In this document: in pieces, positions 1-64,000 of the stretch
Numbering within the stretch: position 1 is the stretch's first letter
Layout of the letters: every line of letters begins with the position of its first letter
From: Pseudomonadales bacterium
Lineage (GTDB): Bacteria; Pseudomonadota; Gammaproteobacteria; Pseudomonadales; Pseudohongiellaceae
Reading direction: 5' to 3'
NCBI GenBank assembly: GCA_022825945.1
Contig: JAJDVS010000103.1
Coordinates: 1 to 64,000, forward strand
Length of the DNA: 64,000 nucleotides
Notes under the pieces: model-generated
The model's input: the letters and a program-made list of their open reading frames with translations, nothing else
What the model was told of the DNA's origin: nothing
Databases searched by the model: none
Translations under genes and position numbers: made by a program

Positions 1-214
1 CAGCGCCCGCTGGACACTGGCATCGCCCGCGGCTTCGGCCGCCAGCAGCGCCCCGGAAGCCGAGACGCCGATGCAGATTGCAAGCGGTTTGATCATGCTC
101 ATGCCCAAACGAACTTCCCCGTTTCAGCGGCACTACTCTTGTCATATCCGATCAAGAATAGCATTGCTCCAAAAGATGAGGAAGAAAGGGATGTCAGACA
201 CTATCGATCTGCAA

Positions 215-369
215 CAGCAATTCTCATTATGGCAATGGGCGCGCTCACATCGGTCATCCCGCGCGCAGTCGCGGGATCTCATCGCGTGGCCACTGCAAGA
301 GATTTCGCGACTACGCTTCGCTTCGCGCGGAATGGCATGAAGGTTGGAGCGCCAAAATGAGAATTGCCG
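215..369 (+). mobile_element. MITE-like 155-bp element, copy 1
   Basis: Terminal inverted repeats CAGCAATTCTCATTATGGC / rc CGGCAATTCTCATTTTGGCG; flanked by perfect 9-bp direct repeat GATCTGCAA (206-214 and 370-378). Confidence 0.85.
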
Positions 370-506
370 GATCTGCAAGCGGGGATTGATGCTCTTCAGA
401 TTTCAGTCAGGCGCATGTTCCTGGAATTGGATGACCTGGTTTATGCTTCCGGCTTGGTCCAACCATGCGGGGAAGACCGTATATCAACGAGCCTTGGGGA
501 TTATCG

Positions 507-1331
507 ATGGACTCATTTCAGGACAGGACCGCGCTGGTTACCGGCGCTTCTTCGGGCATCGGGCTTGCGCTTGTCCGGGAACTTGCCGGCCGCGGGGCCG
601 ATGTGATCTTGACCGCGAGATCGCGGGACAAGCTTGATGCGGCAGCCGAAGAAATCCGCGCCGGCGGCAGGCAGGCCCATGTTTTCGTATCCGATCTCGG
701 CTTGGCTGGCTCGGCGAAGCAATTGTATGGCGAAATCACCGGGGCCGGCCTTGTGATCGACCTGCTGATCAACAATGCGGGTTTTGGCAGATGGGGAGGC
801 TTTCTCGCATTCGACCGCGACGATTACGCGCGCATGATTCAGCTTAACATCACTTCACTTACCGAACTGTGCCATCTGGCGATTCCCGACATGACGGCCC
901 GTGGCGGGGGCGGGGTGATCAATGTGGGCTCCACGGCCTCTTTCGTGCCGGTGCCCTTTTCCGCCGTATATGGCGCCACCAAGGGCTACGTCATCATGCT
1001 CACCGAAGCCATCCGCTATGAACACGCCGGCCAGGGCATTCGGGTGATGACCCTGTGCCCCGGAGCCACGGCGTCGAACTTCGCCGAGGTCGCCTCGGAA
1101 AAGTCTTCCCAGGCGCTCAGGGACCTGAATGCGAAGATGGCGGCATCCAACAACATGGGCCAGACCTGCGAGGAAGTCGCCAGGGAAGGGCTGGACGCTT
1201 TTCTTGGCGACCAGGTTACCGTCGTGACCGGCAGCCGCAACCGGAGAATGATGTTCCTGCCGCGAGTCCTTTCGAGAAAACGGATGCTGAACATGGTGGG
1301 CAATATGTTTCGCCAGCGCACGGCGAACTGA
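507..1331 (+). CDS. SDR family NAD(P)-dependent oxidoreductase
   Basis: TALVTGASSGIGLALVREL Rossmann motif, NNAG, YGATKGY. Confidence 0.9.
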   Translation: MDSFQDRTALVTGASSGIGLALVRELAGRGADVILTARSRDKLDAAAEEIRAGGRQAHVFVSDLGLAGSAKQLYGEITGAGLVIDLLINNAGFGRWGGFLAFDRDDYARMIQLNITSLTELCHLAIPDMTARGGGGVINVGSTASFVPVPFSAVYGATKGYVIMLTEAIRYEHAGQGIRVMTLCPGATASNFAEVASEKSSQALRDLNAKMAASNNMGQTCEEVAREGLDAFLGDQVTVVTGSRNRRMMFLPRVLSRKRMLNMVGNMFRQRTAN

Positions 1332-1404
1332 GCCGCCGGGGAACAGGCAGCCGCCACGGGCGAAGGCGTGAATTCCGATTTTTTTGGGGAGATGGGGGCA
1401 AGCG

Positions 1405-2610
1405 ATGGAACAGCGAATCGAGGCAAACGGGGTATTCGGCATGCTGAAGGAATTTCTGCGGCTTGAGATTGCCGCAGGCTTCCTGTTATTCGGCGCCGCC
1501 GTCCTGGGGCTGGTGTTGGCAAACAGTCCGCTGTCGAGTCATTACGAGGCCCTGCTCGATACCACGATGGTGGTCCAGGTCGGCGCCCTCGCCGTGAACA
1601 AGCCCTTCCTGCTCTGGATCAACGATGGGCTGATGGCGATTTTCTTCTTCCTCATCGGACTTGAGGTCAAGCGGGAAGTGCTGGAAGGGGAATTGTCCTC
1701 GCCGGAACAGATCGTCCTGCCCGCGCTCGGCGCTCTTGGCGGCATATCGGCGCCTGCGCTGATTTACAGTTGGCTGAACTGGGGCGACTCGGTGGCGATG
1801 AGCGGCTGGGCCGTGGCCAGCGCCACCGACATCGCCTTCGCCCTGGGAGTATTGAGCCTGTTCGGCAGCCGGGCGCCGGCTTCCCTGAAGGTGTTCCTGC
1901 TGACGCTGGCGATTTTCGACGATCTCGCCGCCATCCTGATCATCGCCATTTTCTATGTGGGAGACCTGTCCCTTGCGAACCTGGGAATTGCCGCGGCAAT
2001 CCTCGCCTGCGCCGTGCTGGCCAACCGGCTGGGGGTGATGCGGGTTTCGGCCTATGTGATCATCGGCGTGGCCCTTTGGGTCGCGGTGCTCAAATCCGGC
2101 GTCCACGCCACCCTGGCCGGGGTGCTCATCGCCTTCTGCATTCCCCTTGGCAAAGGGGGACGCTCGCCGCTGAAAGACGTGGAGAAAGACCTGCACATGC
2201 CAGTGGCGTACTTCATCCTGCCGCTGTTCGCCTTCGCCAATGCGGGCCTTTCGCTGGCGGGCCTGGGCCTTGATGATCTGTCGCACCCGGTTACCCTGGG
2301 GGTCATCGGCGGTCTGCTGCTTGGCAACCCCATCGGCATATTGCTTTTCACCGGCGCCGGCGTCGCGCTTGGTCTGACCAGGCTGCCGGCCGGGGTGAAC
2401 TGGCTGCAAATGGCGGGGGCGGCCTTCATCTGCGGCATCGGCTTCACCATGAGCCTGTTCATTGCCGGGCTTGCCTTTGAACATGCCGGGGGCGCTTATT
2501 ACGACCGGGTTCGGCTGGGTATTCTTGCCGGCTCCGCCCTGGCGGCGCTGGCGGGTTGTCTGGCCCTGGGTTTCAGTACGGGTCGGTCCGGCAAAGCGCC
2601 ACCGGCTTGA
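1405..2610 (+). CDS. nhaA: Na+/H+ antiporter NhaA
   Basis: FFLIGLEVKREVLEGELSSPEQ, ATDIAFALGVLSLFGSRAP, FDDLAAILIIAIFY motifs. Confidence 0.95.
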   Translation: MEQRIEANGVFGMLKEFLRLEIAAGFLLFGAAVLGLVLANSPLSSHYEALLDTTMVVQVGALAVNKPFLLWINDGLMAIFFFLIGLEVKREVLEGELSSPEQIVLPALGALGGISAPALIYSWLNWGDSVAMSGWAVASATDIAFALGVLSLFGSRAPASLKVFLLTLAIFDDLAAILIIAIFYVGDLSLANLGIAAAILACAVLANRLGVMRVSAYVIIGVALWVAVLKSGVHATLAGVLIAFCIPLGKGGRSPLKDVEKDLHMPVAYFILPLFAFANAGLSLAGLGLDDLSHPVTLGVIGGLLLGNPIGILLFTGAGVALGLTRLPAGVNWLQMAGAAFICGIGFTMSLFIAGLAFEHAGGAYYDRVRLGILAGSALAALAGCLALGFSTGRSGKAPPA

Positions 2611-2841
2611 GAGATTCTGCGACTACGCTTCGTTCCGCGCAGAATGACGGAAGGGGGGCTTCTTTTCGCGCAGGATGACGGAATAGGGTTTTGCCCCAAA
2701 TGGAGATTGCAGTGAGGATTCCGGAATACTTGCCGACATAAGTTGATGTGGGGCATTATCGGGTAGCCTCCGATCAAGTCGGAGCTTGCCTGCGGCACAT
2801 GGAAGCGCAAACCCATACAGTTTGTAACAAGGAACCGGATT

Positions 2842-3738
2842 TTGTTTGTTCAGCGACTTGCGATTCTGGCGCTGACTCTTGCCGCCACATTCCATGCCGC
2901 GCAGGCGCAAACCCTGCTCGGCTCAAGTGATTCAGTGGGGCGTCAGTACCGCATTGCCGTCCAGGATGGACACGAGTTCATCGAGACCGGCGGTCAGATT
3001 GCGGGTCTGGTCGACCGCGGCGCACTGCTGCGGGTGCGCGAAAACAGCAATATCGTCCTGCATCAGGTGTCCTATCCCTATGCACTGCCGGCGACAAAGC
3101 TTCTGCTGGAGAGGCTGAGCGGCCAGTACCGCCGGGCCTGCGGCGAAAAGCTCACGGTGACTTCGCTGTTGCGGCCCATCGACCAGCAGCCGGCGAACGC
3201 GGCCAGCCGCTCGGTTCATCCGGCGGGGATGGCCATCGATTTGCGGATTCCTTCCCGGGGCAGGTGCCGCGCCTGGCTGCAGCAGACCCTGCTGTCGCTG
3301 GAGGGCTCCGGTGTGCTCGACGTCACCCGGGAACGCTATCCGCCGCATTACCATGTGGCGGTCTTTTCCGACCCGTACATGGAATATGTGGCGCGGCTGA
3401 CCAATTCCACCTGGGAATACTTCGTGCGCAGGGGCGACACCCTCAGCGGCATCGCCACGGCCACCGGTGTCAGCGTGGCCGAGTTGCGCGAAGTGAATGG
3501 CATTGGCGGAGACTTCATCAACGTCGGCCAGCAATTGCTGATTCCCACCACCACCGCGGCAAACGCCACCGCGGCGATCGAAAAAGTATCCTACAAGGTC
3601 CGCCGGGGTGATACGCTCTGGCACATCGCCAGACGCTTCAATACCAGCGTGAACCGGATCAGAAGCCAGAACGGCCTCACCAGCGACTTGCTGACCATCA
3701 ATCAGGTGCTGCAGATCACTCCCGGCGGTTCCAGCTGA
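2842..3738 (+). CDS. DUF5715/LysM domain peptidoglycan-associated protein
   Basis: Signal peptide; HPAGMAIDLRIP and HYHVAVF motifs; two C-terminal LysM domains (RRGDTLSGIA, RRGDTLWHIA); TTG start assumed. Confidence 0.8.
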   Translation: MFVQRLAILALTLAATFHAAQAQTLLGSSDSVGRQYRIAVQDGHEFIETGGQIAGLVDRGALLRVRENSNIVLHQVSYPYALPATKLLLERLSGQYRRACGEKLTVTSLLRPIDQQPANAASRSVHPAGMAIDLRIPSRGRCRAWLQQTLLSLEGSGVLDVTRERYPPHYHVAVFSDPYMEYVARLTNSTWEYFVRRGDTLSGIATATGVSVAELREVNGIGGDFINVGQQLLIPTTTAANATAAIEKVSYKVRRGDTLWHIARRFNTSVNRIRSQNGLTSDLLTINQVLQITPGGSS

Positions 3739-3783
3739 CGAGTCGTATTGCGGGGTTTCTGCAGATAATACCGGGGCGCAAAC

Positions 3784-4671
3784 ATGAATCTGAACGGAAA
3801 ATCCGCCGTCGTAACCGGCGGCGGCAATGGCATTGGCAGGGCGATTTGTCTGGCCCTCGCCGGTGAAGGCGTCAATGTCGCGGTTGCCGATATCGAGGCG
3901 GACGCGGCGCGCTGCGTGGCGGGCGAAGCCGCGGAGCTTGGCGTCCAGGCGATCGGCGTCGCGACGGATGTCACCGACGAGGCCAGCGTCGCCGCGCTGG
4001 CCGACGCGGCCTGGGAAGCTTTCGGCTCGGTGGAAATTCTGGTGAACAACGCCGGCGTCGCCCAGACTTCGATGCCGCTGGCGCAAACCAGCGCGCAAGA
4101 CCTGGACTGGATCTTCGCGGTCAATGTGGGCGGGGCAATGAATGGCGTCCGGGTGTTTGCGCCGCGCTTCCTCGCCTCCGGCGGCCCCTGCCATATCGTC
4201 AATACCGCATCGGAACATGCTCTCGGCGTGCCCCATCTCGGCGGCGGGTTGTATACCGCTTCCAAACACGCCCTGCTCGGGCTGTCAGATGTGCTGCGCC
4301 GGGAACTGCCGGACCCTGTCCAGGTGAGCGTACTTTGCCCCGGAATCGTGGAGTCCACGCTCTGGCGCGCCTCGGAACGGCGTCAGGAAACTTTCGGCGG
4401 CGCCAGCCCCGCCCCGGAAACGGCCGGCGCCTTCATGAGCCAGGTCGGCATGCCCGCGGAAGAAGTCGCCACCGCCGCCGTCGAAGGCATCCGCCAGGGC
4501 CGATTCTTCATCGTCACCCATCCCCACGCGGTGAAATTCGCCCAGGCGCGCTGGGAGGAAATCGACCGGGCCTTCGCCGAGCAGGCGCCGCGCCGGGAAG
4601 GCGACGAACGGTACGACCTCGAACCCATCATGCGGCGGCTCCTCGCCGGGAGGAATCCATCCGATGAGTAG
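3784..4671 (+). CDS. SDR family oxidoreductase
   Basis: SAVVTGGGNGIGRAI, NNAGVAQ, YTASKHA. Confidence 0.9.
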   Translation: MNLNGKSAVVTGGGNGIGRAICLALAGEGVNVAVADIEADAARCVAGEAAELGVQAIGVATDVTDEASVAALADAAWEAFGSVEILVNNAGVAQTSMPLAQTSAQDLDWIFAVNVGGAMNGVRVFAPRFLASGGPCHIVNTASEHALGVPHLGGGLYTASKHALLGLSDVLRRELPDPVQVSVLCPGIVESTLWRASERRQETFGGASPAPETAGAFMSQVGMPAEEVATAAVEGIRQGRFFIVTHPHAVKFAQARWEEIDRAFAEQAPRREGDERYDLEPIMRRLLAGRNPSDE

Positions 4672-4673
4672 AC

Positions 4674-5921
4674 TCAGACGGTCGCCTCCGGGGTGAACGC
4701 CACCGGCATGCGGATCACCGCGTTGAACCAGATGCTGCGAAGCATTTCCATCTCGCCGTCCGGGCGGATATCGGGAATGCGGGCGTATATCTCCGTCAGC
4801 AACGCCTGGAGCTGGTAGCGCGCGAGCCGGGCGCCGAGGCAGACATGGGGCCCGGTGCCGAACGCCAGGTGCTTGTTCGCATTCTTGCGGGTGATGTCGA
4901 AGCGGTGCGGGTCGTCGAATACCGCGGGGTCGCGGTTGGCGGCGGGGTAGGACAGATAGATCTTGTCGCCCTTTGCCACCGCCTGTCCGTTGATCTCGGT
5001 GTCTTCCGTCGCCGTGCGACGGAACTTGATCACCGGCGGCGAGAATCGCAACACTTCTTCGACGGCGTTGGGAAGATACCGGTCCAGGTCGGTCATGAGC
5101 AATTCGAACTGATCCGGATGCTCGCGCATGAGACGCAGGAAGTGGACCGTGGTGTTCCGCGTGGTTTCGTGCCCGGCGATGGACAGGGTCAGAAAGAACA
5201 TGCCCAGCGAATCTTCCGGCAGCTTCGCGCCGTCGACTTCGCCATGAGCCAGACGGCTCATCATGGAATTGTCGGGATTGGCGAGCTTCTCCTTCGCCAC
5301 CTCCTTGCCGATTTCGAGCAGCGCCAGCGGAGCGGAATTGTCGGCGTCGGCGCGGTCGGGATTTTCCGTGTCCGCCGCCTTGTTGCCCAGGGTGAACACG
5401 GTTTCGTACATGTCTTCAGGCACGCCGAGCAACTTGCAGAAGGTGTAAACCGGCAGTTTCGAGGCCACGTCGAACACGAATTCGCATTCTCCCCGACCGG
5501 CGACTGAATCGACGATGGATTTCGCCACTTCGTCGATTTCCGGCCGGAACGCCGCGAGCTCGGCGGCGGAAAAAGGCGGCAGCACGAGTTTCTTCACCGC
5601 CAGGTGGTCTTTCGGCTTCATGCCCATGATGTTCGCCCGCTGGTGGGCGAGCTGCTCGGGTTCGAGGTCCCAGATGGTCGGGCCGCCTTCCCAGGAAGAG
5701 AAAAGCTCCTGGTTGCGGGACACCTCGGTTACGTCCCGGTGCTTGGTCAGCACCCAGAATCCCTGGGTCAGCGATGCGCCGGGCTGGGGATTGCGGTAGC
5801 TGTCCACCGGCGGATTCCAGTGCACGGGATCGTTCTCGCGCCAGGCGTCGAACAGATGATGCGGCGGGCCGCCGCAAGAGGGAATCAGGTCGGGGTCGAT
5901 GAGGTTGTCTGGGACTGGCAT
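4674..5921 (-). CDS. Cytochrome P450
   Basis: AGHETTRN I-helix, EEVLRF, heme-binding [15 protein letters not shown]. Confidence 0.95.
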
Positions 5922-6063
5922 GGCGGGTCTCCTTGCGCCGTGTGATTCAAGCATCGAGAGTATACACGCGCAATCGCCATTCGGGAGAGTCCGGCAAATC
6001 TTCGCTTTCATCCCGGGCGAAAAATCCTTACTCTGGCGCCTTTGGTAACCGGACATGCCCTGA

Positions 6064-6540
6064 ATGCCTGGCTGGCTCGAAACTACCCCGGTGGCGAACT
6101 GGGTTGCGCTGTCGCTCTGGGCCTATCCGGCCTTGCTCAGCCTGCATATCCTGGGCCTTGCCATCGTGGTGGGCGTCTACCTGCTGCGGGATTTGCGCCT
6201 GCTTGGCCTGGCGACCGGCGTGAATCCGCGGATCTTTCTCAATCTGGCTCCCCTGGCCGGAATGGGCTTTGCCGTCAATCTCCTTTCCGGGCTGCTGCTG
6301 TTTTCTTCCCAGGCCACGACATTTGCCGCCAGCACGCCTTTTTTGATCAAGATCAGTTGCATCACTGTGGCCATGTTGCTCGCCAGATCCATCCATTCGC
6401 GCCTGCGGGGGCAGTCGGTTTCCACGGGGCAATATCTCACTGCCCTGTCCCGGGAAGACGGCCCGCGGCTGCTGGCGTTCCTGTCGTTGATGCTCTGGCT
6501 GGGCGCCATCAGCGCCGGTCGCCTGATGGCCTACTTCTGA
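6064..6540 (+). CDS. DUF6644-like multi-pass membrane protein
   Basis: Four hydrophobic segments; paralogous to the next ORF. Confidence 0.6.
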   Translation: MPGWLETTPVANWVALSLWAYPALLSLHILGLAIVVGVYLLRDLRLLGLATGVNPRIFLNLAPLAGMGFAVNLLSGLLLFSSQATTFAASTPFLIKISCITVAMLLARSIHSRLRGQSVSTGQYLTALSREDGPRLLAFLSLMLWLGAISAGRLMAYF

Positions 6541-6546
6541 TTCGCC

Positions 6547-7035
6547 ATGTTCCGCAACTTCGCCAGCGCACTCGCCGACAGCAGCCTGAACCAGTGGATT
6601 TCGGAGACCTACTGGCTGTGGCCGGTGCTGGAGATATTTCACTTCATCGGCTTGAGCCTGCTGTTCGGCGCCCTGCTGCTAGTCGACCTGCGCCTGCTGG
6701 GTTTCCTGCGAATGCTGGAGGCGGGAATGCTGCAGCGCCTCACGCCGCTGGTCTGGATCGGTTTCCTGATCAATCTGGTGACGGGTTCGCTGTTCTTCAT
6801 CGGCGACCCGCTGCGCTACGCGGTCAATATCGGCTTCCAGTTGAAGATGCTGCTGATCCTGGCGGCGGGCCTCAATGTGCTCGCCTACCAGTTGCAGGTG
6901 CGTCCGCTGCTGTCCGACTGGGGCGCCGGGCCCTCAACCACCCCCACGACCCGGACGGTAGCCTTCGCCTCCCTGCTGATCTGGACCGCCATACTCCTGC
7001 TTGGCAGGCTGATTCCCTATGTCGGTTCGGGTTGA
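6547..7035 (+). CDS. DUF6644-like multi-pass membrane protein
   Basis: Four hydrophobic segments; LWPVLEIFHFIGLSLLFGALLLVDLRLLG. Confidence 0.6.
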   Translation: MFRNFASALADSSLNQWISETYWLWPVLEIFHFIGLSLLFGALLLVDLRLLGFLRMLEAGMLQRLTPLVWIGFLINLVTGSLFFIGDPLRYAVNIGFQLKMLLILAAGLNVLAYQLQVRPLLSDWGAGPSTTPTTRTVAFASLLIWTAILLLGRLIPYVGSG

Positions 7036-7039
7036 GTGC

Positions 7040-7067
7040 AAGGGCTCCCTCCCGAGGGAGCCCTTTT
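7040..7067. terminator. Intrinsic terminator hairpin
   Basis: AAGGGCTCCCTCCCGAGGGAGCCCTTTT between convergent genes. Confidence 0.8.
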
Positions 7068-7087
7068 GGGTTGGCACGAATTCCGGG

Positions 7088-10000
7088 TTAGAAATCGTAA
7101 ACTATGCGCCCGTAGATCATGCGGCCCAATGGATCCTGCAACTGGCCGATGACGCCGGAGAACAGCGGGGAGCGCTGGGCTTCCCGGTCGAACACGTTGC
7201 GTGAGCCGATCGTGAACGCCATTTCACCGTCCCAGAACTCAAAGCCCCGGTAAGTGTACGCAATATCCATGTCGGTCCAGGCGAAAATACCGGCTTCGGT
7301 GATCCATGGTCCCACGTTGTGGGTGCTGTTGGCCACGGCGGGATTGCCGAAGGAGCTGCCGTAGACCGGCCCGCCCACATAAGTTCGATTGCCATTGCCA
7401 TCCTCGCTTTCGGTCTTGTACTCCACCGAATCGATGTAGTGGATGGTGGCGTTCACCGTGTGATTACCCATCGACCAGACTGCCCGCAGATTCGCCTTTA
7501 ACTCCGGCAGGGCCGGCGCGGCGTCCGTGGCCACATTGTACAGGCCTTCGGCATGCCGGACATTCTGGGTCGGGTTGTTCTGATAGGTGAACTCATCGAT
7601 GTAGGTGGCCAGCAGATTGAATCGCAAATCTCCCCAGTCATTAAGGGAGAAGTTGTAATTGCCCTGGATGTCATAGGCGGTAACTGCAACCTGGGATGCG
7701 TTCGAACTACCCGTTTGCACCAGCAGGATCTGGTGAATGTCTTCCGGGTCGCGCACGATACGCGGGTCCGACAAGCCGCTGGCCAGCCAGGAACGGAGCT
7801 GATCGAGGCTAGGCTGTTGGCCCGCGCCTTCGCCCGTGCCGCTGAATCCGAACCAGCTCTGGAAATTGAGGAAGTCAATATCCATGATCAACTGGCCGGG
7901 AGCGGAGACAATGCGGTTGACGAATTCGGTATTGTCCCAGGTGACGCTCAGGTCCCAGTCATCGAACACCAGGTCAACGCCGAATTGCTGCGATTCCGAA
8001 CTTTCGTTCTTCAGATTCGGATTGCCTCCGGCGCAGCGGCTGGTGAACGCGTCCCAGGGGCCGAATCGGTCGGTCACCGAACTCAGGCCGCAGACTTCCG
8101 GTGCGTACAGTTGTTGCAGCGTCGGCGCGATAAAGGCTTCGCTCTGGGTCGCCCGCAGGGTCAGCCATTCCAGCGGCGCATAGGTAATACCGTACTTCGG
8201 GTCGGTGGAAGTCTGGCCGGTGCTGAACTCTTCCCGGCGCACGGCAAGTTCCAGCACCAGTTCGTCCAGCACTGGAACCGACAATTCGCCGAAAAAGGAA
8301 TCCACTTCCCGATTCCCGTGATTAATGTTTTCGGGAGTCGAAGATCCGATGTAGGGGGCGCCCCTGATTTCCACGGCGGCGGGCGTATCCTTGAAGGAAT
8401 CGTCACGGTACTGATAGCCGACGGCGGCAGCTACCGGCCCACCCGGCAACTCAAAGCCGAACATGGGTACTTCGCCGGTGAATACGATATCGAGCAGGCC
8501 CAGGGTGTCTTCCTCCTGTTCGCGCTCCCGCGCCGCGATGGCGTCAAGCACGTGGGCGTAGGTGCCCTGGGACGGGTCAGTAATATAGAACGGTACATAG
8601 CAGTCGTCCCTGTCGTTCACCACATCGCAATTCAGGCCCTGAACGATCGCGTCGAAATCGTAGTTCTGGTTCGACATGAAATCGATTTCGCGGTAGTTGT
8701 ACGTATAGGCAGCCATACCGCGCCAGCCTTCAATGAAGGGGACGTTGAAATCACCCTGGAAGGTAATCCGGTGCAGGCGATCCATATTGTCCGACAGATT
8801 GTCCTTGTCGGGTGAATGGGCGGAGATCTGCGTCATGGATTTATTGAGAATCCGAATGCCGCGGATGCCGACGTCTTCATACAAGGGCAACCAGGGGTCG
8901 AGCCCGCCGTTGGCGGTAAGGATCGGGTCGGGCACGCCATCGCCATTCAGATCCATGTTTGGATCCCGATCCGGAATACCGTCTTCATTGTGGTCTACGG
9001 CATACAGGGGCTGCCCTGCGGCATTCATGGCCCGGAAAGGATTGTGCGGCATCTCGCCGCGCACTGTTGGCAGTTCCCGCACGCGCTGGTTGCCAGGGTT
9101 AGAGGTCGACCCATAGCTCACTTCGCCATAGCGTGTGGTGAAGGCCTGCAATGAGAGCGTCAGATCGTCGTTGACGTCCCATGTGGCATTGGCGAAGAAC
9201 TTGTTGGCGCCGATGGGATTGCGATAGCTGTGGTTATCGCCGTATTCGAACATGCAACTGACGCCGTCCGGGTGGGCAAAGCCGTAGCGGCTGGCTACCT
9301 GGTGTGGCGTGATGTAATCGCGTTCGGCGCCGCAATTCGGATCCTTGGCCCGGATCCTTTCGCCGGTGTATTGGCCATTTTCATCGCGCGTCGGCAGCCA
9401 GTAATTGCCGGGTGCGGTGGATGACCAGGTCAGGCCGGAATTGGCCAGCACCGGGCGCTCATCGTAACCGAGCCGGCCGGACTGGCGAAACTCGCCGGCA
9501 AGCACCAGGTCCAGGTCGCCGAACTGCTCGCCCCATAGCACCTGCACCGCATGCTCGTCGTAATCGCCGCGGGAATCCTGCTCGGCGAAGGTCTCCACGC
9601 GCAGGCCCTCATAGCTGCGATAGGGTACGAAATTGACCACCCCCGCCACCGCTTCGTTGCCATAGAGCGCCGCAGACCCGTCCGCCACGATATCCATGCG
9701 CTGGATGGCGATGGTCGGAATCAGCGAATTGACGTTCTGATTCACCAGACGTTTGCCGTCCAGCAGGGTGAGCGTGGCCCGTGCGCCCAGTCCGCGCAGA
9801 TCGATATAGGTGGCGCGGGAATCCGCCCCGGAGCGCTGGAAAGTATTGGTGATGGCGGATGAACCCCCGTTCACGAAGGAAAGGTTCTGCACGACCTCGC
9901 CGAGATTCATGGTGCCCTCGGCTTCCAGGTCCTCGGCCGTCAGTTGCGTCACCGACGATGCCTGGGTGAAACCCTCGGTTCGCCGGATGTAGGAGCCGGT

Positions 10001-10120
10001 TACGACAACTTCCTCTACCGTTGCTTCGTCCTGCGCCAGGCTCATGCCTGCGACGGGAAGCAGCGAAAGTGAGATGGCGGCGCAAAGCAGCCTGCGCCTG
10101 TGTGGATTCTTGAACTGCAT
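7088..10120 (-). CDS. TonB-dependent receptor
   Basis: Signal peptide, VEEVVVTGSYIRR, plug and barrel domains, C-terminal aromatic (YDF). Confidence 0.95.
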   Translation of the reverse strand: MQFKNPHRRRLLCAAISLSLLPVAGMSLAQDEATVEEVVVTGSYIRRTEGFTQASSVTQLTAEDLEAEGTMNLGEVVQNLSFVNGGSSAITNTFQRSGADSRATYIDLRGLGARATLTLLDGKRLVNQNVNSLIPTIAIQRMDIVADGSAALYGNEAVAGVVNFVPYRSYEGLRVETFAEQDSRGDYDEHAVQVLWGEQFGDLDLVLAGEFRQSGRLGYDERPVLANSGLTWSSTAPGNYWLPTRDENGQYTGERIRAKDPNCGAERDYITPHQVASRYGFAHPDGVSCMFEYGDNHSYRNPIGANKFFANATWDVNDDLTLSLQAFTTRYGEVSYGSTSNPGNQRVRELPTVRGEMPHNPFRAMNAAGQPLYAVDHNEDGIPDRDPNMDLNGDGVPDPILTANGGLDPWLPLYEDVGIRGIRILNKSMTQISAHSPDKDNLSDNMDRLHRITFQGDFNVPFIEGWRGMAAYTYNYREIDFMSNQNYDFDAIVQGLNCDVVNDRDDCYVPFYITDPSQGTYAHVLDAIAAREREQEEDTLGLLDIVFTGEVPMFGFELPGGPVAAAVGYQYRDDSFKDTPAAVEIRGAPYIGSSTPENINHGNREVDSFFGELSVPVLDELVLELAVRREEFSTGQTSTDPKYGITYAPLEWLTLRATQSEAFIAPTLQQLYAPEVCGLSSVTDRFGPWDAFTSRCAGGNPNLKNESSESQQFGVDLVFDDWDLSVTWDNTEFVNRIVSAPGQLIMDIDFLNFQSWFGFSGTGEGAGQQPSLDQLRSWLASGLSDPRIVRDPEDIHQILLVQTGSSNASQVAVTAYDIQGNYNFSLNDWGDLRFNLLATYIDEFTYQNNPTQNVRHAEGLYNVATDAAPALPELKANLRAVWSMGNHTVNATIHYIDSVEYKTESEDGNGNRTYVGGPVYGSSFGNPAVANSTHNVGPWITEAGIFAWTDMDIAYTYRGFEFWDGEMAFTIGSRNVFDREAQRSPLFSGVIGQLQDPLGRMIYGRIVYDF

Positions 10121-10411
10121 GACTACTCTCCTCTGAGTACTGAGTCTGATGCCATGACTCGCCTGAAGCCCCTTTGGATTGTTGTTGCGGCGTTCAATCG
10201 CCGGGGGACTGCCGCTTCCGCAAAGCCTGCCGGTCAACTTCCCCACAGCAATCGACCAGGTTAGTCAACAAATTTGTGCGAATCACGGAACTTTTGGCGA
10301 GTATTCCCTCTGTGGATGCGGCCCTGAAACTATTTTCGCCAAAAACTTGCCATGGGCCGGGAAACCTGTCTAGGCTATGCCATGAAGTAAATGGGACAGG
10401 AGGATCCCGGC

Positions 10412-10843
10412 ATGAACGCGATCATTATGGCATTGGCCGACCAGGGCCTCACTTTAGGAGCAATCTTGCTGCTGGCAATCTATCTGCAGGGAAGAATATA
10501 CGGACTCGGCACAAGCCTGCGCAGGGAAATGTCTGGCATGAAAGACGAATTGCACAAGGAAATGTCTGGCATGAAAGATGAGCTGCGCAGGGAAATGTCC
10601 GGCATGAAAGACGAGTTGCGCAAGGAAATGTCCGGCATGAAAGACGAGCTGCGCAAGGAAATGTCAGGTATGAAAGGCGAGTTGCACAAGGACCTTTCAG
10701 ACACGAAGGATGAATTGAGAAAGGAAATGGGGGCCCAGGGCGAACGGCTTGCGCGAATCGAGGGCTTGCTCACGCGCGGCGCCGGCGCAATCTACGATGC
10801 GGTAGCTGAGCCGCCGCCAAAGGGTGAATCCAATGCGGAATGA
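10412..10843 (+). CDS. Small membrane-anchored coiled-coil protein with hendecad repeats
   Basis: N-terminal TM segment, six 11-aa (33-bp) repeats EMSGMKDELRK, conserved tail GERLARIEGLLTRGA; AGGAGG SD upstream. Confidence 0.75.
   Translation: MNAIIMALADQGLTLGAILLLAIYLQGRIYGLGTSLRREMSGMKDELHKEMSGMKDELRREMSGMKDELRKEMSGMKDELRKEMSGMKGELHKDLSDTKDELRKEMGAQGERLARIEGLLTRGAGAIYDAVAEPPPKGESNAE
10529..10726 (+). repeat. Tandem 33-bp repeat (six units) inside the coiled-coil gene
   Basis: Unit ATGTCTGGCATGAAAGACGAATTGCACAAGGAA at 10529, 10562, 10595, 10628, 10661, 10694. Confidence 0.9.
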
Positions 10844-11283
10844 ATAGGCGGGTTGCGAGCCAATCAGCGGTGGCGCGGCATTGTTACCAAGTGTAGCACT
10901 CGCGGTAATCTGGAGGTGAAATCGACTCGTCTCAACTCCGGAGGAACCATCCGGGCAAGCCAATTTCACCTGAATCGCCAAATCTGTTTGACACTTCCGA
11001 TTTACTGCTTTTAGTATCGGGCGACGCGGAAATCTCCAGCGTGGAGTTTCGTATGTCCGGAAGGTCTGGTCAGGCTCGGTCGGCTGTGGAACAAGTCCGG
11101 CCTGACAGGGAAGTCACTGAAAACAGAGCCCTGATCTTCGAGTACGTACTGGTTTTGTCATGCAGCCTGGCCCGGACGTCGGCGGAAAAATCGCCCTGCG
11201 GGGGATTGCCGCATAACTGATCGGAACGGCATTCCGTGCCGCTTTCGCTCATAAAACAGTCGAATTTTCGATGGAGAGATACT

Positions 11284-14265
11284 ATGCAGTTCAAGATTCC
11301 ACACAAGCGAAGCCTGCTTTGCGCGGCCGTCTGGCTGTCGCTCTTGCCGGTTGCGGGCACGAGCCTTGCGCAGGATGAAGCCACGGTAGAGGAGGTTATC
11401 GTAACGGGCTCCTATATCCGGCGCTCGGAAGGCTTCAATCAGGCGTCTTCGGTAGTTCAGCTTACCGCGGAGGATCTGGAAGCCGAAGGCACCCTGAACC
11501 TCGGTGAGGTGGTGTCGCAACTCACGTTCGTGAACGGCGACGCTTCCCAGATCACCAACACGATCCAGGGGCAGGATTCCAGATCCACCGCTGTCGACCT
11601 GCGCGGCCTCGGACAGAGATCTACCTTGACTTTGCTCGACGGCAAGCGCCTCGTGAACGAGAACATTCTCACCATGATTCCCACGATCGCCATTCAGCGA
11701 ATGGATATCGTGGCGGATGGAAACGCGGCCCTGTACGGTAACGAGGCGGTGTCGGGAGTTGTCAATTTCATCCCCTACACCTCTTATGACGGGTTCAGGG
11801 TCGAGACATTCGCCGAAGGCGATACCCGCGGCGACTATGACGAGCATTCGGTGCAATTCCTCTGGGGCGGCGACCTCGGCGGCGTTGACGTCGTGTTGGC
11901 CGGACAATTCCACCAGAACAGCCGGCTGGCCTGGAACGAGCGGAGCTTGCTGGCCAACTCGGGCCTGGTGATTTCGTCGAATGCGCCGGGCAACTGGTTT
12001 GTGCCGGCTCGCGACGAGGACGGCAACTATACGGGTAGTCGCGGGCGAGCGGCCGACCCCAGTTGTACTCCGGGCTCGCAACGAACCGACTATACCCCTG
12101 GCGTGGCCGCCAACGCCTACGGCATGAGACTGGGCACAAGCTGCTTCTTCGACTTCGGCGACCAGCGCAGCGCGCGCGAGCCGCTCGAGAAAACGCAGTT
12201 GTTCACCAACCTCTCCTACGACGTCAATGACGATCTGACGCTTTCCTTCCAGGGCTACCACACCCGCCTGGCCGAGCGGACTTACACTTCGACATCCAAT
12301 CCGGGCAACTCCCGCATCGGCGAATTGCCGGCGGTTCGCGGCGAAATGCCGGGCAACCCGTTCAGAGCTTGTGCTGGCGGCAGGTTTGATCGGTTCAATC
12401 CCTTCGTCTGCTCCGACCCGGCCGATAATCTGTTCGGCGTGGACTACAACGGCGACGGTCTCCCGGACCGCGGTTCCGCTGACGTGAACAATGACGGACT
12501 GATGGACGCAATCGTGCATCCGAACGGCTGGATTCCCCTGTATGAGGATGTGGTCGCGCGAACCTTGCGCCCCATCAACAAGACGCATACACGGTCCCAC
12601 GGCCACTCCGCGGACGCGGCCAACCTGTCCGACAATATCGACCATGTCAGTCGTTACTCGTTCGAAGCGGATTTCACGGTTCCCTTCCTGGAAGGCTGGC
12701 AAGGTTCCGCGGCTTATACCCACGGCTATCGCGAACTGCAGTTCATGTCGAATCAGAACTACGACATCACGGCGATGATCCAGGGTCTGAATTGCGATAT
12801 CGTGTATGAGCGCAGCGCCTGTTACAGTCCCTTCCTGATCGTGAACCCCGAGGACAACAACTCGGTTCACGTAATGAACGCGGTCGCGGGACGCAGCATT
12901 GAAGTCATCGAAGACAAGCTGACCACGGTGGACATCGTTCTCAACGGCGAGGTTCCCCTGGGAGACTTCGAGTTACCCGGTGGACCGATCGGCGCGGCCG
13001 TCGGCTACCAGTTCCGCGACGACAAGTACCTCAATATTCCTTCGGAAGAGGAACTTGCCGGTGTCACCTGGATCGGCAGTTCAAACAGGGAGAGGGCCAG
13101 CAGCGGATCGCGAAACATCGATGCGTATTTCGCCGAGTTCGCCCTGCCGGTGCTCGACAATCTGGAAATGGAACTGGCGGTGCGCCACGAGTCGTTCAGC
13201 ACCGGTCAGACCGCTACGACCCCCGAGTATGGCGTGACATTCGCACCGCTCGACTGGCTCACCTTGCGCGCCACCGCGGGCGAGGCCTTCATTGCGCCGA
13301 CGCTGGAGCAATTGCTGAATCCGGTCACTTGCGGACTGGGTACGGTGAGCGACCCGTTCAGCACTTTCGAAGCCTGGACCACGACCTGTGGCGGCGGTAA
13401 TCCGAATCTGGATAACGAGACTTCCGATTCCAAGCAGTTCGGTTTCGATATCGCGTTTGACGATTTCGATTTCAGCGCGACATGGGTGCAGATTGACTTC
13501 CAGAACCGGATCGTCGGCAAGAACGCCCAGGATATCCTCAACGAGGAGTTCGCGGTCTTCCAGGATGCGACCGGATTTTCCGGCGACGACAAGCCTTCGC
13601 TTGACCAGTTGCAGGCGTGGGTGAACGATCCCCGCTCCAACAAGCAAATCATCCGTTCCCGGGGCGATGTTGCCACGATTCTGGAGATTTGCTGCCGCGG
13701 ATCGATCAACGCGGAATTCGTGAAGGTGACCGCGATGGACTTCGATGCCAACTATACATTCGGCTTCGACAACATCGGTGACTTCCGCCTCGGACTGCAA
13801 GCCACTTACGTTCAGGAATTCCTGGTGCAAAGCGATCCGGAATCCGCCCCGCGCGACGTGGCCGGCGGTTACAACTGGGGTACCGCCGCGGCGCCTGAAT
13901 TGCCGCACTGGAAAGCGAATCTGCGCATGGGCTGGACCAATGGCAACCACTCCGTGGTTTCAACTGTCCACTACATCGACGACCTGCCTTACGACGGTCC
14001 GGCTTACTCGCACATGGACGGTTTCAGCGGGTTCTATCGACCTGGCGGAATCTTCGAGACCGGCATCTATGCCTGGACCGATATGGATCTGGCGTATACC
14101 TATCGCGGCCTTGCGTTGTTCGACGGCGAGATGGCCATGACCATCGGTTCGCGCAACGTCTTCGACCGCGAACCCCAGCGCTCTCCGGAGTTCATGGGTG
14201 TAGTCGGTGGCTTGCAGGATGTCATGGGCCGCATTCTCTATGCACGAGTAGTTTACGATTTCTGA
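11284..14265 (+). CDS. TonB-dependent receptor (paralogue of 7088-10120)
   Basis: MQFKIPHKRSLLCAAVWLSLLPVAGTSLAQDEATVEEVIVTGSYIRRSEGF nearly identical N-terminus to the other receptor. Confidence 0.95.
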   Translation: MQFKIPHKRSLLCAAVWLSLLPVAGTSLAQDEATVEEVIVTGSYIRRSEGFNQASSVVQLTAEDLEAEGTLNLGEVVSQLTFVNGDASQITNTIQGQDSRSTAVDLRGLGQRSTLTLLDGKRLVNENILTMIPTIAIQRMDIVADGNAALYGNEAVSGVVNFIPYTSYDGFRVETFAEGDTRGDYDEHSVQFLWGGDLGGVDVVLAGQFHQNSRLAWNERSLLANSGLVISSNAPGNWFVPARDEDGNYTGSRGRAADPSCTPGSQRTDYTPGVAANAYGMRLGTSCFFDFGDQRSAREPLEKTQLFTNLSYDVNDDLTLSFQGYHTRLAERTYTSTSNPGNSRIGELPAVRGEMPGNPFRACAGGRFDRFNPFVCSDPADNLFGVDYNGDGLPDRGSADVNNDGLMDAIVHPNGWIPLYEDVVARTLRPINKTHTRSHGHSADAANLSDNIDHVSRYSFEADFTVPFLEGWQGSAAYTHGYRELQFMSNQNYDITAMIQGLNCDIVYERSACYSPFLIVNPEDNNSVHVMNAVAGRSIEVIEDKLTTVDIVLNGEVPLGDFELPGGPIGAAVGYQFRDDKYLNIPSEEELAGVTWIGSSNRERASSGSRNIDAYFAEFALPVLDNLEMELAVRHESFSTGQTATTPEYGVTFAPLDWLTLRATAGEAFIAPTLEQLLNPVTCGLGTVSDPFSTFEAWTTTCGGGNPNLDNETSDSKQFGFDIAFDDFDFSATWVQIDFQNRIVGKNAQDILNEEFAVFQDATGFSGDDKPSLDQLQAWVNDPRSNKQIIRSRGDVATILEICCRGSINAEFVKVTAMDFDANYTFGFDNIGDFRLGLQATYVQEFLVQSDPESAPRDVAGGYNWGTAAAPELPHWKANLRMGWTNGNHSVVSTVHYIDDLPYDGPAYSHMDGFSGFYRPGGIFETGIYAWTDMDLAYTYRGLALFDGEMAMTIGSRNVFDREPQRSPEFMGVVGGLQDVMGRILYARVVYDF

Positions 14266-14284
14266 CCCGGAAATCGCCCCAACC

Positions 14285-14313
14285 AAAAAGGGCTCCCTCG
14301 GGAGCCCTTTTTA
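14285..14313. terminator. Intrinsic terminator hairpin
   Basis: AAAAAGGGCTCCCTCGGGAGCCCTTTTT. Confidence 0.85.
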
Positions 14314-14500
14314 TTGCGCGAATTTCGCCATAGCCCACAACAGCCTTGGCGTGACTTTTCAAAAGGCAGGCCGGATTGACGAGGCGGCGGCGAGTTACCG
14401 CCCCGGCAGGCATTTTCTGAAACTGCACTCGGAACGTACTGCCCTGGCAAGCTCGCACCGGGTACTGGCCTGGATGCACTTCCCGTTTCCACCCCCCTGA

Positions 14501-14791
14501 TTACCCAGGCCCGCTCCCGACCGGCGGCTCGGCAACCGCATCGTAGACTGCGCCACGTGTGAGCAGGCCCTCGATCCTCGCAAGCCGTTCGCCTTGGGTC
14601 CCCATGTCCTTGCGCAATTCGTTCTTCGTGTCGGAGATTTCCTTACGCAGGTCATCCTTCACATCGGAGATTTCCTTGCGCAGTGAAGTCATGTCCCTGT
14701 GCCAGCGGGTCTGGAACCAGGTAAACCACAACAACAACACTACCAGCACTGCCAGGTTCTCGGAAAACGACGTCAACAGTGTATTCAGCAT
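14501..14791 (-). CDS. Small membrane-anchored coiled-coil protein, paralogue of 10412-10843
   Basis: TM segment, EISDVKDDLRKEISDTKNELRK, GTQGERLARIEGLLTRGA; same upstream region as the 10412 gene in inverted orientation. Confidence 0.75.
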   Translation of the reverse strand: MLNTLLTSFSENLAVLVVLLLWFTWFQTRWHRDMTSLRKEISDVKDDLRKEISDTKNELRKDMGTQGERLARIEGLLTRGAVYDAVAEPPVGSGPG

Positions 14792-14926
14792 GCCGGGCTC
14801 CTCCCGTCCCATCTACTTCATAGCATAGCCTAGACAGGTTTCCCGGCCCTTGGCAAGTTTTTGGCAAAAATAGTTTCGGGGTCGGAATCCGCACGGAAAT
14901 TCTCGTCAAGAAGTTCCGTAAGACAC

Positions 14927-15081
14927 CAGCAATTCTCATTATGGAGTTGAACGCGCGCTCTTTGGTCATCCTGCGCGCAGTCGCAGGACCTTGTTGCGTG
15001 GCCACTGCAAGAGATTCTGCGATTACGCTTCGCTCCGCGCAGAATGACATGAGAAGTGAAACGCCAAAATGAGAATTGCTG
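14927..15081 (+). mobile_element. MITE-like 155-bp element, copy 2
   Basis: CAGCAATTCTCATTATGG ... CCAAAATGAGAATTGCTG; degenerate 9-bp direct repeat GTAAGACAC / GCAAGGCAC. Confidence 0.8.
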
Positions 15082-15204
15082 GCAAGGCACAAATTCGTTT
15101 GTCATACCCTTGTCGGAAGTAATATCCTGACGGGAAGTACATTTGCCTGAGGTTGCCGGCAAGCTTCCGGAACGGGCAAGTGGCAATCCGGTTTCCAGCG
15201 GAGC

Positions 15205-15648
15205 GTGCCCATGGGGAATGACAGCGCCATTCGTGAACTCGTCAGCGCCTGTGTCGGACAGACTGGCGCGCCGGTCACCGCATTGCGAAAAATCATGGCG
15301 GCCCATGGGCATATCGCGGACGGGCATGTCGGCATTGTTGCCGATGTCTTCAATCTGAGCCGGGCGGACGTTCGCGGGATCGTCTCCTTCTATTCCGATT
15401 TCAGCACCACGCCCCGGGGGCGCAGGCACATCCGCATCTGCCAGGCGGAAGCCTGCCAGGCGGTGGGCTGCCGCGGGCTCACCCGGGAAGTTTCCGCGGT
15501 GCTCGGCCTCGGGCTTGGCGAGACCAGCGAGGACCTTGCGGTAAGCCTCGAAGGCGTCTACTGCCTGGGGCTGTGCGCCTCGGGGCCGAGCGCCATGGTC
15601 AATGAACGCGTCATCGCCCACGCCACCTGCGAGGATTTGCTGCCATGA
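15205..15648 (+). CDS. fdsG: NAD-dependent formate dehydrogenase gamma subunit (NuoE-like)
   Basis: 2Fe-2S thioredoxin-like: RICQAEACQAVGCRGL ... VYCLGLCASGP. Confidence 0.85.
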   Translation: MPMGNDSAIRELVSACVGQTGAPVTALRKIMAAHGHIADGHVGIVADVFNLSRADVRGIVSFYSDFSTTPRGRRHIRICQAEACQAVGCRGLTREVSAVLGLGLGETSEDLAVSLEGVYCLGLCASGPSAMVNERVIAHATCEDLLP

Positions 15649-17048
15649 GCCGCGCACTGGTGCCCAACGAAACCCTTGCCAATGCCTTGGGCGCCAATGA
15701 GTTCGCCCGGGAGCTTGATGCGAGAGGCCACGAGGTCATTCGCAGCGGCGGCTTCGGGCTCGCCTGGCTGGAGCCCATGCTGGTGATCGACGGACAGGCC
15801 TATGGGCCGGTGCGGGACCTGGACGCGCTGGAAGAAGTCGCCCTTGGGCCGGTGGATGAAATTCCGGCTATCGCCCGCCAGCGGCGGATTGTTTTCGACC
15901 GCTGCGGCCGGGGCGATCCCATGGACTACGACCCGACCTGGCTGCTCGACCAACTGCGCCGCCCGCCCCGGGAGATCATTGCCGAAATCCGGGCCAGCGG
16001 CCTGCGCGGACGCGGCGGTGCGGGCTTTCCGGCGCATATCAAGTGGCAGACCGTTCACGATACCCCGGCGCCGCAGAAATACATCGTGGTCAATGCCGAT
16101 GAGGGTGATTCGGGCACCTTCGCCGACCGGCTCATCATGGAAGGCGATCCTTTCTGCCTGATCGAGGGCATGCTGCTTGCGGGCCATGCCACCGGGGCGG
16201 ACACGGGCATCGTCTACCTGCGTTCGGAATACCCGCTGGCGGCACGGATATTCGCCCAGGCCATCGCGAAGGCAGGGGAACTCGGGTTGCTGGAGAACTT
16301 TGTGATGGAACTCTTCATTGGCGCTGGAGCCTATATCTGCGGCGAGGAGACCTCGCTGCTGGAGAGTCTGGAAGGCAAGCGCGGCGAAGTCCGGACCAAG
16401 CCTCCGGTGCCGGCGGTTACCGGCCTGTTCGGGCAGCCGACCCTGGTGCACAATGTCATTTCGCTCTGTTCCGTGCCGGGAATACTCGGAATGGGCGGCG
16501 CCGCCTATGCTGAAATCGGCGTGGGCCCATCCACCGGCAGCATGACATTCCAGCTAGCGGGCAATATTCAACGCGGCGGGCTGTATGAACTGCCCTTCGG
16601 ACTCAGTATTCGCGAACTGGTGGAAGACTGGGGTGGAGGCACCCGCAGCGGACGGCCTTTCGGCGCGGTGCAGGTGGGCGGCCCACTCGGCGCCTATCTG
16701 TTCGAGGAAGACCTCGATACGCCGCTCACCTACGAGGCCACGGCGAAACTCGGCGCTGGCATCGGCCACGGCGGGCTGGTAGTGTTTGACGACACCATGG
16801 ACCGGCTGCAACAGGCCCATTTCGCATTCGCTTTTTGCGCCCATGAATCCTGCGGGAAATGCACGCCCTGCCGTATCGGCGCCGTGCGCGGCAAGGAAAC
16901 TGTGGAAGCACTGGCTGCGGGGGAGTACACTGAAGACAAGATTGCTGTCATTGCGGAACTTTGCGATGTGATGGAAGAGGCCAGTCTGTGCCAGATGGGA
17001 GGCATGACCCCCATTCCGGTGCGCAGCGCCCTGGGTATCGGCAAATGA
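15645..17048 (+). CDS. fdsB: NAD-dependent formate dehydrogenase beta subunit (NuoF-like)
   Basis: GRGGAGFPAHIKW, NADEGDSGTF, ESCGKCTPCRIG. Confidence 0.9.
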   Translation: MSRALVPNETLANALGANEFARELDARGHEVIRSGGFGLAWLEPMLVIDGQAYGPVRDLDALEEVALGPVDEIPAIARQRRIVFDRCGRGDPMDYDPTWLLDQLRRPPREIIAEIRASGLRGRGGAGFPAHIKWQTVHDTPAPQKYIVVNADEGDSGTFADRLIMEGDPFCLIEGMLLAGHATGADTGIVYLRSEYPLAARIFAQAIAKAGELGLLENFVMELFIGAGAYICGEETSLLESLEGKRGEVRTKPPVPAVTGLFGQPTLVHNVISLCSVPGILGMGGAAYAEIGVGPSTGSMTFQLAGNIQRGGLYELPFGLSIRELVEDWGGGTRSGRPFGAVQVGGPLGAYLFEEDLDTPLTYEATAKLGAGIGHGGLVVFDDTMDRLQQAHFAFAFCAHESCGKCTPCRIGAVRGKETVEALAAGEYTEDKIAVIAELCDVMEEASLCQMGGMTPIPVRSALGIGK

Positions 17049-19882
17049 GACTCGACGACCTTGATTACGGCACCCCGGCCTCGAACAGGGAGGAGCGGGT
17101 AAGCCTTGCCATCGACGGCGCCTCCATCGAAGTGCCGGCGGGCACGTCGATCATGCGCGCCGCCATCGAGGCTGGCATTCCCGTGCCGAAACTTTGCGCC
17201 TCGGACAATCTGGACGCCTTCGGCTCCTGCCGGCTTTGTCTCGTGGAAATCGAGGGCCGGCGCGGCGTCCACGCCTCCTGCACCGAACCCGTGCGCGATG
17301 GCATGCAGGTGCGGACCCAGAATGAGAAGATCGCCCGGCTGCGCCGCGGCGTCATGGAACTGTACATCTCCGACCATCCCCTGGACTGTCTCACCTGCAG
17401 CGCCAACGGCGACTGTGAACTGCAGGACATGGCGGGCGCCGTGGGCCTGCGGGAAGTCCGCTACGGGGAAGGCGAGAACCACCTCGGCGCCGCTATCGAC
17501 GACTCCAATCCCTATTTCAGTTTTGACCCGGGCAAGTGCATCGTCTGCTCGCGCTGCGTGCGCGCCTGCAGCGAGGTCCAGGGCACCCATGCCCTCACCA
17601 TTGACGGGCGCGGCTTCGATTCCAGCGTGAAGACCGGCGCGGTGGACTTCTTCGGCTCCGAGTGCGTGTCCTGCGGCGCCTGCGTGCAAGCCTGCCCCAC
17701 CGCCACGCTGATGGAGAAGTCGGTGATCGAAGAAGGCGTGCCAGACCGCAGCGTCCGCACAACCTGCGCCTATTGCGGCGTGGGCTGCTCCTTCCGCGCC
17801 GAACTCAAGGGCGACCAGGTGGTGCGCATGGTGCCTGACAAGCTGGGCAAGGCCAATCACGGTCATTCCTGCGTCAAGGGAAGATTTGCCTGGGGCTATG
17901 CCAATCACCCGGAGCGGGTGGCAAAACCCCTGCTGCGCGACCGGATCAGCGACCCCTGGCGCGAAGTTTCCTGGGAGGAAGTCATTGCCGAAGCCGCCGC
18001 GCGCCTCAAGTCGGTACAGGCGGAACACGGTCTGCACTCCATCGGCGCCGTGACCTCGGCGCGCTGCACCAATGAAGAGATCTTCACCGTGCAAAAGATG
18101 GTACGCACCGCCTTCGGCAGCAACAATGTGGACACCTGCGCCCGGGTCTGCCATTCACCCACCGGCTACGGTCTCAAGCAGACCTACGGCACCTCGGCTG
18201 GCACCCAGCATTTCGATTCGGTGATGCAGGCTGACGCCATCATGGTGATCGGCGCCAATCCCACCGACGGCCATCCGGTTTTCGCCTCCCAACTCAAGCG
18301 CAGGCTGCGCCAGGGCGCCCGGCTGATCGTAATGGACCCGCGGCGCATCGACCTGGTGCGCTCGCCCCATATCGAGGCTGAATTACACCTGCCGCTGCTG
18401 CCCGGCACCAATGTGCCCATGATGAACGCCTTTGCCCATGTGGTGGCCACCGAAGGATACATTGATGAGGCATTCGTGGCCGAACGCTGTGACGGGGAGT
18501 CTTTCGCGGCCTGGCGTGAATTCGCGGCGCAGCCGGAGAACTCGCCGGAAGCCGTGGCCAAGGTCACCGGCGTGCCTGCCGCCGACATCCGCAGCGCCGC
18601 CCGGCTCTACGCTTCCGTGAAAAACGCCGCCATTTATTATGGCCTTGGGGTTACCGAACACAGCCAGGGCTCCACCATGGTGATGGCCATGGCCAATCTC
18701 GCCATGGCCACGGGCAACATCGGTCGGGAAGGCGTTGGGGTCAGTCCCCTGCGCGGCCAGAACAACGTCCAGGGCTCCTGCGACATGGGCTCATTTCCGC
18801 ACGAGCTGTCGGGCTACCAGCAGATCGTCGAGGCCGGGGTGCGGGAAAAGTACGAACAGGCCTGGCAGGTGAAACTGCTGCCCGAACCCGGCATGCGCAT
18901 ACCCAACATGCTCGACGCCGCTCGGGGCGGCAGTTTCAAGGGCATCTTCATCCAGGGAGAAGACCTGGCCCAGTCCGACCCCAATACCCAGGGGGTTGAG
19001 GCTGCGCTCGGCAACATGGACTGCGTCATCGTCCAGGATCTGTTTCTCAATGAGACCGCCAAGTTCGCCCACATCTTCCTGCCCGGCACCTCCTTCCTGG
19101 AAAAAGACGGTACCTTCACCAATGCCGAGCGGCGCATCAACCGGGTGCGCCAGGTGATGCAGCCGAAAGCCGGCAAGTCCGAGTGGGAGGCGGTGCAGGA
19201 GCTTTCCGCGGCCCTGGGCTACCCCATGAACTACCAGTGCGCCGCCGACATCATGGCGGAAATCGCCACCCTGACGCCGGATTTCGCTGGCGTCAGCTTC
19301 GACAAGCTCGACCGGCTCGGCAGCGTGCAATGGCCATGCAATGATGGCGCCCCGGAAGGCACCCCCATCATGCATGAGGCGCAATTCGTGCGCGGCAAGG
19401 GCCGCTTCATGCTTACCGACTATCAGCCCACCGATGAGCGTACGAGCCGCAAATTCCCCCTGCTGCTGACCACCGGGCGCATTCTGCATCAATACAATGT
19501 GGGTACCCAGACCCGGCGCACCCGGAATCTCGAATGGCTGGCCGAAGACCAGCTTGAAATCCACCCCAGCGATGCCGAGTTGCGCGGGGTGCGCACCGGA
19601 GACCGGGTTTCCATCACCAGCCGCATGGGGGAAATTGTGCTCAAGGCCACGGTAACCACCCGGGTCGCCCCGGGAGTGGTCTACACCACCTTCCATCACC
19701 CGGCCACCGGCACCAATGTGGTCACCACCGAGCTGAGCGACTGGGCCACCAATTGCCCCGAGTACAAGGTGACCGCGGTGGAAATTCGCCCCGCCAACCA
19801 CCTGTCGGACTGGCAGCGGGAATTCCGGCAGCGGGACGCCCGCCAGCGCGAACTGCAACCGGTGGAACCCGCCGCCACATGA
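17045..19882 (+). CDS. fdsA: Formate dehydrogenase alpha subunit (molybdopterin)
   Basis: NuoG-like N-terminal Fe-S domains, CAYCGVGCSF, CARVCHSPTGYGLKQTYGTSAGT, molydopterin dinucleotide-binding C-terminus. Confidence 0.9.
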   Translation: MRLDDLDYGTPASNREERVSLAIDGASIEVPAGTSIMRAAIEAGIPVPKLCASDNLDAFGSCRLCLVEIEGRRGVHASCTEPVRDGMQVRTQNEKIARLRRGVMELYISDHPLDCLTCSANGDCELQDMAGAVGLREVRYGEGENHLGAAIDDSNPYFSFDPGKCIVCSRCVRACSEVQGTHALTIDGRGFDSSVKTGAVDFFGSECVSCGACVQACPTATLMEKSVIEEGVPDRSVRTTCAYCGVGCSFRAELKGDQVVRMVPDKLGKANHGHSCVKGRFAWGYANHPERVAKPLLRDRISDPWREVSWEEVIAEAAARLKSVQAEHGLHSIGAVTSARCTNEEIFTVQKMVRTAFGSNNVDTCARVCHSPTGYGLKQTYGTSAGTQHFDSVMQADAIMVIGANPTDGHPVFASQLKRRLRQGARLIVMDPRRIDLVRSPHIEAELHLPLLPGTNVPMMNAFAHVVATEGYIDEAFVAERCDGESFAAWREFAAQPENSPEAVAKVTGVPAADIRSAARLYASVKNAAIYYGLGVTEHSQGSTMVMAMANLAMATGNIGREGVGVSPLRGQNNVQGSCDMGSFPHELSGYQQIVEAGVREKYEQAWQVKLLPEPGMRIPNMLDAARGGSFKGIFIQGEDLAQSDPNTQGVEAALGNMDCVIVQDLFLNETAKFAHIFLPGTSFLEKDGTFTNAERRINRVRQVMQPKAGKSEWEAVQELSAALGYPMNYQCAADIMAEIATLTPDFAGVSFDKLDRLGSVQWPCNDGAPEGTPIMHEAQFVRGKGRFMLTDYQPTDERTSRKFPLLLTTGRILHQYNVGTQTRRTRNLEWLAEDQLEIHPSDAELRGVRTGDRVSITSRMGEIVLKATVTTRVAPGVVYTTFHHPATGTNVVTTELSDWATNCPEYKVTAVEIRPANHLSDWQREFRQRDARQRELQPVEPAAT

Positions 19883-20745
19883 GCGAAGCCATCGTCGTCC
19901 GGTCGCCGGCGGCGGGCAGTTTGCGGCGGCGGATCACGCGGGTCGCCACAGGCGGCGGGGAGCCGGTGGAGGACTCCCTCAGTATTGAAGAACCGCTGGA
20001 AATCCGCCTGTCGCACCGGGACGCGGAGGCGCGCAGGGAACAGGGCATAGCCATCACCATGCGCACCCCGGGGGATGACGCCGAACTGGCCGTGGGTTTT
20101 CTCGCCGGAGAGGGAATCATCCGGCGCCCGGAAGATATCCGGCGCATCAGTCACTGCGGGCCGCCAAGCCCGGACAAGGGCCTGCGGAATGTACTGCGGG
20201 TCGAACTGGCGGATTCGGTTCGGGTGGACCTGGAAGCGCTGAAACGGCACTTCTATACCAGTTCAAGCTGCGGCGTCTGTGGCAAGGCTTCGCTCCAGGC
20301 CATTGCGCTGGAAATGCCCGAGCGCGAGCGGGGCGAGTTTGCCATCCCGGCAAAAGCCTTGCGGCGATTGCCTGAAGCCTTGCGCGGGCGCCAGAACGAA
20401 TTCGCCCGCACCGGCGGCCTGCATGCCGCGGCGTGTTTTTCCGCCGACGGACAGATCCAGCGCAGCCGCGAAGACGTGGGGCGGCACAACGCCCTCGACA
20501 AGCTCATCGGCTCGTATTTTCGGGACGGCGGGCTGATCCATCCGGGCTTGCTGCTGAGCGGTCGCGCAAGCTTTGAACTCATCCAGAAAGCGGCCATGGC
20601 CGGGATGGGCCTGGTGGCCGCCATAGGCGCGCCTTCGAGTCTGGCGGTGGAACTGGCGGAGCAGGAAAACATCACCCTGATCGGCTTTCTCAAATCCAGC
20701 GGTTTCAACCTCTATTGCCGCGGGCAGGGCCTTGTTGCCCCCTGA
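19879..20745 (+). CDS. fdhD: Formate dehydrogenase accessory sulfurtransferase
   Basis: SSCGVCGKASL, TGGLHAAACF, EDVGRHNALDKLIG. Confidence 0.95.
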   Translation: MSEAIVVRSPAAGSLRRRITRVATGGGEPVEDSLSIEEPLEIRLSHRDAEARREQGIAITMRTPGDDAELAVGFLAGEGIIRRPEDIRRISHCGPPSPDKGLRNVLRVELADSVRVDLEALKRHFYTSSSCGVCGKASLQAIALEMPERERGEFAIPAKALRRLPEALRGRQNEFARTGGLHAAACFSADGQIQRSREDVGRHNALDKLIGSYFRDGGLIHPGLLLSGRASFELIQKAAMAGMGLVAAIGAPSSLAVELAEQENITLIGFLKSSGFNLYCRGQGLVAP

Positions 20746-21322
20746 AGATATCAGCGCCATCGTGCTTTGCGGCGGTGGCGGGCGGCGCCTCGGCGGAGTG
20801 GACAAGCCGCTGCTTCGCGTCGGCGGGAAGGCACTGGTGGAATTCGTGATCGCCAGACTGCGGCCCCAGGCTTCCCGCATCGTGCTCAGCATCGGGAGCG
20901 AGCCTGCGCCGTATCAAGGCTTCGGCTGCGAACTCGTTCGCGACCGGGAGCCGGACCAGGGGCCACTCGGCGGCCTGGTTTCCTGCTTTGCCGAACTTGC
21001 CGGCCCCTGGCTGCTGACCTGCCCCGGCGATGCGCCCTGGACCGCGCCGAATCTGGCGGCATCGCTGTCCACGGATGCCCGGGAACACGGCGTCGCAGTG
21101 GCCCATGACGGTAAAAGGCGACAGAATCTCACCATGCTGCTGCATCGCGAGAGAGCGGATTCACTGATGGGCTTCTATGCCGACGGCGGTCGCGCGGTGC
21201 ATCGCTGGCTGGACGCCGAGGCCATTCCTTCGACGATGCTTCCTGAGATGGCTGATAGTTTTGTTAATGTCAACACGCCGGCGGATCTGGAGAACTTCCG
21301 GCGAACACCAGGTATTCTCTGA
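20732..21322 (+). CDS. mobA: Molybdenum cofactor guanylyltransferase
   Basis: VLCGGGGRRLGGVDKPLL, TCPGDAPW, NVNTPADL; start codon uncertain. Confidence 0.85.
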   Translation: MLPPEDISAIVLCGGGGRRLGGVDKPLLRVGGKALVEFVIARLRPQASRIVLSIGSEPAPYQGFGCELVRDREPDQGPLGGLVSCFAELAGPWLLTCPGDAPWTAPNLAASLSTDAREHGVAVAHDGKRRQNLTMLLHRERADSLMGFYADGGRAVHRWLDAEAIPSTMLPEMADSFVNVNTPADLENFRRTPGIL

Positions 21323-21373
21323 GAAATTCCATCCCTGGAATTTTTCGTCATCGCACTTCCATGTGCCAGATGG

Positions 21374-21748
21374 CTATTGATCTTCCCGGGCAAGCTCCAC
21401 CGAGAAATTCACCACGCCGGAGTACTCGCCGGGGTCGTCGGCAACCACCGTGGCCCAGTGGATCGCGTATTCGCCATTGGCGAGCGGTTCCATGATTTCA
21501 ATCATGAGATCGTCGGCGGCCATGGTGTGCAGGCCCCGCAGCGGAACATCGCCTTCCGGGCCAACGAGGCGCAGGCTGCTGCGTTCGATGTCGGGAAGGG
21601 CGCTGAAGTACAGCCGCAGGATGCGCGGCATGCGGGTTTGAACCGAATCGGCGGCGGGTTCGGAATCGAGGACGGGGCTGTATCCCCCTTCACGACCGCA
21701 GGCGACGAAAAGCAGGGAGAGCAGAGCGAGTAGCAACAGACGGCGCAT
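21374..21748 (-). CDS. CopC-domain lipoprotein
   Basis: Lipobox LLFVACG; DPGEYSGVVNFSV CopC-like ending. Confidence 0.6.
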   Translation of the reverse strand: MRRLLLLALLSLLFVACGREGGYSPVLDSEPAADSVQTRMPRILRLYFSALPDIERSSLRLVGPEGDVPLRGLHTMAADDLMIEIMEPLANGEYAIHWATVVADDPGEYSGVVNFSVELAREDQ

Positions 21749-21754
21749 GCCGAT

Positions 21755-21952
21755 TTACCGCGAGTTCCCGCGCCGCTGCCGGGCTTGCTCCATTTCCGCG
21801 GCGAAAGCCGCGAGCTGCTCGCGAATTTCCTCTTCGCGCCTGCGTTTTTCGAGCAACAGGCGAAGCTGGTCCCGGGCCTTCATTTTCGCCTTGGGAGGCT
21901 CTTCCTCCGCTGCCGCATCGCGCTGCTTTGCTGCTTCGGCCATTCCTGCCAA
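21755..21952 (-). CDS. Small charged helical protein of unknown function
   Basis: 65-aa ORF rich in K/R/E; adjacent to the copC-like gene. Confidence 0.4.
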   Translation of the reverse strand: MAGMAEAAKQRDAAAEEEPPKAKMKARDQLRLLLEKRRREEEIREQLAAFAAEMEQARQRRGNSR

Positions 21953-22104
21953 CCTCGCCGGCCATTCGGCACTGTTACAATGTGTTCCGGTGACATTCCG
22001 CTGGTCAACAAGGGGACGACCCCGGAGCCAATCGCATCAACATATAGTGTTGGAATTGCGAAGTCAAACAATATATTGAGTTTTTGCTGCATTTGGATGA
22101 ACCC

Positions 22105-23058
22105 ATGGGAAACGCTGTGAACGGGAATGCGGACGGGCCGCTGCGAATCGGCATCGATGTGGGCGGCAGCAAGATGGAAGGCATCGTTCTCACGCCGGCG
22201 GGCGATGTGGCCGAGGTGGTCCGGCGTCCCACGCCGCCGGATTCCTATGCGGAAGTGCTTGAGACGCTTGCCGGGCTGATAAAAGGCCTGCAACAGGGGC
22301 GCAGGCTCAAGGTCGGCATCGGTACGCCGGGGGCGCTGACGCCCGGACGGGAAACGATCAAGAACTCCAATTCCACCTGCTTCAATGACAAGCCCCTGAA
22401 GCGCGATATCGAGCGGGGGCTCGGCTATTCGGTAAAGCTGGAGAACGACGCCAACTGCTTTGCCCTTTCGGAAGCGCATTATGGTGCGGGCAAGGGCTGT
22501 CGTTCGGTATTCGGTGTCATTATCGGCACGGGAACCGGCGGCGGCATCGTCATCGACGGCAAGCTGCACACCGGTCCCAACCGCATCGCCGGGGAATGGG
22601 GCCACAATTGCATCCCGGCGAATGTGCGGAATTCGATCAGGGAAGACCGCATATGCTATTGCGGCCGCCGGAATTGCATTGAAACCGTGCTCTGCGGCGC
22701 CGGGCTCAAGCGCAGTTTTGTCGAGGCGGGTGGCGCGGCGGTGGAGGCCGCGGAAATCGCCCGGCTGGCGCGGGCAGGCGATAGGCAGGCGCTGGTCTGC
22801 ATTGACAACTATTGCCGGCAGATCGCCCAGTGCCTCGCCACCATCATCAATGTGCTCGACCCGGAAATCGTCGTGTTCGGCGGCGGGCTGTCGAATATCG
22901 AGCAGATTTACCAGCTCGTGCCCCGGATGCTCGGAGATCATGTATTCACCGACGAAGTGCAGACGAGGATTTCCCCGCCGCGCTTCGGCGACGCCAGCGG
23001 GGCGAGGGGAGCGGCCTGTTTGTGGAGTCTGACGGAAGCCGCGGAGGCTACTGCATGA
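22105..23058 (+). CDS. ROK family sugar kinase
   Basis: IGIDVGGSKMEGIVL, GTGTGGGIVIDGKL, GEWGHN, CYCGRRNCIE zinc motif. Confidence 0.9.
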   Translation: MGNAVNGNADGPLRIGIDVGGSKMEGIVLTPAGDVAEVVRRPTPPDSYAEVLETLAGLIKGLQQGRRLKVGIGTPGALTPGRETIKNSNSTCFNDKPLKRDIERGLGYSVKLENDANCFALSEAHYGAGKGCRSVFGVIIGTGTGGGIVIDGKLHTGPNRIAGEWGHNCIPANVRNSIREDRICYCGRRNCIETVLCGAGLKRSFVEAGGAAVEAAEIARLARAGDRQALVCIDNYCRQIAQCLATIINVLDPEIVVFGGGLSNIEQIYQLVPRMLGDHVFTDEVQTRISPPRFGDASGARGAACLWSLTEAAEATA

Positions 23059-23270
23059 GATTCTGCGACTTCGCTACGCTACGCGCAGAATGACATCAGA
23101 GTGGGCTTCGCTGCGCGCGGGATGACTTACTGTGGCTTCGCTGCGCGCTCCCCTTCCCGTCATCCTGCGCGTAGTCGCAGGATCTCATCGGGAAGCCCCT
23201 GCTTGAGATACAGCGGTTTTGTGCAGTATGACGGTGGCTTGGTCGCCGCATTCGGCGCTTGCGTGAAGTG

Positions 23271-24572
<1,302 letters not shown>

Positions 24573-25757
24573 TCAGATTGCCTGTACGACCCAGGCGCCG
24601 GACCGCCGCAGCAGGCGCCGGTCGCAGTGGAGTTCCCCCGCCGCGGCTTCATCGCCGCCGCCGACATCGGCAATGACGATTTCGCCACTGGCCCGCAACT
24701 CCGCGACCTTGTCTCCCAGCGCTTCGCAATCGCTGTCCGGGGCGAGAATGCCGCCGGCACGGCGGAAATCCCGGGTGGTGAAGCGGGCCAGGGTTTTCAG
24801 GTCGCTGTCGAATCCTGTGGCGGGGCGCGCCCGGCCGAACACCGCGCCGATATTGTCATAACGTCCGCCCTTGGCCACGGCGCGTCCGTAGCCCGGGATA
24901 TAGGCGGCGAAGACAATGCCGGTGTGGTACTGGTAGCCCCGCAATTCGCACAGGTCAAAACTCAGTGACGCCTCGGGGATTCGTTGCCGGACACCGCTTT
25001 CAATCGCCGCGAGTTCATCGAGCGCCGCATGGACAGCGGGCGGCGCTTCGGCGAAGGCGTCCCGTGCCTGTCCGGGGACTTCCTCCCCACCGCTGAGCCG
25101 GACGAGCCGGGCAAGCATGGCGCGCAGACGGTCGTCGGCGACGCCGGCTGCAAGCAGTTGGTCCACCTCGCCGTAATCCTTGCGCTGAACTGCGTCAAAT
25201 AGGATTTCTTCGGCTTCGGAGTCCATTTCCGCCGCCGCCAAAAGTGCGCGGTAAATGCCCACATGGCCAAGCACCAGGTGGACATCGTCCACTACCGCCT
25301 GGCGCAGCATGGCCCACATCAGGCAGATCACTTCGATATCGCAGGCCGCGCCTGCATGGCCGTAGAACTCGGCGCCGACCCGGATGGGCGCTCGGGAAGT
25401 CTGCATGCCCCGGGGCAGGGTGTGCAGCACGCTGTCGGCATAGCACAGGCGCACGGGGCCGGTGCGGTTGAGCCGGTGTGCGTCGATGCGGGCGGCTTGG
25501 GGCGTCATGTCGGCGCGAACGCCCATAAGCTTTCCGCTCAACTGGTCGATCAGCTTGAAAGTATGCAGGTCCAGCTCGCGCGATGAACCCACGAGCAGAG
25601 AATCGAGGAATTCGATCAGCGGCGTAATTACCAGTTCATAACCCCAGCCGCGGTAGAGATCGAGGATCTCCCGGCGCAGGGTTTCCAGCTTGCGGGCTTC
25701 TTCCGGCAGTATCTCCTCGACACCGTCGGGTAACAACCATCGGTTGGCGGTACTCAT
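24573..25757 (-). CDS. hisZ: ATP phosphoribosyltransferase regulatory subunit
   Basis: WLLPDGVEEILPEEARKLE, HisRS-like core, next to purA. Confidence 0.92.
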   Translation of the reverse strand: MSTANRWLLPDGVEEILPEEARKLETLRREILDLYRGWGYELVITPLIEFLDSLLVGSSRELDLHTFKLIDQLSGKLMGVRADMTPQAARIDAHRLNRTGPVRLCYADSVLHTLPRGMQTSRAPIRVGAEFYGHAGAACDIEVICLMWAMLRQAVVDDVHLVLGHVGIYRALLAAAEMDSEAEEILFDAVQRKDYGEVDQLLAAGVADDRLRAMLARLVRLSGGEEVPGQARDAFAEAPPAVHAALDELAAIESGVRQRIPEASLSFDLCELRGYQYHTGIVFAAYIPGYGRAVAKGGRYDNIGAVFGRARPATGFDSDLKTLARFTTRDFRRAGGILAPDSDCEALGDKVAELRASGEIVIADVGGGDEAAAGELHCDRRLLRRSGAWVVQAI

Positions 25758-25788
25758 GCCAGTGTTCTCTATGGCCTGGATGTACTCT

Positions 25789-25974
25789 TCAATTGATCAG
25801 GAACAACAACAGGGCGCCGGCGCACATGAAGCCGAGGCCCGCCCGACGGATGTGGCGCTCCGGAACATCCCTGAGGCTTGCCAGCACACGCTTCCAGCCG
25901 CCCGGGCTGATCGCCGGCAGCAGGCCCTCGATCACGAGCAGCAGGCAAAACGCCACGGCGAGATCGTGCCACAT
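25789..25974 (-). CDS. DUF2065 small membrane protein
   Basis: MWHDLAVAFCLLLVIEGLLPAISPGGW; usual position between hisZ and hflC. Confidence 0.8.
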   Translation of the reverse strand: MWHDLAVAFCLLLVIEGLLPAISPGGWKRVLASLRDVPERHIRRAGLGFMCAGALLLFLIN

Positions 25975-26042
25975 GGAAATTCACCAGCCCCATGGAATCC
26001 GACCGCCATGAGAGCGACGGTCGGACGGACTGCGATTCGGAG

Positions 26043-26918
26043 TTACTCTGGTTCGCCGTTGTCCAGATCCTTGAGGTATCTGAAATATTCGCTCTCGGGA
26101 TCGAGCAGGAGCACGTCGCCCTTGTTGGCGAAGGTTTCCCGATAGGCGTTCAGGCTGCGGGTGAAGGCGTAGAACTCCGGATCCTTGTTGTAGGCGTCGG
26201 CGTAAACCGCAGTTGCCTGGGCGTCGCCTTCGCCGCGGATGCGCTCGGCGTCGCGATAGGCTTCGGCTTCGAAGATGATCGCCTGCCGGTCGGCGTCGGC
26301 GCGGATGCCGATGGCGAGTTCATCGCCCCGGGAGCGCAGTTCCTGGGCTTCCCGGTTGCGCTCGGTGACCATGCGATCATACACGGACCCGCGCACGTCT
26401 TCGGGCAGATCGATGCGCTTCACGCGCACGTCGATGACTTCAATGCCGACATCCTGCGCCGCGGACATGTTCAGATTCTCGGTCAGATCGAGCATGAGTT
26501 GATCGCGTTCGCCGGCAACGACTTCCTGCAAGGTTCGCGCGCCAATCTGGTCGCGCAGACCGTCGTTGATGCGTTGCGCAAGCAGTGAACCGGCCCTTGA
26601 TTCATCGCCCTGGGTGCTGACATAGAACTGGCCGACATCCAGGATGCGCCATTTGGTGTAGGAGTCGACTACCAGGGCTTTCTGCTCCAGCGTCAGAAAA
26701 CGCGCCGGCACAGAATCCTCGGACTGGATGCGGGCATCGAACTTGTGTACCTGATTCACCATGGGAATCTTCACATGAAGACCCGGTGGAATGTCGGCGT
26801 TCACCAATTCGCCGAAGCGCAGCATGACGGCGCGCTCGGTTTCGCGCACCACGAACAGACTGTTGGCGGCCAGCACCAGCAGCAACAATGCCAGCCCCAT
26901 ACCGTAATATTTTTTCAT
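26043..26918 (-). CDS. hflC: FtsH protease modulator HflC
   Basis: Band-7/SPFH domain, VVRETERAVMLRFGE, adjacent to hflK. Confidence 0.95.
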   Translation of the reverse strand: MKKYYGMGLALLLLVLAANSLFVVRETERAVMLRFGELVNADIPPGLHVKIPMVNQVHKFDARIQSEDSVPARFLTLEQKALVVDSYTKWRILDVGQFYVSTQGDESRAGSLLAQRINDGLRDQIGARTLQEVVAGERDQLMLDLTENLNMSAAQDVGIEVIDVRVKRIDLPEDVRGSVYDRMVTERNREAQELRSRGDELAIGIRADADRQAIIFEAEAYRDAERIRGEGDAQATAVYADAYNKDPEFYAFTRSLNAYRETFANKGDVLLLDPESEYFRYLKDLDNGEPE

Positions 26919-28141
26919 GGCCTTGTTACCCCGCTTCTGGCATCGGAAAGGCGCGACGCGTCAACCGCCCCGCTACTGGAAACGTTCGGCAGATATGGCG
27001 CCAGCTCGTCGGCGAAATCGCGCCATTCGGAAGCCGAACGCGGCCGGGCCGCGCCCGTGACGGACGTGTTCTGTTCGAGAATCTTGTCGAGCGGCACATA
27101 CAGCATGTTGTTGCCGCCTTCAACGTCGATCATGATCTTGCTGGACGCGGTCATCACGTCCTGGATCGAATCGATATACATGCGCTGGCGCGTCACCTCC
27201 GGCGCTTTCTGGTATTCGAGCAGCAACTGATCGAATCGCGACGCGTCGCCCTCCGCCCTGGCGATGACCTCCTGCTTGTAGGCATTGGCCTGTTCAATCT
27301 GCCGCTGGGCTTCGCCGCGGGCCTCGGGAATGACACGGTTGGCGTATTGCTGGGCCTGGTTCTGGGCCCTTTGTTCGTCTTCCCGCGCCCTAATCACGTC
27401 CTCGAAGGCATCCCGTACGGCTTCCGGCGGCTGGGCATCGGTGACATTCACCTGGCTGACCAGAATGCCGGTGTTGTACAGATCCATGTAATCCTGCAGT
27501 CGCTCTTGCACAGCGGCCGCGAGGATTTGGGGAGTGTTCAGAATCTGGTCCATGAAATTGCCGCCGACCACATGCCGGGTCGCCGACTCCGAGGCATTGT
27601 CGAGGCTGCGTTCGGGATCCTGCACGGCGATGACATACTTGACCGGATCGTCGATGCGGTACTGCACCGTGACGACGATATCGATGATGTTCTCATCGGT
27701 GGTCAGCATCGCCCGGTTCTGATACGTCTTGGCATTGAGTTCGGCAACATTGACCTTGTTGACCTCGTCGACAAGCGGCGGGTTCCAGTGCAACCCCGGA
27801 CCCACCGTATTGTCGAGAACCCGGCCAAAGCGCAGCACCACGGCGCGCTCGGCTTCGTCGACGATGTAGAAGCCCAGGAATCCCCACACCACCAGGGCGA
27901 CAACGAGCAAGCCCGCGAGCAGGCCGCCGGATATGCCCTTGCCGGGCGCCGATTTGCCGCCTCCGGAGCTTCCGCCGGAACTGCCCCGGGAACCGCCGCC
28001 GAGCACGCCGAAGCGCCCCAGCAGGTTGCGGATCACCTCATCGATATCGGGCGGGCCCTGATTGCCGCCGCCGCGGCGACCGCCTCCGCTTCCCCAGGGG
28101 TCGGGATCATTGCCATTTTTGCCGGGTTCGTTCCAGGCCAT
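26915..28141 (-). CDS. hflK: FtsH protease modulator HflK
   Basis: MAWNEPGKNGNDPDPWG, Gly-rich region, SPFH domain. Confidence 0.95.
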   Translation of the reverse strand: MAWNEPGKNGNDPDPWGSGGGRRGGGNQGPPDIDEVIRNLLGRFGVLGGGSRGSSGGSSGGGKSAPGKGISGGLLAGLLVVALVVWGFLGFYIVDEAERAVVLRFGRVLDNTVGPGLHWNPPLVDEVNKVNVAELNAKTYQNRAMLTTDENIIDIVVTVQYRIDDPVKYVIAVQDPERSLDNASESATRHVVGGNFMDQILNTPQILAAAVQERLQDYMDLYNTGILVSQVNVTDAQPPEAVRDAFEDVIRAREDEQRAQNQAQQYANRVIPEARGEAQRQIEQANAYKQEVIARAEGDASRFDQLLLEYQKAPEVTRQRMYIDSIQDVMTASSKIMIDVEGGNNMLYVPLDKILEQNTSVTGAARPRSASEWRDFADELAPYLPNVSSSGAVDASRLSDARSGVTRP

Positions 28142-28179
28142 TGGAGTCTCCGTTGCAAGGCTTGCGTGCGCGCCAGTCC

Positions 28180-29520
28180 TCAAGATCGAAATTGTACCGA
28201 ATTTTGGCCCGCAGACACAGCAATATCCGCCGCCGTGGTTTTACGCGGCTCGACCCGGCAACCATCCAGCGAGGCGATGCGGCGGGTCTCCGCAGGGCCA
28301 AGACGAGCGGTGATGTGGAAATTGCCCCGCTCGTCCACGGCTTCGCTTTCGATGCAGCCCCTGGCGAGCAGGCGCGAGCGCAATCCCGCCTGCCGCGGCG
28401 GCAGCACGAACGACTCGCGCCGCAGATCGTAGCCAAGCCATTCGCCGAGCGCTGTGCGCAGTTCCTCCTCGCCGGCGCCGGTCAGAGCCGACATCCAGAC
28501 CCGCAGCGGGCGGCCGTGCGCGTCCCGGTCGATCCGCGGCCCAAGCTCCGGGCACAGGTCGATCTTGTTGCAGACCACAAGCTGGGGAATGTCCTCGGCG
28601 CCGATTTCGGCAAGCACTTCCCGCACTTGTTCCATATGTTCAACGCGTCTGGCGCCCGCCGCATCCACCACGTGAATCAGCAACTGCGCCGCCACGGTTT
28701 CCTCCAGCGTGGCCTTGAAGGCTTCCACCAACTGGTGTGGCAAATGGCTGATGAAGCCCACGGTATCCGCCAGGACCGCCGCGCCCACAGCCGGCAGGCT
28801 GATACGCCGCAGCCGCGGGTCCAGGGTGGCGAACAACTGGTCGGCGGCGTAGTCGCTGGCGCCGGTGAGGCGATTGAACAGCGAAGTCTTGCCGGCATTG
28901 GTGTAGCCCACCAGGGAAATCGTCGGCAACTCCGCCCGCTGGCGCGCGTTGCGGCCGAGTTCGCGGCGACCGTGGACCCGGTCCAGGCTTTTGCGAATCG
29001 ACTTGATGCGCTGTCCGATCATGCGCTGGTCGAGCTCAAGCTGCTTTTCTCCGGCGCCGCGCAGGCCGATACCGCCCTTCTGCCGGTCAAGATGCGACCA
29101 GCCCCGCTTCAGGCGGGAACTCAAATGGCGCAGTTGGGCAAGCTCAACCTGCAATTTGCCTTCGTGCGACCGCGCCCGCTGGGCGAAGATGTCGAGGATG
29201 AGCCCGGTGCGGTCAAGCACCCGGCAGCGCAATTCGTGTTCGAGATTGCGCTCCTGACCCGGCGTCAGGGCATGGTTGAACAACACCAGGCCGGCGCCGT
29301 GGCTTTCCCTCACCCGGGCGAGTTCCTCGAGTTTTCCCAAGCCGAGAAAGGTGGCTGACTCCGGCCTCTCCCGGGAACCGGACACGAGCGCCACCGGCTC
29401 CGCGCCTGCGGAGATAGCCAGTTCCTCGAATTCGGTCAGATCTTCCTGATTCTTCTCCGCAGTGATGTTGATATGCACGAGCACACAACTTTCGCCGGAG
29501 TCGGGCCGCTCAAAAAACAA
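28180..29520 (-). CDS. hflX: GTPase HflX
   Basis: VGYTNAGKTSLFNRLTG, DTVGFI, CNKIDL. Confidence 0.95.
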   Translation of the reverse strand: MFFERPDSGESCVLVHINITAEKNQEDLTEFEELAISAGAEPVALVSGSRERPESATFLGLGKLEELARVRESHGAGLVLFNHALTPGQERNLEHELRCRVLDRTGLILDIFAQRARSHEGKLQVELAQLRHLSSRLKRGWSHLDRQKGGIGLRGAGEKQLELDQRMIGQRIKSIRKSLDRVHGRRELGRNARQRAELPTISLVGYTNAGKTSLFNRLTGASDYAADQLFATLDPRLRRISLPAVGAAVLADTVGFISHLPHQLVEAFKATLEETVAAQLLIHVVDAAGARRVEHMEQVREVLAEIGAEDIPQLVVCNKIDLCPELGPRIDRDAHGRPLRVWMSALTGAGEEELRTALGEWLGYDLRRESFVLPPRQAGLRSRLLARGCIESEAVDERGNFHITARLGPAETRRIASLDGCRVEPRKTTAADIAVSAGQNSVQFRS

Positions 29521-29574
29521 GCCAGACCTCAGACCCGAAGCTGCGGAGATTTGCCGGCGCCGGCCTGCGCCGAC

Positions 29575-29832
29575 CTAGAACTCGGCATCTTCTTCCTGGT
29601 CAGCAGCCGAATGGTTGACCTGAATCTTGACCATTCGCCCGGGCACCACGGTGGAAATCGCATGCTTGTACACCATCTGGCTCACGGCATTCTTCAGCAG
29701 GATCACGAACTGATCGAAGGACTCGATCTGCCCCTGCAGCTTGATACCGCTGACCAGATAGATTGAAACAGGCACGCGGTTTTTCCGCAATGCGTTCAGG
29801 AACGGATCCTGTAAGCTGTGTCCTTTGGACAT
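29575..29832 (-). CDS. hfq: RNA chaperone Hfq
   Basis: [48 protein letters not shown]...[11 protein letters not shown]. Confidence 0.98.
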
Positions 29833-29901
29833 TTCTTGTTCTCCCAAAATTCTGCCGCGGTGCGCGGCTCGCCGGTTTTCAGGGAAGTCCTGTTCATCTG
29901 A

Positions 29902-30966
29902 TTACCAGATTGTGAATGAATCTACAAATTGCAATGCTTGATCCCGGTTCCTTCCAGGATCTCCGGTAAAGCGACGCAACCCGGGCCAGGAACGAAGCCA
30001 GGTCAACTGCCGTTTGGCGAGTTGCCGGGTTGCCGCGATGCTTTTTTCCACCATTTCCGGGTAGGCCAGTTTGCCGTCCAGGTACTGCCATACTTGTCGA
30101 TAGCCCACCGACTTCATCGACGGCAGCCTCGGATGAAGGTCTTCGCGCCGATGCAGGCGCTCCACTTCCGCCACGAGTCCGTTATCGAGCATTTGCCTGA
30201 AACGGGCATCGATGCGCTGATGCAGTTCCGCCCGCTCAGACGGGTGGATTGCGAAAAAATGCAGTCTGAAAGATATAGACCCGTCGGGGCGACTATTCCT
30301 TTCAGCGTGGATGCTGCTGATCGGTTTCCCTGTCACTTGCCAGACTTCCAGCGCTCGTTGCAGGCGTTGCGGATCATTGGGATGAATCCGCGCCGCGGCC
30401 TCCGGGTCCACTTCGGCAAGCCGGCGGTGCATCGCTTCCCAGCCTTCCCGCTCGGCCTGCTGTTCGATTTCCCTTCGTATGCCGGGATTGGCGGGGGGCA
30501 TGGATGCGATGCCGTCTCGCAGCACCTGGAAGTAAAGCATGGTGCCACCGACCAGCAACGGAATCTTGCCCGAGGCGAGAATACCGCCGATTTCATCCAG
30601 CGCGTCAGCGCGGAAATCCGCCGCCGAATAGGGCTCCGCCGGGTCGCGGATATCGATCAGCCGATGGGGCACCAAAGCGCGGGTGCGCGCATCCGGCTTT
30701 CCGGTGCCGATGTCCATGCCGCGATAAACCTGGGCTGAATCGACGCTGACGATTTCCAGCGGCCGATTCTGCGCCAGCTCAACCGCGAGTGCGGTTTTGC
30801 CTGCCGCCGTGGGACCAGCCAGACAGAATACGTCCGCCCCCCCCGGGCCTGAACTGCCGAACTGACACCTAGACCTGACCAAGCTAGCGACCGCGCAGGA
30901 ATAGCTTATCCAAGTCCGCCATGGATTGCCATACCCAGGTTGGCCGGCCGTGATTGCATTGCCCAC
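29902..30966 (-). CDS. miaA: tRNA dimethylallyltransferase
   Basis: [35 protein letters not shown]-terminal start uncertain. Confidence 0.93.
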
Positions 30967-32680
30967 TGCGTTCAGTGGCCTCCATATCCCGCAGCAGGGC
31001 GTTCATTTCGTGGATGCTGAGCCGGTGGTTGGCGCGCACGGAGCCGTGGCAGGCCATGGTGGAAAGCAATTCGTTCTGGTGGCTCTGGAGCCGGTCGCTG
31101 GCGCCGAACTCAAGCAAGTCCGGCAGCAAGTCGCGCACGAGTTGCTCGATATTGGCATCTTTCAACAAGGCGGGAACCTGCCGCACCACGATGGCTTCGC
31201 CGGCGACCCGTTCGAGTTCAAGGCCCAGGGCAAGCAGGCTTTCGCGATGGGTTTCGGCGCAGTCCGCCTCGGCTGCGCTCACCGCCAGGGGCAGGGGCAC
31301 AAGCAGGGACTGCCGCCGCAGCCGCTCCTGTTCCAGCGCCTGTTTCATGCGCTCATAGGTAATGCGCTCATGGGCGGCGTGCATGTCGACGATGATCAGG
31401 CCCTCCTTGTTCTGGGCCAGGATATAGACGCCGTGCAACTGGGCAATGGCGTAACCCAGCGGGGGCGTTTCCTCGCCGCCGCCGAACAGCCTGGCGTACT
31501 GTTCCGCGAGCTGGTCCGGCGACTGGGGCGAGGCTGCCGGGGCGCCGCGGTACTCGCCGGGCGGCTCCCGCAGCTGCCAGGCGTCGCGCAGGGGTAGGGC
31601 GCGCTGCTCCGGGAAGCCTTCCGGCGGCGAGCTTGCCGGCGCCGCGGCAGGAGCCTTTTCCCGGCGGTCCCCGGGCTTGATGTCGCCGAGTTCCCGGTGC
31701 AGCGAGCGAAACAGGAAGTCATGCACCAGGCGGCTTTCGCGAAAGCGTACTTCGTGTTTGGTGGGGTGTACGTTGACGTCCACCGTCTTCGGATCCAGTT
31801 CCAGGAACAGCACATAGGCCGGATGGCGACCGTGGTAGAGTACATCGTGGTATGCCTGCCGAATGGCATGGCTGACGATCTTGTCGCGCACCACGCGACC
31901 GTTGACGTAAAAGTACTGCAAATCCGCCTGGCTGCGGGAGAATGCCGGCAGGCCGATCCATCCCCGCAGCAGCAGCCCCGCGGCGCGCTGCTCGATGGGT
32001 ACCGAGTTTTCCAGAAAGCCGGGTCCGCACACCAGGCCGATGCGGCGGCGCTGTTCGGCCTCGGTGGCGGCGGGTCGCAGGTCATGCACGCTGCGCTGAT
32101 TGTGGCGCAGGTTGAACTGCACGTCGAAGCGGCTCAAGGCCACCCGCTTGAAGACTTCGTCGAGACGGGTGAACTCGGTTCTTTCGGTCTTGAGGAACTT
32201 TCTGCGCGCTGGCGTGTTGAAAAACAGGTCGCGCACTTCCACCGTGGCGCCGACGCCATGCTGGCAGGGCTCAAGCGAAGCTTCCATCTGCTGGCCTTCG
32301 GCGCGCACGGTCCAGCCGGTCTCGCTGCCGTCGGCGGTGCGGGAAGATAATTCCAGCCGCGATACCGAGCCGATGCTGGCCAGGGCCTCGCCGCGAAAAC
32401 CGAGGCTGCCGATGGCTTCCAGGTCTTCCAGCGCGGCAATCTTGCTGGTGGCGTGGCGGCTAAGGGCTAGTGCGAGATCGTCCTTGTGGATGCCGCTGCC
32501 GTCATCGCGCACCCGCAGCAGCTTCTTGCCGCCCTGCTCCACCTCGATATCGATCCGCCGGGCGCCGGCGTCGAGGCTGTTTTCGAGCATTTCCTTTAGC
32601 ACCGAAGCCGGGCGCTCAACCACCTCACCGGCGGCAATCTGGTTGGCCAGGCGCGGGCTCAGTCGGTTGATGCGATTCAT
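30884..32680 (-). CDS. mutL: DNA mismatch repair protein MutL
   Basis: [39 protein letters not shown]. Confidence 0.97.
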
Positions 32681-34224
32681 TGCCGGGAAATTTTCAGCTC
32701 CCTGCCCACTTCAATATGGTCGCCGACAAGCTGATTCAGTTCACGCAGCCGGGGCAGGCTCACCGAATAGCGCTCAGCGATGGCGGACAGTGTATCACCG
32801 CGCCTCACCGCATGGGTAATGAATCCCGACTCTTCGCCGCCCGGTTCAGTGCTTCCGCCCAGGGCATTGACCAGGGTGTCGGCCATGCGGCCCACTTCTC
32901 CCGGTATTGCGGTGGCGCTCAGGTCCGGATTGGCCTTGCGCCAGGCGACCAGGGTGCCTTCCGGGGCCCGTTCTTCAAAATAGCTCATCACGCCCCGGGC
33001 CATGGCGTCTGCCAGCCGCCGCTGGAATCCGGGCGATGTGAGGCGGGAAAGCTCGGCGGGATTGGTCATGTAGCCGGTTTCGATGAGGATCGACGGAATA
33101 TCGGGAGAGATCAGCACCGCCAGCGACGCCTGCTGGACCCGGTCCTTGCGCAGCCGCGTCACCCCTCCCGCGGCCCGCAGGATATGCTCGCCGGCCAGCA
33201 GGCTCTGCTCCATGCTCCAGCCCATATGCATGGATACCAGGGCCAGGGCCACGTCGTCCTCGAATTCTCCGAGACGCAGGTCGCTTTCCACCCCGGCAAT
33301 CAGGTCCGCGGCGTTTTCCTTGCGGGCCACCCGGGCTGCGTTTTCCCGGTCGGCCCGGTCGCCCGACAGGGCGTAGATGGTCATGCCGCTGACGCTGCTT
33401 GCGCGATAGGCATCGGCGTGGATTGCGAGCAGCAGGTCCGCCCGGTGCTCCCGGGCCAGATCGGCCCGGCGCCGCAGGGCAACGGCGTAGTCGCCTTCCC
33501 GGATCATGACCGGGCGGTATCCGCTGGCGGCTGCAAGGCGTTCGTACAGATAACGCGAGACCGCCAGATTGATGTCTTTCTCGTAGTCCTTCCCCACGAC
33601 CGCGCCGGGGTCTTCGCCGCCGTGTCCGGCGGCGATCGCCACCACGATGTCGCGCATCGGGCCAAGGTCAGGCAGGGAGGGAACAGCCGGTGGCGGGGAA
33701 ACCATCGGCGGAACGACCGATGCTGGCGCGGTTGGGCTTTCCAGCGGCGATTGGCTGTCGATATCGTAGAGATCAATGACCAGCCGGTCGCCATACTGGG
33801 CAATCGGCGGCAGCACGAATCCCCGTGGCGTCACGCTCGCCGCCAGTTCAACCACAAAGCGCAGACTGTCCCCGGGCGCCTCCTCAAGTCCCAGGCCGAT
33901 GACCGGCCCTTCCGTCGGCGCCAGCCCGGCCAGGCCGGCAAGGGATTGGGCCAGGCCGGAGTCTTCCAGATCGATGAGCAACTGGCCGACTTCATCGAGC
34001 CTGATGAGGTGGTATTCCACGGCGCTGTCGAGATCGAACACGATCCGGGTGCGCTCCGGGGCGCGCCAGACGCGAACGCCCCGCACCTCGGCGGCGGCCG
34101 CTTCACGGGCTGGATACAGCAACAGCCCCAACAGCCAGGCTGCGGCGGCAATGCCGGCAATCAGGCAATTTCGCTCGGGCCGCATGGCAGGATTCCGCAA
34201 ATCATCTTCCCATGTCCTGAACAT
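32677..34224 (-). CDS. amiC: N-acetylmuramoyl-L-alanine amidase with AMIN and LysM domains
   Basis: Amidase_3: [28 protein letters not shown]-terminal LysM. Confidence 0.92.
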
Positions 34225-34714
34225 CGACGCCTTGCCGCATCTTCTTGACTATTGCGCGGCCTGCCGCCGTGCGCGCCAGGCACTCGAAATGCCGCCCGGC
34301 GCCGGCGCCGCGCAACTCGATGCTGAGGTCCGCCGCGGGAATCCGCCCGCCGCCACGCTCGGCCCATTCAAAAATACACAGGCTGCCACCGGCAAAATAG
34401 TCCTCCGCGCCCAGAAACTCCACCTCTCCCGGGTCCGCCAGCCGGTACAGGTCAAAATGACAGATCGACTGTTGCGCAAGTTCGTAGGGTTCCACCAGGG
34501 TGTAGGTGGGGCTTTTCACCGGACCTTCGAAGCCGTAACCCCGCAGCAGGCCCCGGGTCAGCGTGGTCTTGCCGGCGCCGAGTTCGCCGTGCAGATGAAT
34601 GACCGTGGCCTCTCCGCTGCCGGCGCTTGCGCCCGCGAGAGTGGCCGCCGCCAGCCGCCGGCCGAAGTTCAGCGTTGCGGATTCGTTTTCCAGCCTACCT
34701 TCGATCCGGTTCAT
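34202..34714 (-). CDS. tsaE: tRNA threonylcarbamoyladenosine biosynthesis ATPase TsaE
   Basis: HLHGELGAGKTTLTRGLLRGYG, SPTYTLVEPY. Confidence 0.95.
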   Translation of the reverse strand: MNRIEGRLENESATLNFGRRLAAATLAGASAGSGEATVIHLHGELGAGKTTLTRGLLRGYGFEGPVKSPTYTLVEPYELAQQSICHFDLYRLADPGEVEFLGAEDYFAGGSLCIFEWAERGGGRIPAADLSIELRGAGAGRHFECLARTAAGRAIVKKMRQGVDVQDMGR

Positions 34715-36302
34715 GATTGCCTTTTGCCTGCCCGCCCTGATCAGGATTGACGAGGCGGCGAATGAACGGCAGCAGATCGGTGGCGATCAGGCCCCGCTCG
34801 CCGTCTTCCGCCGCCAGGTCCGCCGCTTCACCATGCACACAAACCGCGCAGCGCAGGCTCTCCCCAAGGGGCAATCCCTGGGCGTGAAGGCCGGCAATGA
34901 TACCGCTGAGCACATCTCCCATGCCCGCGCTGCCCATGCCCGGGTTGCCTTCGGAACAAAGCTGGAAGCGCAGAGGCCGCTCGGGGCCGCAAATCAGGCT
35001 GCCGGCACCCTTGAGCAGGCAGTGCCCGCCGAAGCGGCGCTGCAACCCGGCCACCGCTTCGAAGCGGTCGCCCTGGACTTCCGCCACGCTGCTGCCGAGC
35101 AGGGCGGCGGCTTCGCCGGGATGCGGCGTCAATACCTGATCGTCCCGGGGTTCCCAGGCACCCTCGCCGGCTTCGCTGGCAAGCAGGCCGAGGGCGTCTG
35201 CGTCCAGCACCAGGGGAATGTCACGGCTCGACCGGGCCGTCAGCGCCGCCCGCAGCAGATTGCGCGACCAATCGCCGCGACCGAGGCCGGGGCCGATGAC
35301 GATATTACTGGCCCGGTCAAGCAGCGCGGGCAAATCCACCTGATCGTCCTCGGTGCCGGTAACCATGATTTCAGGCCGCCGGGCCAGCGCAGCGGGCCGA
35401 TGGCAGGACCGTGTCACCATGCTCACAAGGCCCGCGCCGCTGCGCAGGGCGGCCTCGGCGGCGAGCAGGATGGCACCGCCCATATCCCGGTCGCCGCCAA
35501 GCAGCAGCACATGGCCATTACTGCCCTTGTGGCTTGCGCGGTTGCGCCGGGGCAGGAATCCGGCTGTGGAATGAACATCGATGCGTTCGACTTCTGCCCG
35601 GGGCGAATCGCTGTGCCGGAAAATCTCCTTCGGCGCGTCGAGATCGGCGAATACGAGTTCGCCGGCGTACTCGGGACCCTGCTGCGTCAGCAGGCCGCGC
35701 TTCATGCCGATGAAGGTGATGGTCAGATCGGCCCGCACCACTGCGCCTAGAGGGGCGCCGGTGTCGGCCGCAAGTCCGCTTGGCAGGTCTATTGCGAATA
35801 CCGGCAGGCCGCTGGCATTGATCCACTCGATGGCAGCCCGCTGTTCGCCTTCGGCTGCGCGGTGCAGGCCAATGCCGAAAATGGCGTCCACAATGAGGTC
35901 GCAGTCCGGCTCGGGACCGTCCCTGAATTCGCGGAAGGATTCCATGGCAAGCTGCTGCTCGCCAGCCATCTCCCTGGCCCTGGCGGCCGCGCCGCTGAGT
36001 TTGTCGGGCGATGCCAGACCGACGATTCTTGTCTTGAGGCCGAGCTTTGCCGCCAGCGCGGCGATCACCAGACCATCGCCCCCGTTATTGCCCGATCCGG
36101 TGAGAATCAGTAATCGACGCGCCCGGGGCCAGCGCTCCCGCAAACAGGCAAATGCCGCCGCGCCGGCCCTTTGCATGAGCGCAAACTCGCTGACGCCAGG
36201 TTGCCGCTGCACTAGCCGGTCAAGTGCGCGTACCTGCTCCGCCCGATAGAGGGCGCGAGGAATATTCTTGTTCAACTGGGCTCCAGATGGTCCCGCTGTC
36301 AC
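34695..36302 (-). CDS. nnr: Bifunctional NAD(P)H-hydrate repair enzyme
   Basis: YjeF N-domain SGNNGGDGLVIA plus C-terminal kinase-like GNPGMGSAGMGDVLSGIIAGL. Confidence 0.95.
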   Translation of the reverse strand: MTAGPSGAQLNKNIPRALYRAEQVRALDRLVQRQPGVSEFALMQRAGAAAFACLRERWPRARRLLILTGSGNNGGDGLVIAALAAKLGLKTRIVGLASPDKLSGAAARAREMAGEQQLAMESFREFRDGPEPDCDLIVDAIFGIGLHRAAEGEQRAAIEWINASGLPVFAIDLPSGLAADTGAPLGAVVRADLTITFIGMKRGLLTQQGPEYAGELVFADLDAPKEIFRHSDSPRAEVERIDVHSTAGFLPRRNRASHKGSNGHVLLLGGDRDMGGAILLAAEAALRSGAGLVSMVTRSCHRPAALARRPEIMVTGTEDDQVDLPALLDRASNIVIGPGLGRGDWSRNLLRAALTARSSRDIPLVLDADALGLLASEAGEGAWEPRDDQVLTPHPGEAAALLGSSVAEVQGDRFEAVAGLQRRFGGHCLLKGAGSLICGPERPLRFQLCSEGNPGMGSAGMGDVLSGIIAGLHAQGLPLGESLRCAVCVHGEAADLAAEDGERGLIATDLLPFIRRLVNPDQGGQAKGNHEPDRR

Positions 36303-36568
36303 GGCAGCCGGTCGGGCCAGCGCCGTCAGGGGTTCGATTTTACTGTATACCGCAGCCTGCGGCGCAGTCTCCCGGGAGCCCGTGGCGGAAGCTCCTGAAA
36401 AGACGGTCTGCCCATATTGACCTTATGTTTACCGAATTTCAATTTTATTGAATATTTTTTCTTTTTGTCCCGTTTTTTGCGCAGAGCCTCCATTCATGAA
36501 ACTATGCAAATCCCAGACGCTGGGCCTATAATTCCGGGGCGCGCAAGCTCGTTGCCCGACATTGAATG

Positions 36569-36645
36569 CGGAGTGTAGCTCAGCCTGGTAGAGCACTGCC
36601 TTCGGGAGGCAGGGGTCGCAGGTTCAAATCCTGCCATTCCGACCA
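36569..36645 (+). tRNA. tRNA-Pro (anticodon CGG)
   Basis: CGGAGTGTAGCTCAGCCTGGTAGAGCACTGCCTTCGGGAGGCAGGGGTCGCAGGTTCAAATCCTGCCATTCCGACCA; cloverleaf, encoded CCA. Confidence 0.95.
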
Positions 36646-36687
36646 CTTGCAGACGGACTGGAGCCTGGAGCTCCCTGGAAACCCATC

Positions 36688-37221
36688 ATGCCGCGATTGT
36701 CCCGGGGTTCGGCGGTCTTGTCTCTCTGGGGCTTGCTGGCCTGGCTACCCGCCGATGCCGCCAATGAGAATTACGGGTCCATCGAGGAGGCGAGCCGCCT
36801 GCTGCGGGTGACGAGCACCGGCGCCATGTTCGAATCCGCCACCCGGGAACAGGCCCGGGAGATCATCCGCACCTATTCACTGATTGTTGCGAGTTCCGCG
36901 GACCGTTCCCTGCCCCGGGGCGTGCGGGATGCCATCGCCGAATGTTATCGTCGCAATTACGCTTGGGAGAATTTTGCCGAAGGCATCGCCCGCATTCTCA
37001 GCGAACACCTCAGCGACAGGGAAATCCGCCTGCTGATCGGCATCTACCAGAACGACGGGCTGCCGCCCATGGAAATCGACACCTTTCGCCAGACCGTGCG
37101 CAAGGGCGACGCCATCGCCGCCGCGAGCGCCGAGTACATCTACCACAACAGCACCGGCTGTGTGGACAGCGACGCCCGTCTGATCAAACGCTTCCTCAAC
37201 GGCGCATCCCGTGAATCCTGA
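36688..37221 (+). CDS. Secreted protein of unknown function (DUF2059-like)
   Basis: Signal peptide, helical, LSDREIRLLIGIYQ. Confidence 0.5.
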   Translation: MPRLSRGSAVLSLWGLLAWLPADAANENYGSIEEASRLLRVTSTGAMFESATREQAREIIRTYSLIVASSADRSLPRGVRDAIAECYRRNYAWENFAEGIARILSEHLSDREIRLLIGIYQNDGLPPMEIDTFRQTVRKGDAIAAASAEYIYHNSTGCVDSDARLIKRFLNGASRES

Positions 37222-37233
37222 TTCGGGACGCAT

Positions 37234-37388
37234 CAGCTATTCTCATTTTGGCGCTCCAACCTTCATGTCATTCCGCGCGAAGCGAAGCGCAGTCGCGGAA
37301 TCTCTTGCAGCGGCCACGCAATGAGATTCTGCGACTGCGCGCAGAATGACTGATGTGAGCGCGGCCATTGCCATAATGAGAATTGCTG
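37234..37388 (-). mobile_element. MITE-like 155-bp element, copy 3
   Basis: Inverted relative to copies 1 and 2; flanked by perfect 9-bp direct repeat GGGACGCAT (37225-37233 and 37389-37397). Confidence 0.85.
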
Positions 37389-37470
37389 GGGACGCATTGA
37401 GTTGGTCGCGGGATTACCGCACAATAGACTTCCATTCGATAAAGAAAATTATGAGCCGGAGGATTCCATC

Positions 37471-37995
37471 ATGAATGTTCGCACGCCGGTATTTGCTGTA
37501 CTGATTTCGGTTTTCGCGCTGGCGCTGGCCGCTTGCGGACCGCAGTACCAGGTGGACAGGGATGCGCTCGAAGCTGCGGGGCTCGCCAATTTCAATGCCC
37601 CGGAAGAAATGGTTTTCGCCTCGGGCCAACCCACCCCGGAGCAGATTGCAACCTTGTCCGAGGCGGGCATCCGTCATGTCATCAGCCTGCGCACCGACGG
37701 TGAAATCGACTGGGATGAATCAAGCCTCGTCAATTCCGCCGGCATGGAGTTTCACTCCATCCCAGTCGCCGTCGCCGGCGGGGTGACCAGCGAAAACGCC
37801 CGGAGTCTGGATCAACTGCTCGCCCAGCTCGACGGGCAGCCCGTGCTGTTGCATTGCGGCAGCAGCAACCGGGTCGGCGCCCTGCGCGCCTTCAGCGCCC
37901 GGGAAGACGGCGCCAGCCTTGAGGACGCGCTCGCCGAAGGTCGCCGCTGGGGCATGACGCGCATGGAAGAGGCCGTCCGGGAAATCCTGCAATAG
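37471..37995 (+). CDS. DSP-PTPase / beta-lactamase-hydrolase-like (DUF442) lipoprotein
   Basis: Lipobox ALAACG; FASGQPTPEQIATLSEAGIRHVISLR; catalytic HCGSSNRVGA. Confidence 0.8.
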   Translation: MNVRTPVFAVLISVFALALAACGPQYQVDRDALEAAGLANFNAPEEMVFASGQPTPEQIATLSEAGIRHVISLRTDGEIDWDESSLVNSAGMEFHSIPVAVAGGVTSENARSLDQLLAQLDGQPVLLHCGSSNRVGALRAFSAREDGASLEDALAEGRRWGMTRMEEAVREILQ

Positions 37996-38022
37996 GCGAT
38001 TTCCCGAACCGAGCCGCCTGTC

Positions 38023-39207
38023 ATGAGTCAGTCCGAAGTCGCCAGCGGTCGGCCGGGAGATTTCAACCGGCCCGCCCTGCTCGCCGCCGCAGCCGGCGCC
38101 GCGGGTATCTGTCTGTATCTGCTCGCCTTCCACGGCTGGCGCCAGACGGCCTTGTTCGGCGTTGGCGTCGTCGCCGGCGTCGCCCTGTATCACGCCGCCT
38201 TCGGCTTCACCGCGGCCTGGCGCGAAGTCGCCGGCAGCGGCCGCAGCGCCGGCCTGCGGGCGCAAATGATCATGCTGGCGCTGACGGTGCTGATTTTCAC
38301 GCCCTTGATCGCCCAGGGAGAGATCGGCGGCACGGCCCTGCGCGGCAATGTCTCGCCGCTTAATCTCGCAGTCGTCTGCGGTGCTTTCCTTTTCGGCCTC
38401 GGCATGCAACTTGGCGGCGGCTGCGCGTCGGGCACCCTGTTCACCGCTGGCGGCGGCAATGCGCGCATGCTGATAACCCTGGCGTTTTTCGTGGTGGGCT
38501 CGGTAATCGGCACCTGGCACTGGTCGGTCTGGCAGGATGCGCCAGGATTCGCCCCGGTGGCGCTGTCGGCGAATTTCGGCGTTGTTGGCGGCATTGTGCT
38601 CAGCCTGCTGCTGTTTGGCGCGGTTTGGCTGCTGGCGGCGCGCCATGAAAAGGCTCGTCACGGTTCCATCGAGCGCGAGTGGGGTCCGCTTTCTTCCCGC
38701 GCCTGGCTTACCGGACCCTGGCCGCTGCTGGCGGGCGCCCTGGCTCTGGCCCTGGTCAATATCGCCACCCTGCTGCTGGCGGGCCGCCCTTGGGGCGTTA
38801 CTTCCGCCTTCGCCCTGTGGGGAGCGAAGCTGGCGGCGCCATTGGGCATCGATGTCAGCCAGTGGGCCTATTGGCAGCGGCCCAATCTGCAAGCGGCTTT
38901 GGAGGCCAATGTATTCAACGACATTACCTCGGTGATGAATTTCGGCATCATGCTCGGAGCGCTGGCGGCGGCGGGCATGGCCCGCAAGTTCGCCCCGAAC
39001 TTCCGCATTCCCGCCCGCTCGGTGCTTGCCGCGGTCATTGGCGGATTGCTGCTCGGCTATGGCGCCCGGGTCGCTTTCGGCTGCAATATCGGCGCCTACT
39101 TCAGCGGCATCAGCTCCACCAGTCTCCATGGCTGGCTCTGGTTCGCCGCGGCCTTTGCCGGCAGCATCCTCGGCACCCGGCTACGGCCGGTTTTCGCACT
39201 GCGATAG
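38023..39207 (+). CDS. YeeE/YedE family (sulfur-compound) membrane transporter
   Basis: LGGGCASGTLFTAGGGN, RVAFGCNIGAYFSGI, about 10 TM segments. Confidence 0.9.
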   Translation: MSQSEVASGRPGDFNRPALLAAAAGAAGICLYLLAFHGWRQTALFGVGVVAGVALYHAAFGFTAAWREVAGSGRSAGLRAQMIMLALTVLIFTPLIAQGEIGGTALRGNVSPLNLAVVCGAFLFGLGMQLGGGCASGTLFTAGGGNARMLITLAFFVVGSVIGTWHWSVWQDAPGFAPVALSANFGVVGGIVLSLLLFGAVWLLAARHEKARHGSIEREWGPLSSRAWLTGPWPLLAGALALALVNIATLLLAGRPWGVTSAFALWGAKLAAPLGIDVSQWAYWQRPNLQAALEANVFNDITSVMNFGIMLGALAAAGMARKFAPNFRIPARSVLAAVIGGLLLGYGARVAFGCNIGAYFSGISSTSLHGWLWFAAAFAGSILGTRLRPVFALR

Positions 39208-39228
39208 GAAACGCCATCCGGAAGTGAA

Positions 39229-41901
39229 ATGAGCGCCAGGACACCCGCCGACCCAGCCATCGAACAGGACCGAAAGGAATGGTTGGAGGCGATCGAGAAC
39301 ATCCGCGAACAATTCGGCCCGGAAGGCGTTGCCAGCATTCTGGACAGCCTGCGGGACTGGCGCGCCCGGGAGATGCCGGCCGCTGCGAACCCGCCGGCAT
39401 TCAATACGCCCTATCTGAACACCATCCCGCTGCAGCAACAGCCAGCCTACCCCGGCGACCAGGAAATCGAAAAGCGACTGGAAAACATCCTGCGCTGGAA
39501 CGCCATGGCCATGGTGCTCCAGGGCGGCGACGCCGGGCTTGGACTCGGCGGCCATATCGCCACCTATGCCTCGGCCGCCACCCAGATGGAAGTGGGCTTC
39601 AACCATTTCTTCCGCCAGCGCGGCGAGGACTACGGCGGCGACCTGGTGATCCTGCAACCACACGCCGCCACCGGCGTATACGTCCGCTCCTGGCTCGAAG
39701 GCGTGCTCAGCGATGAACAGATGCGCGGCTATCGCCGGGAACTGCATCCCGGCGGCGGGCTCAGCTCCTACCCGCATCCGCGCTCCATGCCGGATTACTG
39801 GCAAGTGGCCAACGCCTCCATGGGGCTGTCGACTCCCATGGCGATCTACCAGGCGCGCTTTGCGAGGTATCTGGAGAACCGCGGACTCAAGCCGCGCCAG
39901 GGCGGCAAGGTCTGGTGTTTTATCGGCGACGGTGAAACCGATGAACCGGAAGTGCTGGGCACAATCAATATCGCCGCCCGGGAAGGTCTCGACAATCTGA
40001 TCCTGGTGGTCAACTGCAATCTGCAAAGGCTCGACGGCCCGGTTCGCGGCAATGGCAAGATCATCCAGGAGTTGGAGGCCTCCTTTCTCGGTTCGGGCTG
40101 GGAAGTGATCAAGGTCATCTGGGGCGGAGGCTGGGACCAGTTGCTGGCCCGGGACGTCAACGGCGCCCTGCGGCGGCGCATGGAGGAATGTCTCGACGGC
40201 GATTACCAGCGCTATTCGGTATTGTCCGGCGATCGCCAGCGCGAACACTGGGTCGCCGGTAATCCTGAACTCGAGGCGATGATGGACTCCCTGAGCGACG
40301 AGCAGGTGCGCGAAATCAAGCGCGGCGGCCAGGACGTGGTCAAACTGTATGCCGCCTACCGCCGGGCGGTTGGCGCGGGCAAACCCGTTGTGGTGCTCGT
40401 CAAGACCGTCAAGGGCGAAGGCGTCGCCGGGGCCGCGGGCAGCAATGCCGCCCACCAGAAAAAGAACATCAGCGCGGAGCAGCGGGTGGAGGTCGCCCGC
40501 TCGCTGGGCATTCCACTCAGCGAAGAAGATGCGCGGCGGGCGGCTTACTACAAACCGCCCGAGGCATGCCCGGAGCTGCGCTATCTCAAGTCCCGGCGGC
40601 AGGCTCTCGGCGGCGTGCTGCCGACGCGCAACAGCACTTGCCCGCCTCTTCCCGCGCCTGACCTGGAAATTTTCAAGGCCCTGCTGGAAAAGCACGACCG
40701 ACCGCAATCCACCACCATGTGCCTGGTGCGGATTCTGTCGATCCTGCTGCGGGAGCCCGCCCTCAAGCAGTACATCGTTCCCATTATTCCCGACGAGGCG
40801 CGCACTTTCGGCCTTGAGGGGCTGTTCCGCATCGCTGGCATTTTCTCCTTGCAGGGGCAGCGCTACACGCCGGTGGACGCCGGCAGCGCCATTGCCTACC
40901 GCGAGGCCGAGGACGGCCAGATCCTGCAGGAAGGCATCTGTGAAACCGGCGCCATGGCTTCTTTTCTCGCCGCGGGAACCGCCTGGTCAATCCATGGCCT
41001 GCCGATGATTCCATTCTATTTTTTCTATTCGATCTTCGGCTTCCAGCGTGTGGGCGACATGATCTGGGCCTGTGGCGACATGCTCTGCCGGGGCTTTCTC
41101 ATCGGCGGAACCGCCGGACGCACCACCCTCAACGGTGAGGGTCTGCAACACCAGGACGGCCACTCCCATATCCTCGCCAGCACTTTCCCCAACCTGAAGA
41201 GCTATGACCCGGCCTTCGCCTTCGAAATGGCGGTCATCGTGCGGGAAGGCATTCGCCGCATGTATGAAGAGCAGGAGAATATCTTCTACTACCTCACCGC
41301 CTACAATGAAAACTATTCCATGCCGGCCCCGCCCGAGGACGATGCCCTGCAGCAGTCGATCCTGGCCGGCGCCTATCTGTTCCAGAGCGATGCCGACACC
41401 GCCCGCTGCGACATCCACCTGCTTGGTTCAGGCGCAATCATGCAGCAGGTGCTTGCGGCCAGGGAACGGCTGCGGGAATGGGGCCATGCCTGCGCGGTAT
41501 GGAGCGTGACCAGCTATAACGAGCTCTATCGCGAGGCGGAATCCTGCGAGCGCTTCAATCGCCTGCACCCCACCGCCGAATGGCGAATGCCTTACCTGCG
41601 GCGGCTGTTCGCCGATTGCGAAGACGGTGTGGTCGTCGCCGCCAGTGATTACATGAAATCACTACCGAACTCCATCGCCCGCTGGATGCCGAAAAACTAT
41701 CTCGTACTGGGCACCGACGGCTATGGCCTGTGCGAAACCCGGGCGGACCTGCGCGACTGGTTCGAGGTCAGCGCCAAACACATCTGCCACACCGCCCTCG
41801 TCGGACTGTTCCGGGCCGGCAAAATCGACGCCGCCGAACTTGCCGAAAAATCCGCCGCCCTGGACATAGACCCGGAGAAAACCGACCCGGCTTCTCGCTG
41901 A
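39229..41901 (+). CDS. aceE: Pyruvate dehydrogenase E1 component (homodimeric)
   Basis: NTIPLQQQPAYPGDQEIE, GDGETDEPE, YFFYSIFGFQRVGD, DGYGLCETR. Confidence 0.97.
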   Translation: MSARTPADPAIEQDRKEWLEAIENIREQFGPEGVASILDSLRDWRAREMPAAANPPAFNTPYLNTIPLQQQPAYPGDQEIEKRLENILRWNAMAMVLQGGDAGLGLGGHIATYASAATQMEVGFNHFFRQRGEDYGGDLVILQPHAATGVYVRSWLEGVLSDEQMRGYRRELHPGGGLSSYPHPRSMPDYWQVANASMGLSTPMAIYQARFARYLENRGLKPRQGGKVWCFIGDGETDEPEVLGTINIAAREGLDNLILVVNCNLQRLDGPVRGNGKIIQELEASFLGSGWEVIKVIWGGGWDQLLARDVNGALRRRMEECLDGDYQRYSVLSGDRQREHWVAGNPELEAMMDSLSDEQVREIKRGGQDVVKLYAAYRRAVGAGKPVVVLVKTVKGEGVAGAAGSNAAHQKKNISAEQRVEVARSLGIPLSEEDARRAAYYKPPEACPELRYLKSRRQALGGVLPTRNSTCPPLPAPDLEIFKALLEKHDRPQSTTMCLVRILSILLREPALKQYIVPIIPDEARTFGLEGLFRIAGIFSLQGQRYTPVDAGSAIAYREAEDGQILQEGICETGAMASFLAAGTAWSIHGLPMIPFYFFYSIFGFQRVGDMIWACGDMLCRGFLIGGTAGRTTLNGEGLQHQDGHSHILASTFPNLKSYDPAFAFEMAVIVREGIRRMYEEQENIFYYLTAYNENYSMPAPPEDDALQQSILAGAYLFQSDADTARCDIHLLGSGAIMQQVLAARERLREWGHACAVWSVTSYNELYREAESCERFNRLHPTAEWRMPYLRRLFADCEDGVVVAASDYMKSLPNSIARWMPKNYLVLGTDGYGLCETRADLRDWFEVSAKHICHTALVGLFRAGKIDAAELAEKSAALDIDPEKTDPASR

Positions 41902-42005
41902 ACACGTGCTTTACGGGAGCCTGGTTCGTCTAGCACCGCGCTGAAGATGAGCGGCGACAGCGCTGCGGCACATGGGAGTGCCGCCGAATTCGATGGCGCA
42001 AGCTC

Positions 42006-43256
42006 CTAGTGCGGCGCCTTGCTGGCGAGGAGTTGCACGGCGCTGATGCGGCGCTCGCGGAAGCCGCCCTCGCAGAAGGCGAAGTAATAGTCCCACAGCC
42101 GCAGGAATTCCGCCGGGTGGCCGCCTTGGCGCAGGTCTTCGAGATTGGCGAGGAAGGCCTCGCGCCAGCAGGCCAGGGTTTCCGCGTAGTCAAGGCCGAT
42201 GTCGAACAGGTCGCGCATGACCAGGTCGGTCTTGCGCGCCATCAGGTTGGAAATCACCCCCAGGGAAGGCAGGAATCCACCCGGAAAGACATGCTTGCGG
42301 ATAAAGTCCTCGCTGCGGCGGTACTCGCCATAGCGCTGGTCGGCAATGGTGATCGCCTGCAGTAGCAGACGCCCGCCGGGCCGTAGCAACTGATTGAGCC
42401 TGGCGAAGTAAGCGCTCAGATAATGCCGCCCCACGGCCTCGATCATCTCCACGGAAACCAGCTTGTCGTAGCTGCCGTCGAGCTGCCGATAATCGCAATG
42501 GACGAGTTCGATACGTTCGGCAAGGCCTTCCCGGGCGATGCGCTCCCGGGCGAATTCGTACTGGCCCCGGGAGTTGGTCACCGCAGTGACCCGGCAGCCG
42601 CTTTGCTGCGCAGCGTGGATGGCGAGCCCGCCCCAGCCGCAGCCGACTTCGAGCAGATGGTCCTCGGGGCCGAGTTCGAGCAATTCGCAGATGCGGTTCA
42701 TCTTGTGCAACTGCGCCTCCGTCAGGCTGCCGCCGGGGCGGGGGAAAATCGCGCTGGAGTATTGCAGCCGCCGGTCGAGGAAGCTGCCGTAGAAGTCCGG
42801 GTTCAAGTCGTAATGACGGCTGATATTGCGTCGGGCCTGTCTGCGGCTGTTGCGGCGGGCTTGCAGCCGCAGCAGTCGCGCCGGCAGGAACAACCAGCCG
42901 AAGTAGCGCCCGAGCCCGTCGGTCATGTCCAGATTGCGGGCGAAGAAGCGAGTTACCGCGGTCAGTTCGGGGCTCCTCCACCAGCCATCCATATAGGCTT
43001 CCGCCGCCGCCACATCGCCCCCGAGCAGCACCCTGGCGTAGAGCCTGGCGTCCAGCACATCCACTTCCGCCGCCGGTTCTTCGTCTGGTTCTCCGATGCG
43101 GGCAACGACCAGGCCATGCTCACGCAGGATCAATTGGCCTTCTTTCGCCCGGCCCAGCATGCGCAGCAGCAAACGCAAGGGCCAGCGCTGGCGGCGGGTT
43201 TCTCCCGAAACCGCCGCGCCGCCCCCGATAATGGGCATACCCGGTTCCCGGCTCAT
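42006..43256 (-). CDS. Cyclopropane-fatty-acyl-phospholipid synthase family SAM methyltransferase
   Basis: HYDLNPDFYGSFLDRRLQYSSAIF, LEVGCGWGGLAIHAA. Confidence 0.92.
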   Translation of the reverse strand: MSREPGMPIIGGGAAVSGETRRQRWPLRLLLRMLGRAKEGQLILREHGLVVARIGEPDEEPAAEVDVLDARLYARVLLGGDVAAAEAYMDGWWRSPELTAVTRFFARNLDMTDGLGRYFGWLFLPARLLRLQARRNSRRQARRNISRHYDLNPDFYGSFLDRRLQYSSAIFPRPGGSLTEAQLHKMNRICELLELGPEDHLLEVGCGWGGLAIHAAQQSGCRVTAVTNSRGQYEFARERIAREGLAERIELVHCDYRQLDGSYDKLVSVEMIEAVGRHYLSAYFARLNQLLRPGGRLLLQAITIADQRYGEYRRSEDFIRKHVFPGGFLPSLGVISNLMARKTDLVMRDLFDIGLDYAETLACWREAFLANLEDLRQGGHPAEFLRLWDYYFAFCEGGFRERRISAVQLLASKAPH

Positions 43257-44050
43257 GATTTGCGACCCCCATGGCTTCCAGCGGCTGCGGGCCCTCCGGG
43301 ATGGGGATGAAAGGGATTGCCCTTGAGATACAGCCGCAGCGCCTGCCAATAGATGCCCGCAAGCAAGGCCGCCGTTTGCGAAGGATTGCGCAGCAGCACG
43401 CGGTTGAGGCTGCTTTGGCCAAGCTCCATGCGGCGCAGGTTCAGGCTGGCGTCCATGCCTGTTTGCCCGCTGGATCGATCCCGCACCTGCAGGTGGACAA
43501 AGAGCTTGTCGGCGACCGGTGGGCGAATGCGCCAGAGGTACTCCTGCCCCATGGGGTTGAAGGGCGATACGTGAAACTCCTTCTGGTTGGGGCCGGGCTT
43601 GCGGAGATCAATGGCATAGCAATGGTTCTGGTTCCAGGGCGTATTGCTGACCTCGGCCAGGGCGTGGCGAAACTCCCCGTCGCGCTTGATGAAGTACAGA
43701 TTGAGCGGGCTGAAGTAACAGCCGAGATAGCGCAACTGTCCAAGCAGCCAGACTTCTCCTTCCACTTGTTCCCGCTCAAGGCCAAGATCTTCCGCCACCC
43801 GCTCAATGGCCACATCGGACAGGGGCCGTCCGGACGGTTCCAGATAATCCCTTCGCCGGAATCGCGCCCAGTGCCAGGGCTTGTCCCCAAACTGCCAGTA
43901 CTTGTGGAAAAGGGATGAAAGCTCGTCAAGCCTGAGCAGCCACATGAACAGGGGGAAGCGGAACTCATGCGCCGCGGGCTGGAAGCGGCGATGGCGCACA
44001 CTGCCGTGAAACAGCGCTGATTCATGGTTTGGCGACAGCCTCCGGTTCAT
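43253..44050 (-). CDS. DUF1365 family protein
   Basis: GSVRHRRFQPAAHEFRFPLFMWLLRLDEL; NPxxxYF-type YFSPLNLYF; overlaps neighbours by ATGA. Confidence 0.9.
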   Translation of the reverse strand: MNRRLSPNHESALFHGSVRHRRFQPAAHEFRFPLFMWLLRLDELSSLFHKYWQFGDKPWHWARFRRRDYLEPSGRPLSDVAIERVAEDLGLEREQVEGEVWLLGQLRYLGCYFSPLNLYFIKRDGEFRHALAEVSNTPWNQNHCYAIDLRKPGPNQKEFHVSPFNPMGQEYLWRIRPPVADKLFVHLQVRDRSSGQTGMDASLNLRRMELGQSSLNRVLLRNPSQTAALLAGIYWQALRLYLKGNPFHPHPGGPAAAGSHGGRKS

Positions 44051-45321
44051 GGCGCAACTCCAAGCCGCCGGCAGACATCCACCGCGCTGCGCACGGCGTC
44101 TTCGTGGAAGCCGTGATAACACCAGGCGCCGCAGTAGTGAATCCGTTCGGCGCCGCTGATTTCCCCGCGCCTGGCCTGGGCGGCAAGCGCCCGCTCGGAA
44201 AACTGCGGATGGCTGTAGCGGTATTCGCCAAGTACCGTCCCAGTGGCGATGCGGCCAGCGGCATTCAGTGACACGAGCAGAGGCTGCGGCGCCCTGAGCC
44301 GTTGCAGAATGTTCATGCAATACGTTACTACCGGCCCCTGATTTCTGGATTCATCGCCGGCGCGGAAGTTCCAGCTTGCCCAGGCCCGGCGCTGGTCTGG
44401 CATCAGGCTGGCGTCCTGGTGCAGGGTCACTGTGTTGGTCCGGTAGGGAATTGCACCGAGGATTTCGGTTTCCGCCGGGTCGGGGGATTCAAGCAGCGCC
44501 AGAGCCTCATCGCTATGACAGGCAAGCACCGCCTGGTCGAAATCGGCGCTGCCCTGATCAAACCGCAGCCGCACCCCGGAAGCAAGCCGGCTGACGCCGC
44601 GCACTGGCCTGCCCAACTCGATCCGGTCGCCAAGGCCCCTGCATAGCGCCGCAACATAGCTGTGTGAGCCACCGGCAACCGAATACCACCGGGGTCGATT
44701 GAACAGGTCAAGCAAGCCGTGATTGGCAAAAAAGCCGGCGAGCAGCCCCATGGGGAATTCACTGGCCTGACGCGGCTCGCAGGACCAGATGGCGGCGGTC
44801 ATGGGCAGCAGGTAGTTTTCGGCGAACCAATCGCCGAAGCCGTGGCGCGCAATGAATTCGCCCACGGTGCCGCCTCCGTTGTAGCGGCGGGCAATGCGGT
44901 TGAAGCGCAGAATATCGTAGAGCATCATGCCGAAGGCGCCGCGCCAGAGATTGCGGCGCTGGGCGAACAGCGTATTGAGATTGTGGCCGTTGTATTCCAG
45001 CCCAAGGACGGGATTCGAGACGCTGAAGCTCATTTCGGCGGGAACCAGGCTCACTTTGAGTTCTTCCAGCAGATTCAGGAAAAGCGGGTAGTTACGGTTG
45101 TTGCAGACGATGAATCCGGTATCGACCCGGTATTCGCCGCCTGCCACATTCACTGTTACGGTATGGGAATGTCCGCCAGCGCGAGCATTGGCTTCAAACA
45201 GGCGAACATCGTACTTGCGACCCAGCAGGCGTGCCGCGACCAGCCCGGCAACACCGGCGCCGACAATGGCGATTCGGCCGCGGTGGGCGGCGCCCGTCGC
45301 TGGTTTGCCTGTGGCAGTCAT
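44047..45321 (-). CDS. FAD-dependent amine oxidase-like oxidoreductase
   Basis: IAIVGAGVAGLVAARLL, GGHSHTVTV, VDTGFIVCNNRNYP. Confidence 0.9.
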   Translation of the reverse strand: MTATGKPATGAAHRGRIAIVGAGVAGLVAARLLGRKYDVRLFEANARAGGHSHTVTVNVAGGEYRVDTGFIVCNNRNYPLFLNLLEELKVSLVPAEMSFSVSNPVLGLEYNGHNLNTLFAQRRNLWRGAFGMMLYDILRFNRIARRYNGGGTVGEFIARHGFGDWFAENYLLPMTAAIWSCEPRQASEFPMGLLAGFFANHGLLDLFNRPRWYSVAGGSHSYVAALCRGLGDRIELGRPVRGVSRLASGVRLRFDQGSADFDQAVLACHSDEALALLESPDPAETEILGAIPYRTNTVTLHQDASLMPDQRRAWASWNFRAGDESRNQGPVVTYCMNILQRLRAPQPLLVSLNAAGRIATGTVLGEYRYSHPQFSERALAAQARRGEISGAERIHYCGAWCYHGFHEDAVRSAVDVCRRLGVAP

Positions 45322-45490
45322 GCAATCCGACCCTGTTATATTGGCGCTTCCAGCCCGCATTGATTGTGCGCCATGCCCACAGGCAAATCCCGGGCCTGCG
45401 CGTTTCGTCAAATACGTCTCAAGCCGCTCCGGTGGATCATTGGGCGCAGCATTTGAACCACCTGCCCGGCCCCGGCGTAATTCCGTTATC

Positions 45491-46183
45491 ATGGAACTGT
45501 TGTTGCCATTGCGGGGATTTTCGCCAGGCGCCGCGCCGCTGTTGCGGCAGGTTCTGTTGCGAAGCCGGAACAAGGCCAAGGCGCCAGTGATCCATGAGGA
45601 GGCCGTCAGCGGGGAAATGGGCGAGGATTCGCTCAGCAATGAGGATTTGCTCGGGGCGATCAGCCATTCGGATGACGCCCCGGCCTTTACCCTGTTGTTT
45701 GACCGTTACGCCAGCCGGATCTATCAGGCCGGAATGCAACTGACCCGCAACAACGAGCAGTTGTCCCGGGACCTGGTGCAGGAAACCATGCTCACGGTCT
45801 GGCGCAAGGCGGGGCAGTTCGACCTTGACCGGGGCAGCGCCGACAATTGGATCTTCACCATCACCCGTAACCGCTGCTTTGATCTGCTACGGAAAGTGAA
45901 GCGGGAACCCATCTCCATCGGCGCCGACGATATTTGGCCCATGGGAGAGGATGTGCTGGCCCAACCGCAGAATCCTGTGGAACAGGGGGCTTTGCTGTCC
46001 CGCATCGGCAGTTTGCTGGCTCATCTGCCCGAGCAGCAACAGGCGGTGATCCGGCAGGTCTATGTGCTGGACTGCACCCACCAGGAGGCGGCCCGGGAGT
46101 TGGGCATTCCCCTCGGTACGCTCAAGTCGCGGCTGCGGCTGGGCCTGGATAAACTGAAACACCTGGCGGGAGTTCGCGAATGA
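45491..46183 (+). CDS. rpoE: ECF RNA polymerase sigma factor (RpoE/ChrR group)
   Basis: Sigma-70 regions 2 and 4; DCTHQEAARELGIPLGTLKSRLRLGLDKL; start uncertain. Confidence 0.88.
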   Translation: MELLLPLRGFSPGAAPLLRQVLLRSRNKAKAPVIHEEAVSGEMGEDSLSNEDLLGAISHSDDAPAFTLLFDRYASRIYQAGMQLTRNNEQLSRDLVQETMLTVWRKAGQFDLDRGSADNWIFTITRNRCFDLLRKVKREPISIGADDIWPMGEDVLAQPQNPVEQGALLSRIGSLLAHLPEQQQAVIRQVYVLDCTHQEAARELGIPLGTLKSRLRLGLDKLKHLAGVRE

Positions 46184-46917
46184 AGCCCGGCGCTGACCAT
46201 CACCCCGAAACTGAACTGCTGGAGTCATTCGTCCGGCGCGAGTTGCCGCCTGGCGTCAGCGTCATTGCTTCGGCGCATCTGGAAGTCTGCGACCTGTGCC
46301 GGCAAAAAGCGGCGGAAATCGAAGCCCGGGAACTTGACCGATGGCTGACCGGGAAACCAGCGCCGCAGCAGCTTCCGAATCTGAAAGAAATCGCGGCCGG
46401 CATTGTCAACGAGCCCCGTGCTGAAATGGATCGCAATCCGGATTCCGCTACGGCTCTGGATTCGGAAGCCGGGCGACAATCCAATTTTCTGGGATTGCCG
46501 AAAGACACTTTCCCCGGACTGCGCCTGCCCCGGGCCCTTCGCCGGGCGGGGGACGGTTTGCAATGGCGAAAGCTCACCGAAACCATCCGTCAGGCCAGCT
46601 TCGCCATCGATCAACAGACCCGTTGCGAATTCATCTATCTGGCTCCGGGCGCCATTTCACCGGCGCATTCCCACTATGGCCGGGAATACACCCTGGTGCT
46701 GCAGGGAGAATTTCACGATGGGCTTGGCGCCTATCGGGATGGCGATTTCCTGCTCAGGGACGCCAGCCACGAGCACCAGCCAAGAAGCGAAAAAGGCTGT
46801 CTGGTATTCGCCGTGCTCGACCAGCCCCTGCGCTTCACCGAGGGCCTGCCCCGCCTGCTCAACCCCGTAAATCGCCTGCGGTTCCGGTCGGAACTGTGGC
46901 GAGGCGGCAGAGTCTGA
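46180..46917 (+). CDS. chrR: ChrR-type zinc anti-sigma factor with cupin domain
   Basis: N-terminal H-x3-C-x2-C zinc motif (HLEVCDLC), C-terminal cupin GREYTLVLQGEF; overlaps sigma gene. Confidence 0.88.
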   Translation: MKPGADHHPETELLESFVRRELPPGVSVIASAHLEVCDLCRQKAAEIEARELDRWLTGKPAPQQLPNLKEIAAGIVNEPRAEMDRNPDSATALDSEAGRQSNFLGLPKDTFPGLRLPRALRRAGDGLQWRKLTETIRQASFAIDQQTRCEFIYLAPGAISPAHSHYGREYTLVLQGEFHDGLGAYRDGDFLLRDASHEHQPRSEKGCLVFAVLDQPLRFTEGLPRLLNPVNRLRFRSELWRGGRV

Positions 46918-46944
46918 GCTTTTTTGCCGCGAAATCATCGTAAA

Positions 46945-47607
46945 TCAGCAAATGTTGCGTGCATCGATATTCATGGCGATGGAAATTCGCTCGCGTTTGC
47001 CCGTGTAGGGCCGCACGCCGTGGCGCAGCCAGGCGGGGAAGACGATCAGGTCGCCGCGCTTGAGCTTGAATTCGATTTCGTACTGCTGCGCCTCGCCGTC
47101 GGCGCCGCGCATGCGCACCGCGGTGTTGTGCATGGCAATCATGGGAAAACGGGGGTCTTCCATATAGAAGGCGCCGCCGGAGTCCCCCTGCTCGTTTTCC
47201 TCGCCCATGTCGAGATAGAGCACCGCGGCCCAGAGGTTGCCGGGATGCGAATGGAGGTGGTTCAGGCCGCCCCGGGGGGTGACATTGGCCCACATCCGCA
47301 CGATCCAGTGAAAACTCTCGGCTTTGGCTTCCTGAAACACCGTCAGCCGCTTGCAGACCTTGATGGCGGTATCCGCGAGCTCGCCGGCAGCGGCCCCGCC
47401 CCATTGCAGCATATGGGTGTCGGAATGCCAGGAGCCGATATTCGAGCGGTTCAGGCCCGCCTGCTGCGCCTTGTTGCGGCGAATCGCCTGTTCCAGGTCC
47501 CGGAGCAAGCCGTCGCCATTCTTCAACCGGCTCACCACCACCGGCGTCTCAAAAAACCCCACATGCTGGGCTTCAAGCTTGAGGTTGTAGCGAGAAGCGG
47601 TATTCAT
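46945..47607 (-). CDS. TIGR02466-type 2OG-Fe(II) oxygenase
   Basis: HLHSHPGNLWAAVLYLD, FPAWLRHGVRPYTGKRERISIAMNI. Confidence 0.85.
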   Translation of the reverse strand: MNTASRYNLKLEAQHVGFFETPVVVSRLKNGDGLLRDLEQAIRRNKAQQAGLNRSNIGSWHSDTHMLQWGGAAAGELADTAIKVCKRLTVFQEAKAESFHWIVRMWANVTPRGGLNHLHSHPGNLWAAVLYLDMGEENEQGDSGGAFYMEDPRFPMIAMHNTAVRMRGADGEAQQYEIEFKLKRGDLIVFPAWLRHGVRPYTGKRERISIAMNIDARNIC

Positions 47608-47692
47608 CGTGTTGGAACTCCGCGAAAGCGGCGGCAATAATAGCAGTTCGACGATGACACAACCTGAAATCAGTCGATCCAGGACAAAAATC

Positions 47693-50146
47693 ATGGTGCC
47701 ACAAAAATCCAACTCCGATGAAGTGCGCCGCATAAGGGCGCGTCTCGCGAGTCTGGAAAACGAGAGACTGGCACTGATAGCGCGCCTTGCAGTTTTTGAG
47801 AAGCAGGATCAAACCGAATCCAGTGGTGCTCCACTCCCGGTGAAGGTGACTGGCAAGTCGTCCGCAAACGAGAAGATAGCGCTGTTTCGGTCACTGTTTC
47901 GTGGACGGGACGATGTCTATCCGAGGCGCTGGGAAAATGCGCGAACCGAGAAGGCGGGATATGCGCCGGTCTGCGCCAATGAATGGAAACCGAAACTCTG
48001 TGGCAAGCCCGCGCTGAAATGTGGCGCCTGCCCAAATCAATCCTTTGTTCCTGTTTCCGATGAGGCGGTCGAGTCACACTTGCGCGGTCGGGAGACGCTG
48101 GGCGTTTATCCCATGCTGCCTGATGGCGATTGCCGGTTTCTTGTTGCGGATTTCGACAAGGAGACCTGGCAGACTGATGCTGGAGCATTTCTTGCCGCGA
48201 GCCAATCAAGGCAGGTGCCTGCGGCACTCGAACGCTCGCGTTCAGGCAACGGCGGGCATGTTTGGATCTTCTTTTCTGAGCCGGTATCCTCAGCGCTGGC
48301 GCGGCAGCTTGGATCGCACCTTCTCACGGTAGCACTGGAAACCAATCCCGACATCGGATTCGAATCCTACGACCGGTTCTTTCCCAGCCAGGACACCTTG
48401 CCCGAGGGTGGATTTGGCAACCTTATCGCGCTGCCGTTGCAAGCCGGCCCGCGCGAAAACGGCAACAGCGTGTTTCTGAACGAAAATTTTGAGCCGTACG
48501 CAGATCAATGGGCTTTCCTCTCTTCGCTTCACCGGATGACGCTGGCGGAAGTGTCGGAAATCGTGGATACGGCCAGTCGGCAAGGTCGGGTCATGGGCCT
48601 TCGAATGCCATTGGAACAGGAAGACCGGGAGCCCTGGACCGCCCCGCCTTCCGGGCGAAAGTATGAGCCCACAATCACGGGTGAGCTTCCGGACCAGATT
48701 GCAGTTGTCCTGGCGGACCAACTCTATATTCCAAGAACCGGATTGCCATGCGGATTGGTAAACCGGATCGTTCGGCTTGCGGCCTTCCAGAACCCGGAGT
48801 TCTATCGGGCGCAAGCGATGAGGCGTTCCACTTTCGGGATTCCCCGCGTGATTGCCTGCGCCGAGTTGCAATCCCATCACATCGTCTTGCCTCGCGGGTG
48901 CAGAGAGCCCTTGCGTCAATTGTTCGAAGAACTCGGCATTAACTTCCAATTGACGGACAAGCGGAATTCCGGCCAGCAAATTTCTATCGACTTCCTCGGT
49001 AAACTGGCTACGGAACAGCAATCCGCCGCTGATGCTCTTTCCGCGCATGAGACTGGCGTTCTCGCCGCGGCAACAGGATTCGGCAAAACTGTTGTCGCGG
49101 CGGCGATGATTGCGGAAAGAGGCGTAAACACGCTGGTGCTCGTGCATCGGCGACAACTCATGGACCAATGGGTCATGCAACTCGGAGCTTTTCTCGATCT
49201 TCAGCACGCCACAGTCGGAAGGATTGGAGGCGGTAAACGCAATCCCGGGGGTGTGATTGACGTGGCCATGCTGCAAAGTCTGGTGCGCGGCAATGTCGTG
49301 GCTGACCTGGTGGCGGACTACGGACATTTGATTGTCGACGAGTGCCATCACTTGTCTGCGGTGAGTTTTGAGGCGGTGTCTCGCAAGGCAAAAGCGAAGT
49401 TTGTGCTTGGACTTTCCGCCACTGTTACTCGCAGGGACGGACACCATCCGATAGTTTTCATGCAGTGCGGCACAGTCCGTTACAAGACCAGCGCAAAGTC
49501 GGAGGCGCTCCGGCGCCCATTCCAGCATACGGTACTGGTGCGCCCAACTTCGTTTCGGTTGCCGGCAGGCATGGAGGAGAACCTTCCTTCAATTCAGCAG
49601 ATTTACGCCGCCCTGATTGAAGACGAAGATCGCAACACGCTGATATTCAATGATGTACTGGCTGTGCTAAAGGAAGGGCGATCACCCATTATTCTCACCG
49701 AAAGAAGGGACCACGCCCGCCAGCTTGCCGGGAAACTGGAGGGCGTTGTGGACAATGTACTCCTGTTCCACGGAGGCATGGGAGTAAAGCGGCGCAACGA
49801 ATTCATGAAGCGACTCGAAGAAGTTCCCGACGAAGAGGAGAGGGTGTTGATCGCAACCGGGCGCTATGTCGGAGAAGGTTTTGACGACGCTCGACTTGAC
49901 ACGCTGTTCCTGGCGATGCCGGTGTCATGGAAGGGGACATTGACACAGTACGTCGGCCGGCTGCACCGGCTTCACCCGGGGAAATCAGAAGTCAGGGTCC
50001 ATGACTATCTTGATGAGACCGTGCCTATGCTCAACCGTATGGGCGCCAGGCGAATCAAGGCCTACCAGAGCCTCGGCTACACGGTCAGGCAAGGGGAGGG
50101 GCAGCGCCAACATGGCCAGCATGACGATCGAGTCCTATCGGCTTGA
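47693..50146 (+). CDS. TOTE conflict system-type archaeo-eukaryotic primase fused to a DEAD/DEAH helicase
   Basis: Cys cluster CGKPALKCGACPNQ, AEP-like DGDCRFLVADFD ... GGHVWIFF, helicase ATGFGKTVVAAAMI and DECHH, SAT motif; start chosen by AGGA SD. Confidence 0.8.
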   Translation: MVPQKSNSDEVRRIRARLASLENERLALIARLAVFEKQDQTESSGAPLPVKVTGKSSANEKIALFRSLFRGRDDVYPRRWENARTEKAGYAPVCANEWKPKLCGKPALKCGACPNQSFVPVSDEAVESHLRGRETLGVYPMLPDGDCRFLVADFDKETWQTDAGAFLAASQSRQVPAALERSRSGNGGHVWIFFSEPVSSALARQLGSHLLTVALETNPDIGFESYDRFFPSQDTLPEGGFGNLIALPLQAGPRENGNSVFLNENFEPYADQWAFLSSLHRMTLAEVSEIVDTASRQGRVMGLRMPLEQEDREPWTAPPSGRKYEPTITGELPDQIAVVLADQLYIPRTGLPCGLVNRIVRLAAFQNPEFYRAQAMRRSTFGIPRVIACAELQSHHIVLPRGCREPLRQLFEELGINFQLTDKRNSGQQISIDFLGKLATEQQSAADALSAHETGVLAAATGFGKTVVAAAMIAERGVNTLVLVHRRQLMDQWVMQLGAFLDLQHATVGRIGGGKRNPGGVIDVAMLQSLVRGNVVADLVADYGHLIVDECHHLSAVSFEAVSRKAKAKFVLGLSATVTRRDGHHPIVFMQCGTVRYKTSAKSEALRRPFQHTVLVRPTSFRLPAGMEENLPSIQQIYAALIEDEDRNTLIFNDVLAVLKEGRSPIILTERRDHARQLAGKLEGVVDNVLLFHGGMGVKRRNEFMKRLEEVPDEEERVLIATGRYVGEGFDDARLDTLFLAMPVSWKGTLTQYVGRLHRLHPGKSEVRVHDYLDETVPMLNRMGARRIKAYQSLGYTVRQGEGQRQHGQHDDRVLSA

Positions 50147-50314
50147 GGGGCCTGACGAACCTTGCATTTCCTGGCCATCTGAAATTCCTGTACATTCATC
50201 TGGCGTTATAGACCTGCTCGTGGCTGCAGCCCGCAATGGCGAAGGGCAGGGCAAGTAGAATGGCGCGGTTCATGCTGGCATGATAACGGGAGAGAGCAGC
50301 GGACGGAGCGGACC

Positions 50315-50926
50315 ATGTCCCGGGACCACGGCCATTTGCCATCAGAAACCGAATTGCGCGCCAGGGCGCTGGAAAGTCTGCTGGTGGAGAAGGGGCTGGT
50401 CGAACCGGCGACGCTTGATGCGATTATCGAGACCTACCAGAACCAGGTGGGCCCCCGCAATGGCGCGCATCTGGTTGCGCTCGCCTGGGACGATGCGGAC
50501 TTTCGCCGGCGATTGCTCGCTGATGCTTCCGCCGCCGCCGCCGAAATGGGCTATTTCGGACGCCAGGGCGAACATTTGCAGGCCGTGGAGAACACGCCGC
50601 AAGTGCATAATCTGGTGGTCTGTACGCTTTGTTCCTGCTATCCTTGGACCGTGCTCGGCCTGCCGCCGGTGTGGTACAAGTCCGCCCCCTATCGCTCCCG
50701 CGCCGTCAGCGAACCCCGTGCCGTACTGGCGGAATTCGGCACCAGGTTATCCGAAGAAACGCAGGTCCGCGTGTGGGATTCGACCTCTGAAATGCGCTAC
50801 CTCGTAATGCCCATGCGTCCGCCGGGAACCGATGGCTGGAGCGTGGAACAATTGTCCCGGCTGGTGACCCGCAATGCCATGATCGGCGTGGAACAGGCCC
50901 TGTTGCCGGAGCAGTTGACGTCATGA
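50315..50926 (+). CDS. nthA: Nitrile hydratase alpha subunit (cobalt type)
   Basis: Metal-binding claw [10 protein letters not shown]. Confidence 0.93.
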
Positions 50927-51648
50927 GGGGAGGCCACGACCTCGGCGGACGGCAGGGCTTCGGCCCGATTCGCCCCGAGCCGGAATCCGCTGAGCCGGTT
51001 TTCCACAGCGAGTGGGAGCAGCGGGTTTTCGCCATGACCCTGGCCACCGGCATGCTGGGCCAATGGAACATCGACCAGTCGCGCCATGCCCGGGAGCGGC
51101 AGCATCCGGTGGACTATCTGGCCCAGAGCTACTACCAGAACTGGCTGGCGGGAACCGAAAAGCTGCTGCTCGAAGCGGGCCTGCTGAGCGTGGAAGAACT
51201 CGAACAGGCCATGGCGCAGACCGGGGAACATCAGGCAAGCCGGGATGCACCGGGAGCCAGGGCAGCATCGAAGAAGGAGTTGCGCATACCCGGCCCGGAC
51301 GACGCACGCAAGATTCTCCACAGTGGCGGCCCCGCATCACGAAAGATCGACCGCCCACCGCGCTTCGCTCCCGGAGAGCAAGTGCTGCTGCGCCGCAAGC
51401 TGACTTCCGGCCATACCCGGGCGCCGGCCTACGCCCAGGGCTGCCCTGGCCGGATTCGCGCCTGCCTCGGCGGCCATGTCTTCCCCGATGCCAACAGCGC
51501 GGGCGAGGCAATCGCCCATCATCTGTACAGCGTGTGCTTTGATTCTCTTGCGCTGTGGGGAGCCGATGCCGAACCCTTCACGGTGCTGATCGATCTGTGG
51601 GAGCCATATCTGGAGGCTGTCGATGCGGAATCTGACCGGGCCGGGTAA
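50923..51648 (+). CDS. nthB: Nitrile hydratase beta subunit
   Basis: [25 protein letters not shown]-terminal SH3-like barrel. Confidence 0.92.
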
Positions 51649-51955
51649 GGGAGAAGAGCCGCCTTTCCGGATGCCCTGGGAGGCCCAGGTGTTCGCGCTG
51701 GTCTGCGCCTTGCAGGATTCCGGCGAACTGCGGCCCGGGGAATGGTCCGCCAGGCTCGGAGAGGAGATTCGGCTTGCCGGATTGCGGGGCGACCCGGACC
51801 TTGGCGATACCTACTACGCCCACTGCCTTGCCGCGCTGGAAAAGTGGTTGATTGAGTCGAACCGGGCCAATCACGGAGAAGTCAGCGAATACCTTGCCGG
51901 TTGGCGCGATGCCTATCGGAATACGCCACACGGCCAGCCAGTGGAGCTTGCCTAA
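51623..51955 (+). CDS. Nitrile hydratase accessory/activator protein
   Basis: FRMPWEAQVFALVCALQDSG...YYAHCLAALEKWL, beta-N-terminal-like. Confidence 0.85.
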   Translation: MRNLTGPGKGEEPPFRMPWEAQVFALVCALQDSGELRPGEWSARLGEEIRLAGLRGDPDLGDTYYAHCLAALEKWLIESNRANHGEVSEYLAGWRDAYRNTPHGQPVELA

Positions 51956-52043
51956 AATTTTCCCGAAAAATTGGCAATCCTGAAGAACGTATCCCATAAT
52001 TTCCCTTCAATACTTTGTATACCCCCCGAAAAGGAGGACTCAG

Positions 52044-52220
52044 ATGGACGGGCAAATCATCGCGACTGTGGCTGTCGCCATACCCGTGCTGGGATTCCTG
52101 TGGACGATCCATCGGGATGTGTCCGGGCTGCGCGAACGCATGGCGCGAGTGGAAGGGCTGATCGAGGGCTTTACCGCCCAGGCCAACTCGGGCAAACGCC
52201 AGTCCACGGAACCGTCCTGA
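52044..52220 (+). CDS. 58-aa membrane-anchored helical protein (below ORF-track cutoff)
   Basis: MDGQIIATVAVAIPVLGFLWTIHRDVSGLRERMARVEGLIEGFTAQANSGKRQSTEPS; strong SD AAGGAGG; tail resembles 10412 and 14501 products. Confidence 0.65.
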   Translation: MDGQIIATVAVAIPVLGFLWTIHRDVSGLRERMARVEGLIEGFTAQANSGKRQSTEPS

Positions 52221-52252
52221 ATGGGAGCCTCGCCGCAGAACCTTGACAGCCC

Positions 52253-53041
52253 TCAAGGCAGCGGTGGATAAAACTCGCCCCGGCGCACTTCAATCCCGCT
52301 GCCCGCAAGCTCCTCTTCGAAAGCATCCAGGGTTTCCGCTATCGTCATGCCATTGACCAGGCCGCTATCCTCAAATTCGGGATTGGCCGCCCGCCGGGCG
52401 TAACCCTGATTGTAGTGATACGGATAGACCACGTCCGGGTCGAGCAGGCGGGTACATTCCGCCGCGGCGGATGGAGTCATCCGCCCCACGGGGATATTCA
52501 TGGGCATGAAGGCCACATCGATGTCGTCCAGCGCCCTGACCTCATCCACGCACTCGGTGACGCCGGCAAAGAAAAAGCGCAGGCCGCCCAGGGACACCAC
52601 ATAACCATTGGCGTCCCCCCTGGGATGCTCCGGGGCGCCGGGGATGATGTCGTAGGCGGGGATGGCTTCGATTTTGACGCCTGCCAGCGTGGTCTCCTCG
52701 CCATTGTTCAGCACCATGCCTTGGGGCAGGCGTTGCCGGCTGTTGGCGGGCATGATGATTTGGGTCCCGGCATCGCTGAGGGAAGCGATTGCCCCCGGGT
52801 CCAGATGGTGGCCCGGATTGTCGGTAACCAGAATCAGATCGGCTGTGCGCAGCCCGGCGAGTCCCGCGACTCCCCATGGGTCCACGGTAATGACCATATC
52901 GCCATGGACAAGCTGGGCGCCGTTGTGGGTGATTGCCGTGATCTCGATTTCGCCTTCCGGCCCCGTCACACTGTCAGCCAGCGCGGGCGCCTGCCAGAGG
53001 GCGAGGCATAGCGCCAGGGCGGGCGGGAGACGCCTGTTCAT
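52253..53041 (-). CDS. Secreted MBL-fold metallo-hydrolase
   Basis: Signal peptide; UlaG-like DLILVTDNPGHHLDPGAI ... PYHYNQGY. Confidence 0.75.
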   Translation of the reverse strand: MNRRLPPALALCLALWQAPALADSVTGPEGEIEITAITHNGAQLVHGDMVITVDPWGVAGLAGLRTADLILVTDNPGHHLDPGAIASLSDAGTQIIMPANSRQRLPQGMVLNNGEETTLAGVKIEAIPAYDIIPGAPEHPRGDANGYVVSLGGLRFFFAGVTECVDEVRALDDIDVAFMPMNIPVGRMTPSAAAECTRLLDPDVVYPYHYNQGYARRAANPEFEDSGLVNGMTIAETLDAFEEELAGSGIEVRRGEFYPPLP

Positions 53042-54087
53042 GGCCGCACCCGCACATATTTCTCGAAGCGCTGTCGACCGACCTGGCCAGCATAGATATT
53101 GCCCTCGGCGTCGCTGGCGAGGAACTCGATGCCGCTACCGTTGGGAATCTCGTAGTCGGGAATGAATTCGGTCACATAGCCGGTTCTCGCATCGCCGATG
53201 CGGATGCCGCGCTCCCAGCCACGGTTCCACTGCTCGCCGGACATGCCGTCGGCAACAAGAATCCTGTCGTTTTCATCAATCCAGATGCCGCTGGGGCGAC
53301 CGAACTGGGTCCAGATGTCGAGCACTTCGCCTTCCTGGGACAGAATCTGGATGCGGTTATTGCCCCGGTCGGCGACGAAGATCCTGCCCCGGGAGTCCAT
53401 TTTGATGTCGTGCGGGTCGTTGAATCGGCCGGTTTCGCGGCTGGTGTCCTCGACGCCGCCGCCGAGTTGCAACAGCAGTTCTCCCTCGGCGGAGAATTTT
53501 ATCACGCGATTATTGCCGCCACGATGGCCATCGGCGACCCAAAGGTCGCCATTGGGCGCCGCCAGTACCGCCGCCGGTCCGTTGAAATGCGTCGCGTCTT
53601 CCCCCGGCGTTCCCGCTTCGCCCAGCCGCATAAGCACTTCGCCGTCCTGATTGAGCTTGATGACCTGGTGCCCCATGCCGCGCTCCATGCCCGCCTCGCC
53701 CCGGGCGTCGCCGTCCGGCGCGCCTTCGGTAATCCAGAAATTGCCGTCGGCGTCCATATCGAAGCCGTGGGGCCAGGCGAAAAGTCCCGCGCCGATGCTT
53801 TTGACGGTATTGCCTTCCCTGTCGAGCTTGTGCAGGGGATGCAGATCGGACCCGGCGCACTGGTTGGCGCCGCAGCGCTCGAGAATCCACAAGTGTTCGC
53901 CGTCCGGGTCGGGGTGAACTCCAGTCACCACGCCCATGGTGCGGCCACCGGGCAACTCGCCCCAGTGGTAGACGACCTGATAGGGGTTGTCGGCCGCTTC
54001 GGTGGAACCAACCAGGGAAAGCGCCGGCGGCAAGGCGAGGATTGCGGCGAGGAGAAAACGAATCGGGCCTGAACCGGAATTTGACAT
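53038..54087 (-). CDS. NHL-repeat six-bladed beta-propeller protein
   Basis: Repeats such as NDPHDIKMDSRGRIFVADRGNNRIQILSQEGE. Confidence 0.85.
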   Translation of the reverse strand: MSNSGSGPIRFLLAAILALPPALSLVGSTEAADNPYQVVYHWGELPGGRTMGVVTGVHPDPDGEHLWILERCGANQCAGSDLHPLHKLDREGNTVKSIGAGLFAWPHGFDMDADGNFWITEGAPDGDARGEAGMERGMGHQVIKLNQDGEVLMRLGEAGTPGEDATHFNGPAAVLAAPNGDLWVADGHRGGNNRVIKFSAEGELLLQLGGGVEDTSRETGRFNDPHDIKMDSRGRIFVADRGNNRIQILSQEGEVLDIWTQFGRPSGIWIDENDRILVADGMSGEQWNRGWERGIRIGDARTGYVTEFIPDYEIPNGSGIEFLASDAEGNIYAGQVGRQRFEKYVRVRP

Positions 54088-54180
54088 GGCTGCCCTCGGC
54101 ACGGATATGGTTCGAAAACATCGAGAATACAACGAAGTCCCGCCCAAGTGGAATCCCGCGGAAATTCCGGCGGAGCGACG

Positions 54181-54678
54181 CTACTGGTACTGAATCGGAT
54201 GCGTGCTGACGCGGACCCGGCTTTCCATGTAGGTTATGCCTTCCGCGCCGACTTCGCTGAACCAGTGTGGCGTGCCGGGCTGCAGCACGAGCACATCGCC
54301 CGCGCTGACCTGCCTCGACAGGCCGCCGGAGATGCCATGGGCGGTGCGGATCAGGTCGTCGTTCGTCCGCGGCTCCAGCGGCTCGTTCAGAATGCCGCCG
54401 GTGACAAGAGTGCCGCCGCCTTCAAGAATCCGGTAAATTTCCATGCTGTGGGGATGAATGATGGCGTAATTGCCCACGGCATTGCTGCGCTTGCGAATGG
54501 TGATTCCCGGCGAAAGCGTGATCGACCAGCCAGCCGCCGAAGCCGCGCCAGCCACGGCCCGCGCAAGTTCCGCTTCAATCTCCGCGGCAGGCACATACAG
54601 CGCTGGCGGCGCCCCGGAATCCTGGGCCAATGCCGCGGAACAGAACAATCCGGCAATCAACAGGGCGGGCTTTTTCAT
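54181..54678 (-). CDS. Secreted cupin-domain protein
   Basis: Signal peptide; GDVLVLQPGTPHWFSEVG. Confidence 0.8.
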   Translation of the reverse strand: MKKPALLIAGLFCSAALAQDSGAPPALYVPAAEIEAELARAVAGAASAAGWSITLSPGITIRKRSNAVGNYAIIHPHSMEIYRILEGGGTLVTGGILNEPLEPRTNDDLIRTAHGISGGLSRQVSAGDVLVLQPGTPHWFSEVGAEGITYMESRVRVSTHPIQYQ

Positions 54679-54786
54679 GTCTTTACCTCGTGGTAGCAAC
54701 CAAAACACCGCCCAAGCATACTTCAATCATTGGATAGCGGGACAGTTCTCCTCATCCCCGCCATGTTCGGCATGCCCATGAGATAC

Positions 54787-57009
54787 GCTTCAATGAGGCC
54801 GCCGCCCGAGGGCGGCGGATATGCGACTGGGTTGCACAAATACCAACAGATTCAAGCGACGCTTCAATGAGGCCGCCGCCCGAGGGCGGCGGATATCGGT
54901 CATCAGCGGATTTGGCGAGACTCAACAACGCGCCGCTTCAATGAGGCCGCCGCCCGAGGGCGGCGGATATCTCCCTGTGCGCGTGAAACTCGACGGACGC
55001 GCCGGAGCTTCAATGAGGCCGCCGCCCGAGGGCGGCGGATATGCCTCGTGGCACGGCGTACGGCATCAAATTCCCCCTGCTTCAATGAGGCCGCCGCCCG
55101 AGGGCGGCGGATATGTGCGCTGTTTCGGGCGAATGATTGGGAAATTGTCGCTTCAATGAGGCCGCCGCCCGAGGGCGGCGGATATCTTGGAGCGCGAGTA
55201 CGGCATGCCTTTGCTTAGTGAGCTTCAATGAGGCCGCCGCCCGAGGGCGGCGGATATGGTTCAACTCGCCGAACACTACCGATTCCATTCCGAAGCTTCA
55301 ATGAGGCCGCCGCCCGAGGGCGGCGGATATAAAAAAGGAATACCTAGTAGTAAAAGACTACGGACGGCTTCAATGAGGCCGCCGCCCGAGGGCGGCGGAT
55401 ATCAGACAGGAATAATACTAAATTACCACGAATGCGTTGCTTCAATGAGGCCGCCGCCCGAGGGCGGCGGATATGCCCGTGATCGTTGACGCGTCATCGT
55501 CCTGAGTATGCTTCAATGAGGCCGCCGCCCGAGGGCGGCGGATATACCCAGCCGTCGCGAACAGATATGGGCGCACGTGGGGCTTCAATGAGGCCGCCGC
55601 CCGAGGGCGGCGGATATAAGCTGGTTGCTCGCGTTGCCGCGGTCCACCAGCGAGCTTCAATGAGGCCGCCGCCCGAGGGCGGCGGATATCATCCTCCATT
55701 TCATTGATCGCGTCCTCGATTGAGTCGTCCACCAGCGAGCTTCAATGAGGCCGCCGCCCGAGGGCGGCGGATATGCGCGACTGGCGGGCCAGAATCACCA
55801 CCTACGGGCCGGCTTCAATGAGGCCGCCGCCCGAGGGCGGCGGATATCCACGGGAACAGCGACCTACGAGATTCCGTGGACGGTGCTTCAATGAGGCCGC
55901 CGCCCGAGGGCGGCGGATATCCAGGTCAACGGACCTTTCGCGCCCTTGCTCCTGTTGCTTCAATGAGGCCGCCGCCCGAGGGCGGCGGATATTCGCGAGA
56001 ACCGTGCCCACCCCTTGCAATATGAGCTGCTTCAATGAGGCCGCCGCCCGAGGGCGGCGGATATATCCCACGGATTTGGCAACAGAATCCACGGAAGGCC
56101 AGGCTTCAATGAGGCCGCCGCCCGAGGGCGGCGGATATCGGTTGAATTTATTCCGCTTCATTGTCGGTCTCTTCGCTTCAATGAGGCCGCCGCCCGAGGG
56201 CGGCGGATATGGCGTCGTCGAAAATGGAGAGCCTGTGGCACGAACTGCTTCAATGAGGCCGCCGCCCGAGGGCGGCGGATATCAGGTCTTGGCCAACGAG
56301 GAGGGCGAGGCCGCGATCGCGCTTCAATGAGGCCGCCGCCCGAGGGCGGCGGATATCTCATAGGTCATGGGCACCCCGGCATCCAGCGCGGTGCTTCAAT
56401 GAGGCCGCCGCCCGAGGGCGGCGGATATGTGCGGATTCCGGGTCTTTCCAACGATGAGCTTCTGGCTTCAATGAGGCCGCCGCCCGAGGGCGGCGGATAT
56501 CGTGGCATCGGATGGCACCAGCACCGTGGTCCTGACGCTTCAATGAGGCCGCCGCCCGAGGGCGGCGGATATACCGTCGTGATTCCCGCGAATCTCTACA
56601 CATCGTACGTGCTTCAATGAGGCCGCCGCCCGAGGGCGGCGGATATGTGTCAACCATTTTTCTGCGTTGTTGCACTTTGCTAGCTTCAATGAGGCCGCCG
56701 CCCGAGGGCGGCGGATATTCCAACAATGGAGGATTGGATCAATGACGAATAAATGCTTCAATGAGGCCGCCGCCCGAGGGCGGCGGATATTCATGGTTTT
56801 GGCTATGGACGCATCACACGCGTATGTGCTTCAATGAGGCCGCCGCCCGAGGGCGGCGGATATATGAAATCGCCCGCGCAACGCTCGAAAGCGCGAATCT
56901 CGCTTCAATGAGGCCGCCGCCCGAGGGCGGCGGATATCGTCGTGCTGGTGGACGGCACGACATCCAAATACCTGCTTCAATGAGGCCGCCGCCCGAGGGC
57001 GGCGGATAT
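54787..57009 (-). CRISPR. CRISPR array, 31 identical 36-bp repeats, 30 spacers
   Basis: Plus-strand repeat GCTTCAATGAGGCCGCCGCCCGAGGGCGGCGGATAT; crRNA-sense repeat probably ATATCCGCCGCCCTCGGGCGGCGGCCTCATTGAAGC; spacers 35-38 nt except one of 49 nt. Confidence 0.99.
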
Positions 57010-57210
57010 GGCGCTCGCGCAAGGCGAACTGTGCCAACGGCTCCCAAGCGCGTTTGCGAGAGCCGCGAGCAATAATAGCCTGTTGACTGGTAGTGGCGCC
57101 AATCCGCCGCCGGCCAAGCGTACAACTTCATGTTTTTACGGAACATTGTGGACCACGAGCAGTTCCCGGGGTTTTCGCCGCCACTCGGCCTCTCGTCTCC
57201 GAGCGGCAGT
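57010..57210 (-). promoter_or_regulatory. Putative CRISPR leader
   Basis: About 200 bp between array and cas2; minus-strand TATTAT (57072-57077) as possible -10; polarity supported by the duplication at S12/S13. Confidence 0.5.
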
Positions 57211-57549
57211 TCAAACGATGACCACTTCCCGCTTGACCGGAGAAACGCTTTTCTTCCCCAGTGACACGATTCGCGGCTCAAGCCATTCCGCGGTTCCCAC
57301 ATCGATGATCACTATATGGTCAGCGGTATGGTGGATCAATTCATCGCAATCCGCCAGCAGTTGCGCGTAGCGCGTACTTGTCAACTGGCACTGGAACACG
57401 GAGAGTTGGACCCATTCCCCGTATCCCTGCATCATCCTGTAGATCTTGCGCCAGCGCTTGTTGTCCGCGATGTCGTAGACCACAAAATAGATTTTTTCCT
57501 GGTCTCGCAATTTCCGGTCTCCTCGTTCGATCAAGTCCCGCCCGCGCAA
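57211..57549 (-). CDS. cas2: CRISPR-associated endonuclease Cas2
   Basis: [38 protein letters not shown]. Confidence 0.95.
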
Positions 57550-57552
57550 ACG

Positions 57553-59334
57553 TCATCGTGTCAGAAAGTTGGGGTATTCCGGAATTTCGCCGAGCAGGTA
57601 GCGCGCCAGCAACCTGGCCTGCATTTCGAACAGACGGCGATACTCGACCGCATAGCCAAATAGCGGGTGAGTCACTTCCTGGTCCAGGCGGCGTTCGAAT
57701 ATGGCGATGAATCGCTTGCGGCCCTTGTCCGTCAGGTTCACTCCGACCGGAGTTTCGATGAAATCCGATCTGTCGATTTCTCCGTTATTGATCGCGGTGA
57801 TGACGGACGAATCCACTATCAGCGAGCGGAAAGGCTCCATCATGTCCAGCGCCAGCGCGGGACGGCCATAGCGCGGCTGGTGGAAGAATCCGCGAAACGG
57901 GTCGAAGCCGACCGCGGAAAGAGCGACCACGAACGAGCGGGTCAGCATGGAGTAGCCGAAGGAAAGCATGGCATTGACCGGGTCGGTCGGCGGCCGCCGG
58001 TTGCGGCCGTCCATGTTGAATTGCAATTCCGAATCGCCCGTTTGCTTGAGCATTTTGGGGAAAGCCTGGAAGTAATGCGCAGCCGCGGCGCCTTCGAGGC
58101 CGAGCAAGGATTCGATGCTCGCGGCTGTGCCGACTTCGTTCGACAATAACTTCATACTTCGCAGCGCCGGCGCCGCTCCCTCCTTGTCCGTCCAGTTTCT
58201 GCGCAGCAGCACCCGGCCGTTTCTGATCTTCGCCCGCACCCAGCCTTTCGCCAGCCGCAGGCAGGCGGCATCGTCGAAGGAGCTTCGATATTGCGCCGTT
58301 CTCAGTTCCACGTTCGAGTGTCCCGCGCCCATGGAGTGGCCGAGGAACCAGCCTCCGTAAGACTGCCAGGTTATGGGAATCTCGCGCCGCATCAACTCGT
58401 GCAAGGTCGGCGTGGTGACGTAGACATTGCCCATGAGAACCAGTTGCGACACTTCCGCGAGCCGCGCATATACCGGCTCCTCTTCATCCAGCGTGATGGC
58501 CAGCCGGTTGCCCTGCTTGGCCACTTTCGCCCGATTCGCCTGCACGTAGACCGGCAAGGCGTGCGCGCGGCGCACTGCGATGGGACGCACCTCGGCGCCG
58601 CCGGCCCGCAGCAGGTTCACCTCGTCCGGCAGGCAAATGCCTACCAGGGAGCACCGATTGCACTTGGGGCTGTTTTGCAGCGGCGGGGGAATCTGTCCGC
58701 CTTCGACCACCGAGCGCAATGCGCCTATGGATTGTTTCGTCAGCAGCCGCAGGGATTCGTCGAACGGCACCTTCACTCGCTCCCTGGAACCGGCGAAGTA
58801 CAAAATGCCCTCCGGGCAGCGATAGCCGTGTTCCTCCAGCAAGAGACCCTGGGCACAAAGCTGCACGCGCTCCGGGTCGTAGACTTTTTGCTTGATATGC
58901 GGGCGTTTGCCGCGTTTGTATTCCACCGGAACGACTTCGCCGCCGGGAGTCGGCTCGACCAGATCGATCTTCGCGACCAGGTCCAGTTTCGCGGAGGAGA
59001 GTTCGACGGAACGGGCGGGCTTGAGATCTTCCGGTTCCGTGTCCGAGTCAGGTTCAGGCAAAGGCTCGGACTTCTTGTCCACCCGCCGGTGAACGTGACG
59101 GCCTTCCACCGTGTCTTGAGAGTCGGCCCATTCCTTCTGCACCCATTCCAGATACGCCAGCCGCGGGCAGTAGACGAACTCATTGAGTATGCGCGCCGGG
59201 ATAAGCGGGCTTTCAGGGTGCTTGCCGACATCGAGCGGGAGAGAGAGTTGCAGCGGTGGGCTGTCGGACTCTTCGGTTTCACCGAGCAGGTGGTCCGGAA
59301 TGGGGCGGATCATTTCGGTGGGCATCGGCGGCAT
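57553..59334 (-). CDS. cas4-cas1: Cas4-Cas1 fusion protein
   Basis: Cas4: ILNEFVYCPRLAYLEW, VEYKRGKRP, CNRCSLVGIC; Cas1: FLGHSMGAGHSNVELRTAQY, NAMLSFGYSML, PALALDMMEPFR. Confidence 0.95.
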   Translation of the reverse strand: MPPMPTEMIRPIPDHLLGETEESDSPPLQLSLPLDVGKHPESPLIPARILNEFVYCPRLAYLEWVQKEWADSQDTVEGRHVHRRVDKKSEPLPEPDSDTEPEDLKPARSVELSSAKLDLVAKIDLVEPTPGGEVVPVEYKRGKRPHIKQKVYDPERVQLCAQGLLLEEHGYRCPEGILYFAGSRERVKVPFDESLRLLTKQSIGALRSVVEGGQIPPPLQNSPKCNRCSLVGICLPDEVNLLRAGGAEVRPIAVRRAHALPVYVQANRAKVAKQGNRLAITLDEEEPVYARLAEVSQLVLMGNVYVTTPTLHELMRREIPITWQSYGGWFLGHSMGAGHSNVELRTAQYRSSFDDAACLRLAKGWVRAKIRNGRVLLRRNWTDKEGAAPALRSMKLLSNEVGTAASIESLLGLEGAAAAHYFQAFPKMLKQTGDSELQFNMDGRNRRPPTDPVNAMLSFGYSMLTRSFVVALSAVGFDPFRGFFHQPRYGRPALALDMMEPFRSLIVDSSVITAINNGEIDRSDFIETPVGVNLTDKGRKRFIAIFERRLDQEVTHPLFGYAVEYRRLFEMQARLLARYLLGEIPEYPNFLTR

Positions 59335-59458
59335 GATCCCATTGTTTCAGGCCACACAGCATTCTATCGGCAGCTTCAGGCTTGGGCGCAGTGGGCCGGG
59401 CGACGAACAATGGGTATTCCCAAAAGCCAATGGCAAAGCGGACGTTCCATTTCGGGAT

Positions 59459-60412
59459 TCATGCGGTGTGGCGCCGTTTTCCCAGAATCTGACGAGCGCT
59501 CTCACATAGTGAGTTGATGGAAGATACGAGATGCGCCCTGAATCCGGCGTCTTCCACGGTCTTGCCCGCCATTGGCCGGGGAATAAACCGCTGGAGCGTT
59601 TCGAGGAAACTCCGGGAGCCGATGATTTCCTCGCATCCTTCGATAGTCTTGTCCAAAGCCGCAACGTACCGATCGGCGATTTTCCGTTCGACAGCCTTGC
59701 GGGCCGACCGGGCCGCCACGTCTTCGGGAGCGACGTTCCGCCCGAGAATCCACTCGATATCCCAGGCGTCCCGATATCGGGGGTACTCGCGAGTCGCCAC
59801 CGACAAGGGGAACGCGATCAATTTGTCGCTGCAAATATCTCCGACTGACGCGGCGCGGATGGGGAATGGCGCGAATCGGTCCTGAAGCATCGCGTGGCGA
59901 TGCCGGATCGCCGGATACACGATGTCCTCCGGCGCATGTACCCGCTTGTCGATCTCGATTTTGATACGTTGCGTGCCAAGGCCCCGTGTTTTCCCGGCAG
60001 GTCGCGTAACCACTCGCGCGACCCAGCGATCCACCTCTCGCTCGCGGCGACGATCGTTCGGTTGAAATTGTCCGCGCGGTTTGACTTGAACCTCCAGTCC
60101 ATAGCCTCGTCCCAACCTTTCCCGCAGCACCGCTTCGATGTGAACGAGAAACTCGGGGCTGAAAGCCGAGCCTCCTGAAAAATGCAGGTCTTCGCTGAAC
60201 CTCGCGCCGCCGTAGCAAAGCCTGAGGCAGGTGCCGCCCTTGAAAGTCAAATGGCGCAAGATTCCCGCATCGTTCATCGCACCCAGAATTTCGAAGTGCA
60301 GAAGTTCCTTTTCGATGGCTGGGCGGCATCCCGCCAATCCCGGGTCGTCGCGGACAATATACGAAGCGACCGCCAGGAAATCAAGCATTGGCCCGTTCCT
60401 GGATTCCCGCAT
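59459..60412 (-). CDS. abiEii: AbiEii-family nucleotidyltransferase toxin (type IV TA)
   Basis: LTFKGGTCLRLCYGGARFSEDLHFSGG. Confidence 0.9.
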   Translation of the reverse strand: MRESRNGPMLDFLAVASYIVRDDPGLAGCRPAIEKELLHFEILGAMNDAGILRHLTFKGGTCLRLCYGGARFSEDLHFSGGSAFSPEFLVHIEAVLRERLGRGYGLEVQVKPRGQFQPNDRRREREVDRWVARVVTRPAGKTRGLGTQRIKIEIDKRVHAPEDIVYPAIRHRHAMLQDRFAPFPIRAASVGDICSDKLIAFPLSVATREYPRYRDAWDIEWILGRNVAPEDVAARSARKAVERKIADRYVAALDKTIEGCEEIIGSRSFLETLQRFIPRPMAGKTVEDAGFRAHLVSSINSLCESARQILGKRRHTA

Positions 60413-61181
60413 GCCATTCCGCTACGACTTCCGCGTGAATTTCTTCGTCGACAAGATGCAAATTGCCGGGACGCACCCTGCGCAAGTCATCCAGGGCAAG
60501 TTTCGGGGAAGCGACCCGCAGGCCCAGCCTTTCGTCGAAAACCGTATCGCGCAGGATTTCCAGGTCGCCTCTTCTGGTGTGCGAAAATTCAATGTCGCCG
60601 TAACGAGTCGAATATTTTCCCGCGTTGCCCGTCGTCGCAATGAGATAAACCATGGGGACCTGGCTGATCGAGCCGAATTCCGCAAGAGCCGACTCGTAAC
60701 TCAAATAGCAGAACCGGCGGGGGCGGAGGTTCCGCACGATGTCGCCAATCACCGCGAGCCCCGGGTCCGGCAGCGCCCGGTTCACGAATACGCCTCGGGC
60801 GATTCTCTCAAGCAGCCCGGCCGAGACGATTCGCCGAATGCCCGCATTGAAGGTATTGGCATCGTCGGCCTCAAACAGAAGCCGCAGGCTCTGCGTGCCA
60901 ATGACCGGGAACTGACGGCCCGGCCCCAGCACGAGCACCCGGATTGCGTCCTTCAAAGTCATCGTCTGCCGCCGCCGGAAAGCTGTTCCAGAAATATTAT
61001 TAAAAATTACTATTTTATTCCATGTGCCGCGAACACCTCCGGGAACGAAACTTGCGACACCGTTAAGTCGGGTTGGTTTTGGCCTCGCGGGCAATTTCGC
61101 CGAAGTCTTCACAGGCGGCCTGAAAGACATTGCCCACTGCCCCGCCGCTATTGTCGCAACGCCCGTAAACGGAGTCGGCAA
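60381..61181 (-). CDS. abiEi: AbiEi-family antitoxin/regulator
   Basis: YLSYESALAEFGSISQVPMVYLIATTGNAGKYSTRYGDIEFSHTRR; overlaps the toxin gene. Confidence 0.85.
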   Translation of the reverse strand: MPTPFTGVATIAAGQWAMSFRPPVKTSAKLPARPKPTRLNGVASFVPGGVRGTWNKIVIFNNISGTAFRRRQTMTLKDAIRVLVLGPGRQFPVIGTQSLRLLFEADDANTFNAGIRRIVSAGLLERIARGVFVNRALPDPGLAVIGDIVRNLRPRRFCYLSYESALAEFGSISQVPMVYLIATTGNAGKYSTRYGDIEFSHTRRGDLEILRDTVFDERLGLRVASPKLALDDLRRVRPGNLHLVDEEIHAEVVAEWHAGIQERANA

Positions 61182-61566
61182 GCTCCATGAAATTCCACAT
61201 CAGACCGAGCGCCTCCCTGGCATCCGACTTTGCGACATACTCGGCGATGGCTTTGCGCAGGGAATCCAAATCGTCCGCAAAAGCTGGACTTTCGTCCCAC
61301 TCGACAATCCAGCCTGACCGGCACATGTCCGCCATTTGTTTCTGGACCTCCCGGGCCGCCTTAGCCGGACCCTTTGCGCCGGCAAGCTCAAGCCGGAGCA
61401 GGTTCTCGACCGCAGTGTCGTCGGCGGTGATCTCGATCAGCAATTGCGCCAACCGCCATGCGCCGAGAGTCTCCACATCTTCTGTCTTGAATGTCCTTTC
61501 CGTTGCCACGTCACATTTTGCCCTAGGGGATTGTCCCAAATGGGTTGGGTCATTACAGTAGCCCAA
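61063..61566 (-). CDS. DUF6880-like protein, short or truncated
   Basis: ETLGAWRLAQLLIEITADDTAVENLLRLELAGAKGPAKAAREV. Confidence 0.5.
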   Translation of the reverse strand: MGYCNDPTHLGQSPRAKCDVATERTFKTEDVETLGAWRLAQLLIEITADDTAVENLLRLELAGAKGPAKAAREVQKQMADMCRSGWIVEWDESPAFADDLDSLRKAIAEYVAKSDAREALGLMWNFMELADSVYGRCDNSGGAVGNVFQAACEDFGEIAREAKTNPT

Positions 61567-61683
61567 TTAATTGTTAAGCTGAGGCTTCGTCCATCGAATT
61601 GCCATATTTTGATTTGAGATCAGGCCGGGGCGTGACGAAACAGAAGATTACCGATAAGCTGGCTGCTGAAACCGAGAACGATC

Positions 61684-61893
61684 ATGTCGGACAACGAGCT
61701 AACGAAGGCCATCGAACAATGGCGCAGCCTGCCGATGGAGGAACGCCGGCGCCGGCATCTGGAGGCGATTCCGCGTCATGTAGCCAACTCCATGGCGATG
61801 GAGGGCGAGCCGGTGGACGAGGAATGGCTGCGGGAACGACTCGCCCGCCGCATTCGGCAACTCGGTATATTGAAACCTCCGTCGGCATCCTGA
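61684..61893 (+). CDS. VbhA-like Fic antitoxin
   Basis: 69 aa, contains inhibitory-helix motif [S/T]xxxE[G/N] as SMAMEG; directly upstream of and overlapping fic. Confidence 0.8.
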   Translation: MSDNELTKAIEQWRSLPMEERRRRHLEAIPRHVANSMAMEGEPVDEEWLRERLARRIRQLGILKPPSAS

Positions 61894-62435
61894 GCTATCA
61901 GGAACTCGCCCCTTTGTTGGCTGAGCGAGTAGAAGATGCCGAGATCGAAATTCTGGAGAGAAAATTCACGGACGTTCCTATCTGGGAACTGCTACTGCGA
62001 CTTCATAAGCGGATTTGCGCTGATCTTATCCCGGAGATAGCCGGACGCTGGCGTCTTCGGAATGTTCAAGTGGGTTCGCATGAAGCGCCGCCGTACGAGC
62101 AGGTTCCTGTTCTGATGCACAACTACGTTGCAGACCTTGATGCGAGATTGGCAAGTCTCGCGGACGCCCGCGGCGACGAGGTTATCAACGTCCTTACATT
62201 CGCCGAAGGACAGTTGCTGCACATCCATCCGTTCGACGATTTCAACGGTCGTGTCTCGCGCCTGTTCCTCATCGAACTGCTGTACCGATTGGAACTGCCG
62301 GTGATCGACCCTGCTGCCGCTTCGAAGGAGGAAATTAGGAGCTACTTCGAAGCCTTGCAGGCATACGACCAGCGCGACCCGCGTCCGTTGGTCGAGATAT
62401 GGCGGTACCGCATAGAGCAGAGCGGTTCTCGGTGA
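61824..62435 (+). CDS. fic: Fic-family protein (toxin)
   Basis: Fic core HIHPFDDFNGRVSR; start uncertain (ORF open from 61599). Confidence 0.85.
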   Translation: MAAGTTRPPHSATRYIETSVGILSYQELAPLLAERVEDAEIEILERKFTDVPIWELLLRLHKRICADLIPEIAGRWRLRNVQVGSHEAPPYEQVPVLMHNYVADLDARLASLADARGDEVINVLTFAEGQLLHIHPFDDFNGRVSRLFLIELLYRLELPVIDPAAASKEEIRSYFEALQAYDQRDPRPLVEIWRYRIEQSGSR

Positions 62436-62465
62436 CATACGTCCTTCTGATTCGAGTCACAACCA

Positions 62466-62560
62466 ACCCTTTGCAATGAGGCCGAGGCCGGCGGCCTCGG
62501 AGCGGGCTGTAGTTGGAGCGAAAGCACTTGCCTAACCGCGTCTATTCTTCAATGAGGCCA
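62466..62560 (-). ncRNA. Solitary crRNA-like element (CreR/CreA-like guide RNA candidate)
   Basis: crRNA sense: GGCCTCATTGAAGA (handle, 62559-62546) + 41-nt pseudo-spacer (62545-62505) + GCTCCGAGGCCGCCGGCCTCGGCCTCATTG hairpin repeat (about 62504-62470); stem differs from the array repeat but stays fully paired. Confidence 0.75.
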
Positions 62561-62628
62561 ATTCGTGATCGTGGACTACTACATGCATTGGGCAATTCCG
62601 AATGTTCGTAAGTCGCGACTTTTTCTGC

Positions 62629-62656
62629 TTGACTTCCTGAATCCAGCATCCATAAT
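62629..62656 (+). promoter_or_regulatory. Sigma70-like promoter upstream of the 57-aa ORF and cas3
   Basis: TTGACT - 16 bp - CATAAT. Confidence 0.55.
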
Positions 62657-62663
62657 GCACTTT

Positions 62664-62688
62664 ATAGAAGTGGTGATGCAAGAAATTT
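62664..62688 (+). promoter_or_regulatory. Predicted partial-match target of the crRNA-like element, TTT PAM at 62661-62663
   Basis: ATAGAAGTGGTGATGCAAGAAATTT versus guide ATAGACGCGGTTAGGCAAGTGCTTT, 18/25 identical, aligned from guide position 1. Confidence 0.65.
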
Positions 62689-62706
62689 TTGAGAGGCGTA
62701 CGCAAA

Positions 62707-62880
62707 ATGAAGAAGCTATGCGAGTCAACCAAGATCAGTGTAACCAAAATTGAATCAGTGGTTGTCGAAATTGTGCGCACGGTATCTGCATATCGACCTC
62801 CATCGGCGGATGCACAGACCAAGGAGAAGGATGTGCTCTTGATTGACCGCTTTGATCGAGAAGGTAGTAAGCGAGGATAG
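62707..62880 (+). CDS. 57-aa ORF immediately upstream of cas3; function unknown
   Basis: MKKLCESTKISVTKIESVVVEIVRTVSAYRPPSADAQTKEKDVLLIDRFDREGSKRG; SD-like GAGAGG at 62691; stop 6 nt before cas3 ATG. Confidence 0.45.
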   Translation: MKKLCESTKISVTKIESVVVEIVRTVSAYRPPSADAQTKEKDVLLIDRFDREGSKRG

Positions 62881-62886
62881 CAGCGA

Positions 62887-64000
62887 ATGACCGCGAACTT
62901 CGACTTCGACCAGGCTTTCGTAGCGCTTACCGGGTTTCCTCCATTTCCTTGGCAGCGCCGGTTGTTCGACCACTATCTGTCCAAGGGTGCTTTGCCATCG
63001 GGGGTTGATATACCAACCGGGTTGGGCAAGACAGCGGTCATGGCGATATGGCTGTTGGCGCGTGCGAAACAAGGATTGTTGGAGCAGGCACGAAACGATT
63101 CTGTGGAGCAGGTCGGACATCAATCGCTACCACGTCGTCTGGTTTATGTGGTGGACCGACGCGCAGTTGTGGACCAGGCCACGAATTTCGCCGAAAAAAT
63201 CCGTAATCGACTTCATTCAAGCCAGCTACTCGAACCGGTGCGTCATGGACTGGGTCTAGACGATGATGGAAAGCTGCCCATCTCAACCTTGCGTGGCCGG
63301 TACATCGACAATCGGGAGTGGATGGAAGATCCAAGTGCGGCGGCAATCATAGTCGGCACCGTGGATATGATCGGTTCCCGCCTGTTGTTCGAGGGTTATG
63401 GCGTATCGAGGAAAATGAGACCGTTCGCCGCTGGGCTATTGGGGTGCGACACGTTGATGATGCTGGATGAGGCACATCTCGTGCCGCCCTTCAGGAATCT
63501 GCTCAAGGACATTGAGAGAGGCTCGAACAGTGATATTTTCGGGCCGCAAACCAAAACAGACCGAAAGGTGGTCCCGCCATTCAGGATGCTGCCACTTTCA
63601 GCGACCGGACGGGAAGATCGTGCGTCCAGTAACAGCAGCGTTTTCCAGCTTCAGCCCGAAGACTACGACAATGAAATAGTCAGTCAGCGGCTACGGGCTC
63701 CCAAGCGACTGACTATTATCGAATCGACGGAACTCGTTTCTGAGTTGGCTGAGCGGGCATGGAGTCTGGGGTCGGGCTCAAGTCCAAGGAGAGTGCTTGT
63801 TTATTGCAACAGCCGTGAGGATGCCGTCAAGGTAAAGGCCAATATCGATAAGCGATTGAATAAGCATGGCGATCATTCTGAGTTACTGGTAGGCGCGCGC
63901 CGGGTGTACGAGCGCGAAGACTTGGCCAGATGGCTTCGCGATACAGGTTTTCTCGGCGATACGGATGGGCCTCCCGAACACCCGCTATTTCTGATTGCCA
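62887..64000 (+). CDS. cas3: Type I-G (I-U) CRISPR helicase Cas3, 5' part; runs off the window (absent from ORF track)
   Basis: Open frame to end: PFPWQRRLFDHYL, DIPTGLGKTAVMAIWLLA, DEAHL, LPLSATGR, VLVYCNSREDAVKV. Confidence 0.88.
   Translation, partial: MTANFDFDQAFVALTGFPPFPWQRRLFDHYLSKGALPSGVDIPTGLGKTAVMAIWLLARAKQGLLEQARNDSVEQVGHQSLPRRLVYVVDRRAVVDQATNFAEKIRNRLHSSQLLEPVRHGLGLDDDGKLPISTLRGRYIDNREWMEDPSAAAIIVGTVDMIGSRLLFEGYGVSRKMRPFAAGLLGCDTLMMLDEAHLVPPFRNLLKDIERGSNSDIFGPQTKTDRKVVPPFRMLPLSATGREDRASSNSSVFQLQPEDYDNEIVSQRLRAPKRLTIIESTELVSELAERAWSLGSGSSPRRVLVYCNSREDAVKVKANIDKRLNKHGDHSELLVGARRVYEREDLARWLRDTGFLGDTDGPPEHPLFLIA

Follow-up and report, generated by a model that had tools for sequence, protein, structure and literature searches.

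Ectopic spacer acquisition, in which a new spacer is inserted at an internal repeat, reportedly occurs in CRISPR arrays such as those of S. thermophilus. It and the scar described here are both integration errors recorded in an array, but ectopic acquisition uses another repeat, whereas the present scar appears to combine the right repeat with a wrong cut distance. A closer precedent is provided by type II-A repeat mutants of S. thermophilus, where the spacer-side attack took place in vivo at a guanine 8 nt into the spacer, leaving a partial spacer duplication after full integration that was absent in the wild type (Kim et al., 2019; PMC6895254). Integration in type I-G systems begins with the non-PAM end at the leader side and finishes with the PAM end at the spacer side, and the type I-G MbCas4/1 enzyme placed the spacer side correctly in 60–70% of cases in vitro, versus up to 90% for the leader side (PMC10504553).

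The locus examined here carries a 49-nt spacer in a natural type I-G array. As in the S. thermophilus repeat mutants (PMC6895254), the leader-side attack appears to have been correct, the spacer-side attack appears to have fallen in the first spacer at a guanine (the base at the putative attack site on the + strand is also G), and part of the older spacer is duplicated. Unlike those mutants, with their 8-nt offset and mutated repeats, the offset is 12 nt, the repeat is the same as the other 30, the system is type I-G and the array is natural. The enzyme has the same protein architecture as Methanosarcina barkeri Cas4/1-Cas2, for which spacer-side placement is the less faithful step (PMC10504553), but the M. 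barkeri sites were obtained in vitro on a plasmid, whereas the scar is a completed, inherited array unit. It is an already known error met in nature and does not constitute a new kind; the new information lies in how large the offset is, in the repeat being intact and in an estimate of the rarity with which such events persist in arrays.

The type I-G locus and its leader

The window, that is, the whole 64,000-nt stretch of DNA that was analysed, contains the following parts of the locus.

54787..57009, minus strand: type I-G CRISPR array, 31 identical 36-nt repeats and 30 spacers
57010..57210, minus strand: leader (interval from cas2 to the first repeat; blocks conserved in relatives)
57211..57549, minus strand: cas2g (PADLOC Cas2g)
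57553..59334, minus strand: type I-G cas4-cas1 fusion (Pfam Cas4 and Cas1, PADLOC Cas1g)
62887..64000, plus strand: start of cas3g (profile match; the gene runs past the window end)

The Cas4-Cas1 fusion, with Pfam Cas4 and Cas1 in one protein, was best matched by the Cas1g model (E 8.2e-187 over 45–593), and Cas2 by Cas2g (E 5e-25). The effector genes lie on the opposite strand, divergent from the adaptation genes, at ~C37:62887-69897 of the same contig, with cas8g, cas7g and cas5/6g beyond the window, downstream of cas3g; the E values were 1e-183 for Cas3g, 2.5e-51 for Cas8g, 1.3e-34 for Cas7g (Cas7 of I-U/I-G, csb1) and 4e-98 for Cas56g (cas5/6g, csb2). This gene set indicates that the array is part of a complete type I-G CRISPR-Cas system. 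The divergent adaptation and effector halves are separated by genes for AbiEii, AbiEi and a Fic-domain protein at 59459–62435. Elsewhere in the window, not adjoining the CRISPR genes, an 845-aa protein (47609–50146) has PrimPol-like and helicase-like parts (PADLOC PrimPol, E 3e-92), and a second Cas1-like gene of the same genome, outside the window (G000:C88:7312-7653), probably belongs to another CRISPR subtype. The nearest named Cas4-Cas1 relatives are 97–98% identical and come from Pseudomonadales draft genomes.

Arrays were extracted by one script from 80 Cas4-Cas1 relatives and 100 Cas1 regions of several subtypes, yielding 145 arrays with 4,057 spacers. A 36–37-nt repeat with the end ATTGAAGC is found in the window array and in 61 of 68 I-G-like surveyed arrays, a count that serves as a consistency check only, since arrays were termed I-G-like by TTGAAG near the repeat end.

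The position of the leader was examined on evidence independent of the scar. In relatives with 89–98% identical Cas4-Cas1, the stretch from cas2 to the first repeat keeps blocks around AATGTTCC..AAAA.ATG.AGTTA and GTTCTCGCAAAC, right up to the repeat. The TTGAAG end was used to orient 55 type I-G arrays with six or more repeats; a degenerate terminal repeat was present at the cas2-distal end in 20 of them and at the cas2-proximal end in 2. Because decayed repeats mark the trailer end and are cas2-distal in relatives, this places the leader next to cas2. Leader conservation and trailer repeat decay thus both place the leader between cas2 and the array, the same side, to the right beside cas2, that the first-pass annotation had deduced from the scar. 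That deduction presupposes an accurate leader-side attack and an insertion at the leader end rather than in mid-array.

The 49-nt spacer and length anomalies in surveyed arrays

The minus strand is the crRNA strand of the array, and the repeat reads ATATCCGCCGCCCTCGGGCGGCGGCCTCATTGAAGC in that sense, with zero mismatches across the 31 copies. When repeat starts were recomputed, the start-to-start distance was 71–74 bp throughout, except for 85 bp from 55654 to 55739, just as the first-pass annotation had it. The sole length outlier among the 30 spacers is the 49-nt unit at 55690–55738; the 29 others are 36 nt (n = 17), 38 nt (n = 6), 37 nt (n = 4) or 35 nt (n = 2) long. The features around this unit are as follows.

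55618..55653, minus strand: older spacer next to the 49-nt unit, 36 nt long and source of the 12 nt; in crRNA sense, TCGCTGGTGGAC followed by CGCGGCAACGCGAGCAACCAGCTT
55642..55653, minus strand: original copy of the 12 nt (from sequence); candidate site of the misplaced spacer-side attack
55690..55726, minus strand: 37-nt core of the new spacer (from sequence, spacer extraction and chance estimate)
55727..55738, minus strand: duplicated 12 nt, leader-proximal (crRNA 5') end of the 49-nt spacer (from spacer comparison)
55642..55689, minus strand: copy 1 of the 48-bp target duplication, 12 nt plus repeat (from repeat spacing and spacer comparison)
55727..55774, minus strand: copy 2 of the 48-bp target duplication, 12 nt plus repeat (from repeat spacing and spacer comparison)

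On the + strand the 49-nt spacer ends in GTCCACCAGCGA, the same 12 nt that close the spacer at 55618–55653. The identity stops there, the 13th base being C in one and G in the other, and subtraction of the 12 nt leaves 37 nt, within the normal 35–38 range. Both the exact copy from the preceding spacer and the normal length after trimming had been claimed before, and both hold. The longest end shared by any remaining pair was 5 nt (all 435 spacer pairs of the array), and a 12-nt shared end is expected ~6e-6 to 8e-6 times per spacer end in the 29 neighbouring pairs, as estimated from position-specific base frequencies of the array's own spacers. The identity between the neighbours is not coincidence (chance ~1e-5).

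Read from the leader, the order of units is repeat, TCGCTGGTGGAC plus 37 nt, repeat, TCGCTGGTGGAC plus 24 nt, repeat. The 37-nt core is sandwiched by two copies of a 48-bp sequence (12 + 36), and the X-12-R-Y(37)-12-R geometry is that of an insertion with a 48-bp target duplication in place of a 36-bp one. The duplicated 12 nt lie at the edge of the new spacer that faces the leader, whose position is known independently. In general terms, the long spacer is a normal-length core plus k nt matching the leader-proximal end of the next older spacer, with k = 12 and a core of 37 nt. The duplication with its exact borders and the normal core length are read directly from the array.

In the survey, 19 spacers showed a strong length deviation, several of them with N gaps inside (L036, L041, L079, L089 and L154). 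Among all 4,057 spacers of the 145 arrays, a normal core with a neighbour-derived leader-proximal end was found in the window unit only. In a Thermomonas type I-G array (L083:13990-14140), a 23-nt spacer repeats the opening 23 nt of the one after it; here a repeat and 23 nt are duplicated in tandem with no new insert, which makes it another kind of partial-spacer duplication. Long spacers at L106:19446-19503 and L193:8046-8085 end in the first 22 nt and the first 7 nt of the repeat, respectively, and lead directly into a full repeat, as partial repeat duplications, and a 30-nt spacer in a Dokdonella type I-G array (L080:14683-14712) consists of about four CCTGCGC copies. Slips of 1–3 nt did not prove to be frequent: in type I-G arrays, neighbours shared first bases weakly in excess of expectation under permutation, an effect that disappeared when lag 1 was compared with lags 2–8, and spacer length in these arrays showed no rise with first-base sharing between neighbours.

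Origin of the duplication

The scar very probably arose when the leader-side attack was accurate but the one on the spacer side went 12 bp too far, after which gap filling duplicated the 12 bp and the repeat. We infer the enzymatic step and its timing from the sequence. The spacer at 55618–55653 would have been the newest at the time when Cas4/1-Cas2 brought in a 37-nt prespacer. Attack 1 would have taken place correctly at the leader-repeat junction, and attack 2, in which the PAM-derived end targets the spacer side, would have landed 12 bp past the repeat within the older spacer, at G 55642 of the + strand in place of G 55654. Filling of the gaps would then have doubled the 12 bp and the 36-bp repeat, giving the 49-nt spacer. 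This would have happened with 12 spacers already in the array, and the 17 later insertions would all have been in register. The failing step would be the second, spacer-side attack, since the PAM end goes second in type I-G (PMC10504553). The first-pass annotation had read the unit as off-register Cas1-Cas2 integration, with one nick at the junction and the other 12 nt inside the spacer. The geometry and the independently located leader support this reading; both nick positions stand as the probable ones, and the misplaced step can be assigned more specifically to the second attack. The following spacer (55775–55811) is in register though its target repeat had the same 12-bp flank, so the flank alone would be insufficient for the error.

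The main biological rival is a later change to a normal 37-nt spacer: the repeat and 12 bp of the older spacer would have been copied beside the core through template switching or gene conversion involving adjacent repeats. Such a change would account for the 12 bases. Repeat-anchored rearrangements do exist in similar arrays, as the tandem duplication in L083 and the partial repeats in the long spacers of L106 and L193 demonstrate, and exact spacer duplications are present in several surveyed arrays. However, the rearrangements known from the survey are tandem copies and do not place a fresh 37 nt between duplicated 48-bp sequences, and a later change would require another breakpoint, at the border of core and 12 nt, that has no visible homology and leaves the core at exactly normal length; we consider this origin quite improbable. 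A short-read assembler might instead have added the 12 bp as it crossed the repeated 48-bp sequence, in a genome that is a 113-contig draft and with N gaps inside arrays of related draft assemblies (L036, L079, L089). Yet the scar contains neither N nor a repeat change, collapse of a 48-bp repeat removes sequence and does not add it, and the 12 extra bases would have had to fall precisely at the repeat border and leave a normal-length core, which makes an assembly artefact very unlikely.

Capture of the 49 nt as one contiguous fragment, with the shared 12 nt coincidental or both spacers taken from related phage sites, is scarcely credible. One open frame does run through the 49 nt in the crRNA sense (SLVDDSIEDAINEMED), but, 12 being divisible by 3, this is weak evidence for contiguous capture. 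Against it stand the ~1e-5 chance of an end-aligned 12-nt match with the immediate neighbour and the lengths of ~1,830 I-G spacers, nearly all 34–41 nt with no other of 49 nt; a 20-nt pattern across the junction of 12 and 37 nt had no exact match in IMG/VR.

Protospacers were sought with the 49-nt unit, the 37-nt core, the junction of 12 and 37 nt, codon-degenerate versions of the core and the donor spacer. No protospacer for the core or the donor spacer was found in 50,697 phages, 72,556 plasmids and exact-pattern scans of IMG/VR; the borders of the core are therefore without outside confirmation. Two 20-nt matches in viral contigs were at chance level and differed in their surrounding context, and plasmid matches of 27–36 nt were weak and likewise at chance level. 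Of the two genomes with 97–98% identical Cas4-Cas1 (G032 and G018), one has a contig that stops before the array and the other has a contig with only three repeats. No spacers common to the window array and its relatives were found, and the 37-nt core is absent from the other 83 genomes of the genus.

Predicted guide and meaning of the scar

In type I-G, the crRNA has 8 nt of repeat sequence as its 5' handle (PMC9638904). In the 49-nt spacer, 12 foreign bases are placed between this handle and the 37-nt core, on the PAM side. Because of their position, the guide should fail to match its source at the first 12 positions and the PAM would be missed, and the spacer is probably inactive in interference, a loss of function that we infer from the position of these bases. 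For unusually long spacers, the neighbour-derived end should be trimmed before a protospacer search.

Such a fossil is rare in natural arrays, and the scar is a single event. About 1 off-register event was retained per 4,057 surveyed spacers, versus 30–40% misplaced spacer-side attacks in vitro for a type I-G integrase, and this difference, between figures that are not directly comparable, suggests that cells correct such errors strongly or lose the misplaced products. It appears unlikely that the integrase of type I-G systems can genuinely attack a second spacer-side position, roughly one helical turn past the repeat, with errors that are common at integration, as they are in vitro, but are almost always removed or never completed in cells, leaving ~1 in 4,000 in arrays. 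The scar confirms the polarity of the array without transcription data, and it provides a natural, inherited record of one integrase cycle, preserving which attack would have failed and by how much.

Follow-up and report, generated by a model that had tools for sequence, protein, structure and literature searches.

A candidate CreR-type autoregulatory guide RNA gene upstream of cas3 in a type I-G CRISPR-Cas locus

Among the CRISPR immune systems of bacteria, type I-G is rare. In type II-A, the tracr-L single guide of Workman 2021 reportedly allows the effector to autoregulate its own expression, and the survey of CRISPR-derived RNA regulatory elements by Shmakov 2023 (NAR 51:8150) is said to cover mini-arrays with standalone repeats, whose spacers partly match cas promoters, in diverse type I systems that may include I-G. 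CreR mini-CRISPRs have been reported for types I-B, I-E, and V-A (PMC13131331; reviewed in PMC12737573). A CreR gene is told from a decayed array because its pseudo-spacer partly matches a cognate cas promoter beside the correct PAM. In CreA, the upstream pseudo-repeat (psiR1) keeps the 5' handle, and the downstream one (psiR2) keeps the part that binds Cas6 while its handle degenerates (PMC9458426). The solved I-G effector pairs with its target in a 5+1 pattern, in which every sixth base is flipped, and its crRNA has an 8-nt handle, which is left when Csb2 cuts 4 nt 3' of the repeat stem; TTN PAM use has been reported as well (PMC9638904).

The window, i.e., the whole stretch of 64,000 nucleotides that was analyzed, carries a type I-G locus that is complete when followed past the window's end (Table 1), and the element discussed here lies on its minus strand between fic and cas3. 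The subtype had been proposed in an earlier note on this DNA and is borne out: Cas3g, Cas8g2, Csb1/Cas7g, Csb2, and Cas4g/Cas1g all score above the cut-offs of curated models, and the locus is therefore type I-G. The cas3g gene is the first of cas3-cas8g2-csb1-csb2 and begins 327 bp from the element, which lies 5' of it; the array and cas2-cas4/1 are 3 to 5 kb off on the opposite strand, with 5.5 kb between the array and the element. As is expected of a CreR gene, the element is thus a solitary mini-CRISPR outside the array that adjoins the cas operon. The array repeat (ATATCCGCCGCCCTCGGGCGGCGGCCTCATTGAAGC) is present in 31 exact copies at 54.8-57.0 kb. Two neighboring array spacers (55643-55788) begin with the same 12 nt (TCGCTGGTGGAC), and one of them is 49 nt long, vs. 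35-38 nt for the others.

The cas4/1 side is separated from the element by AbiEi/AbiEii, a DUF6880 protein, and a Fic protein. The fic gene (61684-62435, plus strand; core HPFDDFNGRVSR) is preceded by an overlapping ORF of 69 a.a., which has a weak match to DUF4172 and contains an SxxxEG motif (SMAMEG), as in Fic antitoxins of the VbhA type. The AbiEi/AbiEii toxin-antitoxin pair (59459-61181, minus strand) stands between cas4/1 and the effector operon, and in the I-G locus of Thioalkalivibrio two toxin-antitoxin systems likewise lie between csb2 and cas4-1 (PMC9638904).

Table 1. Features of the type I-G locus and of the element upstream of cas3.
Feature	Coordinates	Strand	Basis or remark
CRISPR array, 31 repeats of 36 nt, 30 spacers	54788..57010	-	
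cas2	57211..57549	-	TIGR01573
cas4g/cas1g fusion	57553..59334	-	NF049935, 801 bits
Predicted mature CreR-like RNA, 76 nt	62478..62553	-	sequence and published Csb2 cleavage rule
psiR2 hairpin CCGAGGCC-GCC-GGCCTCGG, then CCTC^ATTGCAAA (degenerate handle)	62482..62500	-	
Pseudo-spacer psiS, seed ATAGACGCGGT...	62501..62545	-	sequence
Handle ATTGAAGA	62553-62546	-	sequence
psiR1 GGCCTCATTGAAG	62547..62559	-	identical to 3' 13 nt of array repeat
Sigma-70-like promoter TTGACT-16-CATAAT for cas3	62629..62656	+	promoter search
psiS target: PAM TTT (62661-62663) and ATAGAAGTGGTGATGCAAG	62661..62682	+	15/19 to psiS
TATAAA, possible -10 of a divergent mini-CRISPR promoter, weak -35	62661..62666	-	sequence only
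cas3g	62887..64000, runs on to L001:5704	+	TIGR02621, 611 bits (cut-off 400)

Read on the minus strand from 62559 to 62470, the element is GGCCTCATTGAAG-AATAGACGCGGTTAGGCAAGTGCTTTCGCTCCAACTACAGCCCGCT-CCGAGGCCGCCGGCCTCGG-CCTCATTGCAAA. The parts of a crRNA that the earlier note had described were all recovered: the identity to the 3' end of the array repeat is 13/13, a 41-nt segment starts at 62545, and the hairpin of psiR2 is followed by CCTCATTG. Its stem has bases unlike those of the array stem, yet it pairs perfectly over 8 bp, and the two AATGAGGCC cores are 76 bp apart, close to the array units of 71-74 bp (one of 85). The division of labor is that of CreR, as psiR1 keeps the exact CATTGAAG handle and psiR2 keeps the perfect stem and CCTCATTG. 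The array-type hairpin has been lost from psiR1, which could form at most a 5-bp CCAAT/ATTGG stem with a long loop; cleavage by Csb2 at psiR1 is therefore putative, and this is the weak spot of the case. When the published Csb2 rule is applied to the element, the predicted product comprises the 8-nt handle, 45 nt, the 19-nt hairpin, and CCTC. The psiR2 hairpin is shaped like an I-G repeat but consists of other bases, and its stem is close to those of other I-G arrays, such as CCTTCCGAGGC..GCCTCGGCCTCATTGAAGC (CCGAGGC..GCCTCGG) of Cereibacter; the I-G repeats recovered all share a covarying stem that is followed by CCTCATTGAAG. The entire 112-nt RNA does not fold with unusual stability (z = 0.17 and 0.46, not significant), and its folding energy by itself therefore says nothing in favor of the element. 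Of the 35 copies of CAATGAGGCCG in the 2.64-Mb genome, 31 are in the array and one is in the element; the three other sites were rejected as CRISPR units, as no CRISPR-like repeats surround them. Racr, a phage RNA anti-CRISPR that consists of a solitary repeat unit in a viral genome and is not associated with cas genes, was also considered and rejected, since two pseudo-repeats and a spacer are found here inside a cas locus.

The decisive feature, which the earlier note had not recognized, is that the pseudo-spacer psiS matches a protospacer at the cas3 promoter (62664-62682) in 15/19 bases, with mismatches at positions 6, 8, 12, and 14, of which position 8 is an extra seed mismatch besides 6. 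The match is confined to the PAM-proximal part, i.e., the first ~19 positions. A seed match to the cognate cas promoter beside a correct PAM is what distinguishes CreR; it is present here, with TTT as the PAM, and is replicated in seven other loci (see below). On the 76.5-kb contig, the best TTN site for psiS is the one at 62664 (+), and the next best reaches 12/20; when up to 3 mismatches to the guide pattern are allowed, the 2.64-Mb genome holds the guide itself and the cas3-promoter site only. Among shuffled spacers, 1/20,000 matches the cas3 upstream region as well as psiS does, a figure that is optimistic by itself because the length of 19 was chosen after the match had been seen; in the same test, 0/30 array spacers exceeded 12/19. 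The protospacer starts 8 bp after the -10 box of a sigma-70-like promoter, at about +1 of cas3. One such promoter was found in the region vs. 1.2 expected by chance, and the call is therefore weak alone. On the opposite strand, the TATAAA overlaps both the PAM and the seed of the target. Between this site and the cas3 start lies an ORF of 57 a.a. (62707-62880, plus strand; MKKLCESTKISVTKIE...), which ends 6 bp before the start and has no significant family match (HipA_C, E = 0.12).

The anatomy of the element would be able to yield a crRNA, and it could thus be a working array with a single spacer that gives immunity against a foreign element. However, the near-identical repeats of an ordinary array are not found, as the repeat stem has been replaced and psiR1 truncated, the handle-to-stem distance is 45 nt vs. 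40 in the array, and the spacer fits the cas3 promoter beside a PAM over its first ~19 positions only, as in the other seven loci; this explanation is extremely unlikely. It is also very unlikely that the element is an antitoxin guide of the CreTA/CrePA type, which would repress an adjacent toxin (fic, AbiEii) and so penalize cells that lose the effector. Both a Fic protein and the pair AbiEi/AbiEii do adjoin the element, but apart from the cas3 promoter no TTN site on the 76.5-kb contig exceeds 12/20 and none elsewhere in the genome is within 3 mismatches; no adjacent toxin promoter is targeted as it is in CreTA and CrePA, and fic is convergent with the element. Of the CreR/CreA-type guide envisaged in the earlier note, the CreR-like half stands, with a psiS that matches the cas3 promoter beside a PAM and recurrence in seven other loci, and the CreA/CreP-like half falls, with no fic or other toxin promoter matched.

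The same two-part unit also precedes cas genes in further I-G genomes. When the Cas3 model for I-G and the Cas3 protein served as queries, 51 I-G loci were collected. With arrays masked, positions 1-5 and 7-11 after a CATTGAAG handle had to recur beside TTN within 1.5 kb, with at most 1 seed mismatch. Such a site was found for 8/45 solitary handles, vs. 4/2308 with 273 permuted handles as the control. When the PAM condition was dropped, 9 sites were found, of which 8 have TTN; the ninth is inside a coding region. Five handle variants of one mismatch each gave 3 matches, none with a TTN PAM. The eight loci (the window, G239, G557, G697, G769, G1013, G1022, and G1258) have mutually unrelated pseudo-spacers, each of which fits its own cas promoter region. 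The targets lie upstream of cas3, or of csb1-csb2-cas3 in G769 and G1022 (genes read by eye); that of G1013 is apparently the cas4/1 promoter (gene identified by eye). In G557, G697, and G769, the element is downstream of the target on the operon strand, in the presumed 5' leader, with the spacer 69-82 nt off. The elements of the window, G239, and G1022 are divergent, with 69-119 nt to the target. Across the set, the handle is preserved in psiR1; in psiR2, the stem and CCTCATTG are preserved and AAGC is usually gone. A psiR2 hairpin is missing from G1013 and G1258, whose spacers are instead inside long inverted repeats (fold z of -5.5 and -4.8).

The eight loci are scattered on the Cas3 tree, requiring 8 changes, so such elements are gained and lost or originate again and again; only about one I-G locus in six has one. 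Order searches around two of the hit genomes gave no further loci. A genus/family search for conservation of the window's element returned no related DNA and only weak Cas3 matches (at most 129 bits, 41% identity); no close relative with sequence across the region was found, and the nearest Cas3 (G970) is at a contig end.

Several observations were made in passing. At L116:10300-10460 and L129:1930-2080 (cas3 = +), a handle, a spacer, and a matching promoter occur without a psiR2 hairpin, and the spacers of these guide-like elements are enclosed by long inverted repeats (GCTGCTCGAG/CTCGAGCAGC and GTGGCTGAGG/CCTCGGCCAC). A well-formed two-repeat mini-CRISPR lies about 100 bp 5' of cas3 in G732 (L093); no TTN-flanked partner was found for it in the locus, and its target may be elsewhere or lost. 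In G571 (L094), two CCTCATTGAA motifs, the first with a full repeat stem, are 45 bp apart at 973-1029 bp past the cas3 start. In the I-G locus of Cereibacter plasmids, a WYL regulator precedes cas3, and a search for a mini-CRISPR found none.

Over the eight loci, the numbers of matches at positions 1-16 are 8, 8, 7, 8, 8, 2, 8, 7, 7, 8, 8, 1, 8, 6, 8, and 5. Matching thus runs through positions 1-5, 7-11, and 13-15, fades after about 18, and is at chance level past 20. Positions 6 and 12 are mismatched in 13/16 cells, vs. 8/112 at the other positions from 1 to 16; for position 12 against 13-16, which were outside the seed filter, p = 0.0003. Judged by sequence, this periodicity reproduces the 5+1 pairing seen in the solved I-G effector; selection for binding by that effector would explain it, and it would be hard to explain otherwise.

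These data also bear on two simpler origins. The element could be all that is left, without function, of another CRISPR array 5' of cas3, with a promoter match due to chance, as it is a single unit with a hairpinless psiR1 and with repeats that have diverged from the array repeat. This is very unlikely, however, as exactly the parts that are needed persist (the psiR1 handle and the perfect psiR2 stem), the cas3-promoter match is unique in the genome, and seven other loci repeat the pattern with unrelated spacers and the 5+1 periodicity. Alternatively, the hairpin, which is 47 bp past the fic stop codon, might act in the DNA as operator inverted repeats, or as a fic terminator, with no RNA guide. 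This reading is scarcely credible: no T-run follows the stem and no terminator was called, and it leaves the handle identity, the PAM, and the mismatches at 6 and 12 unexplained. The distribution of CAATGAGGCCG, the same two-part unit elsewhere in I-G, and the unique match of psiS to the cas3 promoter make the element more than a chance arrangement. It very probably encodes a CreR-type autoregulatory crRNA, an autorepressor of the I-G cas genes.

Most likely, such a guide would let the I-G system turn its own production down. Csb2 would cleave a minus-strand transcript at psiR2 and also in or close to psiR1, where the 5' end could be trimmed by Csb2 itself, acting on the weak stem, or by some other nuclease. 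The product would be a short RNA with the I-G handle (ATTGAAGA), the pseudo-spacer, and the 3' repeat hairpin. Together with Csb1/Cas7g, Csb2, and Cas8g, it could form a complex that is guided to the TTN-flanked site at the cas3 transcription start, where the first 15-19 bases would pair, save bases 6 and 12, which would be flipped, and two more mismatches. Partial pairing of this kind may suffice for stable binding and for steric repression of the cas3-cas8-csb1-csb2 operon, and, by analogy with CreA and CreR, would not extend far enough to set off Cas3. Ordinary crRNAs, for which the array here has 30 spacers, are proposed to compete for the effector, and plentiful crRNA or a blocked effector would therefore raise cas expression. 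Transcription, processing, binding, repression, and competition are steps that we infer; repression through the effector, crRNA competition, and relief by Acr are likewise suggested by analogy.

Taken jointly, the eight loci raise the possibility, advanced here tentatively, that I-G systems repeatedly and independently evolve autorepressor guides, in either orientation, against the cas3, csb1, or apparently cas4/1 promoter, often ~70 nt off. Some (G1013, G1258), with a long inverted repeat in place of psiR2, would imply another route of maturation; the target in the window may overlap the promoters of both cas3 and the guide, closing a double feedback loop; and the set might be new for I-G.

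RNA-guided cas autorepression would thereby be extended to the least studied type I subtype, with unrelated bacteria of the same subtype carrying equivalents whose guides differ and are equally well matched. Each of the eight genomes offers a guide and promoter pair that is directly testable, and together they give a natural record of the positions that need to pair (1-5, 7-11, and 13-15, not 6 or 12). Type I-G has no cas11 gene, and its crRNA handle is contacted only by Cas7.1 (PMC9638904), so partial R-loops that repress without licensing Cas3 would inform I-G target recognition. Before genome editing with I-G systems, the host should be checked for a guide of its own that already occupies the effector.

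Among the known systems, tracr-L shares with the element the use of a guide RNA for effector autoregulation, but it takes the form of a tracrRNA with Cas9 and not of a crRNA-like mini-array. The mini-arrays that Shmakov 2023 is said to describe are alike in having a standalone-repeat unit with a spacer that partly matches a cas promoter. No description of an I-G CreR was found in the literature searched, whose reach did not extend to the two main surveys (Shmakov 2023 and Liu 2023, on CreR). CreA of CreTA (PMC9458426, PMC8501985) has the same psiR1/psiR2 decay pattern and a partial promoter match, but it targets a toxin promoter, whereas the element targets that of cas3. With CreR of types I-B, I-E, and V-A, the element shares a solitary degenerate mini-CRISPR by the cas genes, a pseudo-spacer with partial complementarity to the promoter of the cognate cas genes, and proposed repression by the effector; it differs in being of type I-G, with a Csb2/Cas8g effector and no cas11 gene, the ATTGAAGN handle, and a TTN PAM. 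CreR is thus a kind already known from types I-B, I-E, and V-A, to which the candidate I-G case would add.
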